Source: Candidatus Fonsibacter ubiquis (GTDB lineage Bacteria > Pseudomonadota > Alphaproteobacteria > Pelagibacterales > Pelagibacteraceae). Taken from it: 64,000 nt of DNA. Below, one piece after another: positions 1-64,000 of the stretch. The translations under genes and the position numbers were made by a program. The stretch covers positions 611,501 to 675,500 of the forward strand of contig NZ_CP024034.1 in assembly GCF_002688585.1 (NCBI RefSeq). The letters run 5' to 3'. The notes below the pieces were generated by a model, which was not told the DNA's origin, ran no database searches, and saw only the letters and a list, made by a program, of their open reading frames with translations. How positions within the stretch are numbered: position 1 is the first letter of the stretch; each line of letters opens with the position of its first letter.

Positions 1-19
1 GCATAAAGTATTATTAATC

Positions 20-158
20 ATTACAGAATTTATTTTGTAATAGTTTCATAGTTGCTTCTAACTATGCCCCGCATCAAAGTTGATCGTCGGGACCACAATC
101 AGAAAGAATTTAGAAAGAAAAAATGTGCGGCTGACCCAGCAATTGTGCTGCGTGTCAG
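20..158. other. Cluster of four consecutive hairpins, possible structured RNA or leader
   Basis: Four inverted repeats follow each other. Arms 20-25/36-41 (ATTACA/TGTAAT); 47-53/60-66 (CATAGTT/AACTATG, perfect, 6-base loop); 68-71/88-91 with inner arms 73-76/81-84; and 131-135/154-158 with inner arms 137-141/146-150. The third and fourth share the same asymmetric internal loop, C on the 5' side and CGT on the 3' side. The stretch is visibly richer in G and C than its surroundings. It lies just upstream of the gene at 185, so it could be a leader, a separate small RNA or a repeat element. A 35-codon reading frame (64-171) crosses it but uses four CGN arginine codons, which the neighbouring genes rarely use, so I do not call it a gene. 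No known RNA family is recognised. Confidence 0.4.
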
Positions 159-184
159 AAAATTAATTTAATTTACAAAAGAAA

Positions 185-772
185 ATGAAAAAGAACAAAA
201 AAAACGATCAGATGGAGTCGAAGATATCCTTCAAAGAGGTTTTGGAGAAAAATTTTCCACCTCGAAAAACAGAAAAAACCAAATATTTAATATCAAAAAG
301 TAAGATCAAGAGTGGTTTTAGCTCAGATAAATTTATTATTTTTGGTGAAGATAAACGTGAATTTGATCGTTACCGAAATTCAATGATTGATCAATTAGAT
401 CCAAAAACAGTGGTTCAAGTAGATCTTGCATTTATGATCATAAAACATGGCTGGGATTTAAAGCGAATAAATTTAATACGAAATGGCTTAATGAATGCCG
501 AAACACGTATTCTATTAGAAAAAGCCTTTAACATTGAAGATACTCAAATCTTAAATAAATATGAGATTGAAAAAGAGCTCAATGATCTTAATAAAAAATC
601 AGAAGTGATGGGTATGGTCTATGCAAGAGATTGTATAGGTGTAAATGCATTTGAAAAACTTTCAAGATTAGAAACTTCAATTCATGCAAAATATATAAAA
701 ATCTATGATTATTATAAATTAGATAGATTTGGAAAGGAGCTATATGAACAAAAACAAGTTTCTAACGGCTAG
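185..772 (+). CDS. Protein of unknown function, resembling the C-terminal half of 'SRxNALKHG' proteins
   Basis: 195 residues with a lysine-rich N-terminus (about 1-50), then GEDKREF at 54-60, LDP at 71-73, a tryptophan-containing helix near 90, and FEKLSRLETS at 156-165. From memory, this order (GEDxxEF, L-P, W+L+R, then a 'KLxRYExxxxR' helix) recalls widespread uncharacterised proteins that start with an SRxNALKHG motif and occur in planctomycetes, acidobacteria and some alphaproteobacteria, often near mobile DNA. Their function is unknown. The signature N-terminal motif is not obvious here (a weak SKSKIKSG at 37-44). The start follows the hairpin cluster, and the end overlaps the next gene by 29 bases in another frame. 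That it encodes a protein is likely; the family link is tentative. Confidence 0.6.
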   Translation: MKKNKKNDQMESKISFKEVLEKNFPPRKTEKTKYLISKSKIKSGFSSDKFIIFGEDKREFDRYRNSMIDQLDPKTVVQVDLAFMIIKHGWDLKRINLIRNGLMNAETRILLEKAFNIEDTQILNKYEIEKELNDLNKKSEVMGMVYARDCIGVNAFEKLSRLETSIHAKYIKIYDYYKLDRFGKELYEQKQVSNG

Positions 773-1274
773 GGATAAAAAAATTAAATCTACTAAAGAA
801 AAAGCAGATTCTCTTTATAATAATTTATCTCAAACCGATTTATCTTATAGGGATAGTAATGAACATTTTTATAAAAATATGTTTAAATTACTTATAAAAT
901 ACACACCCTATCCAAAAGAACCCTATAGTGAAGAACTAGCAAAAGTTTTAATTGAATGTTTTGGAAGAAAAGAGTTTGGGGATAAATTTTATGAAGAAAC
1001 AATTAAACCAATTTATAATAAGGAGATAAAAGAGGAGTTAAATAAAACAGCTATTAATGCTGAGGAAAAAAAACCAGAACAACCTGCTCCTGTCATTAAA
1101 ACTAGTCCTCCAGTGACTAATAAAAATTGTATTCCTTATAATGATGGGCTGACTCCAGAGGAAATTAAAAAAAATTGGCACAAAATTAGACCCTGCGATC
1201 CTAATGAAATTATTATAAAAAAGGAGAGTAAGCCTAATAAATTTAATGATCCAAATTTTAAAGGTTATTATTAA
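744..1274 (+). CDS. Hypothetical protein, 176 residues
   Basis: I do not recognise this protein. The ATG at 744 is chosen because a strong Shine-Dalgarno stretch (GGAAAGGAG, 731-739) sits five bases upstream; an ATG at 729 in the same frame lacks one. The gene begins inside the end of the preceding gene (29-base overlap), suggesting translational coupling and a joint role. The sequence is hydrophilic: a Lys/Glu-rich N-terminus, a helical middle (about 40-95), a Pro/Lys-rich linker (about 105-130), and a tail with TPEEIKKNW and a terminal NFKGYY. No signal peptide or membrane segment is visible. It could be a phage- or element-derived accessory protein, but nothing in the sequence proves this. 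Confidence 0.55.
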   Translation: MNKNKFLTARDKKIKSTKEKADSLYNNLSQTDLSYRDSNEHFYKNMFKLLIKYTPYPKEPYSEELAKVLIECFGRKEFGDKFYEETIKPIYNKEIKEELNKTAINAEEKKPEQPAPVIKTSPPVTNKNCIPYNDGLTPEEIKKNWHKIRPCDPNEIIIKKESKPNKFNDPNFKGYY

Positions 1275-1304
1275 AATTTAGATTTTTATTGAAGATGGTT
1301 TGTG

Positions 1305-1356
1305 GCAGCGACACCCAGCTTTACAGCTGGATGTTTAATATTTAACTATTTTTTTG
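1305..1356 (+). terminator. Hairpin after the two hypothetical genes, possible terminator
   Basis: Arms CCAGCT (1315-1320) and AGCTGG (1325-1330) with a TTAC loop are extended by ACA/TGT across a C-A mismatch. A run of seven T follows, but only about 17 bases after the stem, so this is not a textbook Rho-independent terminator. It lies between convergent genes and could serve either strand. It closely resembles the hairpin at 124-158 (see findings), so it may be a repeat element instead. Confidence 0.35.
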
Positions 1357-1364
1357 TAAAATAC

Positions 1365-1775
1365 TTAGGCTGGAAGAATTACAGTATCGATAATATGAAT
1401 AACGCCATTCGTACATTCGATATCTGTTTTTGTAACTTTAGATGTTCCGTTTAATTTAACGCCATCATCTGTACTAATTTTTACATCAGCACCATTTACA
1501 GTTTTTGCAGATTTACCATTTAAACCCATTACATCTGCTGCCATCACTTTGCCAGCAACAACGTGATATGTAAGAATAGATTTAAGTTTTGGAACATCAG
1601 CAAGTAAAGATTCTAATGTGCCAGCAGGTAATTTTGCAAATGCATCATCTGTAGGTGCAAAAACTGTAAATGGACCTGTGCCTTTTAATGTATCCACTAA
1701 ACCTGCCGCAGTTACTGCAGCTGCTAGTGTTTTAAAAGATCCAGCTTCTACAGCTGTATCAATAATGTTGTGCAT
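1365..1775 (-). CDS. FAS1 (fasciclin) domain protein
   Basis: 136 residues forming one complete FAS1 domain: the H1-like motif [11 protein letters not shown] at 36-46, the conserved LTYHVV at 68-73, and the closing [12 protein letters not shown] at 124-135. FAS1 domains are usually extracellular adhesion modules. This copy has no signal peptide or lipobox: the domain starts directly after the initiator Met, so it is either cytoplasmic or exported by an unseen route. The start is supported by an AAGGA box just upstream. It is richer in Ala and Gly than its neighbours. It stands alone, with a structured-looking leader (1802-1854) and, on the other side, the two unknown genes. Domain assignment is firm; cellular role is unknown. 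Confidence 0.9.
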
Positions 1776-1801
1776 ATTTCCTTTTTTGTTTGATTGATCG
1801 A

Positions 1802-1854
1802 GGCCGATGCGTATGTCACATAGACATGCATAGCAAGGAGTATTCGGTCGCTAT
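1802..1854 (-). promoter_or_regulatory. Candidate structured 5' leader of the FAS1 gene
   Basis: On the minus strand, upstream of the FAS1 start, a hairpin with arms 1850-1854/1830-1834 (ATAGC/GCTAT) has a 15-base loop. It is followed directly by a second hairpin with arms 1823-1827/1813-1817 (ATGTC/GACAT) extended by GC pairs. The first loop contains CCGA (1844-1847), complementary to TCGG (1804-1807) just after the second hairpin, so a pseudoknot is possible. I do not recognise a known riboswitch class. Pairings were found by eye and no folding energy was computed. Confidence 0.35.
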
Positions 1855-1903
1855 ACGTATTTAAAAAAAATTTAGTAAAAATATTTTTTTTAAAAAAATT
1901 TTT

Positions 1904-1928
1904 CACCTTTTAACGCCAAATAAAGGTG
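1904..1928 (-). terminator. Hairpin downstream of apt and the EamA relic
   Basis: Arms CACCTTT (1904-1910) and AAAGGTG (1922-1928) form a 7-bp stem with an 11-base loop. On the minus strand it is followed by A5T7, and on the plus strand by TTTTATTTTT. It lies where a terminator for the minus-strand apt gene would be expected. It sits at the same relative place as a weaker hairpin just beyond the intact EamA gene (3182-3196). Confidence 0.5.
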
Positions 1929-1936
1929 TTTTATTT

Positions 1937-2011
1937 TTAAATATTTTTTGATACTTGATAAAGAATGAGCACAAATCGAAAAATGAGCAATAGTGGTCCA
2001 AAAAATAAATT
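1937..2011 (-). pseudogene. Relic of an EamA transporter gene 3' end
   Basis: The minus strand reads 24 codons in frame with a stop that match the last 24 codons of the intact EamA gene at 3203-4084: NLFFGPLLLIF here versus NLIFGLPVLIF there, and both end in SKNI-stop. DNA similarity extends over about 1919-2013 versus 3186-3279, past the stop codon, with most positions identical and one gap. Upstream of 2011 the similarity ends and the frame soon meets a stop, before apt begins. This is the remnant of a duplicated or rearranged transporter gene. Confidence 0.75.
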
Positions 2012-2028
2012 ATAGCGATCGAAAAGGA

Positions 2029-2556
2029 TTAATGTCCTGGAAAATCTATTAGTTTAAAAGTTTTATAATTTTTAGATTTAAGTTTTCTATTTCCCTGTAA
2101 ATCATACAAATCAATCAGAAATATAAAAGCCACTACATTTGCTTTGCATTTTTCAACTAGTTTAGCCGAGGCAATAGCTGTACCACCGGTTGCTATTAAA
2201 TCATCTATAACAATTACTTTGTCGTTTTTATTTAAAGAAGATTTGTGAACTTCAATTGTGTCAGTTCCATACTCTAAATTAAATTTTTGAGAGATTTTTT
2301 TTCCAGGTAATTTATTCTTTTTTCTAATAAGAACTAAAGGTTTTTTATTCAAATAAGCTAAAGCTGAGGCAAAAATAAAACCTCTGGATTCGATGCCTAC
2401 TATTTTATTATGTTTTATTTTTTCGGAGATTTTATGCATTTTTTTTAATACATAACTAAATGCGTTTGAGTCTTCAATTAATGAAGTAATATCCCTAAAT
2501 AAAATTCCTTTTTTAGGATAGTTAGGAATAGATCTTACAAATTTTTTTAAATTCAT
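2029..2556 (-). CDS. apt: Adenine phosphoribosyltransferase
   Basis: 175 residues, the usual Apt length. It converts adenine and PRPP to AMP and pyrophosphate in the cytoplasm. The N-terminal IPNYPKKGILFRDIT is typical of Apt. GIESRGF at 54-60 and the PRPP-binding loop VIVIDDLIATGGTA at 114-127 are clear, and the protein ends in the characteristic FxLIDFPGH-like tail. It is divergent from an MTA/SAH nucleosidase gene with only 30 bases between the starts. That enzyme releases adenine, which Apt would recycle, so the pair probably forms one salvage unit sharing a promoter region. Confidence 0.95.
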   Translation of the reverse strand: MNLKKFVRSIPNYPKKGILFRDITSLIEDSNAFSYVLKKMHKISEKIKHNKIVGIESRGFIFASALAYLNKKPLVLIRKKNKLPGKKISQKFNLEYGTDTIEVHKSSLNKNDKVIVIDDLIATGGTAIASAKLVEKCKANVVAFIFLIDLYDLQGNRKLKSKNYKTFKLIDFPGH

Positions 2557-2586
2557 TAAAAATTATTGATATACTATACATTAAAT

Positions 2587-3117
2587 ATGAAAAGATTATT
2601 TATTGCTGCATTGAAAGAAGAAACTCCAGGGCTAAATTTTTTTAATTATACTGGTGCAGGAAAAATTAATGCAGCCTATCATGTTACAAAATTAATTATT
2701 AAATATAAGCCACTCGAGGTTATTAATTTTGGTAGTGCTGGATCATTAAGAAAAGATTTGAATGGGCTAATAGAATGTACAAAGTTTTATCAAAGAGACA
2801 TGGATGCTAGAGGCTTAAACTTTGCGTTAGGAGAAACTCCTTTTGATGACATTAAAGAAATTATTTTATCAAATAATGGCTATTCTTGTGGGTCCGGAGA
2901 TAGCTTTGTCACATCAAGAATTGAGATGAATGTTGATGTTGTTGATATGGAAGCTTATGCAATTGCTAAAGTTTGTCAAAAAGAAAATGTAAAATTTAGA
3001 TGTTTTAAATTTATTTCAGACGAAGCAAATGAGAACGCAAAAATAGATTGGATTGAAAATTGCAAAAAAGGCGCAACTCTATTTTTAGAACAAGCAAAAA
3101 AATTATCTTTAGTTTAA
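2587..3117 (+). CDS. MTA/SAH nucleosidase-like protein
   Basis: 176 residues from the ATG at 2587; an upstream in-frame start at 2566 would add seven unconserved residues. The fold is the nucleoside phosphorylase/MTAN type: ALKEE near the N-terminus, NFGSAGS (about 47-53), VDMEAYA in the nucleoside-binding region and SDEAN carrying the catalytic aspartate. MTAN cleaves 5'-methylthioadenosine and S-adenosylhomocysteine, releasing adenine. It is clearly shorter than the E. coli enzyme (232 residues), with the middle reduced, so substrate range is uncertain. The divergent apt gene fits an adenine-recycling role. A hairpin terminator follows. Confidence 0.8.
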   Translation: MKRLFIAALKEETPGLNFFNYTGAGKINAAYHVTKLIIKYKPLEVINFGSAGSLRKDLNGLIECTKFYQRDMDARGLNFALGETPFDDIKEIILSNNGYSCGSGDSFVTSRIEMNVDVVDMEAYAIAKVCQKENVKFRCFKFISDEANENAKIDWIENCKKGATLFLEQAKKLSLV

Positions 3118-3146
3118 ATTAAAATAAAACATCTGAGGCTTATGAG

Positions 3147-3179
3147 TCGAAGCGGGACCTTGCTTCGCTCTATTTTTTT
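3147..3179 (+). terminator. Rho-independent terminator
   Basis: CGAAGC (3148-3153) and GCTTCG (3162-3167) form a 6-bp GC-containing stem with an 8-base loop, followed closely by CTCTATTTTTTTT. It ends the nucleosidase gene. This is the clearest terminator in the window and one of very few at convergent gene ends. Confidence 0.75.
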
Positions 3180-3202
3180 TAGCAAAATAAAGCTATTTAT
3201 TT

Positions 3203-4084
3203 TTAAATATTTTTTGATTTTTGATTAAGAATAAGCACGCATCCAAAGATGAGCACCGGTAGTCCAAAAATTAAATTATTAGTCCATTGTAGACCTTCAA
3301 AAATTGTTGAAATAATTAGTGCAATAATTGGCATAACCACACCCATATACCCTGCCCGAGCTGAACCAATGCTTTCTAATAATTTTAAATATAAATAAAA
3401 AGCAACCACTGAGCCGATAATGGCTAAATATAAAAGAGATGAAATGTAAGAAAATGAATAATCAAAAATAAGTTCTGCTCCTCTAAATTTTGCAACAATT
3501 AAAGTAAATACAGATCCATAAAACATTCCATAGGCAATGGATTGAATAAATGGAATTTTATCCTTAAAATTTTTTTGATGAATTAGGTTGCCGGTGGATG
3601 CCCAAAAGGTTGCTATAAATGATAAAATAATTCCAATATGGGTTTTGTCTTCAACTTTAAAATTTAATAATTCTTTTTCAAAAATAATTAAAATTCCTAT
3701 AATTCCAAATCCTGCTGCAATTAATGTTTGTTTTGAGCTTTTAATATTAAAATAAATTCTCTCGCCTAATATATTCATTATTAAAATTGTTGAAAAAGCG
3801 ATGGTGACAATTCCACTAATTAAATAGGTATTTGCTAGATAGAAAAATATGTAATTGAGAGAAAATAAAGTTACCCCTAAAAGTAAAAACCAAAAATGTT
3901 GATGAAGATTAAATAATAATTTTTTTTTAAAAAGTATTAAAAAAATAAAGACAATGGCACTTGCTATAAGAAAACGATAGAAAATTGAAATTAAAGGATC
4001 AACAACACCAAATTGAAATTTAATTAAATACCAAGTTGGCGACCAGCAAATTAATGTACTTATAAAAAGTATAAGATTATTCAT
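3203..4084 (-). CDS. EamA-family (DMT superfamily) membrane transporter
   Basis: 293 residues with about ten hydrophobic helices in two similar halves, the standard layout of EamA/RhaT-type drug/metabolite transporters in the inner membrane. The second half carries the usual GxxxxxP-like helix followed by a short loop and the last helix (FGLPVLIFGCVLIL). Substrates of this superfamily are diverse (amino acids, nucleotides, metabolites) and cannot be read from the sequence. A decayed copy of its 3' end lies 1.2 kb away beyond apt. It precedes nothing obviously co-functional; zapE lies 16 bases upstream on the same strand. Confidence 0.85.
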   Translation of the reverse strand: MNNLILFISTLICWSPTWYLIKFQFGVVDPLISIFYRFLIASAIVFIFLILFKKKLLFNLHQHFWFLLLGVTLFSLNYIFFYLANTYLISGIVTIAFSTILIMNILGERIYFNIKSSKQTLIAAGFGIIGILIIFEKELLNFKVEDKTHIGIILSFIATFWASTGNLIHQKNFKDKIPFIQSIAYGMFYGSVFTLIVAKFRGAELIFDYSFSYISSLLYLAIIGSVVAFYLYLKLLESIGSARAGYMGVVMPIIALIISTIFEGLQWTNNLIFGLPVLIFGCVLILNQKSKNI

Positions 4085-4100
4085 AAATTTTTATTAAAGA

Positions 4101-5156
4101 CTATCGAACTGCAGTTAATTCTTTCAATCGACTAAGGGTTCTTGAAAAGATTTTTTGAACCTTAGAACTACTTGTAAGATTATTAATTTCTGTGGCAGCC
4201 GTTGCAACAAGTTTTAATTTATTATCATAGATTACATCAATAAAATTAACAAAACGGTACTGTTCATTAATTAAATCTTCATTAAAATTTGGAATGTTTT
4301 CAATAAAAAATATTTTTATAATTTTGCTCATCTCAATATAATCCTCAGCAGAATAACTTTCAAAAAATAAATCTTTAAAATCAAATTTTGCAATATTGGA
4401 GACAAAATTTTTAATAACCACTTTCCTTCCTTTAACCGTTAAAGTGGTAGTTGAAAATTTTTTACCATTTAAAGTTCCAAGTAAGACATCATTGAACATT
4501 TTTTTAGCTTGCGGATTTGTAAGTGGAAAAAATTTATTTTTTTTATTTAAAAATAATTGACGATAATCAGCACCAGTATCTAAAGAATAGATAGTGCTAT
4601 TCTGTTTGATCATCTCAATATAGGTCAAGAACTGACCACGCTGAAGTCCACCTAAATACAGATTATCAGGGCGAACATTGGAGGTTGTTATAATAAAAAT
4701 ATTTTTACTATAAAATTGTTCAAGTAATTTTCCTAAAATCATTGCATCTGCAATATTAGTAACTTGAAACTCATCTAGAAAAATAATGTCATATTCAGCC
4801 TTTAAATTTTTTACAATATTTGGAATAACGCTACTTTCATTCTTTTTTTTATGAAGACGGTTATGAACATCCACCATAAATTTGTTAAAATGAGCTCTGT
4901 AAACGCGAAGATTTTTAAATTGATCAAGAAATAAATTTATAATCATAGTTTTGCCAGAACCCACCTCACCATATAAATAAAATCCCTTTGTTTTTTTATT
5001 TGCAAAAATATTTCCTAACGAACTAAGCAGAGAGGGTTTTGTATCCTCAATTAAGTTTTCTAAATTTTTAACTAACTCTAGTTGAGCGGGGTTTGGAATA
5101 AGGCCTTGTTTTTTTGAAAATTTTTTAAATGCTTGGTCTATTTTTAAATGGTACAT
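4101..5156 (-). CDS. zapE: AFG1/ZapE-family ATPase
   Basis: 351 residues, close to E. coli ZapE (375). Walker A GEVGSGKT lies at 63-70 and Walker B IFLDEF at about 125-130, followed by the family's DxxDAMILGKL-type helix and the TTSNxxPDxLYxxGLQR segment with sensor and arginine-finger residues. This family, the bacterial counterpart of mitochondrial AFG1/LACE1, associates with FtsZ at constricting septa in E. coli and with protein quality control in mitochondria. It lies head to head with nadK (about 36 bases between starts). Family is sure; exact role here is inferred. Confidence 0.92.
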   Translation of the reverse strand: MYHLKIDQAFKKFSKKQGLIPNPAQLELVKNLENLIEDTKPSLLSSLGNIFANKKTKGFYLYGEVGSGKTMIINLFLDQFKNLRVYRAHFNKFMVDVHNRLHKKKNESSVIPNIVKNLKAEYDIIFLDEFQVTNIADAMILGKLLEQFYSKNIFIITTSNVRPDNLYLGGLQRGQFLTYIEMIKQNSTIYSLDTGADYRQLFLNKKNKFFPLTNPQAKKMFNDVLLGTLNGKKFSTTTLTVKGRKVVIKNFVSNIAKFDFKDLFFESYSAEDYIEMSKIIKIFFIENIPNFNEDLINEQYRFVNFIDVIYDNKLKLVATAATEINNLTSSSKVQKIFSRTLSRLKELTAVR

Positions 5157-5192
5157 TTATTATGTTATTAATTGATTTTTAATTTATCGCAA

Positions 5193-5966
5193 ATGGCTAT
5201 TTCCTATTCAAAAATACATATTATTGCTGATGCAACTCCAACGGCACAGTCTGCGAAAAAATTGATTACAGAAAAATATAAAAATCATTCAATTAATGAT
5301 TCGGATGTCTTGGTAGTTTTGGGTGGTGATGGTTTTATGCTTAGCTCTTTAAAAAAATATCAGAAATATAAACTGCCATTTTACGGTATGAATAAAGGAA
5401 ATCGCGGTTTTTTACTAAATAAATTTGATGAGAAAAATTTAATTAATAAAATTAATAAAGCTGACATTGCTGAACTTCATCCCCTTGAAATGTATGCAAA
5501 AAATAATAATGGCAAAATTAAAACGGCTATTGCAATTAATGAAGTGTCAGTTTTTAGAGAAACACGCCAGGCTGCAAAACTTGAAATTAAAATAGATAAT
5601 AAAGTAAGAATGAGGGAAATTGTATGTGATGGCACCCTTGTTGCAACACCTGCGGGCAGCACTGCTTACAACTTATCAGCTCGAGGACCTGTGTTAGATT
5701 TAGAGTCAAATTTATTAGCTCTAACCCCTATTTCACCCTTTAAACCAAGGGGATGGCGTGGTGCTACAATAAATAGTAATGCAAAAGTTTCTATTAAAAA
5801 TTTAGATCCAAAAAAAAGACCCGTTAGCGTTGTTGCTGACAACGTAGAGTTTCGTCATGTTTTAACTGTAAATGTTTATTTAAATAAAAATAAAACCTTT
5901 AGACTTTTGTACGATAAAAAATATGGTCTTAAAGAGAGAAATTTAGCTGAACAATTTAAATTTTAA
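5193..5966 (+). CDS. nadK: NAD kinase
   Basis: 257 residues from the ATG at 5193; a TTG 21 bases upstream is in frame but less likely. It phosphorylates NAD to NADP using ATP or polyphosphate. The diagnostic GGDG motif is at 44-47, followed by NEVSVFRE and the conserved GSTAYNLSARGP segment that binds NAD. It is slightly shorter than E. coli NadK (292), as often in alphaproteobacteria. The 3' end overlaps the convergent sufA gene by 11 bases, with no room for a terminator. Confidence 0.95.
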   Translation: MAISYSKIHIIADATPTAQSAKKLITEKYKNHSINDSDVLVVLGGDGFMLSSLKKYQKYKLPFYGMNKGNRGFLLNKFDEKNLINKINKADIAELHPLEMYAKNNNGKIKTAIAINEVSVFRETRQAAKLEIKIDNKVRMREIVCDGTLVATPAGSTAYNLSARGPVLDLESNLLALTPISPFKPRGWRGATINSNAKVSIKNLDPKKRPVSVVADNVEFRHVLTVNVYLNKNKTFRLLYDKKYGLKERNLAEQFKF

Positions 5967-6291
5967 AGGATTCTCCGCAGCCACAACGTTCAGTTTCATT
6001 TGGATTATTAAATACAAAGGATGAAGAAAATTTATCTTCTTTGTAATCCATTTTTGTTCCAAGCAAATACATAATAGCTTTTGGATCAATAAATACTTCA
6101 ACTCCATTATCTTTTACCACTTCATCATTTGGAATGGTTTCTTTCAGATAAGTCATCTCATATTCCATGCCCGCACATCCGCCTGATTTTACAGAAACAC
6201 GAACACCTTTGACGCCAGTTTCAGCATTACTTAATATTTCTTTGATACGCTTTGCAGCATTATCTGAAATTGTAATTAATTGTTTTGTCAT
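5956..6291 (-). CDS. sufA: A-type Fe-S carrier protein SufA/IscA
   Basis: 111 residues of the HesB/IscA family. The three cluster-binding cysteines are C39 (in SGGCAGM) and C103/C105 (in CGCGESF). A-type proteins accept Fe-S clusters from the SufBCD scaffold and pass them to target enzymes. It is the last gene of the nine-gene SUF operon, overlapping sufT by four bases. It could equally be named iscA or erpA on sequence alone; the position in the operon favours SufA. Confidence 0.93.
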   Translation of the reverse strand: MTKQLITISDNAAKRIKEILSNAETGVKGVRVSVKSGGCAGMEYEMTYLKETIPNDEVVKDNGVEVFIDPKAIMYLLGTKMDYKEDKFSSSFVFNNPNETERCGCGESFKI

Positions 6292-6593
6292 ACGTTTAAA
6301 GCCAGTTTTGCAACCTCCGACATCTTACTCTTATCCCAAGGCGGATCCCAAACTATTTTCACCACCACCTCATCGTAATGTCCTAAACTTTCAACAGCCT
6401 TTCTAACATTGTTAGGAATGCTTTGTGCTTCTGGACAATTTGGTGAAGTAAGCGTCATATCAATTTCGCAATTCTTATCCTTAAGCCTTACATCATAAAT
6501 AAGACCTAACTCGTAAATATCAACGGGTATCTCAGGGTCAAAAATGGTCTTTAATTTATCTTTTATTTCCTCAATTTTTTGTGAATGATCCAT
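6288..6593 (-). CDS. sufT: SUF-associated Fe-S assembly protein SufT (MIP18/DUF59)
   Basis: 101 residues, a single MIP18/DUF59 domain with DPEIPVDIYELGLIYD at 19-34 and the conserved TSPNCPEA segment with C53. SufT-type proteins help mature Fe-S enzymes under high demand; their eukaryotic relatives belong to the cytosolic Fe-S targeting complex. It sits between sufU and sufA with overlapping start and stop codons, the usual place in alphaproteobacterial suf operons. Confidence 0.92.
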   Translation of the reverse strand: MDHSQKIEEIKDKLKTIFDPEIPVDIYELGLIYDVRLKDKNCEIDMTLTSPNCPEAQSIPNNVRKAVESLGHYDEVVVKIVWDPPWDKSKMSEVAKLALNV

Positions 6594-7063
6594 TAGTCTA
6601 TAATTTCTGAGTTAATTGGTTTTTTTTCATTATCCAGTGCTGCTTTTAAAGTATGCCAAGATAAAGTTGCACATTTTACTCGCATTGGAAATTTACCAAC
6701 TCCTGCAAGGGATGAAAATTTAATATGTTCATCCTCGGTTAAACCTGCTTTTTTAATTTCTTGTCCCTCTTTAATCATTTTAAAGAATGAATTTAATAAT
6801 TCACGAGCTTGTTTTTTAGATCTACCCTTAACAATTTCAGTCATAATTGAGGAGGATGCAACGGAGATGGCGCAGCCTGATCCTTCAAATGAGATATCCG
6901 TTACTTTTTTGTCTTTATCTAAAATTAAGTACACATGGATATTATCCCCGCATAAAGGATTGTGCCCTTCGGCATCATGATTAAATTTATTACATTTGCC
7001 AAAATTTCTAGGCTTTTTACCGTGGTCTAAGATGAGATCCTGATAAAGTTCTGTTAGATCCAT
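6593..7063 (-). CDS. sufU: SufU-type Fe-S/sulfur-transfer protein
   Basis: 156 residues of the IscU/SufU superfamily. Conserved ligands are C38 (NPLCGD, with D40), C64 (GSGCAIS) and C131 (MRVKCATLSW). The extra segment between the second and third cysteine, including FSSLAGVGKFPMR, marks the SufU rather than the IscU type. In Bacillus, SufU carries zinc and relays sulfur from SufS to SufB. Here it directly follows sufS, with overlapping ends, which fits the same role. Confidence 0.92.
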   Translation of the reverse strand: MDLTELYQDLILDHGKKPRNFGKCNKFNHDAEGHNPLCGDNIHVYLILDKDKKVTDISFEGSGCAISVASSSIMTEIVKGRSKKQARELLNSFFKMIKEGQEIKKAGLTEDEHIKFSSLAGVGKFPMRVKCATLSWHTLKAALDNEKKPINSEIID

Positions 7064-8265
7064 TACTTTAATTTAAATATTTTTTTACATTTTTTAATGC
7101 TCTCACATAAAGCATCAATATCTTGTTTATTATTATAAACTCCAAAGGAAACCCTTAAGGATGATCCAATTTTCAATTTTTTATGAAGGATCTGACAACA
7201 GTGATGACCTGCCCTTACTGCAATGTCATCTTCATCAAAAACTGTTGATGCATCATGGGCATGAACACCCTTAATATTAAAGGAAAAAACGCTTCCTTTA
7301 TCTGAGGGTCTTCCTACAAACTCAATATCATTAAATTTGCTAATTTTATCTAAAGCGTAAGTAGCTAAACTTTGCTCATGGCTTACAATATTTTTAATTT
7401 TAATATCTTTAACAAATTTAATTGCATGCTTTAATGCAATCACTTCAGCTGATGCCAATGAGCCAGCTTCAAATTTACTAACTCCTGATGCATAGGTAAT
7501 ATTTTTAGTATCAACATTTTGAATCATTCCACCACCACCATTGAAGGGCTCAAATTGCTCAACCCATTTATTTTTCATGAACAATATTCCAACTCCTGTT
7601 GGCCCATAAATTTTATGAGCTGAAAATGCATAAAAATCGCAATCTAATTCTTTAAGATCCACATGACTGTGAGTGACTGCTTGCGTGCCATCGATACAAA
7701 CGGGTATTTTTTTAGCTCTTGCAATACTGATTACTTTTTTAACATTTGTTGTAAGTCCCGTAACGTTGGATACATGGATAATACTAATCATTTTCGTCTT
7801 GTTGGTAATTAATGAGGTTAATTGATCAACCTGAACTTCGCCTTCTTCATTAATTGGAATAAATTTTATATTAACTTTTTTCTTTCTTAAAAAATGCCAT
7901 GGCACGTAATTCGAATGATGCTCTGCCTCAGTTAATATAATTTCATCACCTTCTTTTAAAAATTTGCCAAAACAATGGGCGACTAAATTTAAAGATTCTG
8001 TTGAGTTTTTTGTAAATATAATCTCTCCGTCACTGCCATTTACAAATTCTTTAATAGTCTCTCTTGTATTGTCATAATTAGCTGTTGCACGGGCTGCAAG
8101 ACCGTAAACGGCTCTGCCAATATTTGCATAATGATTTTTATAAAAATCATCTAATGCATTAATCACTTGAATTGGTTTTTGTGCAGAATTAGCAGTGTCA
8201 AAATAAATTAAATTTTTATTTGATTTAAATATTGGAAATTGACTCTTAATATCTTTTAAATTCAT
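7063..8265 (-). CDS. sufS: Cysteine desulfurase, SufS type (group II)
   Basis: 400 residues, a PLP enzyme that removes sulfur from cysteine for cluster assembly. The PLP lysine is K218 in FSAHKIYGPTGVG, and the active-site cysteine is C356 in RAGHHCCQ, the group II signature. It forms the sulfur source for the SufBCD scaffold, with sufD upstream and sufU downstream, all overlapping by one to four bases. It is the second cysteine desulfurase of this operon; the first, near iscR, is of group I. Confidence 0.96.
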   Translation of the reverse strand: MNLKDIKSQFPIFKSNKNLIYFDTANSAQKPIQVINALDDFYKNHYANIGRAVYGLAARATANYDNTRETIKEFVNGSDGEIIFTKNSTESLNLVAHCFGKFLKEGDEIILTEAEHHSNYVPWHFLRKKKVNIKFIPINEEGEVQVDQLTSLITNKTKMISIIHVSNVTGLTTNVKKVISIARAKKIPVCIDGTQAVTHSHVDLKELDCDFYAFSAHKIYGPTGVGILFMKNKWVEQFEPFNGGGGMIQNVDTKNITYASGVSKFEAGSLASAEVIALKHAIKFVKDIKIKNIVSHEQSLATYALDKISKFNDIEFVGRPSDKGSVFSFNIKGVHAHDASTVFDEDDIAVRAGHHCCQILHKKLKIGSSLRVSFGVYNNKQDIDALCESIKKCKKIFKLK

Positions 8266-9485
8266 GCCAACATATCCTCGGTTTTCTTTAAAAAATAATT
8301 CTTAAAATTTTCATCTGAAATTTTCTCAACCACTTCCGATAAAAAACCTTGAACGATTAATCGTTTTGCCTGATTTTCTGGAATGCCCCTTGCCATTAAA
8401 TAAAATAATTCATCCTTATTAAGTGAGGTGGATGATGAACCATGGCTACATTTTACGTCATCGGCGTAGATTTCAAGTTCGGGCTTTGAATGAAAGGTGC
8501 ACTGATCGGATAAAAGAACACTTTTAATTAATTGATAACCATTGGTTTTTTGTGCGATTTGATCAACAAATATTTTTCCTTGGTAAACTCCCTTAGCCGT
8601 TCCATCCATAATACTTTTTGAAAACTGATAACTCTTTGTATTTTCAGCTAAATGATTAATTTTAACTTTAATCTCGTGCTCTTCGTTATTTTTTAGAAAC
8701 TGCGTGTAATATAAATAACATTCAGACAAAGATTCATTGAGATTAATCTCTACTTCATCTCTGATTGTTTTTGTAATATTTGAAAATATAAAGCTTTCAT
8801 AATTTGCACTTGTTGCAATATTTACTTTCTTAAACCTATAAATACAGTTTTCTGTATTATTTGAATTTAAAATATAATTTTTAAAATGGGAGTTTTTCTC
8901 AACATCAATATTGGTATTAATCGTAATGAATGTTTTTTTATTATCATTTAAAAATTTTTCAAAGATTACAGCTTTAGAGTTTTTATTTAGTAAAATATAA
9001 TTTTTTTGATGTATTTGTTTTTGATCAGCTTTAGAATTAAACTGATAATAAATAATTATTGGCAAATCTAAATTATCTTTTACTTCTAAATAATAACCGA
9101 TTGTTGCTAAGCCATTATTTGCAGCAATCAGTGGATTTTTTTTATTACTAAATAATTTTGATAAATGTTTATTATTTTTATTATAATATTCATCAATTGA
9201 AGTGATAATTAACTTGTCCTTATCTTTTCCCTCAAATTCCGTTTTTTGAACCAATCCATTAACGATAAAAATTTTATTGTGTTTAAATTTTTCAACAACC
9301 TTTTCATTAATAACCTCTTTATTTGGCTTATAAATCTCAAGGTTTTTATTACTTTCTAAAAAGTAATTTAATGTAGATTGTTTCCAATCTTCATCTTTTT
9401 TAGTTGGAAAGCCATGTTTATTGAAAAGGTTTAAACTTAATGTTCTTAATTCATTTACTTCTTTAATTTCAGAAATAGTGTTCAT
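8262..9485 (-). CDS. sufD: Fe-S cluster assembly scaffold subunit SufD
   Basis: 407 residues. The N-terminus (WKQSTLNYFL) is helical, followed by a long beta-helix region with little conservation. The C-terminal SufBD core contains the SEPELEIYADDVKCSHGSS-like segment (here SKPELEIYADDVKCSHGSS), where the histidine of the SufB-SufD interface lies. SufD pairs with SufB and the ATPase SufC to build Fe-S clusters. It lies between sufC and sufS in the standard order. Confidence 0.95.
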   Translation of the reverse strand: MNTISEIKEVNELRTLSLNLFNKHGFPTKKDEDWKQSTLNYFLESNKNLEIYKPNKEVINEKVVEKFKHNKIFIVNGLVQKTEFEGKDKDKLIITSIDEYYNKNNKHLSKLFSNKKNPLIAANNGLATIGYYLEVKDNLDLPIIIYYQFNSKADQKQIHQKNYILLNKNSKAVIFEKFLNDNKKTFITINTNIDVEKNSHFKNYILNSNNTENCIYRFKKVNIATSANYESFIFSNITKTIRDEVEINLNESLSECYLYYTQFLKNNEEHEIKVKINHLAENTKSYQFSKSIMDGTAKGVYQGKIFVDQIAQKTNGYQLIKSVLLSDQCTFHSKPELEIYADDVKCSHGSSSTSLNKDELFYLMARGIPENQAKRLIVQGFLSEVVEKISDENFKNYFLKKTEDMLA

Positions 9486-9490
9486 TATAT

Positions 9491-10234
9491 TTAAACTGCC
9501 TTTTGAAATTCCTTATAGCCAATCTTATCAAGTTCTTGCGCAAGTTTTGAACAACCCGTTTTTACAATTGAACCATTTACCATCACATGGACAAAGTCAG
9601 GTTTGATATAATCTAATAATCTTTGGTAATGGGTAATAATTAAAAAAGATCTATTTTTAGATCTTAGAGCGTTCACTCCATCTGCAACTATTTTTAGAGC
9701 ATCAATATCTAATCCTGAATCAGTTTCATCTAAAATTGCAAGATCTGGTTCTAATAATGACATTTGCAAAACTTCATTACGTTTTTTTTCTCCACCAGAA
9801 AAACCAACATTTAAAGCTCGACCTAATTGCTCATCTTTAATTCCAAGTTTTTTTGCGTGCTGTTTTACAAGGGATAAAAATTCAACAACATCAACTTCCT
9901 TCTGCCCTTTTGCTTTTTTAATTGCATTTAAGGAAGTTTTTAAAAAATTATTCATAAAAACTCCTGGAATTTCTATGGGGTACTGAAATGCTAAAAATAT
10001 TCCCTTCTGTGCTCTTTCATCTGCTTCAAGTTCAATAATATTTTCATCTTTAAATAAAATTTTTCCATCAACTTCATATCCACTTTTGCCAGCTAATACA
10101 TAGGAAAGTGTACTTTTCCCAGATCCATTGGGTCCCATAATGGCATGCACTTCGCCTTTACCAATCTTAAGATTAAAATCCTTTAAGATTTTTTTATCAC
10201 CCACACTTACATTTAATTTTTCAATACTTAACAT
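9491..10234 (-). CDS. sufC: Fe-S assembly ATPase SufC
   Basis: 247 residues of the ABC ATPase fold. Walker A GPNGSGKS lies at 34-41, the signature FSGGEKKRNE near 149 and Walker B LAILDETDSGLD near 170, the last typical of SufC. It is a soluble ATPase driving conformational change of SufB/SufD, not a transporter. sufB ends at the base where this gene begins, so the two are probably coupled. Confidence 0.97.
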   Translation of the reverse strand: MLSIEKLNVSVGDKKILKDFNLKIGKGEVHAIMGPNGSGKSTLSYVLAGKSGYEVDGKILFKDENIIELEADERAQKGIFLAFQYPIEIPGVFMNNFLKTSLNAIKKAKGQKEVDVVEFLSLVKQHAKKLGIKDEQLGRALNVGFSGGEKKRNEVLQMSLLEPDLAILDETDSGLDIDALKIVADGVNALRSKNRSFLIITHYQRLLDYIKPDFVHVMVNGSIVKTGCSKLAQELDKIGYKEFQKAV

Positions 10235-11676
10235 TAACCAACACTTCCTTCTAAACTAATGCTCACTAACTTTTGCGCCTCTACTGCAAACTCCATGGGT
10301 AGTTGTTGCAAAACCTCTTTACAAAATCCATTTACAATTAAACTTACTGCCTCTTCTTGATTTAAGCCTCTTTGTTTACAATAAAATAACTGCTCTTCAC
10401 TTATTTTAGAGGTTGTTGCTTCATGCTCTGTGGTTGAAGTCGAGTTTTTATTATCAATATATGGAACCGTATGTGCACCACATAAATTTCCAACTAATAA
10501 TGAATCGCACTGTGTATAATTTTTGGCATTACTTGCCTTTGGATGAATGCTGACAAGGCCTCTATAAGTATTATCAGCGTGACCTGCGGAAATACCCTTA
10601 GAAATAATTCTACTCTTAGTATTTTTACCAAGGTGGATCATTTTAGTTCCGGTATCTGCTTTTTGATAATTATTAGTAATAGCAATTGAGTAAAATTCAC
10701 CCGATGAATTATCGCCTTGTAAAATACAGCTTGGGTACTTCCAAGTAATTGCAGATCCTGTTTCAACTTGTGTCCAAGAAATTTTAGAATTTTTACCCTT
10801 ACAAATTCCTCGTTTTGTTACAAAGTTATAAATTCCACCTTTTCCCTCTTTATCGCCTGGATACCAATTTTGAACAGTTGAATATTTAATTTCAGCATCA
10901 TCTAATGCAACTAACTCTACATTTGCGGCATGAAGTTGATTTTCATCACGCATTGGAGCAGTACATCCTTCTAAATAACTTACATAACTTCCCTTATCTG
11001 CAATAATTAAAGTTCTTTCAAATTGGCCTGTGTTTGATGCATTAATTCTAAAATATGTTGAAAGCTCCATGGGACATCTCACTCCCTCTGGAATGTAAAC
11101 AAAAGAACCATCGGTAAAGACTGCAGAATTTAATGTCGCAAAATAATGGTCCGTTAAAGGAATAACTGAACCTAAATATTTTTTAACTAAATCTGGATGT
11201 TTTTGTACAGCTTCAGAAATTGAACAAAAAATTATTCCAATATCTTCTAATTTTTTTTTAAATGTTGTAGCAACGGATACAGAGTCAAATACGGCATCCA
11301 CCGCAACTCCTGCTAATCTTTTTTGTTCATTAAGAGGAATTCCTAATTTTTCATAAGTTTTTTTAATCTCAGGATCAATTTCATCTAATGACTTAGGTCC
11401 TTCTTTAAAACTCTTTGGCGCTGAGTAATAATATAAAGCCTGGTAGTCAATTTTAGGATATTGAGGTTTTTGCCAGTTTGGCTCCGTCATTAATTGTAAT
11501 CGATCAAAGGCTTTTAATCTCCAAGCCAACAACCATTCAGGTTCATTTTTTTGTTTTGAAATAAACTGAATAACCTCTTTATTCAGTCCTTTTGGAGCTC
11601 TAACGGACTCCACATCGGTTACAAAACCGTAGGCATAATCCTGTTTAATTTGCTCTTGAATAAAATTATCTGACAT
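10234..11676 (-). CDS. sufB: Fe-S cluster assembly scaffold subunit SufB
   Basis: 480 residues, full length for SufB. Conserved landmarks are [11 protein letters not shown], the ARG/ECT-type segment [15 protein letters not shown] with the sulfur-accepting cysteine, and the C-terminal [12 protein letters not shown] and [10 protein letters not shown] segments of the SufBD core. SufB is the main scaffold on which clusters assemble. It follows the group I desulfurase, overlapping it by 11 bases. Confidence 0.97.
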
Positions 11677-12802
11677 TTAATGCTCCATTTTTAAAACAAT
11701 CTGACTTCCAAATATTAAAGAAGGTTTCAATTTGCTCTTTAGTAGAATCCCAGCCCAAACTTACTCTAATTGCAGAGTGAATATATTTTTCATCTACTTG
11801 CATTGCCTTTAAAACGTGGGACGGTTCAACTTTACCAGAGGAACAAGCCGCACCAGAACTGACACAAATTCCTTTTTGATCAAGGGCAATCACTTGGTTT
11901 TCAGAAGTCATTGATGGATATGCAAAATAGCAAGTATTTGCCAATCGATTTGTATCTTCGCCAAAAATTTTAATTTCATTAGAAAGTTTTTTTAAATTTG
12001 CTTCTAATAAATCTCTATTGTTTTTTATTTCAGAATTGCAAATTTTAGCTAAATTATTAACTTCATTGATTGCCTCACCAAAGCCTACAATTCCTAAAAA
12101 GTTTTCCGTACCAGATCTTAAATTTTTCTCTTGCCCTCCCCCTGTAATTTCTGGGGAAATATTATTTCTAGTATTTATTAATAAAGCGCCAACTCCTGTA
12201 GGCCCGCCAATTTTATGAGATGAAATTGAAAATAAATCCACATCTAAACTATCTAAATCTATTTCAATTTTTCCAAGACCTTGAACACCGTCACAGTGAA
12301 TAATTCCTTTATATTTTCTAACTATTTTTGCAATTTCATTAATAGGGTGAATAATTCCGGACTCATTATTTGCAAACATAATACTAACTAAAAAAGAACT
12401 GGTCTGTTTTGAAAGTAATTCCTCTATTTCTTTTAAATTAATATTGCCATTTGAATTGATATTAAAGAATTTTTTTTCAATATCTAAATTTTTTACAACA
12501 TCAATCACTGATGCATGTTCTGTTTGTAGAGAAAAAATAGTTTTAATATTATTTTTTTTTATAAAACCTTTAATAGCTAAATTATTTGACTCAGTTGCTC
12601 CACTTGTAAAAATAAGATCATAATTTTTTGCTTTTAAAGCGGATAAAATGTTTCTTCTGACTTCTTCAACAATTTTTTTTGAATTTCTACCAATTTTATG
12701 AACAGAAGAAGGATTGCCAAATTCTTCAAATTTTAAATTTTGAATTTTTTTTATTACATTTTTATGTAACGGTGCAGTTGCGTTATAATCTAAGTAAATC
12801 AT
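11666..12802 (-). CDS. iscS: Cysteine desulfurase, IscS/NifS type (group I)
   Basis: 378 residues. The PLP lysine is K197 ([10 protein letters not shown]) and the catalytic cysteine is C320 in SSGAACSSG, the mobile-loop motif of group I enzymes. Together with SufS (group II) the operon thus codes for two different sulfur donors. In alphaproteobacteria a desulfurase between iscR and sufB is common; it may also feed tRNA thiolation or thiamine synthesis, as IscS does elsewhere. The name iscS is by class and does not imply an ISC operon. Confidence 0.9.
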
Positions 12803-13269
12803 CGACTCATTCCCTGTGATTGACTTGCTGAATTTTCCATAGGTGTACTTCTTGGAATTTTATTTTCTAAAACGTCCATTAATGTCACTGAAGTAAAATA
12901 ATTACTAATGTGACGTGACAATCCATCCCAAAGATTGTGCGTTATACATTTTGTTGATTTTCCTGTGCACCCTTTTTTAGACTTTAGTTTACACTTAGTC
13001 GTTTTGATATCTTCATTAACTGCTTCAATGATTGATGAAAGATGAATTTTGCTTGGCTCCTTTGAGAGTCTATATCCACCTAAATTTCCTCTAACACTAG
13101 TGACTAAATCTTTTTTTTTTAATTTTAAAAATAACTGTTCTAAAAAGGAGAGAGAAATACCCTGACGTATGGATATATCATTCAAGCTGACTGGTTTTTG
13201 CTGCTTGTTAAAATTGGCAAGGTCAGCCATCGCCATTACAGCGTATCTTCCTTTAGCTGTTAATTTCAT
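12799..13269 (-). CDS. iscR: Rrf2-family Fe-S regulator IscR
   Basis: 156 residues. The winged helix-turn-helix occupies about 1-75 with the Rrf2 landmark VRGNLGGYRLS. Cluster ligands are C93, C101 and C108 with H111; the first spacing is longer than in E. coli IscR (C92/C98/C104/H107). IscR senses [2Fe-2S] status and represses its own operon when clusters are plentiful. It is the first gene of the iscR-suf operon, and a matching operator lies directly upstream (13301-13325), so autoregulation is well supported. Confidence 0.94.
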   Translation of the reverse strand: MKLTAKGRYAVMAMADLANFNKQQKPVSLNDISIRQGISLSFLEQLFLKLKKKDLVTSVRGNLGGYRLSKEPSKIHLSSIIEAVNEDIKTTKCKLKSKKGCTGKSTKCITHNLWDGLSRHISNYFTSVTLMDVLENKIPRSTPMENSASQSQGMSR

Positions 13270-13294
13270 AGTAAATTAATGATTAATTCACGTA

Positions 13295-13323
13295 GATTTA
13301 TCTATTCCTACTAATTTAGTCAA
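13295..13323 (-). promoter_or_regulatory. Sigma70-type promoter of the iscR-suf operon
   Basis: On the minus strand, -35 TTGACT (13323-13318), a 17-base spacer and -10 TAAATC (13300-13295). Transcription would start near 13288, giving a leader of about 20 bases to the iscR ATG at 13269. It is one of the best -35/-10 pairs in the window. Confidence 0.75.
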
Positions 13324-13325
13324 CT
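13301..13325 (-). promoter_or_regulatory. IscR-type operator overlapping the -35 element
   Basis: The minus strand reads TTGACTAAATTAGTAGGAAT, matching the E. coli type 1 IscR site pattern (YYGACTRWWWYAGTCRR) at nearly all positions; the second half site is AGTAGG instead of AGTCRR. It covers the -35 box and the start of the spacer, where bound repressor would block RNA polymerase. The specificity is inferred from the gene it precedes and the known motif. Confidence 0.7.
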
Positions 13326-13356
13326 TTAAAAAAAAACCAAAACTCAATTGCTTTTA

Positions 13357-13365
13357 TGGTATAAG
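13357..13365 (+). promoter_or_regulatory. Extended -10 promoter element of the hydrolase gene
   Basis: TGGTATAAG fits an extended -10 (TGnTATAAT-like). No good -35 is visible 17 bases upstream, as allowed for extended -10 promoters. The gene start is 35 bases downstream. The same nine bases occur upstream of lptF (33427-33435). Confidence 0.45.
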
Positions 13366-13400
13366 AGCGCCTTGTTAAAATAATAATTCAACAAAATTCT

Positions 13401-14057
13401 ATGAGTATAGTTAATCCAGCAGGAACTTTTATAAACGGACCCGATGGAAAACTTGAGGCAAAATACGTTCAAGGAAAAAATTCAACTGCTCCCACTGTTT
13501 TAATTCTTCATCCACATCCAGAGTATGGTGGAACCATGAATAATAAAGTTGTCTATAATGCTTTTCACACATTTCTTAAAAATGGATTTTCTGTTTGTCG
13601 TTTTAATTTTAGAGGAGTTGGTAAAAGTGAGGGGAAATTTGATAATGGTCAGGGAGAATTATCAGATGCAGCAGCTGTATTAGATTGGATACAACGACAA
13701 AATCCAACTACTAATGAAAGTTGGATTGTTGGATTTTCCTTCGGTTCATTAATTTGTATGCAATTGCTAATGCGAAGACCTGAAATTTATAGATTTATAG
13801 CGATCTGTCCTCAACCTAATATTTATGATTTTAATTTTTTAGCACCTTGCCCATCATCAGGCATGGTTCTATATGCATCCAATGATCAACTCGTTCCACA
13901 GGATGCAACAAAAGCATTAGAGACTAAACTTAAAAATCAAAAGAGTATTAATGTAGATTTTGTTAAAATAGAAGGTGCCAATCATTTTTTTGCAGGCAAA
14001 GATAAAGAATTTAATTCTGCCATAGAAAAATATATTAAAAAAGAATCTAGATTTTAA
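13401..14057 (+). CDS. Alpha/beta hydrolase
   Basis: 218 residues of the alpha/beta hydrolase fold. The oxyanion/N-terminal HPHPEYGGTMNNKVV (37-51) is typical of a bacterial subgroup with small-molecule esterase/hydrolase annotations. The nucleophile elbow is GFSFGS at 111-116 (S113), with acid D162 and H195 (GANHFF) completing the triad. No signal peptide. Substrate unknown. It is divergent from iscR, a pairing often seen in alphaproteobacteria, but no functional link can be shown. The end overlaps the convergent anmK by four bases. Confidence 0.9.
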   Translation: MSIVNPAGTFINGPDGKLEAKYVQGKNSTAPTVLILHPHPEYGGTMNNKVVYNAFHTFLKNGFSVCRFNFRGVGKSEGKFDNGQGELSDAAAVLDWIQRQNPTTNESWIVGFSFGSLICMQLLMRRPEIYRFIAICPQPNIYDFNFLAPCPSSGMVLYASNDQLVPQDATKALETKLKNQKSINVDFVKIEGANHFFAGKDKEFNSAIEKYIKKESRF

Positions 14058-15148
14058 TTAGAATAAACTATTCCGCCTGTAACAGGCTTAATAACTCCCG
14101 TAGTAGTTGGTAAAGATAAAAATTTTTTTTCAAAACTTCTTATTGCAAGATAAGCAAAAGCCTGGGATTCAATAAAATCGCCTGCAAACTTGTATTGATC
14201 AATGGGTTCAACATTGACATTTAAAATTTTTGACAAAAATTTAATTAAGGTTTTATTTTTTCTACCGCCACCTGCTAAAATAATTTTATTTTTCTTTTCT
14301 TTAATATTTTTTATAAAATCGGCAATTAAATTTGCAGTAACACTTACTAAGGTTGCAGCACCATCTTCTAATTTAAGACCACGAAATTGAGCAATATTAA
14401 AATCAGTAATATCTAATGATTTTTTTTTATCGTGATAACTATAGTGATTTAAAAAATCCTCTTGCATTAAACTATTCACCTCGCCTTTTTCTGAAATTTT
14501 TCCCTCCCTATCAAATTCCAAATCCTTTGAATTTATTCTAATCCATTGATCCAATAAACAATTGCCAGGTCCAATATCATTGGAATGAATAATGGAATTT
14601 TCGAAATAACTTCCGTTTGCAATTCCGCCAATATTTATGATGACGCCATTATTTATTAGGTTTAAATGTTTTAATATTTGACCATGATAAAGAGTTACTA
14701 ATGGCGCTCCCTGTCCTTTATTTTTAATATCGTTATCTCTAAAATTAAAAATAACTTTAGTCTTTAAAAGTTGTGCCATAAGCTCAGGATTTCCTAATTG
14801 AAACGTAAATGCCTGTTCAGGTTTATGGATTAGGGTATGACCGTGATAACCTATCAAATCTAATTTTGTTAAAGGATTTTTTTTTAAAATTTTATTAATC
14901 GCTTCAACATGAAGAAGTGTAATCTTTCTAGATAAGTCATTAATAATTGGTTTTTTTGATATTAAATCGTTTTTTTGTAAAACTTCTTTTCTAATATTTA
15001 TTAATTCCAACTTAAAATCCGAACTATATTCGAAAAAAAAATTATCAACTATAGAAGTATTATTTTCACCATCAGAATTAATAATTGAAAGATCAATTCC
15101 GTCCATAGAAGTACCACTCATAGTTCCTAGGGAAATGTAATTATTCAT
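14054..15148 (-). CDS. anmK: Anhydro-N-acetylmuramic acid kinase
   Basis: 364 residues, family length. The N-terminal GTMSGTSMDGID (8-19) is diagnostic, and ILAGGGRKN marks the second nucleotide-binding region. AnmK phosphorylates and opens 1,6-anhydro-MurNAc during peptidoglycan recycling, yielding MurNAc-6-phosphate. It is divergent from tyrS, with about 48 bases between starts, as in many alphaproteobacteria. Confidence 0.95.
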   Translation of the reverse strand: MNNYISLGTMSGTSMDGIDLSIINSDGENNTSIVDNFFFEYSSDFKLELINIRKEVLQKNDLISKKPIINDLSRKITLLHVEAINKILKKNPLTKLDLIGYHGHTLIHKPEQAFTFQLGNPELMAQLLKTKVIFNFRDNDIKNKGQGAPLVTLYHGQILKHLNLINNGVIINIGGIANGSYFENSIIHSNDIGPGNCLLDQWIRINSKDLEFDREGKISEKGEVNSLMQEDFLNHYSYHDKKKSLDITDFNIAQFRGLKLEDGAATLVSVTANLIADFIKNIKEKKNKIILAGGGRKNKTLIKFLSKILNVNVEPIDQYKFAGDFIESQAFAYLAIRSFEKKFLSLPTTTGVIKPVTGGIVYSN

Positions 15149-15196
15149 TTATATAGATTTAATATTATTTAATTTTGTATAATACTATCTTATTGA

Positions 15197-16438
15197 ATGA
15201 ATCAGAATCTTATCAAAACCTTTCAAGAAAGAGGATATTTCAATCAGTGCACTGATTTAGATAATCTAGCTAAACTTCTAAATAATAAAAAGATTAAATT
15301 ATATATTGGTTTTGACTGCACTGCACCAAGTCTACATGTTGGCAGCCTAGTACAGATTATGTGTCTTAGATTATTTCAAAATTTTGGTCATACACCAATT
15401 GTATTATTGGGAGGTGGCACAACAATGGTTGGGGATCCTTCTGGTAAAGAAGAAAGCAGAAAAATTTTAACAAGTGTAGAAATTAAAAAAAATACCTCAG
15501 GTATTAAAAAAGTTTTTAATAAATTTTTAAATAATAAAGGAAATAATAAATTTATTTTTTTAAATAATGAAAAATGGCTGACTAAAATTAATTATATTAA
15601 TTTTTTAAGAGATTATGGAAAACATTTTACAATTAATAAAATGCTAACTTTTGATAGTGTAAAACTGAGGTTAGACAGAGAGCAATCCTTAAGTTTTTTA
15701 GAATTTAATTATATGATTCTACAAGCCTATGACTTTCTTGAACTGAATAAAAAAAATGAATGTGTCTTACAAATAGGCGGCTCTGATCAATGGGGAAATA
15801 TCGTCAACGGTATTGAATTAATAAGACGAGTTAACGGAAAGGAATCTTATGGTTTAACAACACCACTCATTACTACAAGTTCCGGTGCTAAAATGGGTAA
15901 AACGGAAAAGGGAGCTGTGTGGCTAGATGAAAAACAAACTAGTCCTTATGAATACTGGCAATTTTGGCGAAATGTAAATGATGCGGATGTATTTAAATAT
16001 TTAAGATTATTTACAGAGTTACCAATTAATAAGATCGCTGAATTTGAAAATGATAAATCAAGAAATATTAATGATTTTAAGATAATTCTTGCAAATGAGG
16101 CAACTAAAATACTCCATGGTGAAAAAGCCTCTTCCAATGCTGAGGCTACCTCTAAAAAAACATTTGAAGATAAATCTTTTGGCGATGATTTGCCAAAAAT
16201 TGAAATTAAAAAATCAGAATTTCATAAAGGAATATCTTTTAACGAATTGATTATTAAAATCAATTTTGCAAAATCAAATGGTGAATTTAGAAGAAATATT
16301 TCAAATAAGGGTTATCGAATAAATAATGAAATTGTTTTAGATGAAAAAAAAATTGTCACCCAAGATGATTTTAAAGGTGAAAAAATTATCAAAATTTCAT
16401 TTGGGAAGAAACAGCACGTTTTAATAGAGGCTATTTAG
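15197..16438 (+). CDS. tyrS: Tyrosyl-tRNA synthetase
   Basis: 413 residues, bacterial TyrRS. The HIGH motif reads HVGS at 47-50 and the KMSKS motif reads KMGKT (near 235). The tyrosine pocket GSDQWGN is present. The C-terminal S4-like RNA-binding domain (about 345-413) recognises the tRNA. Nothing unusual apart from the eight-base overlap with the convergent AsmA-like gene. Confidence 0.96.
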   Translation: MNQNLIKTFQERGYFNQCTDLDNLAKLLNNKKIKLYIGFDCTAPSLHVGSLVQIMCLRLFQNFGHTPIVLLGGGTTMVGDPSGKEESRKILTSVEIKKNTSGIKKVFNKFLNNKGNNKFIFLNNEKWLTKINYINFLRDYGKHFTINKMLTFDSVKLRLDREQSLSFLEFNYMILQAYDFLELNKKNECVLQIGGSDQWGNIVNGIELIRRVNGKESYGLTTPLITTSSGAKMGKTEKGAVWLDEKQTSPYEYWQFWRNVNDADVFKYLRLFTELPINKIAEFENDKSRNINDFKIILANEATKILHGEKASSNAEATSKKTFEDKSFGDDLPKIEIKKSEFHKGISFNELIIKINFAKSNGEFRRNISNKGYRINNEIVLDEKKIVTQDDFKGEKIIKISFGKKQHVLIEAI

Positions 16439-18731
16439 CTGATTTAAATATTTCTATAAATCTCTGCACAAATCTTGGTGTTAAAGTTCTAATAGGGTTA
16501 ATGGTTGTCTCAAAATTATTATCTTTTCCCTTAATTTTAAAGCTAACACCAAATACTCCATCACCACTTTTACCAGTTAAAATCTGACCTAAAATTGGAA
16601 TATTAGATAAAAGGCGATTAACTTCATAAGCAGGGATTAAATTACCGTCCACACTTACAAAATTATCAGCATTATTAATCCTGCCCTCAACAATAAAACC
16701 AAGGGATGGGCCAGTTCCATAAAAATCTTTAAAGGTGAAAAATTTTTCATCATTTTCATAAACAATCACAGCATTATCAAAACGAATACCATCGCCCTTC
16801 AAAGTATCTAAAATTCCAGTAATAGAAGCTAAGGAGAGTATTTGCGCAAGAACAGGTATTTCTCTAATTTTAAAATCAGTAATAATTATTTTTCCCTTTG
16901 ATGACGTTGGACTTAAGTCTTCAGAACTAAACTCTAATTTTCCTTTTTCAAATCCTTTTATAAAGTTAAAGCTTGCAATAAAGGGTCTTGCCCTATCTGA
17001 GAGCATGTAGGTTGCGATGTTACCATTTTTATTTCTACTTATTTTTATTGTAATTTTTTCTTTATTAGAAAAAACTCCATTTGCATCTAATTTTGTAAAT
17101 TGACCTTTTAAAATTGTTCCATTTAAAACAAAATCTCTAACATCATCGTTAGTTCCAGTATCTAAAGTGCCAATGTTTGCACTAATCGTTCCATTAAATT
17201 TTTTTGATACTAAAGTTGATGGTTTTGAACTTGTTAAACTGTCAATAATATATTTTGCATCCAGTCGTTTTCCAGAAATATCTATATGATTGAGGTTATT
17301 TTTTTTGGATGAGGTAATTTTAAAATTACTCTTATCAGTATTAACGGTAATATTATTAACAGATGTTATAGAAAAATTCTCATCTAGGTTTAAGTCAAAT
17401 ATTTCAATTTTATTTTTACCTGCTGTGATAGAAACTTTATCAAGTTCTGTGATACTTTTTTTAATCTCTCCTTTTAAAAGAATCTGACCTTCATCGTCTA
17501 ATAATTTATTAAAATTAATTGGAGAAAAACTTATTAAACTTTTTTTAATATCAACTCTTGTATCAAATAAGTATTGATCTTTATTAATATTTAACTGAAT
17601 GTAAAATTTAGAAGATCCTTTTATATACTCAGGTTTAAAAATTTTTTGCCAGTTAACAAAATTTACCTCTGAGATAATATTAATTTTTGATGTTTTTTTT
17701 GCAAGATCGGTATTTATCTTAAAATCTAAAGTATCATTCTGATTAAAAATAATTCCATCAATAAATATACTTTTTTTATCAAATTCAGCTTTTAACTTAC
17801 CATTCTTGAATTTTCTATTTTTTTCATCAAGAATATTAGGAAAAGCATTTTGAACTAAATCTAGTTCTAGATTTGAAATATCGGCTTTACCTTTAACGGA
17901 AGTGTTTAAAAGATTTCCTTTTTTATCAAATTCTAGATCTATCTTATTAGTTGCTGTTGTAGAAAATGATAACTTTTCAAAGTCTTTTGAAATCTCTTCA
18001 AAAATTGGAACTTTTAAATTCTTAAACTCTTTTAGTGAATTGAATTTTCCAGCTAAATTTAAATCAAGAGCAACTTTATAACTGTCCGATAGTTCATTTA
18101 AAATTATTTTCGATTTATCAAAATTTAGACCCGCTGCTGAACCTGATAAAATATTAAGGTTTAATTCACTCCCCTTAAATTCAATATTAGCATTAATATT
18201 TTGAAACTCTGGTAAATCATTAGTGATTGAAAAAAATGCATCTTTAATGCTGCCCAAAAATTCAATTTTTATTGCCTCTTCATTGTAAATCTTAAGATCA
18301 CCTTTAATGAGGCCTTTTTTAACTTTGTTTGCAAAATAACCTTTTTGATCATCTTCTAGAAATACATCTCTTACTAGTTCTATACTTTTCTCAAATGAAT
18401 TTTCTGAAAACTTTACTTCAATAAATTTTGGCTCAAAATTTCCTTTAATAACTGAAAAAAGACTAACCCCAAAATTAGTTTGGTAAATATTTGTTAGATC
18501 ACCTTTATGAGAAAGTTTTGGTTCATTGAGGCTGAATTTTATTGCAAAATCTTTAATGTCTAAACTGACCCTAATATTCTTAAATTCTAATTTAATTTTT
18601 TTATATTGTTCATTAAATTTTTTTTGAATTAATTCATTAAAATTTGATGTTTGAAAACCATAGGACAAAAAAATTATTATAGATGCAAAAACTCCAATAA
18701 TTATAAATAAAATTTTAAATTTTTTTATCAT
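16431..18731 (-). CDS. AsmA/YhdP-like inner-membrane protein
   Basis: 766 residues: one N-terminal transmembrane segment (about 5-25) and a large periplasmic region rich in beta strands. The C-terminal part (about 600-750), with a segment reading LLSNIPILGQILTGKSGDGVFG, is the AsmA-like C-terminal domain of YhdP/DUF3971 proteins. These long proteins are thought to carry phospholipids between inner and outer membrane. It is shorter than E. coli YhdP (about 1270) but usual for alphaproteobacteria. The prfB stop and this start meet at 18731. Family is fairly sure; transport role is inferred. Confidence 0.85.
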   Translation of the reverse strand: MIKKFKILFIIIGVFASIIIFLSYGFQTSNFNELIQKKFNEQYKKIKLEFKNIRVSLDIKDFAIKFSLNEPKLSHKGDLTNIYQTNFGVSLFSVIKGNFEPKFIEVKFSENSFEKSIELVRDVFLEDDQKGYFANKVKKGLIKGDLKIYNEEAIKIEFLGSIKDAFFSITNDLPEFQNINANIEFKGSELNLNILSGSAAGLNFDKSKIILNELSDSYKVALDLNLAGKFNSLKEFKNLKVPIFEEISKDFEKLSFSTTATNKIDLEFDKKGNLLNTSVKGKADISNLELDLVQNAFPNILDEKNRKFKNGKLKAEFDKKSIFIDGIIFNQNDTLDFKINTDLAKKTSKINIISEVNFVNWQKIFKPEYIKGSSKFYIQLNINKDQYLFDTRVDIKKSLISFSPINFNKLLDDEGQILLKGEIKKSITELDKVSITAGKNKIEIFDLNLDENFSITSVNNITVNTDKSNFKITSSKKNNLNHIDISGKRLDAKYIIDSLTSSKPSTLVSKKFNGTISANIGTLDTGTNDDVRDFVLNGTILKGQFTKLDANGVFSNKEKITIKISRNKNGNIATYMLSDRARPFIASFNFIKGFEKGKLEFSSEDLSPTSSKGKIIITDFKIREIPVLAQILSLASITGILDTLKGDGIRFDNAVIVYENDEKFFTFKDFYGTGPSLGFIVEGRINNADNFVSVDGNLIPAYEVNRLLSNIPILGQILTGKSGDGVFGVSFKIKGKDNNFETTINPIRTLTPRFVQRFIEIFKSAK

Positions 18732-19826
18732 TAGTGAATTCCTTGATATACGGACGCTTCTAAAAACACTGTTATATCTCCATCTAATACTTTCTCTGGA
18801 TTTGTCATTTCAATATTAGTCCTATTGTCTTTAACTAACTGATAGGGTTGTAAGACATAATTTCTAATTTGACTTCCCCAACCAATTTCTTTTTTGGAAT
18901 TTTCTAAATTATCTGAGTCTTTTTGTTTTTTTTGCATCTCAAGTTCATAAAGTCTTGCTTTTAACATATTCATCGCAGTTTCTTTATTTTTATGTTGTGA
19001 TCTTTCATTTTGACACTGCACTACAATGCCAGTTGCAATGTGAGTTATTCTAACTGCACTGTCTGTGGTATTTACGTGCTGACCACCTGCTCCGCTAGAT
19101 CGATAAGTGTCTATTCGAATATCTTTGTCTAAAATTTGAATGTTGATATCTTCATTGACAACAGGATAAACCCAGGCACTTGCAAAACTAGTGTGCCTTC
19201 TTGCTCCTGAGTCAAATGGAGATATTCTAACTAAACGATGAACTCCAGATTCTCCTTTTAACCAGCCGTAAACAAATTGGCCTGATATTTTAATTGTTGA
19301 TGATTTTATTCCAGCTTCTTCTCCTCTACTTTCATGAATAAGCTCAACTCTAAAATTATTTTTTTCTGCCCATCTTGAATACATTCTTCTTAGCATCTCA
19401 GCCCAATCCTGACTTTCAGTACCTCCGGCACCAGCATGGATTTCAACATAGGCATCCAAAGCATCATTTTCATTTGATAAAAAACAAAGAAGTTCTATTT
19501 TTTTTAATTTTTCTAAATTGCTTTCAAATGATTTATTTAGGTCTTTGGCTAAAACTTCATCGTTTTCTTTAAAAGCAATGTCTAAAAGATCTTTGTTATC
19601 TAAATGCTCTTTGAAAATAAAATCATAGTTGTTTTTAATTTCTAATAAAAAATTTCTATCTTTTATTACTTTTTCTGCATTTTTTTGATTACTCCAAAAA
19701 TCCTGGAGTTCTGTTTGCGCTGTTAGATCTGAGATTCTTTTATCGACCTGATTTTTATCAAAGATACCCCCTTATGTTATCTAGGGATTTGCCTACTTTT
19801 TCTGCAATATTTTTAACTTCGATCAT
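18731..19826 (-). CDS. prfB: Peptide chain release factor 2, with programmed +1 frameshift
   Basis: RF2 recognises UGA and UAA stop codons. The gene is in two frames: 22 codons from the ATG at 19826 run to an in-frame TGA (19760-19758), then a +1 shift continues for 342 residues to 18731, giving 364 residues (E. coli 365). The codon-recognition motif SPF (RISPFDSG) and the peptidyl-hydrolysis motif GGQ (SSGAGGQHVN) are intact. Reading only the longest single frame would give a false start near 19459 and lose about 120 N-terminal residues. It is divergent from rne. Confidence 0.95.
19758..19772 (-). promoter_or_regulatory. RF2 autoregulatory frameshift site
   Basis: The minus strand reads AGGGGGTATCTTTGA: an internal Shine-Dalgarno-like AGGGGG, a three-base spacer, then the slippery CTT followed by TGA. 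This is the canonical arrangement known from E. coli. When RF2 is scarce the ribosome slips +1 at CTT and full-length RF2 is made. Confidence 0.95.
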
Positions 19827-19934
19827 TTTAAAAAATCAATTTTAATGGTTTATTTATTAAATAATCAAACAAGTTCTACATTGATTTGCTTAAATTATTA
19901 AGATTTAAATAGATATTTTAGCATAGATGTTTAT

Positions 19935-19940
19935 TATAAT
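19935..19940 (+). promoter_or_regulatory. Possible -10 element of the rne promoter
   Basis: A perfect TATAAT lies 65 bases before the rne ATG in the 178-base gap between divergent prfB and rne. The hexamer 17 bases upstream (GATATT) is a poor -35. The rest of the gap is AT-rich with no other clear signal, and in such sequence a TATAAT can occur by chance. Confidence 0.35.
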
Positions 19941-20004
19941 AGCTAAGAAAACAAATGAATTTTATGTCATTAAAAATTAATCAAAAATTTAGGAATTTAT
20001 TATC

Positions 20005-21924
20005 ATGTCTAAGGAATTACTTATCGATGCTTCGCATCCAGAAGAAACTAGAATTGCTATCAAGTCCGATCGTGGAATTGAAGAATATGAATATGAAAAT
20101 ATTCATCGCAAAAATCTAAAAGGAAATATCTACTTAGGTAAAGTAAGTAGAATAGAACCCTCGTTACAAGCCGCATTTGTAGATTTCGGAAACGAAAGAC
20201 ATGGCTTTTTAGCATTTAACGATATTCAGTCAGACTATTACCAAATTCCTCAGGCTGACAAAGATCGTATTAAAAAAGAAGAAGAAGAGGCTAGAGCAAA
20301 ACTTTTAGAAGAAAATGATAAAGAAATTGTTGAACATGCCGAACAAAATGAAGAGATTAATTTACAAGATAAAAATTCATCCAATGGTGATCAGGATGAG
20401 GAAAATATCGGTAACAAAGTAACAAATGGCAGTATTGACTCACAAGACGAAAATCTTGTTGAAGATAAACCTAAAAATAACAGAAGTTTTTACAGGTTTA
20501 AGAGATATCGAATTCAAGAAGTAATCAAACCTGGTCAAATAGTTCTAATTCAAATCGTAAAAGAAGAAAGAGGAAAAAAAGGTGCTGCTCTGACAACTTT
20601 TATATCCCTTGCTGGAAAATATATTGTGTTAATGCCAAATACTGCAAAAGGCGGTGGGATCTCTCGAAAAATTTATAGCTCTAGCGATAGAAAAAAAATG
20701 AAAGAAATTATCAATGACCTAGAACTTCCAAAAACAATGGGATTAATAGTCAGAACTGCTGGTGCAAACAAAACTAAAAATGAAATTAAGGATGATTTGA
20801 CAAATTTATTAAGCACATGGGAAGAAATTAGGATGAAAACACTAAAGTCCATTGCCCCAAGTACAATATATGAAGAGGAAGATTTAATTGCTAGAGCTAT
20901 TAGAGATTTCTATAGTAGAGATATTGATAGAATTATTGTTGACGGTGATAAAGCATTTGAGGCTGCAAAAAAATATGCAAAAAAAATCTCCAGTGCTCAT
21001 TCAAAGAACGTTGTAAAATATAAAGGTAAAATTCCAATATTTCATCACTATAATATTGAAAAATATTTAAATTCAATTTTCGAACCTAGAATAGAATTAA
21101 AATCAGGCGGTTACATAATTATAAGTCCAACTGAAGCTTTAGTTTCAATTGATATTAACTCAGGAAGATCAACTAGAGAAAGAAATGTTGAAAAAACTGC
21201 TCTAACAAATAATCTAGAAGCAGCAGAAGAGATCGCAAGACAAGTTAAATTAAGAGATTTAGCCGGCCTAATCGTTATCGATTTTATCGATATGGAAAAT
21301 TATTCAAATAAAAGACTGGTTGAGAGAAAATTAAGAGAGTCTTTAAAAAATGATAAAGCAAGAATTCAATTTGGAAGAATAAGTAATTTTGGTCTTCTTG
21401 AAATGACAAGACAAAGATTAAGGGAAAGTTCAATTAAATGGGAAATTCAGCTATCTGTTGATTCATTTGCTCTAAAAGTACTAAAATTGTTAGAAGAGCG
21501 AGCATTTAGTGACTCAAAGATTAGAATTATAAATGTAAGTTTATCTAAAAAAATAATTGATATTTTAAATAATAATTACTCAACAGAACTTAAATTCTTT
21601 AAAGATAAATATAAATTCAAAATTAATTTAGTTCAAAATTCAGAATTTTTAAGTCAGGAATTTTTGTTTAGTTTTTTTGATTCTAAAAAGAAATTAATAA
21701 GCGAATTTAATGGTACTGAAGTTAAAGAACCTTCTTCAAAAGATATTATCGAAAATTCTACTGAGCAAGTTGTAGCTAATAACTCAGAAAATAAGGAAGA
21801 AGTTTCTGATGAAAAGCAGAATAATTATAAAGGGAAAAGAAAAAGATTCTTCAATAAAAATAGATTTAAGGATAATAAAAAATCTAAAAAAAAGGAACCA
21901 GAAGCAGTTAAAGAAGTAAACTAA
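20005..21924 (+). CDS. rne: Ribonuclease E/G family endoribonuclease, lacking the Zn-link cysteines
   Basis: 639 residues. The S1 domain (about 35-210) is interrupted by an acidic low-complexity insert (about 88-155). The DNase I-like catalytic region keeps both metal aspartates, D383 in SIDINSGR and D426 in IVIDFIDM. After EMTRQRLRESS (about 465-475) the CPxCxGxG Zn-link that holds dimers together in RNase E/G is missing, and the whole protein has no cysteine. The C-terminal tail (about 570-639) is acidic then very basic, possibly RNA-binding or a degradosome platform. It initiates mRNA decay and rRNA/tRNA processing. The stop lies directly against the thiG stop. Confidence 0.93.
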   Translation: MSKELLIDASHPEETRIAIKSDRGIEEYEYENIHRKNLKGNIYLGKVSRIEPSLQAAFVDFGNERHGFLAFNDIQSDYYQIPQADKDRIKKEEEEARAKLLEENDKEIVEHAEQNEEINLQDKNSSNGDQDEENIGNKVTNGSIDSQDENLVEDKPKNNRSFYRFKRYRIQEVIKPGQIVLIQIVKEERGKKGAALTTFISLAGKYIVLMPNTAKGGGISRKIYSSSDRKKMKEIINDLELPKTMGLIVRTAGANKTKNEIKDDLTNLLSTWEEIRMKTLKSIAPSTIYEEEDLIARAIRDFYSRDIDRIIVDGDKAFEAAKKYAKKISSAHSKNVVKYKGKIPIFHHYNIEKYLNSIFEPRIELKSGGYIIISPTEALVSIDINSGRSTRERNVEKTALTNNLEAAEEIARQVKLRDLAGLIVIDFIDMENYSNKRLVERKLRESLKNDKARIQFGRISNFGLLEMTRQRLRESSIKWEIQLSVDSFALKVLKLLEERAFSDSKIRIINVSLSKKIIDILNNNYSTELKFFKDKYKFKINLVQNSEFLSQEFLFSFFDSKKKLISEFNGTEVKEPSSKDIIENSTEQVVANNSENKEEVSDEKQNNYKGKRKRFFNKNRFKDNKKSKKKEPEAVKEVN

Positions 21925-22695
21925 TCATTCAATCAATCCTTCAAATGGACTTGATGGATTTGCAGATACTTTTTTCTTAATTCTACCAGCAATAAAAGAT
22001 TTTCTTCCTGCAATTACAGCATCCTTCATTGCTTCAGCCATTAATATTGGATTTTTAGCCTCAGCTACTGCGGTATTAATTAAGACGCCGTCACAACCTA
22101 ATTCCATTGCAATTGCAGCATCAGAAGCACAGCCAATCCCCGCATCAACAATTACCGGCACTTTTGCCTGGTTTTTAATAATTGAGATATTAAATCTATT
22201 CTGAATTCCCCTACCCGATCCTATTAAAGATCCTAGGGGCATAATAGCTGCAGCACCCATATCCTCTAATTGTTTACAAAGTATGGGATCGTCCGATGAA
22301 TAAACCATAACATCAAAATTTTCCTTTTTTAAAACTTTTAATGCATCAATAGTTTCAATCATATTTGGATATAAAGTTTCTTTATCACCCAACACTTCTA
22401 ATTTTACAAGATTCCACCCCCCAGCATCTCTTGCTAACCTTAATGTTCGCAAAGCCTCTTCAGCCGTATAGCAGCCTGCTGTATTTGGAAGATAAGTAAT
22501 TTTTTTTGGATCTAAAAAATCAACTAACATTGGCTCCTTAGGATTTGTAACATTTACCCTTCTAACAGCCACTGTTACAATCTCCACCTCCGCAGCATTA
22601 ATTGCTTTTGCAGTTTCTTCGAAACTTTTATACTTTCCTGTACCAAGGATAAGACGTGACTTATATTTTTTTCCAGAAATTATAAAATCTTCCAA
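21925..22695 (-). CDS. thiG: Thiazole synthase
   Basis: 256 residues, full-length ThiG. It builds the thiazole phosphate half of thiamine from 1-deoxyxylulose 5-phosphate, dehydroglycine and the ThiS thiocarboxylate. The Schiff-base lysine is K98 (LVKLEVLGD), and the phosphate-binding GIGCASDAA and GVLINTAVA loops are present. It follows thiS directly. No other thiamine genes lie in the window, and there is no room for a TPP riboswitch upstream of thiS. Confidence 0.96.
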
Positions 22696-22899
22696 TTATC
22701 CTCCTCCAATAAAATGAACTATCTCAACTCGATCTTTTGATGATAAAAATTTTTTAGCATAACTATCTCTTGGCACTACTTCTTCATTAATTTCTACAGC
22801 TACTTTTTTTTCTGAAAGAGACAAAGTCTCTAATAAAGAAATTATATTAGTTTTTTCTTTTATATTATGTGGTTTTCCATTCAAAATGATTTGTATCAT
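22696..22899 (-). CDS. thiS: Sulfur carrier protein ThiS
   Basis: 67 residues with the ubiquitin-like beta-grasp pattern: an N-terminal MIQIILNGKP strand and a C-terminal GGG end, whose terminal glycine is adenylated and thiocarboxylated. It delivers sulfur to ThiG. It precedes thiG with no gap. The start lies only 45 bases from the divergent aroQ start, so both promoters share a very short region. Confidence 0.93.
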   Translation of the reverse strand: MIQIILNGKPHNIKEKTNIISLLETLSLSEKKVAVEINEEVVPRDSYAKKFLSSKDRVEIVHFIGGG

Positions 22900-22944
22900 G
22901 TTGGATTTAAGCTATTTTTAAATTATAACATATCATTTTTTTAT

Positions 22945-23385
22945 ATGAATATAGTAATTATTAACGGTCCAAATCTTAATCTACTAGGTGAGAGAGAACC
23001 AAAGATTTACGGCAAAGAAACTCTCAAATCGATTGAAAAAAAATGTAAAGAACATGCTAAAAAAAATAAAATTAAAGTTGATTTTTTTCAATCTAATATT
23101 GAAGGAGAAATTGTAACTAAAATTCAAAAATCTAGAGATAAATTTGATGGTTTAATAATTAATGCCGCAGCTTTTACACATACATCTGTTGCAATATTAG
23201 ATGCTTTGAATCTTGTAAAAATACCTAAAATAGAAGTTCATATTTCAAATATTTTTCACAGAGAAGAATTTAGACACAAATCATTAATTAGTAGTGCTGT
23301 TAATGGTCTAATTTGTGGTTTAGGATCACAAGGTTATATTTTAGCAATAGACGCAATTAAAAAAATAATTAAAGATAATAAATAA
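22945..23385 (+). CDS. aroQ: 3-dehydroquinate dehydratase, type II
   Basis: 146 residues from the ATG at 22945; a longer in-frame reading from 22867 would overlap thiS and has no conserved sequence. It dehydrates 3-dehydroquinate in the shikimate pathway. The start INGPNLNLLGEREP is diagnostic, and EVHISN with the following HREEFRHKS loop is the conserved active-site region. It leads the aroQ-accB-accC operon, an order common in alphaproteobacteria; its stop overlaps the accB start. Confidence 0.96.
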   Translation: MNIVIINGPNLNLLGEREPKIYGKETLKSIEKKCKEHAKKNKIKVDFFQSNIEGEIVTKIQKSRDKFDGLIINAAAFTHTSVAILDALNLVKIPKIEVHISNIFHREEFRHKSLISSAVNGLICGLGSQGYILAIDAIKKIIKDNK

Positions 23386-23825
23386 TGAAAATTGACAAAA
23401 AAATTATTAAAGAACTTTCAGATTATTTAGATGAATTTAATCTGACTGAGATTGAATATTCTGAAAATAACGTAAAGTATAAAGTTAGCAAATCTAGTAA
23501 AGGCGTTGTACGTGAACAAATAGTTTCAACTAACAATCAATCTAAGCCTTCATCAGCTGCATCAACTATTGCTTCTGAAAATATCAATAAAGCTAATATT
23601 GTTAAGTCACCAATGGTTGGAACTGCTTATTTAGCACCAGAACCGGGGGCAAAACCCTTCGTAACAGTTGGCGCTAATATTAAAAAAGGTCAAACAATTA
23701 TTATTATTGAAGCAATGAAAACAATGAACCATGTTCCATCCACTAAAGATGGCGTGGTTAAAAAAATATTAGTAACCGATGGCGAAGCAGTAGAATTTGA
23801 TCAGGACCTAATCCTAGTCGAATAA
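23385..23825 (+). CDS. accB: Biotin carboxyl carrier protein of acetyl-CoA carboxylase
   Basis: 146 residues: an N-terminal helical part, a Ser/Ala/Asn-rich linker (about 45-68), and the biotinyl domain. The biotin lysine is K112 in EAMKTMN. The domain starts with VKSPMVGTAYLAPEPGAKPF, including the 'thumb' typical of acetyl-CoA carboxylase BCCP. It carries CO2 from AccC to the carboxyltransferase in fatty acid synthesis. It abuts accC. Confidence 0.97.
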   Translation: MKIDKKIIKELSDYLDEFNLTEIEYSENNVKYKVSKSSKGVVREQIVSTNNQSKPSSAASTIASENINKANIVKSPMVGTAYLAPEPGAKPFVTVGANIKKGQTIIIIEAMKTMNHVPSTKDGVVKKILVTDGEAVEFDQDLILVE

Positions 23826-25166
23826 ATGATAAAAAAAATACTTATAGCTAATAGGGGCGAGATAGCCGTACGAGTGATACGAGCTTGCAAGGAACTTGAG
23901 ATAGCAACTGTTGCTGTACACTCAACGGCTGATAACGAATCTATGCACGTCAGACTAGCTGATGAAAGTATTTGTATTGGATCTCAAAAAGCTCAAGATA
24001 GTTATTTAAATATACCATCCTTAATATCTGCAATTGAAATTACGGGGGCTGACGCAGTACATCCTGGATATGGATTTCTTTCTGAAAACTATAAATTTGC
24101 AGAAATTTTAGAACAACACAAAGTTAAGTTTATAGGTCCTAGTTCTGAGCTTATTAGAAAGATGGGCGATAAAATCGAGGCAAAGAAAATAGCAAAAAGT
24201 TTAGGTCTTCCAATTGTATCAGGCTCTGAGACAGGAATAAAAGATATTGGTGAAGCAATAAAAATATCTAAACAAATTGGTTTTCCCATACTTATCAAAG
24301 CTGCAGGTGGTGGTGGTGGTAAAGGCATGAGAATTGTTCATTCTGAAGACAAATTAGAGGAAAATATTAAAATTGCTCAAACGGAGGCTAAGAAATTTTT
24401 TAATAATGAGGAGGTTTTTATTGAAAAGTTTTTTGAAAATCCAAGACATATTGAAGTTCAAATTTTATCCGATGGCAAAGATAATACGGTTCATTTAGGA
24501 GAGCGAGATTGTTCTGTACAAAGGAGATATCAAAAAATTATAGAAGAAAGTCCTTGCCCGGTTATTAGTGATGAGCAGAGAAAATATTTATTAGATGTCT
24601 CGGTAAATGCTATTTCAAAACTTGGTTATGAGGGAGCTGGAACTTTAGAATTTATTTATGATAAAGGAAAATTTTATTTTTTAGAAATGAATACACGATT
24701 ACAAGTTGAACATCCTGTGACAGAAGAAGTAACTGGTATCGATCTTGTTAAACGACAAATTGAAATAGCATCCACTGGAAAATTAAGTTTACAACAAAAA
24801 GATATTACATTTTTTGGTCACGCAATCGAATGTAGAATAAATGCGGAAGATCCTAGTAAAGATTTTTTACCAAGCGCTGGAACAATAAAGACTTATAATC
24901 AACCCTCAGGACCAGGAACAAGAGTAGATAGTTGCGTATTTCAAGGGTGTAAAATTCCACCCTATTATGACAGTTTAGTTGCAAAACTTATTTGTCATGG
25001 AAAAGATCGAACCTCAGCTATTTCAAGACTAAAAAGATCTTTAGACGAATTTGTAATTGAGGGAGTAAGTTCAACAATAGATCTTCATAAAAAAATATTA
25101 AGAAATGAAGATTTTATTAGTTCTAAATATGATGTGAATTGGCTTTCAAAAACTAAATTTTATTAG
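23826..25166 (+). CDS. accC: Biotin carboxylase subunit of acetyl-CoA carboxylase
   Basis: 446 residues, full length. It carboxylates the biotin of AccB with ATP and bicarbonate. The N-terminal ILIANRGEIAVRVIRA, the ATP-grasp glycine loop AAGGGGGKGM (about 159-168), and the active-site segment LEMNTRLQVEHPVTE are all intact. It follows accB without a gap and ends two bases from the convergent complex I subunit gene. Confidence 0.97.
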   Translation: MIKKILIANRGEIAVRVIRACKELEIATVAVHSTADNESMHVRLADESICIGSQKAQDSYLNIPSLISAIEITGADAVHPGYGFLSENYKFAEILEQHKVKFIGPSSELIRKMGDKIEAKKIAKSLGLPIVSGSETGIKDIGEAIKISKQIGFPILIKAAGGGGGKGMRIVHSEDKLEENIKIAQTEAKKFFNNEEVFIEKFFENPRHIEVQILSDGKDNTVHLGERDCSVQRRYQKIIEESPCPVISDEQRKYLLDVSVNAISKLGYEGAGTLEFIYDKGKFYFLEMNTRLQVEHPVTEEVTGIDLVKRQIEIASTGKLSLQQKDITFFGHAIECRINAEDPSKDFLPSAGTIKTYNQPSGPGTRVDSCVFQGCKIPPYYDSLVAKLICHGKDRTSAISRLKRSLDEFVIEGVSSTIDLHKKILRNEDFISSKYDVNWLSKTKFY

Positions 25167-25168
25167 TT

Positions 25169-25528
25169 CTAAGGACGCCAACTTTCATAATCAGCTTTTA
25201 TCTGCGGCTTATATTTATTGGGATTATAAGCTTCTTTAGTTCCAGTTTTATTTTCTTGATGGTCTTTTTGCCACTTATATTTAGAAAACTCTTTTTGCGT
25301 TGGAACCTCTTTAATTAAATGGTGTATCCAAGCATGCCATTCTGGTGGGATTTTTGTAGCTTCCACTTCTGAATTAAAAATAACCCATCTTCTATCATTA
25401 CTATCTACGTAATATTTGTTTTTAGACTCATCAATGCCAACTAATTTTCCAAAAAAAAGTGTATTTAAAAATGTTCCAAGAGTCTGACCATTCCACCATG
25501 TAAAAATAATTTTAAAAAATTTAATCAT
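25169..25528 (-). CDS. Complex I accessory subunit, NDUFA12 family
   Basis: 119 residues. The N-terminal FTWWNGQTLGT, the central SNDRRWVIF and PEWHAWIHH, and the C-terminal YESWRP are the family landmarks. NDUFA12 (B17.2) is an accessory subunit of respiratory complex I shared by mitochondria and alphaproteobacteria, which supports the taxonomic inference. Its usual place in alphaproteobacteria is near accBC, as here. It is divergent from the TSCPD-like gene. Confidence 0.92.
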   Translation of the reverse strand: MIKFFKIIFTWWNGQTLGTFLNTLFFGKLVGIDESKNKYYVDSNDRRWVIFNSEVEATKIPPEWHAWIHHLIKEVPTQKEFSKYKWQKDHQENKTGTKEAYNPNKYKPQIKADYESWRP

Positions 25529-25580
25529 CGAATGAATTTAAGTTTCTTAAGATATCCACAAAAGTTTTCTATTTCAAGTT

Positions 25581-25602
25581 GTCTATTTTTTTAACTAGAC
25601 AC
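25581..25602. promoter_or_regulatory. Inverted repeat in the divergent intergenic region
   Basis: TGTCTA (25581-25586) and TAGACA (25597-25602) are perfect inverted arms spaced by ten bases, between two divergent genes. This geometry suits a dimeric repressor. I do not recognise the motif as LexA, NrdR or Fur. Part of it (TTGTCT, 25580-25585) could act as a -35 element for the rightward gene. Confidence 0.3.
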
Positions 25603-25655
25603 TTATTACAGATTAAAATAGTGATTTAAAATCATTAAATTTTTAAGAATCAAAA

Positions 25656-26501
25656 ATGTCTAAATATATTGCTGAAAGTTTTTACACTTGTTTATTTAAA
25701 ATTACTCATAACTTACAAGAGTTAACTAACGAAGCCCTTCAAGAAATAGATAGCAGAAAAGATGGAAAAGTTGAGGTTTTAGATGTTAAATTCAATAAAA
25801 GAAAGACTCGTTCATTAGCTGAAATTCAAGCCAATAAACCACAAAGTAAAGAACAAGAAGTTAAAGAGATTTCCAGCCAAAAAATAAGTGAAAACATTAC
25901 CTCATCAATTTTTAATAATATTCAAGATAACAAAGCTTCTTCTTTAACAATCGAAAACAAGGCCTTTAGTGAAAGAAGAAAAATGCCTGATCGTAGAAAG
26001 GGCTATATACAAAAAGCAATGATTGGAGATCACAAAGTTTACTTACACATTGGGGAATATGATGATGGTAGAGTTGGTGAAATTTTTATTGATACGAATA
26101 AAGAAGGTGAACTTGTAAGATCATTAATGAATAACTTTGCAATCGCAATATCACTAGGCCTTCAATATGGTGTTCCACTAGAAGAATATGTTGATGCTTT
26201 CATCAATACTAAGTTCGAGCCTTCTGGAAAAGTTAAGGGAAATGACAGAATTTTATCAGCATCTTCAATTCTAGATTATTTATTTAGAGAACTTGCAATT
26301 TCGTACCTTGGAAGAGAAGATCTTGCGCATACTCCTTCTATAAAGAAAACAGACCAAGCAGAAGACTCTGAAGAAAATGCTCAACTTATTGACGTTCTTA
26401 AAAATATTACAAGCAAAGGTTTCTTAAGAAATCAGTATAAAGAAAAATTAGTAGATCTTAGTAACATCAGACTAAATATTAAAAGTAAAAAAATAAATTA
26501 G
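25656..26501 (+). CDS. Standalone NrdJ C-terminal (TSCPD-type) domain protein
   Basis: 281 residues. The region from [12 protein letters not shown] (106-117) through [21 protein letters not shown] to [14 protein letters not shown] (about 225) strongly resembles the segment near the C-terminus of alphaproteobacterial B12-dependent ribonucleotide reductase (NrdJ). The catalytic barrel is absent, as is the cysteine-rich tail of NrdJ; the only cysteine is C12. The first 100 residues are of unknown origin and begin with a helix-like [16 protein letters not shown]. In Pseudomonas NrdJ is split into a and b parts, so this may be an NrdJb-like partner, or an orphan regulator. The end overlaps aspS by four bases. 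Confidence 0.7.
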
Positions 26502-28288
26502 TCTTTTTTAACTAGTTTAATATTTAACTCTTTTAATTGTTTTTCAGAAACATCTGAGGGTGCATTCATCATTAAATCTTGTGCATTTTGATTTAATGGA
26601 AACATAGTAACTTCTCTAATATTCTTCTCACCAGCCAATAACATGATAATACGATCAATTCCTGGAGCTATTCCTCCATGCGGTGGTGCGCCATAAGATA
26701 AAGCATTAATCATTCCACTAAACTTATTATCAACTTCCTCTTTTGAATAACCTGCGATTTTAAATAACTTATACATTAATTCTGGAATGTGATTTCTAAT
26801 TGCCCCAGATGACAATTCAATTCCGTTACAAACAATATCATACTGGTAAGCTAATAATTCTAATGGGTCTGTTTTATCAATCAAATCCATAGGTGTTTGT
26901 GGCATAGAAAAAGGGTTGTGACTAAAATCAATCTTCTTATCAATTTCATTGTATTCAAACATTGGATAATCAGTGACCCAACAAAATTCAAAAACATTTT
27001 CTTTTATTAACTCTAAATTTTTTGCAATTTCAGTTCTAGCCCAAGCTGAAAATTTTTCAGCATTTTTCTTAATATCGCATATAAAAAAAATAGCATCTCC
27101 GCCTACAGCATTTACTTTTTTACACAAAGTATTTATTGCATCATTAGAGAAGAATTTAGCAATTGGTCCTTTTCCCTCTAACATACCATTGTTATTTTCA
27201 AGAATAATATAACCTAGTCCTGAAGCCCCTTCAGCTTTTGAACCTTTATCCAAATTATCAAAAAAACTTCTCGGCTTTGAAGATACATTTTTTGCGACAA
27301 CACATCTAACTACGGATTTTTTTTGAATTAATTTTTTAAATATTTCTAATTTAACATCTTCTCTCTCAAAAATTTCAGTTACATCGCTAATTTCAATTGG
27401 ATTTCTTAAATCTGGTTTATCTGTCCCAAACTTTAACATTGCATCTTTATATTTAAATCTTTTAAAAGGGGTTTTGCTAATTGAATAACCTTTACTGAAT
27501 TTTGTAAAAACTTCATGTAGCAATGGTTCTACTACTTGAAAAACATCTTCTTGTTCAACAAAAGACATCTCAATATCTAATTGGTAAAACTCACCTGGGC
27601 TTCTATCTGCTCTTGCATCTTCATCTCTAAAACATGGTGCGATTTGAAAATATCTATCAAAACCAGACATCATAATTAATTGTTTAAATTGCTGAGGCGC
27701 TTGGGGAAGAGCGTAAAACTTTCCTGGATTTAATCTACTTGGCACTAGAAAATCTCTTGCTCCTTCAGGACTAGAAGAAGTTAAAATTGGTGTTTGATAT
27801 TCCAAAAAACCAAGACTTTCCATTTTTTTTCTAATAAATGAGATAACCTTAGATCTTAATATAATATTTTGATGTAATTTTTTTCTTCTTAAATCTAAAT
27901 AACGATATTTTAATCTTATTTCTTCTGAATATTCTTGATCGCTAAAAACTGGTAGCGGAAGTTCTTTTGTTGAACCTAAAACATAAAAATTTTTTATTGA
28001 TACTTCAATGGAGCCTGTTGCTAATTCTTTATTAATAGTTTCTGGAGTTCTAGCAATAACCTCCCCTTCTATTCGAATAACAGTTTCTAATTTAATTTTT
28101 TCTAATGCTGAAAAATATTCATTTTTATTATCAATGACGCACTGGGTCATTCCATAATGGTCTCGTAAATCAATAAACAATAAATTACCATGATCACGTT
28201 TTTTATGAATCCATCCAGATAGAATAATTTGCTTACCAATATTATTAATTGTAAGTTCAGCGCAATTGTGAGTTCTATATTTATTCAA
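26498..28288 (-). CDS. aspS: Aspartyl-tRNA synthetase
   Basis: 596 residues, bacterial-type AspRS: an N-terminal OB-fold anticodon-binding domain (about 1-110), the class II catalytic core with motif 2 [19 protein letters not shown] near 221-239, the inserted GAD domain (about 290-420), and motif 3 [13 protein letters not shown] near the end. It charges tRNA-Asp; many alphaproteobacterial AspRS also charge tRNA-Asn (non-discriminating), which cannot be decided here. It starts 40 bases from the divergent rnd gene. Confidence 0.96.
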
Positions 28289-28328
28289 ATCAAATCAACC
28301 TTTTTAATAATAAATTGAAATACAGTTA

Positions 28329-29189
28329 ATGTTCAAAAAAAACAATCATAATTTCTCATTTATTAGAAACAACAAAGAACTAGATCACTTTATTACAAAA
28401 ATTAAAAATAAAAAAAAATTTTATTTTGATACAGAATTTGAAAGAAGATCTACATACAAAGCGGTTCTATCAATTGTAGTAATTTTCGACGGGAAAAATA
28501 TTGGAATTATTGATTGTTTAGAAAAAAAAATAAATTTTAAAAAAATATTTAAATTCTTAAATAAAAAAAAAAATACACTAATAATTCATTCTTCTAGGCA
28601 GGATTTAGAAATATTTTTAACAATTGTTAAAAAAATTTTATTTACTGTTTTTGATACACAAATAGCAGCGTTGTTTAATGGTTATAACGAAACACCGTCT
28701 TATAAGAAGTTAGTCCAAGATTTTTGCAAGATTAATATTGATAAGTCATTACAAAAAGAAAATTGGCTAAAAAGACCAATTAGTGAAGAGAAAATTAATT
28801 ACTTAATTAACGATGTTTATTATCTAAAAATAATTTTTAATAAATTAAATTATAAATTGATAAAAAATAATAAATTAAAATTGTTTAATAAATTAATAAA
28901 AAAAGAAATATATAAAATATCTCACGAAGATTATCCTATTATTTTTAAAAAAAAATTAGGTAATAATATTTTAAATAACAAAAAGTTTATTAAAATTATA
29001 AGTTTAAGAAATAAAATAGCAAAAAAAATTAATCTTCCAAAAAATTGGGTATTTTCTGATAAAGAAATTATAAGGAGTCTAAAGAATGAAAAAATTTCTA
29101 TCATCTCAAAAAATTTAAATAAAAATAATATTAAAATTTTAACGAAACTAATTGTGAATTTTAAAAAAAACTTTAATAAAATTAACTAA
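28329..29189 (+). CDS. rnd: Ribonuclease D-like 3'-5' exonuclease
   Basis: 286 residues. The DEDDy exonuclease residues are visible: FDTEFER (D and E), HSSRQDLEI (D) and YLINDVYYL (Y and D). A shorter C-terminal HRDC-like part follows (about 215-286), against two HRDC domains in E. coli RNase D (375 residues). It trims 3' ends of tRNA precursors. Very lysine-rich and strongly AT-biased. It ends overlapping hda by eight bases; rnd near hda is a recurrent alphaproteobacterial order. Confidence 0.88.
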   Translation: MFKKNNHNFSFIRNNKELDHFITKIKNKKKFYFDTEFERRSTYKAVLSIVVIFDGKNIGIIDCLEKKINFKKIFKFLNKKKNTLIIHSSRQDLEIFLTIVKKILFTVFDTQIAALFNGYNETPSYKKLVQDFCKINIDKSLQKENWLKRPISEEKINYLINDVYYLKIIFNKLNYKLIKNNKLKLFNKLIKKEIYKISHEDYPIIFKKKLGNNILNNKKFIKIISLRNKIAKKINLPKNWVFSDKEIIRSLKNEKISIISKNLNKNNIKILTKLIVNFKKNFNKIN

Positions 29190-29844
29190 TATTATTTATT
29201 GCTTGATTAATAATTTTTGTATTTATTTTTTTTTTATATAATAAAGATAATTCATCTAAATTCTTAACAAATTTTGAAGCAGCCTCATAACTTCTCTCAA
29301 TATTTTTTAAAACAAAATCGACTTCTTTTTTTGTAATATTGATTTGTTTATCGGAGAGCATCTTTGTTAAAATTTGGTTAAATAATTCATCAGAGGGATT
29401 AGTGATTGCAACTGTAACTAATGAGTTTAAACGTGAAACTAAATCTTTTAATTTAAATGAAATGCTTCCTGATAATTTATTAGAAGTTAAGTAAATAAAT
29501 TTATTTTTACTTATAAAGTCGTTTAAAATTGTTTGAAAAAAAACTTCATCACTAAAAAAATCTATATCTTCTATAATTAAAACATTTTGAGATAATATTA
29601 AGTCTAAATTATTTTTATTAATATTTTTACTATCAAAAATTTTGGATTTAGCTTTATCGGAAAAAATTTTTGTTAGATAAGATTTTCCAGATTTTTTAGG
29701 ACCATAAATATTAATTCCCTTGAAACTCCAATTTGGCCATTCTTTAATTAACTTATAAGCTTCATAATTATTTTCTCCCACACAAAAATCTTCCTCATAA
29801 TAAAAACTTTTATCTGGAAATTTAAAAACTATTTGATTTTTCAT
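29182..29844 (-). CDS. hda: DnaA-related regulatory ATPase (Hda/HdaA)
   Basis: 220 residues from the ATG at 29844; an in-frame extension to 29928 adds a non-conserved hydrophobic stretch. The protein is a short DnaA-like AAA+ domain: FVGENN-like start (FCVGENNYEA), Walker A GPKKSGKSYL, Walker B LIIEDIDF, and sensor TSNKLS. It lacks the DnaA DNA-binding domain. Hda-type proteins promote hydrolysis of DnaA-ATP after replication starts. The divergent purM, typical of alphaproteobacteria, supports the name. Confidence 0.85.
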   Translation of the reverse strand: MKNQIVFKFPDKSFYYEEDFCVGENNYEAYKLIKEWPNWSFKGINIYGPKKSGKSYLTKIFSDKAKSKIFDSKNINKNNLDLILSQNVLIIEDIDFFSDEVFFQTILNDFISKNKFIYLTSNKLSGSISFKLKDLVSRLNSLVTVAITNPSDELFNQILTKMLSDKQINITKKEVDFVLKNIERSYEAASKFVKNLDELSLLYKKKINTKIINQAINNIS

Positions 29845-29945
29845 AAAAAAACATAAAACTACATTATTTTTACAAAAAAACTTATTTAAAAACCGATTGT
29901 AAAATAAGAAAACAAGTGTATTGCTCAAGTGTTAATATTTTTTTA

Positions 29946-30998
29946 ATGAATAATTCAAATTTTACTTATCTTAAAAGTGGTGTTGATATCGAAAAAACTA
30001 CTAATCTTGTTAAATTTATTTCCAAATTGTCAAAATCGACGAGAATTAAAGGAAGTGAAATTAAAAACTTTAAAAATATAGGAGGTTTTGGATCTGTATT
30101 TGATATAGGACAATATAAAATTAAAAATCCTTTAATTGTCACCTCAACTGATGGGGTTGGAACTAAGCTAGAAATAGCAAATCATTTAAATGACTTTAGA
30201 ACAATTGGCATTGATTTGGTTGCAATGTGCGTAAATGATTTAATTGTACAAGGCGCAAAACCTGTTGTCTTTTTAGACTATATTGCAATTCCAAAAGTTA
30301 TAGAAAAAAAATATAAGCAGATCTTATCTGGTATAGCAAAAGGTTGTAGAATTGCCGGCTGTTCTTTATCCGGTGGTGAAACTGCAGAAATGCCGGGGAT
30401 ATATACTGGAAATTCTTTTGATTTAGCTGGCTTTGCCGTTGGTATCGTAGGAAAAAAAGATGTCCTTACAGGAAATTCAATTAAAAAAGGTGATATAATA
30501 TTGGCAGTGCCTTCATCAGGAGCTCATTCTAATGGATATTCTTTGATAAGAAAAATTTTAAAAGATAAAAAAATTAAATTTAAGAATAATAAAAAATTAT
30601 ACAAAGATCTTTTAACTCCAACTAAAATTTACGTTAAGGAAATATTAAAACTTCATAAAATGAAGTTAATAAATGGCTGCGCACATATCACAGGTGGAGG
30701 GATTGTTGAGAACTTACCCAGAGTTATTCCAAATAACTATAGTGCTAAAATAAACCTTTCTAAAATAAAACCTAATAAAATTACAAAATGGATAAAATCA
30801 AATGGTGTTAATGATCATGAAATGCTTAAAACATTTAACTGTGGTGTTGGTTTCTGTATAATTGCACATAAAAAGAACTATCAAAAAATCAAGAAAGTTT
30901 TTGACAAATCTTCAGTCCCTTATGAAATTGGAACTATTATAAAAAGTAATATTAATAAAAAAATTATATTAAATGAAAAAATTAACTGGAAATATTAA
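29946..30998 (+). CDS. purM: Phosphoribosylaminoimidazole (AIR) synthetase
   Basis: 350 residues from the ATG at 29946, chosen because LKSGVDIEKTTNLV lies close after it as in other PurM; the upstream in-frame codons add nothing conserved. It converts FGAM to AIR in purine synthesis. Landmarks are FGSVFDIGQ, STDGVGTKLEIA, GGETAEMPG and the late HITGGGIVENLPR. Its end overlaps purN by 26 bases, so both are probably translated together. Confidence 0.96.
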   Translation: MNNSNFTYLKSGVDIEKTTNLVKFISKLSKSTRIKGSEIKNFKNIGGFGSVFDIGQYKIKNPLIVTSTDGVGTKLEIANHLNDFRTIGIDLVAMCVNDLIVQGAKPVVFLDYIAIPKVIEKKYKQILSGIAKGCRIAGCSLSGGETAEMPGIYTGNSFDLAGFAVGIVGKKDVLTGNSIKKGDIILAVPSSGAHSNGYSLIRKILKDKKIKFKNNKKLYKDLLTPTKIYVKEILKLHKMKLINGCAHITGGGIVENLPRVIPNNYSAKINLSKIKPNKITKWIKSNGVNDHEMLKTFNCGVGFCIIAHKKNYQKIKKVFDKSSVPYEIGTIIKSNINKKIILNEKINWKY

Positions 30999-31551
30999 TA
31001 TTGGTGTTTTTATTTCTGGTAGAGGTTCTAATTTAAAAGAATTAATCAGGTACTCAAAAAAAAATAATACTAATTGGAAAATTAAATTAGTTATCTCGAA
31101 TAAAAAGGAAGCTAAAGGTTTGATTTATGCAAAAAAAAATAAAATTCAAAATTACGCAATAGAAAAAAAGAAGCCTGAATTTGAAAAAAAATCTTTAAGT
31201 ATCTTAAAAAAAAATAAAATTAATTTATTATGTTTAGCAGGATTTATGAGAATTTTATCAAATGAATTTATTAAAAAATGTAAATTTAAAATTATTAATA
31301 TTCATCCTTCACTACTGCCAAAATATAAAGGCTTAAATACTCATGAAAGGGCAATAAAAGCAGGTGATAAATACGCAGGATCTACAGTTCATTATGTAAC
31401 AGCAAAACTTGATTCTGGTAAAAAAATTTTACAAACAAAAGTTAAAATTTTTAAGGCAGATAATCCTAATACTCTCGCTAAAAGAGTTTTAAAAGCAGAA
31501 CATCAGATTTATCCAAAAGCAGTAGATATTGTTTGTAAAAAAATAATTTAA
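30973..31551 (+). CDS. purN: Phosphoribosylglycinamide (GAR) formyltransferase
   Basis: 192 residues. It formylates GAR with 10-formyl-THF in purine synthesis. GVFISGRGSNLKEL binds phosphate, INIHPSLLPKYKG holds the catalytic Asn-His pair, and the DSGKKILQ segment with the preceding GSTVHYV completes the active site. It overlaps purM by 26 bases in another frame, a long overlap for this conserved pair. Convergent ndk starts its stop codon three bases further on. Confidence 0.95.
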   Translation: MKKLTGNINIGVFISGRGSNLKELIRYSKKNNTNWKIKLVISNKKEAKGLIYAKKNKIQNYAIEKKKPEFEKKSLSILKKNKINLLCLAGFMRILSNEFIKKCKFKIINIHPSLLPKYKGLNTHERAIKAGDKYAGSTVHYVTAKLDSGKKILQTKVKIFKADNPNTLAKRVLKAEHQIYPKAVDIVCKKII

Positions 31552-31554
31552 AAA

Positions 31555-31956
31555 TTATTCTTTAAAGAAAAAATCAATTTCAATTTTAGCATTTTCTTTA
31601 CTATCAGAGCCATGAACAGAATTTTTATCCAAAGAAATCCCATATAAGTTTCTAATAGTGCCTTTAGCTGCATCTTTTGGATTTGTCGCACCCATAATCT
31701 CTCTATTTTTAGCAACTGCATTATCACCTTCTAGTACCGAAACCACTACAGGACTTGAGCTCATGTATGTGCAGAGATCGTTAAAAAAGGGTCTATTTTT
31801 ATGAACAAAATAAAAATCTTCTGCCATTTTTTTAGATAATTTAATTTTTTTGATTGAGTAAATTTTTAATGAATTTTTTTCAAAAATACTGAGTATTTGA
31901 CCAACTAGATTTCTTTCAACTGCATCTGGCTTTATTATTGATAAAGTTTTTTCCAT
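31555..31956 (-). CDS. ndk: Nucleoside diphosphate kinase
   Basis: 133 residues, somewhat shorter than the usual 140. It equilibrates nucleoside di- and triphosphates through a phosphohistidine, H115 in [19 protein letters not shown]-type start (here [14 protein letters not shown]) and the RxxMGATNP segment are conserved. It lies between purN and pepA, one base from pepA. Confidence 0.96.
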
Positions 31957-31957
31957 A

Positions 31958-33424
31958 CTACTCGTAATATTTTTCTACAAATTTATTTAATAATTTAACC
32001 CCAAAACCAGTAGCTCCTGTTGGGATAATATCTAAATCTTTTTTTGTCCAAGCCATACCAGCAATATCTAAATGAGCCCAAGGTGTTTTATTTTTTAAAA
32101 ATCTTTGTAAAAATTGAGCTGCGGTAATGGATCCGGCTCCTCCAGAATAATTAATATTTTGAATATCAGCAATTTTAGAATCCATTAATTTGTCATAGTT
32201 TTTATGAAGTGGAAATCTCCACAATTTTTCATTTTCTATCTCTCCTGCATTAATTAATTTTTCTGATAATTTATCATCATTTGAAAATAGGCCTGCGTAT
32301 TCGTTACCTAAAGAAACAACTATTGCCCCAGTTAAAGTTGCTAAATCAATTATAAATTCTGGATTATATTGTTCATCTATATAATAAATTGCATCAGCAA
32401 GAATTAATCTTCCTTCAGCATCAGTATTTAAAACTTCAATTGTTTTTCCAGAATAAGATTTCACAATATCTCCTGGTCTTTGAGCTGAACCACCAGGCAT
32501 ATTCTCAACTAGTGCTACAGTGCCAATAACGTAAGACTTGGATTTTCTTAATGCCAAAGTTTTCATTAGTCCAACAACTGCACCAGCTCCAGCCATATCA
32601 TATTTCATATCCTCCATGAATTTTGCTGGTTTTAAAGAAATGCCACCCGTATCAAAGCAAACGCCTTTACCAATAAAAGAAAGTGGTTTCTTATTTTTAG
32701 AATTAGTTGGTTTCCATTTAATTGTCACAAAATAAGGTAAATTTTTGCTACCTTGGGCAACACCAAGCAAAGCATTCATTCCAATTTTTTTCAATTTAGA
32801 ATGATCAAAAACTTCAACTTTAAGTCCTAATTTAGAAAGTTTTTTAATTTCATTAACGAACGCTTGAGGATTTAAGTAATTTGGAGGCTCAGAAACCAAA
32901 TCTCTTGTTAAAAAAACTCCACTAACAATATTATTAATATTATTTTTAATCTTAGAAAAAAAATTTTTGTTTTTAGTACTAATTAACAAATTTATTTTTT
33001 CATTAATATTTTCATTTTTCTTAAAGAGTGTTTTATACTTATTAAAAGAGTATTTTTTTAAAAAGCTTCCTAAAAAGAAATTAAAATAAAAACTTTCTAG
33101 TGATTTGTCTTCCTTAGAAAAAATTACATTAATTTCTTTTGCCGACTTGATTTCATTAATAACTTTACTGCCAATATTTTGATTCTCAAAATTATTTTGA
33201 TATTCATTTTGGTTTATAAAAATAATCTTTTTAGGTCTTGTGCTGTGATAATTAAACACAAAATAATCCTCATTTTTATTTTTTAATAAAATAGAATTGA
33301 TTTCTTTATAATTTATATTGGTAAATGTTAATTTTTCTGGATTAAATGAAAAATTTTTTTCACAAAAAAAAATATAAAAATCTGAATTGTTATTGGTATT
33401 TGGGATTATCTTTAAATCTAACAT
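31958..33424 (-). CDS. pepA: Leucyl aminopeptidase (M17)
   Basis: 488 residues: a poorly conserved N-terminal domain (about 1-165) and the M17 catalytic domain with [25 protein letters not shown] and [13 protein letters not shown] (near 338), which carry the two-zinc ligands. It removes N-terminal residues from peptides in the cytoplasm; some homologues also bind DNA. Divergent lptF starts only 28 bases away, the classic pepA-lptF arrangement. Confidence 0.95.
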
Positions 33425-33426
33425 GA

Positions 33427-33435
33427 TGGTATAAG
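33427..33435 (+). promoter_or_regulatory. Extended -10 element before lptF
   Basis: TGGTATAAG lies 18 bases before the lptF ATG within the 28-base gap to divergent pepA. The predicted transcript would have a leader of only about ten bases. The same nonamer precedes the gene at 13401. Confidence 0.4.
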
Positions 33436-33452
33436 ATCATATACATATCAAA

Positions 33453-34544
33453 ATGAAAAAAAACAAGTTAGGAAACTATTTTATTAAAGAATTTCTAAAA
33501 AATTATCTTTCTATACTATTTGCATTCGGAATAATTATTTGGATCACACAAGCAGTGAGACTTCTTGACTTGATTTCAGAGGACGGAAACTCAATACGTA
33601 CTTATTTTTTATATATAATATCAACCTTGCCGAAAATTATTTCAAGAATATCAATAATAATTTTTTTTATATCTCTTATGGTAACAATATCTAGATTTGA
33701 AAATAACAATGAACTTAAAGCTATATGGTTCAGTGGATTAAATAAAAAGAAATTTATAAACTATTTAGTAAAATACTCTATTCTGCTTACATTTATAATA
33801 ATTTTAATAAGGTTGTTTATAGTTCCATATTTTTCAAATTATTCAAGAAATTTACTATTATATTCAGAAGTAGGATCAATAGCTCCATTAATAAAAGAAA
33901 ATAATTTTAATAATCCACTAAAGGAAGTTACAGTTTATGTTGAGAAAAAAAATCAAATTAATGAAATTGATGAAATTATATTATTCGAAAATAACGAAGA
34001 AAGAAATAAAACGATAATTGCAAAATCTGGAGTTATAGTTAAAGAGAATAATAAAAATTTAATAGTACTGGTTGATGGCAGTATTCAAGAAAAAGATAAA
34101 AATGGAAAAATATCTATTATAGATTTCGATAAGATAACACTTGATTTACAACAATATAATAAAAAAACTAACGATTATTTTAAATTTCATGAAATGTTTT
34201 CATTAGAATTAATTCAAAAACTTTTAGAGGATACAGATATTCGCAAAAAAGATATAATTAATGAATTAAGTTTTAGAATTATCATTCCACTATTTATTCC
34301 CTCTTTAGTTTTCCTTGGATTTTTTTTAATAGCAATAAATAAAGAGTTGATTAATAGTAATTTAATAAAAATTATAATTTTTTTAAGTGGAATTTTTACT
34401 ATATTTACAGGAGAAATCTTGCTAAATTTAAGCTCAAAAATAAATCACATAAATTTATTTTTATTTTTTAGTCCATTTTTATTTCTAGTTATTAATAAAT
34501 TATTATTAAATTATTTTCTCATATATCAAAAAAATAAATCCTAA
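33453..34544 (+). CDS. lptF: LPS export permease LptF
   Basis: 363 residues of the YjgP/YjgQ family: three hydrophobic helices in the first 120 residues, a periplasmic beta domain (about 125-265), and three helices at the C-terminus. With LptG and the ATPase LptB it extracts LPS from the inner membrane. It directly precedes lptG with no gap, and lptD follows, so the LPS export genes form one operon here. This implies an outer membrane with LPS. Confidence 0.93.
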   Translation: MKKNKLGNYFIKEFLKNYLSILFAFGIIIWITQAVRLLDLISEDGNSIRTYFLYIISTLPKIISRISIIIFFISLMVTISRFENNNELKAIWFSGLNKKKFINYLVKYSILLTFIIILIRLFIVPYFSNYSRNLLLYSEVGSIAPLIKENNFNNPLKEVTVYVEKKNQINEIDEIILFENNEERNKTIIAKSGVIVKENNKNLIVLVDGSIQEKDKNGKISIIDFDKITLDLQQYNKKTNDYFKFHEMFSLELIQKLLEDTDIRKKDIINELSFRIIIPLFIPSLVFLGFFLIAINKELINSNLIKIIIFLSGIFTIFTGEILLNLSSKINHINLFLFFSPFLFLVINKLLLNYFLIYQKNKS

Positions 34545-35639
34545 ATGCTTAAATCAATTAACCAATATATAATTAAAGAATTTTTAAAAAGTTTATTAGT
34601 AGTAACGACAATAATTTTTTTTGTAATTTTGCTCATAACTTTACTTGATGAATTTTCTTTTTTTAAAGCAAACCGAGATATGAAATTGATTCATTTTATA
34701 TTTATTACTTTTTTTAAAATTCCAAATTTTATATTTACGCTATTTCCTTTTGTAATTTTATTTTCTGGAATTGTTTTTTTTTTAAAAATTTATAATTATA
34801 ACGAAATTATATCTTTAAGAGTAATGGGATACTCTAACCTTCAAATTTTATTAATACCGGCATTAGCATGTTTTTTTATTGGTTACTTAATTATTTTTCT
34901 AGTAGTTCCTTTTTCTTCTTCATTATTGAAATATTCTGAAGAACTAAAATCTAATTATGACCAAAATAAAAATATTATATTTCTTAATCAAACTGGAGTA
35001 TGGATTATAGATAAAAGTATAAAAGAAAAAAACATTATTCGAATTAAAAAAATTGATAAAAATTTTTCAGTAATAAACGATATTACAATTTATAATTATG
35101 ATCTAAATAATAACTTTATAAAAAGAATAGATGCTCAAGATGGAGAAATTAATGATAATAATTGGCAATTAAATAAAGCAAAAGTTATTTTTATAAATAA
35201 CAAGAGTGTTAAAGAAAATTACTTAAATATTTATAATTACAAAACTAATATAAAAATTAATGAATTGCGTAACATTTACAAAAATGCAGAAACAACCTCT
35301 TTATTAAATATTACTAGAGAAATATCAATATTAGAGGATAAAGGATACTCTACTATAGATCTTAAAATCAGATATCAAAAATTAATATCATTCCCAATAT
35401 ATTTATTATCGATGTCTATTCTTTCTGGACTCATGATCATTAATTTGGGAAAGACTTCAAATTATATAAAATATGGAAGTTATGGAGTATTAATAAGTGT
35501 AATATTATACTTTTTAAATGACTTATCTATTACAATGGCAAAATCTGAAATAATAGCTGTAGATTTTTCAGTATGGATACCTATATTTCTAATAATTTTA
35601 ATAAACTTAGTTGGAATTACACAGGTTAATGCAAAGTAA
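34545..35639 (+). CDS. lptG: LPS export permease LptG
   Basis: 364 residues with the same layout as LptF: N-terminal helices with FFVILLITLLDE, periplasmic domain (about 130-265) and C-terminal helices. It is the partner permease in LptB2FG. It starts one base after lptF stops and overlaps lptD by 11 bases. Confidence 0.92.
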   Translation: MLKSINQYIIKEFLKSLLVVTTIIFFVILLITLLDEFSFFKANRDMKLIHFIFITFFKIPNFIFTLFPFVILFSGIVFFLKIYNYNEIISLRVMGYSNLQILLIPALACFFIGYLIIFLVVPFSSSLLKYSEELKSNYDQNKNIIFLNQTGVWIIDKSIKEKNIIRIKKIDKNFSVINDITIYNYDLNNNFIKRIDAQDGEINDNNWQLNKAKVIFINNKSVKENYLNIYNYKTNIKINELRNIYKNAETTSLLNITREISILEDKGYSTIDLKIRYQKLISFPIYLLSMSILSGLMIINLGKTSNYIKYGSYGVLISVILYFLNDLSITMAKSEIIAVDFSVWIPIFLIILINLVGITQVNAK

Positions 35640-37899
35640 ATTTTTTTTTATATTTTATTTAATTTTATTTCCTTTTGATACTAGTATCAGTTACTCTCAA
35701 CAAAAAGACATATATAATTTTTCAGCTAATAAAATAACTTATTCTCAAGATAACAACATTATAGAAGCTCTAGGAAATGTAGTTGCAAAAAATAATGAGG
35801 GTAAGCAAATATCCTCCGATAAAATAATTTATAATAGAGCAAAACAACACTTAAGTACTTTTGGAAACTCAACTTTTACTGATAATAAAATTGGAACATT
35901 ATATGCTGAAAGATTTGAATATAATTTAGATAAACAGTCAATTACAGCTGAAGAAAAAGTAAAATTTGTAGATAAGGATAAAAATACTTATTATTTTTCA
36001 AAATTAAACTCTGATGATAAATTTAAAGAGATTATAGGGACAGATATAAATGTGGAGCTAAATAAAGAAGCTCTAAAATCTGGAGATAAATTTAATGAAT
36101 TTATTGAACCAAGATTTAGTGGAAAATCAGCAACTCTTAGAAATAACATAACAATTGTTCAAGACGCAAAATTTACAACATGTAAAAAAAGTAATGAAAC
36201 TAGTGGATGTACCTACTGGAATTTAGAGGCAGGTCAACTTATACATGATAAAGAGCAAAAAAAACTAACATATAAAAATGCTTTATTAGATCTAAATAGC
36301 ATTCCTGTAATATATGTCCCATATTTTTCGCATCCAGATCCAACGGTAAAAAGAAAAGAAGGATTTTTAGCGCCATCATTTACTTCTTTGGGAGATAACT
36401 TAGGCTCGACAATCAAAATACCATATTTTTACCCCTTGTCAGAATCCGCGGATTTTACACTAAATCCGGTTTACTATTTTAAACAACATCCGTTATTACT
36501 AGGCGAATACAGAGAGAGATTTAAAAACGGAGATTTTGTGATTGAGGGTGGATATACACAAGGATACCAAAAAATAACCTCAACACAAACAGGCGGCTCA
36601 AGAAACCATTTGTATGGTAATATAAATTTAAATTTTAAAGATAAAATTTTGGATGAAAGCCAATTTTCAACTAAAATACAGCGTGTAAGCGACCCAACCT
36701 ACTTAAGAGTTAATAAAATTAACTCTACTAACGATGGATTTAAAAAAAATCTTGTAAGAGAGAATGATACAAAGTTAACAAATGAAGTTTCTTTAAATTC
36801 TTTTGGAAAAAATGAAACTTTAAATCTAAAAGCTACAGCATATCAAAATATAACCACTATAAAAAAATCAGATCAATACGAGTATGTTGCGCCAGAAATT
36901 ATTTATTCTAAATATAATTTTTTAAATAATAATTTAAATTTAAATTCTAGCTTTAGAAGTTTAAATACTAATACAAACCAAAACAAAACAAGTTTTACAA
37001 ATAATATAGATCACTCAACTTCTGAGTCTTATAATTCTAATCTTGGAATTGGATATAAATTTTTAACAAAAATTAATAATATTAACTATTATGCAGATCA
37101 TAAAAATCCAAAGGAAAATTTGAACTCACAAATTAATCCTATAGTTGCATTAGATACATCTTTACCACTTGGGAAAATATCTAAAGAATCTGAACAATAC
37201 ATAATACCTAGAATTTTAACGCGCTATGCTCCAGGAAAAATGCAAAACGCAAAATCAAATGATATCACTCTAAATACTGATAATCTTTTTTCAATAAATA
37301 GAATGAATTCTGATGATTTAATTGAAAAAGATTTTTCATTAAACATAGGACTAGACTGGCTTTGGAAAGAAAAAAAATTAGATCAAACTAAACCTAGTGA
37401 AGCTGGTTTATCAGTTGGACAAGTTATAAAATTCAATAATGACTTAGATATGCCTACAAAATCCTCATTACAAAATAAAAATTCAGATTTGGTTACAAAA
37501 ACAACTTATTTAAGTCCGGGTAATTTTGATTTTACGATGAAAAATACTTTAGATAATAACTTAAACCATGCATACTATAATGATGTAACCTTAAAAACAT
37601 TTTTAAGACAAGGGGAAGTTAATTTTAATTTTTATGAAAAAAATAGTCATATCGGAAGTGAAAGATTTGCAAAAGCTAATTTGTCATCATTTATAACAGA
37701 TGGTACAAAAATAAAAATTGAAACTGATAGAAATTTAAAAACTGACATGACCAACTCTCATAAACTAGGTATAGAAAATGAAAACGAATGCATAAGATAC
37801 GGAATTTATTTTCAGAGAAATTATGCTTCAGATAAAGACTTAAAGCCTGCAACTAGCATTTTCTTTGGAATAACTTTACTTCCTTTTGGTGACAAATAA
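35629..37899 (+). CDS. lptD: LPS assembly outer-membrane protein LptD
   Basis: 756 residues from the ATG at 35629. An N-terminal signal peptide (about 1-24, ending near SYS) is followed by an OstA/LptA-like jellyroll (about 30-150) and a beta barrel with many alternating strands to the C-terminal phenylalanine-rich end. LptD, plugged by lipoprotein LptE, inserts LPS in the outer leaflet. Cysteines occur around residue 187-196 (TTCKKSNETSGC) and near the C-terminus (NENEC), consistent with a disulfide between domains. Third gene of the lptFG-lptD run. Confidence 0.92.
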   Translation: MQSKFFFIFYLILFPFDTSISYSQQKDIYNFSANKITYSQDNNIIEALGNVVAKNNEGKQISSDKIIYNRAKQHLSTFGNSTFTDNKIGTLYAERFEYNLDKQSITAEEKVKFVDKDKNTYYFSKLNSDDKFKEIIGTDINVELNKEALKSGDKFNEFIEPRFSGKSATLRNNITIVQDAKFTTCKKSNETSGCTYWNLEAGQLIHDKEQKKLTYKNALLDLNSIPVIYVPYFSHPDPTVKRKEGFLAPSFTSLGDNLGSTIKIPYFYPLSESADFTLNPVYYFKQHPLLLGEYRERFKNGDFVIEGGYTQGYQKITSTQTGGSRNHLYGNINLNFKDKILDESQFSTKIQRVSDPTYLRVNKINSTNDGFKKNLVRENDTKLTNEVSLNSFGKNETLNLKATAYQNITTIKKSDQYEYVAPEIIYSKYNFLNNNLNLNSSFRSLNTNTNQNKTSFTNNIDHSTSESYNSNLGIGYKFLTKINNINYYADHKNPKENLNSQINPIVALDTSLPLGKISKESEQYIIPRILTRYAPGKMQNAKSNDITLNTDNLFSINRMNSDDLIEKDFSLNIGLDWLWKEKKLDQTKPSEAGLSVGQVIKFNNDLDMPTKSSLQNKNSDLVTKTTYLSPGNFDFTMKNTLDNNLNHAYYNDVTLKTFLRQGEVNFNFYEKNSHIGSERFAKANLSSFITDGTKIKIETDRNLKTDMTNSHKLGIENENECIRYGIYFQRNYASDKDLKPATSIFFGITLLPFGDK

Positions 37900-37939
37900 A
37901 TTACAAAAGTAATTAAAAATTCATATAAAAGTTTTTTAA

Positions 37940-38554
37940 ATGAATAAAAAAATAATTTTTTTCTTAATATTTACAATATTTACATTTGCTGCAAAAGCTA
38001 CACAATTAAGTAATAAAGTTTTGGTTTCAATTGATAATTCAATAATTACAGAACTAGACGTTAATAAAGAAATTAATTTTTTAAAGTTTATTAATAAAGA
38101 TCAAACAACGAGCACTTCAGAACTTTTTAAAAAGGAAATTATTAATAGTTTAATTGATAGAAAAATTAAAGATATAGAAACAAATTATTATAAAGTCGAT
38201 GTTTCGGAGAAAGAAATAGAAAATACCTTATACAACTACTTAGAAAAAATAAAAATTACTAGTGAAATGCTCAACTCGTTTTACAACAAAAATGAAATTG
38301 AAAAAGACTATTTAAAAAATGTAATAAATATTGATCTTAAATGGTCAAAATTAATTAGACAAATGTACGAAAGTAGACTCAATGTAAATTTAACTGAAGT
38401 TAATAAACAGATAGAACAAGAAAAAAGAAATATTGAAGATAATGAAAAATTTAAGAACCAACTAATTATTATCGAACAAAATAAACTTTTAAATAAGTTT
38501 GCAGCTATACATCTTGAAAAAAGTAAAAAAAAATATTTAATTAAATTTTTGTGA
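37940..38554 (+). CDS. SurA-like periplasmic chaperone without PPIase domain
   Basis: 204 residues: signal peptide (about 1-20, ending in AKA), then the SurA N-terminal pattern with VLVSIDNSIITELDVNKE (29-46), an IINSLIDRKI helix, and a long helical tail rich in Lys. No parvulin PPIase domain follows, unlike E. coli SurA (two domains, 428 residues). The position between lptD and pdxA is that of surA in many Proteobacteria, so it is a reduced SurA, likely a chaperone for outer-membrane proteins such as LptD. Its stop overlaps the pdxA start (GTGA). Confidence 0.8.
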   Translation: MNKKIIFFLIFTIFTFAAKATQLSNKVLVSIDNSIITELDVNKEINFLKFINKDQTTSTSELFKKEIINSLIDRKIKDIETNYYKVDVSEKEIENTLYNYLEKIKITSEMLNSFYNKNEIEKDYLKNVINIDLKWSKLIRQMYESRLNVNLTEVNKQIEQEKRNIEDNEKFKNQLIIIEQNKLLNKFAAIHLEKSKKKYLIKFL

Positions 38555-39519
38555 AAAAAAAAATTATAATTATTTTAGGTGAACCTAATAGTATTTCATC
38601 TGAAATTTTTTTGAAATCTTTAAAGTATATTAATAAAACTAAACTTAAATTTATAATTATCGGAAATTATATCCTACTAAAAAAACAAGCTAAGTATTTA
38701 GATCTAAAAATAAATATTAATTTCCATTTGACAGATATTAATAATTTAAATGATAGAAAATTTAATTTTATAAATATTGAACATAATCAATTAAAACCCT
38801 TCGATCTTAGATCTATTAAATCAGATATTTTCATAAAAAAAAGTTTTGAGACTGCTTTAACATTAATTAAGAAAAAATTAGCTAATGGAATTATTAATCT
38901 TCCAATAAACAAATCAAAATTTACCAAAAATAAGTATAAAGGAATAACTGAATATATTGCAGATAAAACTAGCAACAAGAATAAGGAAAATATGTTATTA
39001 TATAATGAAAATTTCTCAGTTCTTCCCCTAACAACTCACATTCCGTTAAAAAATGTCCATAAAGAAATTTCATTTAAAAAAATTGAAAAAGCATGCAAAA
39101 ATATTTATTATTTTTATTCTAAAATTCTTAAAAAAAAGAAAATAAAAATTGGTATACTCGGTCTAAATCCACATAATGGTGAAAATGGATATATAGGCAC
39201 TGAAGAAAAAAAAATTATAACACCTTCAATTAAAAAGCTTAAAAAAAAATATTTAATAATAGGTCCGTTGTCACCTGATACGAGCTTTTTACAAAGAAAT
39301 AAATTTAAGATTGATGTTTTAATAGGCCATTATCACGACCAAGTTTTAACAGCTTTTAAAAATCAATTTGATCTGAATGCTATAAATATTACAATCGGAC
39401 TACCCTTTATAAGAATTTCTCCTGATCATGGTATTGGCACAGATATTATTGGAAGAGGGATTGCAAATCCAAAAAGTTTTAAGAATGCAATAAAGTTCTT
39501 TAGTAAATATAATGTTTAA
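38551..39519 (+). CDS. pdxA: 4-hydroxythreonine-4-phosphate dehydrogenase
   Basis: 322 residues from a GTG start that overlaps the surA-like stop. It acts in pyridoxal phosphate synthesis of the DXP-dependent type. GEPNSISSE near the start, LPINKSKF, HNGENG-like LGLNPHNGENG and IGHYHDQ with the metal-binding histidines are conserved, as is DHGIGTDIIGRG at the end. It overlaps rsmA by eight bases, the usual pdxA-rsmA pair. Confidence 0.94.
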   Translation: MKKKIIIILGEPNSISSEIFLKSLKYINKTKLKFIIIGNYILLKKQAKYLDLKININFHLTDINNLNDRKFNFINIEHNQLKPFDLRSIKSDIFIKKSFETALTLIKKKLANGIINLPINKSKFTKNKYKGITEYIADKTSNKNKENMLLYNENFSVLPLTTHIPLKNVHKEISFKKIEKACKNIYYFYSKILKKKKIKIGILGLNPHNGENGYIGTEEKKIITPSIKKLKKKYLIIGPLSPDTSFLQRNKFKIDVLIGHYHDQVLTAFKNQFDLNAINITIGLPFIRISPDHGIGTDIIGRGIANPKSFKNAIKFFSKYNV

Positions 39520-40306
39520 ACATAAAAAACACCTTGGACAAAATTTTTTAATTAATAAAAACATTACAAAAAAAATAGCAGAAATTGGGCTTATTAATAA
39601 AGACAGTAACATCTTAGAAGTAGGTCCCGGAACAGGTGTTCTTACTCAAGAATTAATTAAAAAGGACGCAAAGAAAATTTTTGCCATAGAGTTTGATAAA
39701 GATTTAAAACCTGAACTAGAAAAAATAAAAAACAATTTTAATAATTTTGACTATATAATCTCTAACGCTTTAACATTTGATGAAAGAAAAATTTTTAAAA
39801 AAAATGTAATTATTTTTGGTAACCTTCCCTACAACATTTCATTAAAATTACTAATAAAATGGATTTATTCTGAACCATGGCCCCCATTTTACAATCAAAT
39901 GGTTTTAATGTTTCAAAAGGAAGTTGCAGAAAGAATTATGGCAACCTCAAATAATAAAAAATATGGCAGAATATCAATACTATCAGATGCAAGATTAAAC
40001 ATTAAATTTCATTTTAATATTTCTAAAAAGGAATTTAACCCTGAACCAAAAGTAGACTCTACGGTACTTTCTTTTACTCCAAAAAAAAAAAATAATTTAA
40101 AATTAGATGATTTAAATATTTTATCAGAATTAACTAAAAATATATTTAATACAAAAAGAAAGATGGTTTCAAAAGCACTTAAGAAAATACTTAATGAAAA
40201 AGAACTTCAAATTATAGATTTTGATAACATAAAAAATTTAAGGGCTGAAAATCTAGATTTTAATTTTTATTATAAACTAGTTGATTTGATTAAATGTAGA
40301 TCTTAA
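39512..40306 (+). CDS. rsmA: 16S rRNA dimethyladenosine transferase
   Basis: 264 residues. It dimethylates two adjacent adenines near the 3' end of 16S rRNA. The start KKHLGQNFLINKNI is diagnostic. The SAM motif is EVGPGTGVLT (about 35-44), and the catalytic motif is NLPYNIS (about 109-115). The 3' end overlaps the convergent gmk by 30 bases, the largest convergent overlap in the window. Confidence 0.96.
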   Translation: MFKHKKHLGQNFLINKNITKKIAEIGLINKDSNILEVGPGTGVLTQELIKKDAKKIFAIEFDKDLKPELEKIKNNFNNFDYIISNALTFDERKIFKKNVIIFGNLPYNISLKLLIKWIYSEPWPPFYNQMVLMFQKEVAERIMATSNNKKYGRISILSDARLNIKFHFNISKKEFNPEPKVDSTVLSFTPKKKNNLKLDDLNILSELTKNIFNTKRKMVSKALKKILNEKELQIIDFDNIKNLRAENLDFNFYYKLVDLIKCRS

Positions 40307-40879
40307 TTCTCTTTCTATTTTAATTATTTTAGTAATTTGCTCAAAGCAATTTTCTACATCTTTATTTACAACAATATATTTATAATCCTTCCAATGTTTA
40401 ATCTCATCCTTGGCCATTTTCATTCTTTGATTGATTAACTCTTTATTTTTTTCTTCACGTTTTTTTAGTCTACTTTCTAAATCATCAATACTAGGCGGTA
40501 AAATAAATACAGATACAATATCTGATGGCATAATTTTTTTGACTTGCTCGGTTCCTTGCCAATCAATATCAAACAAATAATCAATTCCTTTTGCTAAGTT
40601 ATCTTCTATTGGTCCTTTTAAAGTAGCATAATAATTTCCAAATACTTTTGCCTGCTCCAAAAATTTATCCTGACTGGCTAATTCTTGAAATTTTTCAATA
40701 GTTACAAAATTATAATCAACTCCATCGACTTCATTAGTTCTTGGAGTTCTTGTGGTATAAGAGACTGAAATTTTAAAATTTCTATCACTTAATTCAATTT
40801 TTTTAGCAAGTGTGGTTTTACCAGCCCCTGAAGGGGAGGATAAAATTAAAATTAAACCTCTCTTTGATTTTAAAATCAA
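40277..40879 (-). CDS. gmk: Guanylate kinase
   Basis: 200 residues. It phosphorylates GMP to GDP. The P-loop SSPSGAGKTT is at 14-23; the GMP-binding SYTTRTPRTNEVDGVDY and DIDWQG segments are conserved. It lies six bases downstream of acpP, while in related genomes fabF and mltG usually stand between them; those genes are not in this window. Confidence 0.96.
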   Translation of the reverse strand: MILKSKRGLILILSSPSGAGKTTLAKKIELSDRNFKISVSYTTRTPRTNEVDGVDYNFVTIEKFQELASQDKFLEQAKVFGNYYATLKGPIEDNLAKGIDYLFDIDWQGTEQVKKIMPSDIVSVFILPPSIDDLESRLKKREEKNKELINQRMKMAKDEIKHWKDYKYIVVNKDVENCFEQITKIIKIERELRSTFNQIN

Positions 40880-40884
40880 AAGAA

Positions 40885-41124
40885 CTACTTTGCGGGATTA
40901 TTTTCGATAAATCTTATTGCATCACCAACTGTTAGGATTTTTTCTGCTTCTGAGTCTGAAATTTCAGAACCAAATTCTTCTTCAAATGCCATTACCAATT
41001 CTACTGTATCTAAACTATCTGCTCCTAGGTCATCAATGAAACTGGCTTCTTCTGTAACCTTAGCTTCATCAACACCTAAGTGTTCTACGATAATTTTTTT
41101 AACTTTAGCAGCAACATCACTCAT
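40885..41124 (-). CDS. acpP: Acyl carrier protein
   Basis: 79 residues, acidic, with the phosphopantetheine serine S37 in [11 protein letters not shown]. It carries growing chains in fatty acid synthesis. It is separated from fabG by 56 bases, enough for its own promoter, as expected for a highly expressed gene. Confidence 0.97.
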
Positions 41125-41180
41125 TTTTAAACTCCCTTAATTATTAATGATTCTTTCAATAAATGAATAAATTAAATAAA

Positions 41181-41921
41181 TCAAGACATATACATACCAC
41201 CATTAACATGGATGGTTTCTCCTGTAATATAACTAGAAAGATCAGATGCTAAGAAAATAGCGCAATTGGCAATATCATTACCGTTGCCTAATTTTCCCAT
41301 AGGAATATTTTCTATAAGTTTCTTTTTAAATTCCTCATTGATACTTTTGGTCATTTTTGTATCAATAAACCCTGGTGAAATACAATTTACTCTAATATTT
41401 TTTTTAGCGTACTCTTTTGCAAGACTTTTGGACATTGCAATTATCCCTGCCTTGGCGCTGGAATAGTTAGCTTGGCCAAAATTTCCAGTATGTCCTACAA
41501 TTGAGCTAATATTAATTATAGATCCTGAATCTTGTTTCATCATTACTTTAATTGAATACTTACAAATCAAAAAAACAGCTGTTAAATTAATATTAATTAC
41601 TTTATTCCATTCCTCATCTGACATTCTAATTGCAAGATTGTCTTTCGTGATACCAGCGTTATTTATAACTATGTCTAATCCACCTAATTTTTCTTTGGCT
41701 TCTTTTACTAACTCTTCAATCTTTTGATGATTTTCTAAATTAAAATTCGAGGTTTTAATCTTAGGAAAATTATTTTGAATAGTCTTAAGATTTTCAACAT
41801 TCGTTCCAATCGTAAATATATCAGCTTCTAATTTATAAAAATTTTCTAAAATAGAGAGTCCAATTCCAGAAGTACCTCCTGTGATAAAGACTTTTTTATT
41901 TTTTAAATTAATTAAATTCAT
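41181..41921 (-). CDS. fabG: 3-oxoacyl-ACP reductase
   Basis: 246 residues, a short-chain dehydrogenase. The NADP-binding TGGTSGIG is at about 14-21, NNAG at about 86-89, and the catalytic Ser-Tyr-Lys lies in ISSIVGH...YSSAKAG. The close places of fabD and acpP identify it as the fatty acid enzyme. It overlaps fabD by 14 bases. Confidence 0.95.
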   Translation of the reverse strand: MNLINLKNKKVFITGGTSGIGLSILENFYKLEADIFTIGTNVENLKTIQNNFPKIKTSNFNLENHQKIEELVKEAKEKLGGLDIVINNAGITKDNLAIRMSDEEWNKVININLTAVFLICKYSIKVMMKQDSGSIINISSIVGHTGNFGQANYSSAKAGIIAMSKSLAKEYAKKNIRVNCISPGFIDTKMTKSINEEFKKKLIENIPMGKLGNGNDIANCAIFLASDLSSYITGETIHVNGGMYMS

Positions 41922-42837
41922 TAAATTGGGTTATATTATCAATTGTAGTTGTTGTAAGTTCTTTTCCTATTCTTTTTATCATGCCCGTTAAAGCTTTTCC
42001 TGGTCCTATTTCAATAAAATGTTTTACACCATTTGTTTTCATAAAATCTACTGATTCTCTCCATTTAACATGATGGGTAATTTGCTTAGTAAGTAAAAAA
42101 GGTATTTCTTTAAAATTATCAATTGTCTTGGCTGAAACATTTGAAACAATATTTATTATTGGTTTTAAAAAATTTGTTTTTATTAAAATTTGATTCATTT
42201 TATCCGCAGAGGGCTGCATTAATGAACAATGAAAGGGCGCGCTTACCGGTAGTAATATTGCTTTTTTACCATGTATGTTTTTTAGATCCTCTACTATTTT
42301 ATTAATTTTATCCTTATTACCACTTATTACTATTTGGCCTGGGCAATTATCATTTGAAATTTCAGCAATTCCTGTAATTGAATTATTTTTATTTATCACT
42401 TCATTAATTAAGTCAATTTCTGCTCCTAAAACAGCTGCCATGGCGCCAACATTTACAGGGACCGCCTCTTGCATTGACTTACCTCTTTCTTTCAAAATTT
42501 TAGCGCCATCTCCTAAAGTTAACGAATTTGAACAGATCAAAGATGTATATTCTCCTAATGAATGTCCGGCAAAAAAACTATAGTCTTTTAATTCATTTAT
42601 TTTTTGTTTTCTTAAAGTTCTATAAATTGCAACACCTACAGTCATTATAGCTGGTTGAGTATTTTCTGTTAGATTTAAACTTTCAATTGGTCCATTTAGA
42701 ATAATATCAGATAATTTAAATTCTAAAGCGTCATCGACTTCATGAAAGACTTCCTTTGCCTCGCTAAACGTATCATAAAAATCTCTTCCCATGCCAACAT
42801 ACTGAGATCCCTGCCCTGGAAATACGATTGCTTTCAT
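41908..42837 (-). CDS. fabD: Malonyl-CoA:ACP transacylase
   Basis: 309 residues. It transfers malonyl groups from CoA to ACP. The start FPGQGSQYVGMG and the nucleophile S93 in GHSLGEYT are diagnostic; the histidine partner is in SAPFHCSLM. First gene of the fabD-fabG-acpP-gmk block, divergent from rpsF. Confidence 0.96.
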   Translation of the reverse strand: MKAIVFPGQGSQYVGMGRDFYDTFSEAKEVFHEVDDALEFKLSDIILNGPIESLNLTENTQPAIMTVGVAIYRTLRKQKINELKDYSFFAGHSLGEYTSLICSNSLTLGDGAKILKERGKSMQEAVPVNVGAMAAVLGAEIDLINEVINKNNSITGIAEISNDNCPGQIVISGNKDKINKIVEDLKNIHGKKAILLPVSAPFHCSLMQPSADKMNQILIKTNFLKPIINIVSNVSAKTIDNFKEIPFLLTKQITHHVKWRESVDFMKTNGVKHFIEIGPGKALTGMIKRIGKELTTTTIDNITQFNEFN

Positions 42838-42870
42838 AATTTAGTAATAGTTATAACAAAATTAATACTG

Positions 42871-42898
42871 TTGTATTAAAAAAAAAAAATTATATATT
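42871..42898 (+). promoter_or_regulatory. Promoter of the rpsF-rpsR-rplI operon
   Basis: -35 TTGTAT (42871-42876), a 16-base spacer that is mostly a run of A, and -10 TATATT (42893-42898). Transcription would begin near 42905, giving a leader of about 57 bases before rpsF. Confidence 0.5.
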
Positions 42899-42907
42899 GC
42901 CAGTCTT

Positions 42908-42933
42908 TCTCGACTTTAATGTTAAAGTTGGGA
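42908..42933 (+). promoter_or_regulatory. Hairpin in the rpsF leader
   Basis: An 11-bp stem with two G-U pairs and an ATGT loop spans most of the predicted leader. Leaders of rpsF operons in many bacteria contain an S6:S18-binding RNA for feedback control. The CCG bulge of that motif is not evident here, so this is only a candidate for such control. Confidence 0.4.
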
Positions 42934-42961
42934 TGCTAATTAAAAGCAACCAAAAGAAAAA

Positions 42962-43294
42962 ATGAATTATTACGAACACACGTATATTGCTTCTCAAAGT
43001 TTAAATAATAAAGATTTATCTGATCTTCATCAAAAAATTGAAGATCTCATAAAAAAAAATAAAGGTAAAATTGAAAAAAAAGAGAATTGGGGTTTAAGAC
43101 AACTAGCTTACCCAATTAAAAATTTTAAAAAAGGATACTACACAAATTTATATTTTTCTGGTGAGCCAGTAATTGTTCAGGAACTTGAAAAGATTGAGAG
43201 AATTGATGCAAATATTTTAAGGTTTATGACTATTAAAATAAAGAATGTACCAGAGGAAAATTCAGAACTAGTCTTAAAGGAAGATAATAAATAA
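42962..43294 (+). CDS. rpsF: Ribosomal protein bS6
   Basis: 110 residues. The [13 protein letters not shown] start and the [20 protein letters not shown] segment are typical of S6. It binds S18 on the platform of the small subunit. First gene of the rpsF-rpsR-rplI operon, overlapping rpsR by one base. Confidence 0.96.
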
Positions 43295-43575
43295 TGAAAA
43301 GAAAAAATATTAAAAAGACGAAGAAAAATAATAATTCAAATTTAATGCTTTTTCAAAAAGCAACTACTAAATTTACAAGAGACTGTCCTTTAAGTGGAAA
43401 AGATGCTCCTGCAATTAATTATAAAAATTTAAAATTACTTCAAAAATATATATCTGAAACTGGAAAAATGTTACCAAGTAGAATAACTTCTGTTTGCTAC
43501 GCAAAACAAAAAGAGTTATCTAACGAAATAAAAAAAGCTAGAATACTAGCTTTATTACCATTTGTGGCGGATTAA
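43294..43575 (+). CDS. rpsR: Ribosomal protein bS18
   Basis: 93 residues with a basic N-terminal extension rich in Lys and Asn. The core [25 protein letters not shown] is the S18 signature (shown here in part: residues about 44-66), followed by a lysine-rich helix. It pairs with S6. Lies between rpsF and rplI, two bases before the latter. Confidence 0.95.
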
Positions 43576-43577
43576 TT

Positions 43578-44036
43578 ATGGAAGTTATTCTTTTAGAAAA
43601 TATTAAAAAATTAGGAAAAATTGGCAGCAAAGTAAAAGTTGCAAATGGTTTTGCTAGAAACTATCTCTTAAAGAATAATAAAGCTTTAGTAGCCTCTAAA
43701 GAAAATTTAGCTATTTTTGAAAAACGAAGAGAAGAGTTAAATAAAAAAAATAATGAACTAAAAAACGAGGCTGTCAAAATTCAAAAAGAAATAGATAAAT
43801 TTGAATTGAAAATTACTAAGAATTCTATGGAAGGTGGCGCACTTTATGGATCTTTAACTATTAAAGAGATAATCCAAAATTTAGAATTGCATAATTTTAA
43901 AAATATCTCAGCAAATATGATTGAACTAAAGGAACAAATTAAAAAAATTGGGGACTATACAGTAATTATAAATTTACATGCCGATGTTCAAGCCTCAATA
44001 AAAGTAAAAGTCGTTTCAGTTGAAAAAATAGTTTAA
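43578..44036 (+). CDS. rplI: Ribosomal protein bL9
   Basis: 152 residues: the N-terminal domain with VILLENIKKLGKIGSKVKVANGF (about 3-25), a long connecting helix with many Lys/Glu, and the C-terminal domain (about 80-150) with GALYGSLT. It binds 23S rRNA at the base of the L1 stalk. Last gene of its ribosomal operon. Confidence 0.96.
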   Translation: MEVILLENIKKLGKIGSKVKVANGFARNYLLKNNKALVASKENLAIFEKRREELNKKNNELKNEAVKIQKEIDKFELKITKNSMEGGALYGSLTIKEIIQNLELHNFKNISANMIELKEQIKKIGDYTVIINLHADVQASIKVKVVSVEKIV

Positions 44037-44052
44037 ATAAAAAGTTATTAAC

Positions 44053-44061
44053 TTATCCACA
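44053..44061 (+). promoter_or_regulatory. Perfect DnaA box upstream of dnaB
   Basis: TTATCCACA, the consensus DnaA-binding nonamer, lies in the 81-base gap between rplI and dnaB, 57 bases before the dnaB ATG. It is a single box with no cluster around it, so a regulatory site for dnaB is more likely than a replication origin. Confidence 0.5.
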
Positions 44062-44117
44062 TCAAATTAAGTCTAAAATTTTCTATACTCATATCTTAAA
44101 TAAATTTAAATATTTGC

Positions 44118-45557
44118 ATGAGTGCGGAAAATATTAGAATTTTAAATACAACAAAAGAATTACCTAATAACATAGAGGCCGAACAAATAATATTAGGCTC
44201 AATTTTAGTAAATAACGAAATATTTGACGAAATTTCCACTATTGTTAATGAAAATATCTTTTTTGATCCCATTCATCAAAAAATATTTCATTATTTAAAT
44301 AAATTAATCAGCAAAGGTTTGTTAGCAAGTCCCATTACTCTAAAAAATTATTTAGAAAATGACCAATCATTAAAAGAACTGGGCGGTAATGAATATATTG
44401 CAAAACTTACAAGATTATCTACTTCTGCTTTTCAAAGTAAAGATTATGCAAAAGTGATTTACGATCTTCATTTGAGAAGAAAGCTAATTGAATTATCAGA
44501 AAATACATTAACGGAAGCTAATAATAAAAATTTAGAGCATACCGCAGAACAACTAATTGAAGGGACAGAAAAAAAACTTTTTGATCTTGCTGAAAGAGGT
44601 AAATTTGACAGATCATATATGTCATTTGAAAAGGCCCTCGGTGAGACTGTTGATATGGCTATGCGGGCTTTTAAAAATGACGAAGGTATAGTCGGAGTGC
44701 CAACGGGTCTTCGTGATCTTGATGAAAGACTTGGTGGCATGCATAAAGGAGATTTAATAATTATTGCAGGAAGACCTTCGATGGGAAAAACAGCTCTTGC
44801 AACTAATATCGCTTTTTATGCTGCAAAAAAAATTATGGATAATAAACAGGGAAAATCTTCTGTTGCGTTTTTTTCATTAGAAATGTCCTCTGAACAATTA
44901 TCTACGAGAATATTAGCTGAACAATCGAGAATTAGATCTAATGATATAAGAAGAGGTAAAATCACCCAGGAAGATTTAGAAAAATTTATTGAAGCTTCGA
45001 AAAATATAAATGATCTACCTTTTTATATTGATGAAACTCCTGCAATTAAAATTTCTACACTAGCAAATAGAGCGAGAAGAATAAAAAGACTTCATGGATT
45101 AGATTTGATTGTAGTCGACTATATACAATTAATGACTACTGGAAATTTTAAATATGAAGGTAGAGTTCAGGAGATTGGAGAAATAACACAAGGCTTAAAA
45201 GCTTTAGCTAAAGAACTAAGCGTTCCTGTTTTAGCATTATCTCAATTATCACGAGCTGTAGAACAACGAGATGATAAGCGACCTCAATTGTCAGATTTGA
45301 GAGAGTCTGGTTCTATCGAACAAGACGCCGATGTTGTTATGTTTGTATATCGACCAGAATATTATTTAGAAAAAAGTGAACCACAGGCTGGAACAGCTGA
45401 GCACATCACATGGCAAGAAAAAATGAGCCAAGTTCATAACCAGGCACTAGTAATAATTGGGAAACAACGACATGGCCCTACAGGTATAATTAATTTAGAA
45501 TTTGAGAGCGCTTATACTAAATTTAAAGATGCAAATAATATAAAATTTGATAATTAA
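44118..45557 (+). CDS. dnaB: Replicative DNA helicase DnaB
   Basis: 479 residues. The N-terminal primase-interacting domain (PNNIEAEQIILGSIL, about 15-30) is followed by a linker and the RecA-like helicase domain with Walker A GRPSMGKTA (about 216-224), Walker B LIVVDYIQLM and the arginine-finger region. No intein insertion is seen. It unwinds DNA at the replication fork. The rplI-dnaB-alr order is standard for alphaproteobacteria. Confidence 0.97.
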   Translation: MSAENIRILNTTKELPNNIEAEQIILGSILVNNEIFDEISTIVNENIFFDPIHQKIFHYLNKLISKGLLASPITLKNYLENDQSLKELGGNEYIAKLTRLSTSAFQSKDYAKVIYDLHLRRKLIELSENTLTEANNKNLEHTAEQLIEGTEKKLFDLAERGKFDRSYMSFEKALGETVDMAMRAFKNDEGIVGVPTGLRDLDERLGGMHKGDLIIIAGRPSMGKTALATNIAFYAAKKIMDNKQGKSSVAFFSLEMSSEQLSTRILAEQSRIRSNDIRRGKITQEDLEKFIEASKNINDLPFYIDETPAIKISTLANRARRIKRLHGLDLIVVDYIQLMTTGNFKYEGRVQEIGEITQGLKALAKELSVPVLALSQLSRAVEQRDDKRPQLSDLRESGSIEQDADVVMFVYRPEYYLEKSEPQAGTAEHITWQEKMSQVHNQALVIIGKQRHGPTGIINLEFESAYTKFKDANNIKFDN

Positions 45558-45563
45558 CCATGG

Positions 45564-46646
45564 ATGCAATATTCGCATTCAAAACTAATTATCAATCTAA
45601 AAAATATTAAAAATAATCTTAATATTATAAAGAAATTTTCTAAAAACACTATTTGTCCAGTTATCAAAGCTAATGCGTATGGTCTTGGCGACGTTGAAAT
45701 CGCAAAATTTTTAATTAAAAATAAATGCAAAGATTTTTGGGTAGCAAATATTTCTGAAGCTTTAAAAATAAATAAGAATATTTCAAATATAAATATTTAT
45801 GTTGCCAATGGTTTGAATAAAAATGAAGAAAAAATTTTTTTTCAAAATAAATTTATTCCTGTACTTAATACATATGAACAATTCCAAAAATGGACAAACT
45901 ATTTAATTCAAAAAAAATTACCTAATAAACTAGTTATTCAAGTTGATACGGGAATGTGCAGATCTGGGATGCAACATGAAGATATTTTGAAAGTATATAA
46001 TGAAAGATCAATAATTAGAAAATTTAAAGAAGTAATTATACTTACACACCTTGCAAGTGCTGATGAAAAAAAAAGTCAATATAATGTCGTTCAAAAAAAT
46101 AGATTTTTAAAAATACAATCAATGTTTAATTATCCAAATTGCAAATTTAGTTTAGCTGCATCTGGAGGAATATTTTTAGGAAAAGATTATCATTTTGATA
46201 TGGTAAGACCTGGGATTGCTTTATATGGTGGAAAACTTTTTTTTAACAAACAATTGAAAAATGTTGTCTCTTTAGTCTCACCAATAATTCAAATAAATCG
46301 TCTTAAAAAAGGGGAAACCGCAGGATACAACCAAAGCTATAAAGCAAAGAGAAATATTGTAACCGCTACTATTCCACTTGGATATGCTGACGGGGTGAAA
46401 ATTAAAATTTCAAACATTGGTTATGTATTTTATAAAGATATAAAACTACCTATGATTGGTAGGATCTCAATGGATTTAATGATCGTCGATGTTACTAAGG
46501 TCAAAAATAAAATAAAAATAGGAGATCATTTAGAAGTATTTGGAAAAAATTTAAATTTAGATGGTTTTGCAAGAGTTTCTCAAACTTCTCCGTATGATAT
46601 TATCACCTCTGTTTCCGAAAGATGTGAAAGAGTTTATTTAAATTAA
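45564..46646 (+). CDS. alr: Alanine racemase
   Basis: 360 residues. The PLP lysine is K35 in VIKANAYGLG; the second catalytic base is the tyrosine in AGYNQSYKAK (about 253-262). It makes D-alanine for peptidoglycan. It begins six bases after dnaB. The next gene in related genomes is often radA; here a membrane protein of the RND type takes that place. Confidence 0.95.
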   Translation: MQYSHSKLIINLKNIKNNLNIIKKFSKNTICPVIKANAYGLGDVEIAKFLIKNKCKDFWVANISEALKINKNISNINIYVANGLNKNEEKIFFQNKFIPVLNTYEQFQKWTNYLIQKKLPNKLVIQVDTGMCRSGMQHEDILKVYNERSIIRKFKEVIILTHLASADEKKSQYNVVQKNRFLKIQSMFNYPNCKFSLAASGGIFLGKDYHFDMVRPGIALYGGKLFFNKQLKNVVSLVSPIIQINRLKKGETAGYNQSYKAKRNIVTATIPLGYADGVKIKISNIGYVFYKDIKLPMIGRISMDLMIVDVTKVKNKIKIGDHLEVFGKNLNLDGFARVSQTSPYDIITSVSERCERVYLN

Positions 46647-46647
46647 A

Positions 46648-49104
46648 ATGAATTTTATTAATCAAATATATAAAAAGCTATTAGAAAAACCTAAATTTAT
46701 ACTTTTTTTACTAGTTTTAGTATTCTCCTTTTCTGTCTATAACGCGAAAAATTTTCAATTAGATGCATCTGCTGACTCATTGCTATTAGAAAACGATCCT
46801 GATTTGAATTATTTAAGATCAGTAAATGAACGTTATTCCTCTGAGGATTTTTTTGTAATTACATATTCACCAAAAAAAAAAATTAATGATGAGGTAATCC
46901 AAGAATTAAAAAAATTTGTCAGTGAAATTGATAATATTCAATGGGTAAGTAAAACAATAAGTATATTAAATGCTCCATTATTTGAAAGTTCTGATCAGCC
47001 CTTAATAGAAAAGATAAATAATATTCAATATATCACTACTCCTGGAATTGAAGTTAATAGAGCTTTAAATGAATTAAAAAATAGTCCTGTTTATAAGAGA
47101 TTAATAATAAACGATGATGCTACAACTTTTGGCGTTGTTGTTTATATTAAAGATAATAAAAAATATTTATCAGCTTTAGAGATAAACAAAAATTTTCTAG
47201 ATAAACAAAAAAATAATAAACTTTCTGATAAAGATTTAAAAGAATTTGAAAAACACAAATTAGTTTTAGAACAGCTTAAAAAAGAACAAAACAAAAATTT
47301 AGAATTATATAATATAGAAATTAGATCTCATATTTCAAAATACAAAAATATCGCTGACATTAATCTTTCTGGGATTCCAATGATAGCCGATGACTTAATT
47401 TCCTTTGTTAAAAAAGATATAATTGTTTTTGGTTCGGGTGTTTTTATTTTTATTTTAACTACCCTGTGGTTTATTTTTAGAGATATTAGATGGGTAATAT
47501 TTCCTCTTTTAAGTTGTTTCTTATCTATTGCAATAATGACTGGAATGCTGGGATATCTTAACTGGAAAGTAACCGTTATATCTTCTAACTTTATTTCTTT
47601 AATGCTTATTCTTACAATGGAAATAAATATTCATTATGTAGAAAGATACAGACAATTGCAGGCAGAATTTCCCAAAAAAAAGCCAAGTTACTTATCATAT
47701 TTAACAACTACTAAAATTATTACACCTATCTTTTATGCAGTTTTAACAACGGCTTTAGCTTTTTTATCATTTATTTTTAGCAATATTAAACCTGTTATTG
47801 ATTTTGGCTGGATGATGTCACTTGGATTATTTATATCGATGTTTGTATCAATACTTTTACTTCCTTACCTTATAGTAAAGTTCAAACCAAAATTAACATA
47901 TGCTCATAAAAGTAAAAATTCTAAAATTGCTGAAACATTATGTTCGATTGCGATTAATCAAAAATTTCTAGTTCTTGCAATTTCAACCATTATTTTGATC
48001 CTAAGTATTTACGGAATCACAAAACTAAAAGTTGAAAATAGTTTTATTAATTATTTCGATAAAAACACTGAAATATATAAAGGAATGAAGCTTATCGATG
48101 AAAAATTAGGTGGAACTACTCCTCTAGATATTATTTTAAAATTTAAAGAAACCGATTCTAAATCAACATCAGCTGATGATGATTTTTTTGAAGGTTCATC
48201 CTCTGATGAATATAAAGACAGCTACTGGTTTACCAGCTTTAGAATTAACAATATCGTTAATGTCCATCAGTACCTAGAAACCTTGCCTGAAATAGGGAAA
48301 GTTTTATCTTTTTATTCAGTCTTACAATTAGGAGAGAAACTAAACGATAATAAAAAATTAGGGCCCTTAGAAATGGCTATTTTACACAGTAAATTACCAG
48401 AGGATATTAAAAAAAATATAATCACGCCCTATATTTCTATAGATGATAACGAAGCGCGAATTTCTTTAAGAATTATAGACTCAAACCCAGAACTTAATAG
48501 AAAAGAGTTGCTAATTAAAATTCAAAAAGATCTTGAGGAAAAATTACAATTAAAAAAAGAAGAATTTAAAATTACTGGAATATTAGTAATATTTAATAAT
48601 TTATTACAAAGTCTATTTGACTCACAAATTAAAACTTTAGGGATAACGTTTGGAGGAATATTTATTTTACTTTTAATTCTATTTAAATCTTTATCGTGGT
48701 CAATCGTTGCTGCTTTACCTAATTTTCTTGCTGCACTTTTTATTTTAGGTACCTTAGGTTTGTTTAATATTCCCCTAGACATGATGACAATTACTATTGC
48801 ATCAATTACAGTTGGTATAGCAATTGATAATAGCATTCATTACATTTATCGTTTTAGAGAAGAATTTAAAGTCAATAAAGATTATAAAAAAACTGTTCAA
48901 ATTTGTAGCAGAACTGTCGGTAAGGCAATCGTTAATGCGTCTTTAACAATTGTTTTTGGATTTTCAATATTGATATTTTCAAATTTTATTCCATCTATTT
49001 ACTTTGGTATTTTTACAGGTCTAGCAATGATAACTGCGATGACACTTGTTTTAACTTTAATGCCGCAATTAATTTCAATTATTAAACCATTTAAAAATGG
49101 ATAG
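46648..49104 (+). CDS. RND/MMPL-family membrane protein
   Basis: 818 residues in two similar halves: one helix (about 15-33), a large periplasmic loop (about 35-250), five helices (about 255-415), then helix (about 435-455), second loop (about 460-660), and five helices to the C-terminus. Each half has the RND-like motif, GISVGIAIDNSIHYIYRFREE in the second (here beginning ASITVGIAIDNS). It is the single-polypeptide 'predicted exporter of the RND superfamily' type related to hopanoid transporter HpnN and MmpL proteins. Cargo is probably a lipid, but this is inferred. Overlaps cvpA by eight bases. Confidence 0.85.
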   Translation: MNFINQIYKKLLEKPKFILFLLVLVFSFSVYNAKNFQLDASADSLLLENDPDLNYLRSVNERYSSEDFFVITYSPKKKINDEVIQELKKFVSEIDNIQWVSKTISILNAPLFESSDQPLIEKINNIQYITTPGIEVNRALNELKNSPVYKRLIINDDATTFGVVVYIKDNKKYLSALEINKNFLDKQKNNKLSDKDLKEFEKHKLVLEQLKKEQNKNLELYNIEIRSHISKYKNIADINLSGIPMIADDLISFVKKDIIVFGSGVFIFILTTLWFIFRDIRWVIFPLLSCFLSIAIMTGMLGYLNWKVTVISSNFISLMLILTMEINIHYVERYRQLQAEFPKKKPSYLSYLTTTKIITPIFYAVLTTALAFLSFIFSNIKPVIDFGWMMSLGLFISMFVSILLLPYLIVKFKPKLTYAHKSKNSKIAETLCSIAINQKFLVLAISTIILILSIYGITKLKVENSFINYFDKNTEIYKGMKLIDEKLGGTTPLDIILKFKETDSKSTSADDDFFEGSSSDEYKDSYWFTSFRINNIVNVHQYLETLPEIGKVLSFYSVLQLGEKLNDNKKLGPLEMAILHSKLPEDIKKNIITPYISIDDNEARISLRIIDSNPELNRKELLIKIQKDLEEKLQLKKEEFKITGILVIFNNLLQSLFDSQIKTLGITFGGIFILLLILFKSLSWSIVAALPNFLAALFILGTLGLFNIPLDMMTITIASITVGIAIDNSIHYIYRFREEFKVNKDYKKTVQICSRTVGKAIVNASLTIVFGFSILIFSNFIPSIYFGIFTGLAMITAMTLVLTLMPQLISIIKPFKNG

Positions 49105-49645
49105 TTTTATAAGTTTTTTTGAATCTATTAAAATAAATACATTTGATGTTATTGTATCCGTAATAGTTCTATTTAATATTATATCTTCAACAAAAAAAGG
49201 TTTTGTATTAAGCGTTATATCTTTTTTAAAATGGATTATAGCCTTTGTAATTGCAAAATTTTCAATTCCTTATGTTGTTCCTTATATTAATGAAATAATA
49301 AAAAATGAGACAACAGCCAGAGTAGTTTCTGGTGTAACTGTGTTTTTATTAAGTCTTTTCCTTATAATTGTCTTAGGCAAAGCCATAGGAAAATCAATGA
49401 AATGGGTAGGTTTAGGTGGGATTGATAAATTATTTGGTTTTATATTTGGTGGGATTACTGGTTATTTATTTTGTGTTATATTATTGAGTCTATCAAATTA
49501 CATTTACGTTTATGATAAATGGCCAGTGTTTCTTAAAAACGGCTTGTCATACAATACGATTGAATATGGAAGAAAAATATTCGACGAAAAAATTTTATTT
49601 AGCAACGAATATCTTGATGAAACAAAAGATAAATTAAAAAAATAA
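49097..49645 (+). CDS. cvpA: CvpA-family membrane protein
   Basis: 182 residues with four hydrophobic helices (about 18-35, 40-60, 75-95 and 110-135) and the family's FDVIVSVIVLFNIISSTKKGF start. CvpA was first linked to colicin V production and more recently to envelope stress and bile resistance in enterobacteria; the exact role is unclear. It stands directly upstream of purF, a conserved pair in Proteobacteria. Confidence 0.9.
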   Translation: MDSFISFFESIKINTFDVIVSVIVLFNIISSTKKGFVLSVISFLKWIIAFVIAKFSIPYVVPYINEIIKNETTARVVSGVTVFLLSLFLIIVLGKAIGKSMKWVGLGGIDKLFGFIFGGITGYLFCVILLSLSNYIYVYDKWPVFLKNGLSYNTIEYGRKIFDEKILFSNEYLDETKDKLKK

Positions 49646-49648
49646 TTT

Positions 49649-51100
49649 ATGCTACCCGATCTCAATTCTGATAAATTAAAAGAAGAATGTGGTGTATTTG
49701 GTATCTTTGATCATATTGACGCTTCTGCCTTAACTGCTTTAGGACTGCATTCATTACAACATAGGGGTCAAGAGTCTTGTGGTATCGTTTCTTATGATGG
49801 CAAAAACTTCTTTTCTGAAAGAAGATTAGGTTTAGTAGGTGATAACTTTACAAAAGAAACAACTATCCAAAAGTTACCTGGAAATTTTGCAATAGGTCAT
49901 AATCGATATTCAACGACCGGCGCCCCCGTATTAAGAAACATCCAACCTTTTTTTGCAGATTTATATACTGGTGGAATTAGTATTGCTCATAATGGAAATC
50001 TTACAAATTCAATTATGTTAAGAGAAAAAATGATTAAAGATGGCGCAATATTTCAAACAACTTCTGATACCGAAACAATAGTTCAGTTAATAGCACGCTC
50101 AAAAAGATTAAAAACTATTGATAAAATTATAGACTCTTTATTCCAAATTCAAGGAGGTTATGCCCTTGTCATGTTAACTAATAAAAAACTTATTGGCGTT
50201 AGAGATCCTTACGGAATAAGACCTTTGGTTCTTGGTAAATTAAAAAAATCATATGTTCTTGCATCTGAAACATGTGCATTAGATATTATTGGAGCAACTT
50301 TCGTTCGTGAAATCGAAAATGGTGAAATTGTTGTGATTACAAATGATGGTGTAGAAAGTATTAAACCATTCCCTAAAATAAAAGCACGTCCATGCATATT
50401 CGAATATATATACTTTGCAAGACCCGACAGTTTAATGTCTGGAAAAAGTGTTTATGAATTTAGAAAAAATTTTGGAGAGCAATTAGCAAAAGAATCTCAT
50501 GTAGACGCTGATATTGTTTCAGCTGTTCCAGATTCTGGCGTTCCCGCTGCTATTGGATACTCAACACAATCTAAGATTCCTTTTGAGCTTGGATTAATTA
50601 GAAATCACTATGTAGGAAGAACTTTTATTGAACCTACTCAACAAATTAGACAATTAGGAGTTAAATTAAAGCATAACGCAAACTCATCTTTAGTTAAAAA
50701 TAAAAGAATAATTTTAATAGATGACTCTATAGTAAGAGGAAATACATCAAAAAAAATAGTTCAGATGATGTATGACGCAGGAGCTAAAGAGGTTCATATG
50801 AGAATATCTTGTCCTCCTATTATGTATCCAGACTACTATGGAATCGATACACCAGATAAAGATCAGCTTTTAGCGCACAACATGTCTTTGGATGAAATGA
50901 CTAAATTTATTGGTGTTAAAACTTTGAGTTTCTTATCTATTGATGGCATTTATAAAGCTATGGGTTATCAGAAACGTAATAATTTAAGTCCTGAATTTAC
51001 AGATCATTATTTTACTGGAGATTATCCAATACCTCCCCTTGATCAATCAAATAGAAGTGTAAAAGACAATCAGTTATCACTGTTAAGTAATATTAGATAA
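49649..51100 (+). CDS. purF: Amidophosphoribosyltransferase
   Basis: 483 residues. It is the first committed enzyme of purine synthesis, making phosphoribosylamine from PRPP and glutamine. A 13-residue propeptide precedes the catalytic C14 (EECGVFGIFD), as in Bacillus-type PurF that is processed. The PRPP loop IILIDDSIVRGNTSKK is clear in the C-terminal half. The stop is one base from that of the convergent der-like gene. Confidence 0.96.
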   Translation: MLPDLNSDKLKEECGVFGIFDHIDASALTALGLHSLQHRGQESCGIVSYDGKNFFSERRLGLVGDNFTKETTIQKLPGNFAIGHNRYSTTGAPVLRNIQPFFADLYTGGISIAHNGNLTNSIMLREKMIKDGAIFQTTSDTETIVQLIARSKRLKTIDKIIDSLFQIQGGYALVMLTNKKLIGVRDPYGIRPLVLGKLKKSYVLASETCALDIIGATFVREIENGEIVVITNDGVESIKPFPKIKARPCIFEYIYFARPDSLMSGKSVYEFRKNFGEQLAKESHVDADIVSAVPDSGVPAAIGYSTQSKIPFELGLIRNHYVGRTFIEPTQQIRQLGVKLKHNANSSLVKNKRIILIDDSIVRGNTSKKIVQMMYDAGAKEVHMRISCPPIMYPDYYGIDTPDKDQLLAHNMSLDEMTKFIGVKTLSFLSIDGIYKAMGYQKRNNLSPEFTDHYFTGDYPIPPLDQSNRSVKDNQLSLLSNIR

Positions 51101-51101
51101 T

Positions 51102-51935
51102 TTAATATTTTTTTGATTTAAAAGGATTTTCTGCGCTAACAAATTTTAAGAAAATTTTAAAACCTTTAATATTAAATTTTTTACTTAAACTTTTAGCAAG
51201 GTACTTTTGATAATCTAATGAAAGTTTATTCGCCTGATTTCCAAAGATTTTAAAAATAATTGGTCTCGTACTTACTTGCTTAATATACTTTATTTTAGGG
51301 CGAAATTTTGAATAAACTGGGATTTTATTTTTATTAATTGCATCCTGCAAAGCTTTATTTAAGTCTTTATTATCGTAATTTTTTCTTAAGCGAGAATGAA
51401 TACTAATTACTTCATCAAATATTTTCTTTGGAAATTCTAATTTTAATGAACAAATACTAAAGGGTTCAGCTAATAAAGCATCTGAAAAAAGATTTTTTAT
51501 ATAATATATATACTCGTTTTTGATTGCCTTTAACTCATCTACTAAGTCAATTTTATTTATAGCAAAGATTAAACCTTTGCCTTTATCTAATACCAATCTA
51601 CAAATTTGTTTATCTGTTTTAGTAAATTCCTTATCAGCCTCAATCATAAATAAAACCACATCAGCTAGGTAAATTGCTTTTAAACTTTCTTTTGTTATAT
51701 ACTGCTGCTCATCAGATTTAGATTTTCCTTTCCTCTTTAACCCTCCAGAATCGATTAATTTAAAATTTCTATTTTTATAAATTACGTTATCTATAAATAA
51801 ATCTTTCGTCGTTCCCGGTATTTCACTTACAGGTGATAAATCCTTATTTAAAACTTTATTAAAAAAAGTTGACTTTCCAACATTTGGTTTTCCAACTATT
51901 GCAAGAGTAATAACTCCTGGTGATGTGCTATTCAT
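51102..51935 (-). CDS. der: Der-like GTPase with only one G domain plus KH domain
   Basis: 277 residues, against about 450-490 for Der/EngA with two GTPase domains. The G motifs are G1 GKPNVGKST (15-23), G2 around PGTT (40-43), G3 DSGG (62-65, more often DTAG in the second domain) and G4 NKID (127-130). The text after G3, LKRKGKS, matches the second G domain of Der. The C-terminal KH-like domain (about 195-272) has FRPKIKYIKQVSTRP and ends near NPF as in Der. The yfgM-bamB-der order is the same as in E. coli. No first G domain is found upstream; bamB overlaps the start. Der assists 50S ribosome assembly. Confidence 0.85.
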   Translation of the reverse strand: MNSTSPGVITLAIVGKPNVGKSTFFNKVLNKDLSPVSEIPGTTKDLFIDNVIYKNRNFKLIDSGGLKRKGKSKSDEQQYITKESLKAIYLADVVLFMIEADKEFTKTDKQICRLVLDKGKGLIFAINKIDLVDELKAIKNEYIYYIKNLFSDALLAEPFSICSLKLEFPKKIFDEVISIHSRLRKNYDNKDLNKALQDAINKNKIPVYSKFRPKIKYIKQVSTRPIIFKIFGNQANKLSLDYQKYLAKSLSKKFNIKGFKIFLKFVSAENPFKSKKY

Positions 51936-53236
51936 TAATTAAGTATTATTAACTCTGATGAACGATTAAGTATAAATATTTTGTTATCAGCTATAATTGG
52001 AGCTCTTGATAAATCGTTATTTATTTTTTTATGAGCAATATACTTTCCGTCATTTGCTGATATTTTATAAATATCTCCATTTGAGGACGTAGCATACAAA
52101 CTATTAGATGCTAGCAATAGACCATAATAACTTGGCACAGTTTTGCTATCTTTTGAAAACTTTGCAAGATTTAAACTCCATAATATTGTTCCATTTATTT
52201 TATTAAAAACAACAATAAATCCATTCTCAGTAAGGACGAATATATATTTGTCTGTACTAATATGATTTTGGATAGAGGATATATTTTGAGACCACTTAAT
52301 TTCACCCGTATCGATATTAAAATTAAATAAGTCTCCGTTATTAGATGAAACAAAAACATCTTTCTTATCAATTAAAATATTAGATGTTTTAAAAATTAAA
52401 TTATTAGAAATAGTATTTTGAGATAAAATATTCCTTGTCCAAGCAATTACCTGCTGATTTAAATCTATTGCGGTTATATCTCCAACATCATTTGTAAATA
52501 ATAACTTATCATCAAATATTGAAATATTACTAGATCTAGAGGGTTTTATTAAACCTGAAAGAGACTCAAAACTCCATATTTTTTCTCCATCGGTTGGGTT
52601 AAAAGCATAAAGTCGACTGTTTTGATTTACGACGTATAAAATGCCTTTATGAAAATTCAGATGTGAAGAAAATGGAATACCGTAGTTTTGTTGCCAAATT
52701 AACTTTCCAGTTTCAGTATCGACAGAATAAAGAAATCCTAAATTGTCAGCAGCATATAAAATATTTGAGTTTAAAAATAAAGCTATGTTTTTAGGATAAT
52801 TATTGAGAGAACTTTCATATATTTTTAATTCCCAAATAATTTTTTCTTTTTTTATATCAAATTTATAGACTCTTCCTTTTTCATCGCTAAAAAAAACAAA
52901 TTCACCACTAACTAATAATGAGCCACTATCATTATTTTTATTTATATAATCTCCAATACTTTTTTTAAAAATATCCTGAAATTTACCCTCGTAAACAAAA
53001 TGTTCGTAAAAATTATTAGAAGAAAAATGTTCGTAAACCCAATCTTTATTAAGCTTAACAGGACTCAATTGTAGTGGTGATTTAGAACTGATTTCTTTAT
53101 CAAAGATATTATTTGCTTCAAAAACATTAATTTTTTCTCCTTGCCTCTTGAAAACTTCTAAATCTACTTTTTTATCTTTATCGGACGAACATGAATAGAT
53201 AAACAGGGGTAAAAGAAAGATAAAAAAATATCTCAT
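51935..53236 (-). CDS. bamB: Outer-membrane assembly lipoprotein BamB
   Basis: 433 residues. A lipoprotein signal (1-15) ends at C16 (IYSC). The remainder is a PQQ-type beta propeller with repeated units of the kind VDTETGKLIWQQ and FNPTDGEKIWS, about eight blades. BamB supports the BAM complex inserting outer-membrane barrels such as LptD. It follows a YfgM-like gene and precedes der, as in E. coli, with no gap on either side. Confidence 0.92.
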   Translation of the reverse strand: MRYFFIFLLPLFIYSCSSDKDKKVDLEVFKRQGEKINVFEANNIFDKEISSKSPLQLSPVKLNKDWVYEHFSSNNFYEHFVYEGKFQDIFKKSIGDYINKNNDSGSLLVSGEFVFFSDEKGRVYKFDIKKEKIIWELKIYESSLNNYPKNIALFLNSNILYAADNLGFLYSVDTETGKLIWQQNYGIPFSSHLNFHKGILYVVNQNSRLYAFNPTDGEKIWSFESLSGLIKPSRSSNISIFDDKLLFTNDVGDITAIDLNQQVIAWTRNILSQNTISNNLIFKTSNILIDKKDVFVSSNNGDLFNFNIDTGEIKWSQNISSIQNHISTDKYIFVLTENGFIVVFNKINGTILWSLNLAKFSKDSKTVPSYYGLLLASNSLYATSSNGDIYKISANDGKYIAHKKINNDLSRAPIIADNKIFILNRSSELIILN

Positions 53237-53869
53237 TTATTTTAATTCTTTAATTTTTTTTTCTAAATCTTTTTTAAAGATCTCGGGAATATCTATAATC
53301 TTAATTGCTTGGTCGTATATATCTTTTGCTTTAATCTTTTGTCCTTTGCTTAAATAAAAATCGCCTAATATCTCTAATGCCAAAACTCTCCATGGAGATT
53401 CTTTAAAATCGCTTGGATTTAACAAATTTAAAAATTGTGTTTCATCTAAATTTTCAAAAGCTAATAAAGCTTTCTTAATTTTAAATAGATCTTTATCATT
53501 TTTCTCAATGTTAGAGTTAATTGCGTAATCTAGAATAGATATTTGCTCATTTTTATTTTCTTTCGATAGTTCTAACAATTTAGAAATGGCTAAAACCTTA
53601 TAAATATTAATTTTAGAAGTCTTTAAAATTTCAAGTTTTTTTTTAGCCTCGTCAATTTTTTTATTATTAATAAGGTTTAAGATTATAACGTACTCATGCG
53701 TATATTTTTTTGCTCTATTTTCAAAAATGATATTTTTGCTTACTACAAAAAAAATTAATATTAGAATTAAAGAAAATATAATGATTAATATAAATTTATA
53801 TTTCTTAAGAAAATTTATAAGCTTATCTTGTTTTAAATCTTCTTCAATTTCATTAAAAATTTGACTCAT
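53237..53869 (-). CDS. YfgM-like membrane-anchored TPR protein
   Basis: 210 residues: a short cytoplasmic N-terminus, one transmembrane helix (about 26-46) and a periplasmic all-helical region with TPR-like repeats (last at about 165-200, LGDFYLSKGQKIKAKDIYDQA). It fits the YfgM family, ancillary to the SecYEG translocon and periplasmic chaperones. The position upstream of bamB matches E. coli. Sequence similarity alone is modest. Confidence 0.8.
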   Translation of the reverse strand: MSQIFNEIEEDLKQDKLINFLKKYKFILIIIFSLILILIFFVVSKNIIFENRAKKYTHEYVIILNLINNKKIDEAKKKLEILKTSKINIYKVLAISKLLELSKENKNEQISILDYAINSNIEKNDKDLFKIKKALLAFENLDETQFLNLLNPSDFKESPWRVLALEILGDFYLSKGQKIKAKDIYDQAIKIIDIPEIFKKDLEKKIKELK

Positions 53870-54666
53870 TAAATCTGGTACATATTTTTAAAGTTAGGAA
53901 AATTATTATTCTTTAAGTCTTTTACAAATTTTTTAATGCAAATCTCAGTTCTCTGTTTAAAATTATCATACATTTTAACAAATTTAGGGGGTTTTTCTGA
54001 ATACCCTAATAAATCTTCTGTTACTAAAATTTGTCCGTCACATTTATTTGATGCTCCAATTCCTATTGTTGGAATATTTACACTTTGATTTATTTTATCT
54101 GCTAAATCCTTAATAACGCACTCTACAACTAATGAAAATGCGCCTGCTTTTTCAGCAGAAATAGAGTCTTTAATAATTTGATTAAAACTTAAATGATCTT
54201 TTCCTTTAACTCTATAGTCTGACTTTTTTTTAACACTTTGTGGCAATAATCCTACATGCCCCATTACAGGAATATTATTATTTACTAAACATTTTATTGT
54301 TTCATAGACTTTAATCCCCCCTTCAACTTTTACAGCATCACAAAGTGTCTCTTTCATAATTTTTCTAGCATTTCTTAAAGCCATTTTAGGATTTTTTTCA
54401 TACGTTCCAATTGGCATATCAACAACTAATAAACTATTTTCGATCCCTCTCCTTACTGCCTTTCCATGCATAATCATCATCTCCAGAGTAACATCTCTAG
54501 TAGATTTCATTCCATGTAATACCATACCTAATGAATCTCCAACTAATATTACATCACAATATTTGTCTAAAATTTGTGCCATCGGCGTTGTATATGCTGT
54601 TAAACAAACAAGAGGCTTATTAAATTTTTTTTTTTTGATATTATTAATTGTTAATTTTTTTTTCAT
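53869..54666 (-). CDS. panB: Ketopantoate hydroxymethyltransferase
   Basis: 265 residues from the ATG at 54666, matching E. coli PanB (264); an in-frame ATG at 54681 would add five residues within guaA. It makes ketopantoate for pantothenate and CoA. Landmarks are LTAYTTPMAQILD, VGDSLGMVLHGM with the metal aspartate, and VKVEGG. panC is not beside it; it lies between guaA and the yfgM-like gene, an unusual position. Confidence 0.95.
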   Translation of the reverse strand: MKKKLTINNIKKKKFNKPLVCLTAYTTPMAQILDKYCDVILVGDSLGMVLHGMKSTRDVTLEMMIMHGKAVRRGIENSLLVVDMPIGTYEKNPKMALRNARKIMKETLCDAVKVEGGIKVYETIKCLVNNNIPVMGHVGLLPQSVKKKSDYRVKGKDHLSFNQIIKDSISAEKAGAFSLVVECVIKDLADKINQSVNIPTIGIGASNKCDGQILVTEDLLGYSEKPPKFVKMYDNFKQRTEICIKKFVKDLKNNNFPNFKNMYQI

Positions 54667-54671
54667 AAATT

Positions 54672-56234
54672 TTATTCCCACTCAATTGTTGCTGGGGGTT
54701 TTGATGTAATATCATAAACAACTCTATTAATACCCTTTACGTTATTAATAATTTTATTAGATATTTCAGCTAAATCTTTGTTCTTAAAATTATAAAAATC
54801 AGCAGTCATTCCATCTTGAGATGTAACTGCTCTTAAGGAACATACAAATTCATAAGTTTTAGAATCTCCCATAACACCTACTGTTTTTATTGGTAATAAA
54901 ACAGAAAATGCTTGCCAAATTTTTTTATAAAGATTTCTTAATTTTAATTCATTAATAAAAATACTATCCGCATCCTGCAAAATTTTAATTTTTGTCTTAT
55001 CAACTTTTCCTGGAATTCTTATTGCTAACCCAGGGCCTGGAAAGGGATGTCTAAAAACTATTTCTTTTGATAATTTTAAAGTAATACCAATTTTTCTTAC
55101 CTCATCTTTAAACAATTCTCTAAATGGCTCTACTAGTTTAAATTTCATTTTTTTTGGTAATCCACCCACGTTGTGATGCGATTTAATTACGGATGAAGGT
55201 CCTCCATGGTGACTTTGGCTTTCAATAACATCAGGATACAAAGTTCCCTGTGCTAAATATTTAATATTTTTAAATTTTTTTGATTCTCTTTCGAAAATTT
55301 TTATAAATATTTTTCCAATAATTTTTCTTTTAGTTTCAGGGTCAGAAATATTTTTCAAAGCCTTTAAAAAAATACTGGAAGCATCTACATAATTTAATTT
55401 AACTTTATAATTTTTTTTAAAAACATTTATTACCTCTTGTTCTTCATTTTTTCTAAGTAACCCAGTATTTATAAAAAAACAGTGCAATTTTTTTCCAATA
55501 GCCCTGTATAACAAAGCTGCTAATACACTACTATCAACTCCTCCTGATAAGGCACACAAAACGCTCTCGTCTCTTACCTCTGATTTTATATTTTTTATTA
55601 AGTAGTTTATTTGATTTTTAGAATTCCAATTTTTTTTTAATTTACAAATATTGAATAAAAAATTTTTAAATAAAATATCTCCATTAATTGTATGAATTAC
55701 CTCTGGATGAAACTGAACTCCAAATATTTTTTTTTTTTTATTTTGTATAATTGTATATTTATAGTCATCGCTTGAAGCAATTCCTTCAAATCCTTTCGGT
55801 ATTTTAGTTACTACATCGTTATGATTCATCCATACTTGAGTTTTCTTATTTTTGTTAAAAAAATTTTTTGTTAGTATCGATGTCTTATCACTAAAAATTT
55901 CACATCTTCCAAACTCACTTTTTTTATAATTTTTTACAACTCCCCCTAATTGTTTTGCTAATAATTGATGTCCATAGCAAATTCCAAGTATTGGTATATT
56001 AAAATTTAAAATTTTTTTTGGGATGCCTAAATAAGAAGTTTTGGTAATTGATAGAGGACCACCTGATAAAATAATTCCTTTTATATTGATTTCATTTGTA
56101 AAATTATCAGTTTTGTAACAACTAATAATTTCACAATATACGCCAAATTCTCTAATTCTTCTTGCAATTAGTTGTGTGGTTTGCGATCCAAAATCTACTA
56201 TGACTATTTTATCTACATAAGAAATATCTTTCAT
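54672..56234 (-). CDS. guaA: GMP synthase (glutamine-hydrolysing)
   Basis: 520 residues: class I glutamine amidotransferase domain (about 1-195) with nucleophile cysteine in GICYGHQLL, the ATP-pyrophosphatase domain with SGGVDSS (about 228-234), and the C-terminal dimerisation domain ending in PPATIEWE. It converts XMP to GMP. guaB lies upstream, separated only by a small TPR gene, so both purine steps are co-transcribed. Confidence 0.96.
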
Positions 56235-56659
56235 TATCTCTTATCGATTATAATCATTTTTGATAAATCATTTTTTTTTGAACATAATTCTTTACAAACT
56301 TTTGCAAAAATTAAATTACTTTCTTGCGCTTTTTTAAAATCGCCTTCTTCTATAATTAATAAAATCTTTAAATATAATGCTTCTTCATTTTTGGGGTTTA
56401 GAACTAAGATTGTGTCTAAATAAATCTTTTGCTGAATACTATCTTTATTAATAGCTGATATTTTTGACAAATATAAATAAGATTTTTCATTCTTAGTATT
56501 AAATACTATATCCTTTTCAAAGTAATACTTAGCTTCTTTATAGTCTTTTTCATTAAAAAATTTTAAACCTTGATTATAATAACTAATATTATTACCCAAA
56601 ACCTTGAATGGTAAAATTACTAAAAATAATATCAGAAAATTTTTAAAATATTTTTTCAT
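56234..56659 (-). CDS. Small secreted TPR protein
   Basis: 141 residues. A signal peptide (about 1-22, hydrophobic [15 protein letters not shown]) is followed by about three TPR-like helix pairs: [20 protein letters not shown], then [21 protein letters not shown], then [19 protein letters not shown] (each shown in part of about 20 residues). Likely periplasmic. It sits between guaB and guaA and overlaps guaA by one base. Function unknown; TPR proteins mediate protein contacts. Confidence 0.75.
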
Positions 56660-56661
56660 TA

Positions 56662-58116
56662 TTAACTTTCAAATGGATAATTTGGTGACTGTTTTGTAAT
56701 TTGTATATCGTGCACATGACTTTCCTTTAATCCTGAATTTGTTATTTTAACAAACTTTGCTTTTTCTTTTAATTCTAAAATATTTTTTGCACCCACATAT
56801 CCCATAGATGCTTTTAATCCACCAATAAGTTGATGGATAACTGCTCTAACAGGACCTTTATATGGAACTCTACCTTCAATTCCCTCTGGCACTAGTTTTA
56901 GTGAATTATTAATTTCTTCTTGGAAATATCTATCGGCTGATCCTCTAGACATTGCGCCAATTGAACCCATGCCTCTATAAGATTTATAACTTCTGCCCTG
57001 ATAATAAAAAATATCTCCTGGACTTTCCTCTGTTCCGGCAAATAATGATCCGATCATAACAGCATCAGCTCCAGCTCCAATTGCTTTAGCAATATCTCCA
57101 GAATACCTAATACCACCATCAGCTATAATTTTAATTTTTTTATTTTTTATCGATTTTGCAACATTATATATTGCTGAAAACTGCGGAACTCCTACACCCG
57201 CTACGATTCTTGTAGTACAAATTGAACCTGGACCTATACCAACTTTTATTGCATCAGCTCCGTAATCAACTAATGCTCTTGCACCTTCAGCTGTCGCTAT
57301 ATTTCCTGCTACAATTGTTACTTTAATATTTTTTTTAATACTCTCTAATGTTTTTAATACAGATATTGAATGCCCATGGGCTGTATCTAAAATTATCACG
57401 TCAGCACCAGCATTTGCCAATTGCTCGGCTCTAATAATATTTTCTTTACCGGCGCCAACTGCAGCAGCTACAATTAATGAACCTTTTTTATCTTTTGCTG
57501 CTTCTGGGTAAATTTGTGACTTTTGAATATCTTTTACAGTAATTAGGCCCTTACATTTAAAATTACTATCTACAATAATTAATTTTTCTATTTTATTTTT
57601 AAATAATATTTTTTTCGCTTCTGTTATTGATGTGCCAACTTTTGCTGTAACTAACTCTTTAGTCATTAAATCTTTAACTTTAATTTTCTTATCCGTAACA
57701 AATCTAACGTCTCTATTTGTAAGTATTCCGACTAATTTTAGATTTTTATTAACAACTAAAATCCCTGATATTTTATGATTTTTCATTAATACTGTCGCCT
57801 CAAACAAAGATGCCTCGGCATCAATGGTAATTGGATCAATGACCATTCCTGACTCAAATCTTTTAACTAATTTAATTTGATTGACCTGATCCTCTACACT
57901 CATATTTTTATGTATACATGCCATGCCTCCAGATTGAGCCATTGCGATTGCTAATTTATATTCTGAAACTGTGTCCATTGCAGAAGCAATAAGAGGGATA
58001 CCAAGTGTTACTGAATCTGATAATTTAGTTGAAACTAAAGTTTCTTTGGGTAGGACTGAAGAATGTCTAGGCTCGAGCAAGACATCATCAAAAGTTAAAG
58101 CTTCGGGGATTTCCAT
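56662..58116 (-). CDS. guaB: IMP dehydrogenase
   Basis: 484 residues. It oxidises IMP to XMP, the rate-limiting step to GMP. The N-terminal [12 protein letters not shown], two CBS domains (about 92-205) and the active-site loop GPGSICTT with the catalytic cysteine are intact, as is the flap with [10 protein letters not shown]. First of the guaB-TPR-guaA run. rlmE lies 31 bases upstream. Confidence 0.97.
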
Positions 58117-58146
58117 ATATAAATTTATTATATAAAAATCTCAAAG

Positions 58147-58785
58147 TCAAATAATTTTTAAATCTCTACATAATAAATACATTTCACGAGATTCTTTTCT
58201 ACTTGAATCTGGTTTGATTCTTTCAATTTTCTTAAATAATTCTTTAGCATTTTTAATTAATATATTTTCGTCTTTACCACTAAAAATTTTTACTAATAAT
58301 GCGGATTTTGTCTTTAAAATTAACTTAGATAAATTTACCACATCCAAGGCTATAGCGTTTGTTTTGATTGCATCTAAATCTTTATTACCTGTTGTATTAA
58401 CAGCCATATCAGACAACACAATATCAACTTTATTCCGTTTAAAAAAATCATTTATAAAATCCAAAAAATCAGAATCATTAAAATCTTTTTTATAAAAAAA
58501 AATATTATCAATTATTTCCATATTCAGAATATCTATTGATAAATTTTTACCATTTTTATTTATATCAGCACAAACTTGCGACCAACCGCCCGGAGCACTT
58601 CCTAGGTCTAAAATATTTAAATTATTTTTTAAAAATTTAAACTTATTATTAATTTCTATAAGTTTAAAAGCTGATCGAGATCTATATCCCTTCTGTTTAG
58701 CTAACTTAGTGTAAGGATCGTTAAATTGTCGGGTAATCCATTTTTTAGAACTTGCTGTTAAATTTTTATTTTTAAATTTTTTCAA
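58147..58785 (-). CDS. rlmE: 23S rRNA 2'-O-methyltransferase RlmE (FtsJ)
   Basis: 212 residues. It methylates U2552 in the peptidyl-transferase A loop. RSRSAFKLIEIN, the SAM motif LDLGSAPGGWSQV (about 60-72), the catalytic aspartate in LSDMA and the late lysine in LVKIFSG form the K-D-K-E set. Common neighbour of guaB in alphaproteobacteria. Confidence 0.95.
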   Translation of the reverse strand: MKKFKNKNLTASSKKWITRQFNDPYTKLAKQKGYRSRSAFKLIEINNKFKFLKNNLNILDLGSAPGGWSQVCADINKNGKNLSIDILNMEIIDNIFFYKKDFNDSDFLDFINDFFKRNKVDIVLSDMAVNTTGNKDLDAIKTNAIALDVVNLSKLILKTKSALLVKIFSGKDENILIKNAKELFKKIERIKPDSSRKESREMYLLCRDLKII

Positions 58786-58787
58786 AA

Positions 58788-59687
58788 CTACTTTGTAAAT
58801 CTAATATTCTTTTTAATCCAATTATTATTTAATGATTGAACATCTAATAATTTATTCTTATCAAATCTAAATTCATCATATTTTTTTCCGGCTAAATGAA
58901 TAATTCCTATCTTATGATGGGGAAGATATGGCTCTACAAAAGTATTTTTAATTTCATCAAATTTAATATTTTCAATTAAAAACCAATTGCAGTAAGTCGG
59001 TAGTATTTGAACTTTCATTTGATTACAATAAACGCTTATATTCATTGCTATCTGCTCTGAACCAAAAATTCTTCCTTTTTTTAATGCTTGCTTTAAATTT
59101 GTTTGCCATACTAACCAATGTGGAGCATCATTTTCTAAACAAAATACACCAATATTTAAATGAGGCTTAAGTGCAACTTCTCTACAGATTTTATTTGAAA
59201 ATCCTGAACTTTTAGAATGTTTGTAATTTTGAGATCTTATAAATGCAATGTTACTAAAAATCCAATCAGCTCTTAAAACTCGACCATAAGCTCGATCTGC
59301 TGAAGATGATATTGATAAAGTTTTATTATCACTTCCCTTAAAATAAAGTTCAACAGACGACCAGTCATTTACCCATGCATCGGCATCAATCCAAAGATAT
59401 TTTTTAAAACCAGGAAAATATTCTGGCAAAAATGCCCGAGAAACTTGACTCTTAAGCCACTCTCTACCTTTAATTTTATATTCTGGAACTTCAATATCCC
59501 ATTTAGCTTTAACAATTTTATAAACTTTTTTTTCTAAAATCTTAATTTGATCTAACTGAAGTCCTGCATCTAATATACAAATCGATACACTTTTGCTCTC
59601 TTCAAAACTTAAAATAGAGTCAATTAACTCATTTAAAAGTTCAAAATATTTAGAGTCAGCTAAGGATATAATTGCTCTATCTTTCAT
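58788..59687 (-). CDS. Glycosyltransferase-like protein (GT-A fold, GT8-like)
   Basis: 299 residues. The overall layout suggests a GT-A nucleotide-sugar transferase: an N-terminal RAIISLADSKYFELLNEL strand-helix unit, a strongly predicted metal-binding DXD-type motif in LWIDADAWV (about 102-110), and a late HLAGKKYDEF. GT8-type enzymes carry similar FxDxD and HxxGxxKPW elements. No membrane segment is present. Acceptor and donor are unknown. It lies between rlmE and pssA, overlapping pssA by four bases, so it may act on a lipid or LPS component, but that is inference. Confidence 0.65.
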   Translation of the reverse strand: MKDRAIISLADSKYFELLNELIDSILSFEESKSVSICILDAGLQLDQIKILEKKVYKIVKAKWDIEVPEYKIKGREWLKSQVSRAFLPEYFPGFKKYLWIDADAWVNDWSSVELYFKGSDNKTLSISSSADRAYGRVLRADWIFSNIAFIRSQNYKHSKSSGFSNKICREVALKPHLNIGVFCLENDAPHWLVWQTNLKQALKKGRIFGSEQIAMNISVYCNQMKVQILPTYCNWFLIENIKFDEIKNTFVEPYLPHHKIGIIHLAGKKYDEFRFDKNKLLDVQSLNNNWIKKNIRFTK

Positions 59688-60442
59688 ATAAAATCTTCAG
59701 AAATTAAGCTATCAGAGGCTTTTGAAGATCTTTTTTTTATAATTTTAAAATGAATAAAACTGATTGGTATTAACAATAAATATAAGCATCCTGTAAATAA
59801 AAGAGTATTAAATGGATAATGAATTAGAAAACCAAAATAAGTAGCTATTAATAGCAAAAGAAATATCAAGAATGGCCGACTAACTTTTATTCCTTTTAAG
59901 GAATAGGTTGGAATTTTGCTAATCATTAAAAAAGTCGAAGCTATTATAAAAATTATCGCTAATGTTCTATAGTCATAATTAGATGAAAAATCACTTAACA
60001 ATAAAATTAATGGCAAAAGTAATATTCCTGCACCTGCTGGTGAAGGAACACCAGTAAAAAAATTTTCTCTCCATTTTTCATTATTCATTTTTGATCCCAA
60101 ATTAAATCTAGCTAGCCTTAAACAGCATGCAACCGAATGAAATAAAACTAAAAGCCAACCAATATTTCCCAAATCTTTTAAAATCCAAATATAAACTGTA
60201 ATTGCTGGAGCAACTCCAAAGTTAATAAAGTCAATTAAAGAATCTAATTCAGCCCCAAATTTTGAAGTACCTTTTATTAATCTTGCAATTCTTCCATCAA
60301 TTGTGTCAATGATTGAGGCAATAGTAATGGCAATCACCGCATGCTCAAACTGCGAATTTAGAGCAAACTTAATTGAACTAAGGCCTACGCATAAACCTAG
60401 AATACTTATAATACTGGGTATTACATATCTTGGGTGAATCAT
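59684..60442 (-). CDS. pssA: CDP-diacylglycerol-serine O-phosphatidyltransferase
   Basis: 252 residues with about eight membrane helices. The CDP-alcohol phosphatidyltransferase motif DGxxARx8Gx3Dx3D is visible as DGRIARLIKGTSKFGAELDS followed by LID. It makes phosphatidylserine, which Psd (next upstream on this strand) converts to phosphatidylethanolamine. psd-pssA is a standard pair. Confidence 0.94.
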   Translation of the reverse strand: MIHPRYVIPSIISILGLCVGLSSIKFALNSQFEHAVIAITIASIIDTIDGRIARLIKGTSKFGAELDSLIDFINFGVAPAITVYIWILKDLGNIGWLLVLFHSVACCLRLARFNLGSKMNNEKWRENFFTGVPSPAGAGILLLPLILLLSDFSSNYDYRTLAIIFIIASTFLMISKIPTYSLKGIKVSRPFLIFLLLLIATYFGFLIHYPFNTLLFTGCLYLLLIPISFIHFKIIKKRSSKASDSLISEDFI

Positions 60443-60456
60443 TTTGAAAATAATAT

Positions 60457-61107
60457 TTAAATTTTTGCGAGCAAACTTTCTCCAGCAACAACAGTCTGAC
60501 CTTGTTTTGCTAAAAGTTTATAATCATTATCAAAATAAAGATCAACTCTACTACCAAATCTTATAATTCCAATTCTATCTCCCTGATTTAAATTCTGACC
60601 TTGCTTAACTTCACAAATAATTCTTCGAGCTATTAACCCAGCAATCTGTACTATGGCGAAAGTTTTTCCTGAACTATTAGAGTATTTAATTAAATTTCTT
60701 TCATTGTCCTCACTAGCCTTGTCTAAAGATGCATCAATAAATTTTCCTGGCTTATAAAATATTTCATCTATTTTTCCTGAAATAGGGACTCTATTTACAT
60801 GGCAATTAAAAACGTTCATAAAAACACTAACCCTTTGGTATTCTTTATTTTCCATATTAAGTTCTTTAGGACCCCTAACATTTGTTATCAAGCTTATAAC
60901 TCCATCAGCTGGACTAACTAAAAAAGTATCATCATTAATTGGATATCTTTCTGGATCTCTAAAAAAATAGTAAACCCAGATTGTTAAAATAAAACCTATA
61001 GCACCTAAAATTTTGTTAACTAAAATTAGCAGCATTGTAACTATTGCTGCTATTGCTAGCATTCTGTAGCCTTCTTTGTGTAATGGAGGAAAAATAATAT
61101 CAAACAT
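60457..61107 (-). CDS. psd: Phosphatidylserine decarboxylase
   Basis: 216 residues, the short (type II-like) form. Two hydrophobic stretches lie near the N-terminus. The self-cleavage site that creates the pyruvoyl group is in RFGSRVDLYF (Gly-Ser), and NVFNCHVNRVP carries the conserved histidine. It makes phosphatidylethanolamine from PssA's product. The 63 bases to the divergent icd start contain AT-rich promoter sequence with TATATAAA-like elements but no clear -35. Confidence 0.94.
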   Translation of the reverse strand: MFDIIFPPLHKEGYRMLAIAAIVTMLLILVNKILGAIGFILTIWVYYFFRDPERYPINDDTFLVSPADGVISLITNVRGPKELNMENKEYQRVSVFMNVFNCHVNRVPISGKIDEIFYKPGKFIDASLDKASEDNERNLIKYSNSSGKTFAIVQIAGLIARRIICEVKQGQNLNQGDRIGIIRFGSRVDLYFDNDYKLLAKQGQTVVAGESLLAKI

Positions 61108-61170
61108 AAATATTTAATTAGTTAAAAACATACTATATAAAAACATTTTTTATTTATATCAAAAAAACTA

Positions 61171-62385
61171 ATGTCGAAAATCAAAGTAAAAAATCCAGTT
61201 GTCGAGCTTGATGGCGATGAAATGACAAGGATTATCTGGGATTTTATTAAACAAAAACTAATTCTTCCCTACCTTGATATTGAACTTAAGTATTTTGATT
61301 TAGGTATGGAAAGTAGAGATAAAACTGATGATCAAATTACAATTGATTCTGCTAATGCAATAAAAAAATATGGTGTTGGAGTTAAATGCGCAACAATCAC
61401 CCCAGATGAAGAAAGGGTTAAAGAATTTAAACTTAAAAAAATGTGGAGATCCCCAAATGGAACTATCAGAAACATATTAGGCGGAACCATATTCAGGGAA
61501 CCAATTATTTGTAAAAATATTCCAAAGTTAGTTCCTTCATGGACAGACCCAATTGTAATAGGAAGACATTCTTTTGGTGACCAATATAAAGCGACTGACT
61601 TTAAAATTCCTGGCAAAGGTAAACTTAAGATTCAATGGATATCAGAAGATAATAAACAAACCATCGAACATGAAGTTTTTAATTTTACAAGTCCTGGTGT
61701 AGCTCTCGCTATGTATAATTTAGACGATTCAATAAAAGATTTTGCAAGGGCATGTATGAATTATGGAATTTTACGTAAATGGCCAGTTTATTTATCTACA
61801 AAAAATACAATTCTAAAGGTCTATGATGGAAGATTTAAAGATTTATTCCAAGAGGTATATGAAAAAGAATTTAAAACCAAGTTTAACGAAATAGGAATTA
61901 CATATGAGCATAGATTAATCGATGACATGGTTGCTTGTGCAATGAAATGGAGTGGAAAATATGTATGGGCTTGCAAAAATTATGATGGCGATGTTCAATC
62001 TGATACTGTTGCACAAGGCTTTGGATCTTTGGGGTTAATGACAAGTGTATTAATGACTCCTGATGGTAAAACTGTTGAAGCAGAAGCAGCTCACGGAACT
62101 GTGACAAGGCACTTTAGAGAACATCAAAAAGGTAAACAAACTTCTACTAACCCAATAGCTTCTATCTTTGCTTGGACTCGGGGACTTTCCCACAGAGGAA
62201 AGTTAGATGATAATAATGAATTAATAAAGTTTTCTAACACTCTAGAAAAAGTTTGTATTGAGAGTGTTGAAAATGGATATATGACAAAAGATCTTGCTAT
62301 ATTAATTAATAAAGACGCAAAATTTCAAACAACAACTGAATTTTTAGAAACTATAAATTCAAATTTAAAAAAGAAATTAAATTAA
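61171..62385 (+). CDS. icd: NADP-dependent isocitrate dehydrogenase
   Basis: 404 residues of the eukaryote-like (IDH1/IDH2) subfamily, common in alphaproteobacteria. Landmarks are [14 protein letters not shown] at the start, [19 protein letters not shown] (the isocitrate-binding serine and arginines), and [10 protein letters not shown] in the NADP-binding region. It oxidises isocitrate to 2-oxoglutarate in the TCA cycle. The end overlaps the convergent alaS by four bases. Confidence 0.97.
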
Positions 62386-64000
62386 TTAATTTTTTTTAAA
62401 ATTTCTTCGAAAGAACTTTCAATTTTTGATATATCAGAGCCACCGCTAGCTTGAGCAAAATCTTTTCGTCCTCCACCACCTTTGCTACCTAAAATTAATC
62501 CTATTTCCTTAGCTATTTTTGAAGCATCATATTCATTTACTAAATCATTGGTAATTCCTACTGCAACTGTAATTTTTTCATTATTTATGGAATATAAAAT
62601 TATAATTTTTTTATTTAATTGTTTTTTTTGATCTTCAATTAAATTTTGAATTCTTTTTACAGGATAATTAAATATTTTTTGAAACCTAATGCTAATTTTA
62701 TAGTGATGAATATCTTTGATTATATTTTTACTTTTATCTAATAAAATATTTTTAACCTCTAAATCCTCTAAAATTTTTTTTAAAATACTAATTCTTGTTA
62801 AAATATTTTCCTCTTTAACTTCTTTAATATTACCCCCTAATCCTTTTATCTTTATTTCTAATTCATTAACTTGATCTAATTTATTTTTATTAAACTCATC
62901 TTGCTCATTTTCTTTGTTTTTCAAATATTCTGCTAATTGCTGGTCTCTTAAAGCCTCAACTCTCCTTACACCGGCTGCAACGGCTGACTGACTTACGACT
63001 AAAAATTTTCCGATCTCTTTTGTATTTTTTACATGTGTTCCACCACATAGTTCTATTGAAAAAACTTTATTGCCGTCTGTACCCATGGTTAAAACTCTAA
63101 CCTCCTCGCCATATTTTTCTCCAAATAATGCCAGTGCTCCTTCTGCCACTGCTGCTTTTGGTGTCATAAGTCTTGTTTGAACATCTGATTTTTGTTCAAT
63201 AATTTTATTTACGCAATTATTGATATTGATCATTTCATCATCAGAAATTGGTTTATTATGACTAAAATCAAAACGTAATCTATCTGGACCAACGTATGAT
63301 CCCTTTTGAACAACATGCTTCCCAAGGGTTCTTCTTAACGACTCATGAAGCAAATGTGTTGCTGAATGATAGGCGCGTATATTTTGTCTTTTTAATGAGT
63401 CTATTTTAAGATTTACATTATCACCTTTTTTTATTTCTCCAGAAATGAGTTTTCCAAAATGTATATAAAAATCACCAAACATTTTTTTAGTGTCGATTAC
63501 TTCAAATATAAAATTTTTATTTGATATAATTCCTTTATCTCCTACTTGACCTCCAGACTCACCATAGAATGGCGTTTGGTTTAAAATAAGAGCTAATTCA
63601 GAATTTTTACTTGAACTTTCAATTTCTTTATCATGACTAACAATAGATAAAATTACTCCTTGTGAATTTTCTGAATTGTAACCTAAAAATTCAGTGGGAC
63701 CGTATTTTTCTTTTAGTTCAAACCATATTTTTGATGTCTGGTCAGAGCCAGAACCTTTCCATGAGGCTCTTGCAATTTTTTTACTCTCAGCCATTAAACA
63801 GTTAAACTTAATTTCATCAACAGATATTTTTTTATCTTTTAAAAAATCTTGGGTAAGATCCAAAGGAAAGCCATAGGTATCATATAATTTAAAGGCTATA
63901 TCTCCTGAAAGCTTATTATTTGTTACTTTATTAATTTCTGTATTTAGAATTTTCATTCCATTTTTTAGCATTATAGAAAATCTTTCCTCCTCTAACTTTA
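62382..64000 (-). CDS. alaS: Alanyl-tRNA synthetase, 3' part (continues past window)
   Basis: About 538 C-terminal residues are present and the frame stays open to the window edge; the codons above the ATG at 63971 read KLEEERFS, which is conserved AlaS sequence, so that ATG is internal. Present are [13 protein letters not shown], the editing domain with [12 protein letters not shown] and CGGTHV, and the C-Ala domain ending with the glycine-rich [16 protein letters not shown]. The N-terminal aminoacylation core lies beyond 64000. It charges tRNA-Ala and clears mischarged tRNA. Confidence 0.96.

Follow-up and report, generated by a model that had tools for sequence, protein, structure and literature searches.

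On the minus strand of the window analysed, a 64,000-nucleotide stretch of Candidatus Fonsibacter ubiquis DNA, a half-length der gene lies between bamB and purF (Table 1). Der/EngA proteins consist of two tandem GTPase domains (GD1 and GD2) and a KH domain, and this gene encodes only GD2 and KH. It occupies the orthologous yfgM-bamB-der position, as the preliminary description of this DNA had proposed and as both the window and the synteny of relatives confirmed. The purF end maps only 1 bp past the der stop. With the stop codon of bamB overlapping the start of der, and purF adjoining the der stop, neither flank of the gene can conceal a GD1; the earlier remark that no remnant of the first domain persists upstream therefore proved correct, as the TAATG overlap leaves no room for one. 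In the same gene cluster, rlmE is found beyond guaB (window positions 58567-58734, minus strand, and their surroundings). In E. coli, deletion of rlmE is known to be suppressed by EngA and ObgE.

Table 1. Features at the half-der locus, in window coordinates.
Feature	Position	Strand	Basis
purF, convergent neighbour; directly abuts bamB in several der-less relatives	49649..51100	+	ORF, synteny
half-length der (GD2 + KH only, 277 aa, ATG start)	51102..51935	-	ORF, profile matches
Der-type KH domain, PF14714, residues 190-265	51141..51368	-	Pfam profile
G domain, Der GD2 homologue, residues about 8-165	51441..51914	-	PF01926; nearer GD2 than GD1; predicted fold
G4 motif NKID	51546..51557	-	alignment
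G3 motif DSGG	51741..51752	-	alignment
G1/P-loop GKPNVGKS	51870..51893	-	sequence
bamB; stop overlaps der start (TAATG)	51935..53236	-	ORF, profile match, sequence
yfgM-like gene, same operon	53237..53869	-	weak TPR_21 match below cut-off; position

Profile searches with hmmscan assigned an 82-bit MMR_HSR1 match to residues 11-128 of the encoded protein (half-Der), above the cut-off, and a Der-type KH match (PF14714) of 69.2 bits against a cut-off of 27.3. The Der model TIGR03594 covered residues 8-265 with its positions 175-431 only, and the resulting score of 216 bits fell below the full-length cut-off of 306.7; of the two tandem G domains of Der, GD2 alone is present. Both Era models (81 bits for a cut-off of 237, and 69 for 116) and the MnmE model (83 bits for 252.6) likewise scored under threshold. 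The G domain yielded a median of 89 bits against GD2 and 70 bits against GD1 of 30 full-length Ders from Alphaproteobacteria, and six more half-Ders were also nearer GD2, one of them by a narrow margin only. These scores, together with the TIGR03594 coverage, substantiate the original identification of a half-length Der made of the second G domain and KH. Motifs G1 (GKPNVGKS), G2 (PGTT), G3 (DSGG) and G4 (NKID) are all intact, with G3 a mild variant at a position where aligned relatives have DTGG, D[LV]GG, DTPG or DTAG, whereas G5 is weak (ICSL versus ISAL/ISAK in relatives), so that the claim of a full set of G motifs stands for G1-G4 and less well for G5. The protein also diverges fast, as most other genera are 29-41% identical to it in the alignment.

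We then considered the rest of the genome, which is assembled in one contig of 1,160,202 bases and 99.88% complete; that of Fonsibacter LSUCC0530, a freshwater SAR11, is 1.16 Mbp (PMC6018831). Ten P-loop GTPase matches were recovered and named from sequence as Obg, YchF, half-Der, MnmE, Era, IF2, TypA, LepA, EF-Tu and EF-G. Neither a lone GD1 nor a second or full-length der was found anywhere in this contig. The genome-wide search for a separate first G domain thus leaves half-Der as the sole Der and excludes the suggestion that this domain might be encoded elsewhere. The source genome also lacks EngB (YsxC), a further GTPase of ribosome assembly: matches above the cut-off were missing from all 17 Pelagibacterales genomes tested and from a half-Der genome of another order of the class (G177), and EngB was found in genomes that we take to be HIMB59-like and in both full-Der controls.

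The distribution of Der across genomes revealed that the half-Der or no-Der state is lineage-wide in Pelagibacterales. Full-length Der was found in none of the 60 genomes of the family sample and none of the 117 genomes of the order, and scores above the full-length cut-off were obtained for 269/289 genomes of the class and 393/397 of the phylum, the four exceptions in the latter being two half-Der genomes of Pelagibacterales and two drafts (G323 and G529). All eight sampled genomes of the source genus carry half-Der. So do 41 genomes belonging to a second family of the order and, with some drafts lacking it, three further genera of the source family (g7, g9 and g12). In genera g2 to g6, matches stayed at the level of MnmE/Era, complete g4 genomes (one contig, 1,308,759 bases) included; this der-less subgroup of close relatives is presumably marine and Pelagibacter-type. 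Apparent absence of der in nine drafts was not scored as loss, given possible contig gaps. A contig search with the half-Der alignment returned, among the matches listed, mainly full-length Ders of other phyla and one named half-Der relative, Pelagibacteraceae bacterium CP.31. Outside the order, G177 encodes a half-Der between bamB and purF in a Pelagibacterales-like neighbourhood, which may reflect either common ancestry with Pelagibacterales or a second loss of GD1. The draft G323 (1.2 Mb, 50 contigs, listed as 100% complete) had no Der match, which may reflect a contig gap or a further loss.

Synteny and trees offered a view of how this state may have arisen. At the place of half-der in the window, bamB and purF run nearly end to end in five der-less genomes, overlapping by a few bases in one and spaced by 1 to 9 bp in the other four; der is cleanly gone, with bamB and purF abutting, in genera g2, g3 and g5. 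On a tree of four ribosomal proteins, in which the positions of G177 and the HIMB59-like genome are unsure, the der-less sampled genomes formed one clade (99/98), with two state changes in all. The half-Der gene tree resolved the two families (f1 and f2) each as one clade (99 each); its deeper order was not recovered because of long branches, and a single clade of all half-Ders was not rejected (p-AU 0.67). GD1 would have been lost in, or before, the Pelagibacterales ancestor, and the remaining half would have been deleted later, in the common ancestor of Pelagibacter-type genera.

Close genomes of the genus gave half-der dN/dS values of 0.03-0.07, which points to strong purifying selection; wider comparisons, with dS close to saturation, mostly gave 0.05-0.25. 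Half-der is therefore being kept as a protein. Its AlphaFold model (pLDDT 82, pTM 0.81) found its best PDB matches in Der GD2-KH, that is, only in the second half of Der, and the GD2 motifs G1-G4 are joined to a predicted GD2-KH fold. Ribosome-bound YphC (9bs0/9bsl) aligned to the model with Foldseek TM values of 0.80 and 0.79 (aligned residues 175-436, VIA-align Z 23.1), and the trypanosome mitoribosomal EngA (mt-EngA, 7aoi) with a VIA-align Z of 25.6. The domain content, the lack of a GD1 anywhere in the genome, the conserved gene position, purifying selection, the predicted fold and the lineage distribution support the reading of half-Der as a true Der ortholog, and one that lacks the two-domain layout by which Der is defined.

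One G domain followed by KH is also the layout of Era, and an Era-like or other role in place of 50S assembly has to be weighed, all the more as the EngA KH domain alone was reported to bind 30S (PMC3466195) and C-terminal EngA of M. smegmatis bound all subunits (PMC3323550). However, the sequence, KH type and predicted fold are those of Der, and the genome already has a separate Era, which makes such repurposing improbable. Era acts on 30S. A somewhat lower chance still is given to the view that half-Der is a decaying relic that does little and is heading towards the complete loss seen in Pelagibacter-type genomes. The traceless loss of der in sister genera, the weakened G5 and a G3 that differs between genera would fit decay, but the dN/dS values given above, within the genus and beyond, do not, and half-Der is kept in two families with G1, G2, G4 and KH intact. 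As for an artefact, be it an assembly error where der meets bamB or a der that is split and has its GD1 elsewhere, no point in its favour was found, and the absence of a GD1 or full-length der from a one-contig, 99.9% complete genome, along with the identical half gene in independent genomes, other genera and a second family, leaves it a negligible probability. Both objections that the preliminary description had itself named, a full-length der elsewhere and a misassembly, therefore fall away.

We therefore return to der orthology and regard it as probable that loss of GD1 left a natural GD2-KH protein, a putative 50S factor without the GD1 gate, which was later deleted in Pelagibacter-type genera. 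On the ribosome, Der has its GD1 close to the L1 stalk and its GD2 in the P site, with KH pointing to the PTC (PMC13278734). Full-length M. smegmatis EngA requires GTP for 50S, and the protein without GD1 binds ribosomal subunits, 50S included, without it (PMC3323550); B. subtilis GD2-KH favours 50S in the presence of GMPPNP, and its K+-stimulated GTPase activity is 150-fold lower (PMC3466195). By analogy, half-Der may still use GD2 and KH to bind late 50S precursors in the P-site/PTC region, and GD2 would carry out the GTP chemistry. The missing GD1 would be the part that sits near the L1 stalk in normal Der and makes 50S binding GTP-dependent, and half-Der would thus serve 50S maturation at low turnover, using one switch rather than two. 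The earlier proposal of a minimal ribosome-assembly GTPase is favoured in this putative sense by domain content, predicted fold, selection and neighbourhood. The weak G5 and the fast divergence count against a functional half-Der, and so does Bharat's 2006 work, which is said to have found both G domains critical in E. coli. A further point against it is that the sister clade has lost der entirely, which shows Der function to be dispensable.

Among known systems, the closest is Der/EngA itself (YphC; TIGR03594; PDB 2hjg, 3j8g, 9bs0), with which half-Der shares its position by bamB, the GD2 motifs, the Der-type KH and the predicted GD2-KH fold, and from which it differs in lacking all of the first G domain (some 170 aa) and in its score under the full-length cut-off. 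C-terminal EngA of M. smegmatis (PMC3323550) and GD2-KH of B. subtilis (PMC3466195) have the same domain content, and both bind 50S, the former without GTP; these truncations are nevertheless man-made and not the only Der of a cell, whereas half-Der is natural and the sole form. Era shares one G domain followed by KH, but half-Der has the Der KH family and Der GD2 sequence, and era is present separately. Der is regarded as an essential, double-domained protein, with over 99% conservation outside CPR (PMC12641178), and EngA and ObgE as the two required factors for in vitro ribosome assembly (PMC13278734). CPR/Patescibacteria likewise lost this supposedly indispensable 50S factor; there, the whole gene was lost in CPR classes, in a manner linked with uL1/H78 changes (PMC12641178), whereas in the free-living Alphaproteobacteria of Pelagibacterales loss was stepwise, domain and then gene, while Obg, uL1 and an L1 stalk of 69 nt persist. 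Among the papers searched, we found no earlier description of a Der with a single G domain in nature, nor any of SAR11 bacteria lacking der. An abundant free-living order thus has half a Der or none, the half gene being intact and under selection in one branch. This natural gradient of two domains, one or none lets the role of each Der G domain be asked, is relevant to the design of minimal cells and of in vitro ribosome assembly, and supplies natural exceptions with which textbook views of what bacterial ribosome assembly requires can be tested.

We also inspected factors that could accompany or offset these losses. Obg and uL1 were kept in all 22 genomes tested, which led us to reject uL1 loss. 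E. coli der mutants depend on bL9 (PMC4399890); bL9 was kept in half-Der and der-less genomes wherever the locus was read, and its loss as a companion of der loss was rejected too. Four der-less stretches, like the window, were found to contain an rlmE homolog. In Pelagibacter-type genera, late 50S assembly would then be left to ObgE, plus RlmE and bL9 where checked. L1 stalk rRNA measured 69 nt in two genomes without der and in one each of the half-Der, HIMB59-like and full-Der kinds, a set that excludes the source genome, whose 23S matched in pieces only; L1-stalk loss as the cause of GD1 loss was accordingly rejected. Since L1 stalk and uL1 persist in the sampled half-Der and der-less genomes, loss of the binding site does not explain that of GD1. 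A more speculative possibility, which we hold doubtful, is that the GTP-gated L1-stalk checkpoint of Der has gone in Pelagibacterales, first through a constitutively 50S-competent GD2-KH and then through absence of any Der (EngB being absent too), with reliance on Obg and on ribosome changes such as a diverged uL1.

In the uL1 operons read, uL1 was more diverged in der-less than in half-Der genomes, with 333-335 bits in full-Der, 268-296 in half-Der and 224-255 in der-less genomes, and neighbouring ribosomal proteins were not clearly so: uL11, uL10 and bL12 gave no clear fall in score from half-Der to der-less genomes of the family. This trend is a lead rather than evidence of cause, because the der-less genomes form one clade. 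Erosion of single G domains was also noted in other genomes. In two HIMB59-like genomes (G396 and G184), Der has both G domains and a GD1 that has lost NKxD, so that GD1 has eroded separately in a further streamlined lineage from the sea. In two 600-kb alphaproteobacteria (G296 and G171), it is GD2 rather than GD1 that seems eroded, with GMWD instead of NKxD at G4.
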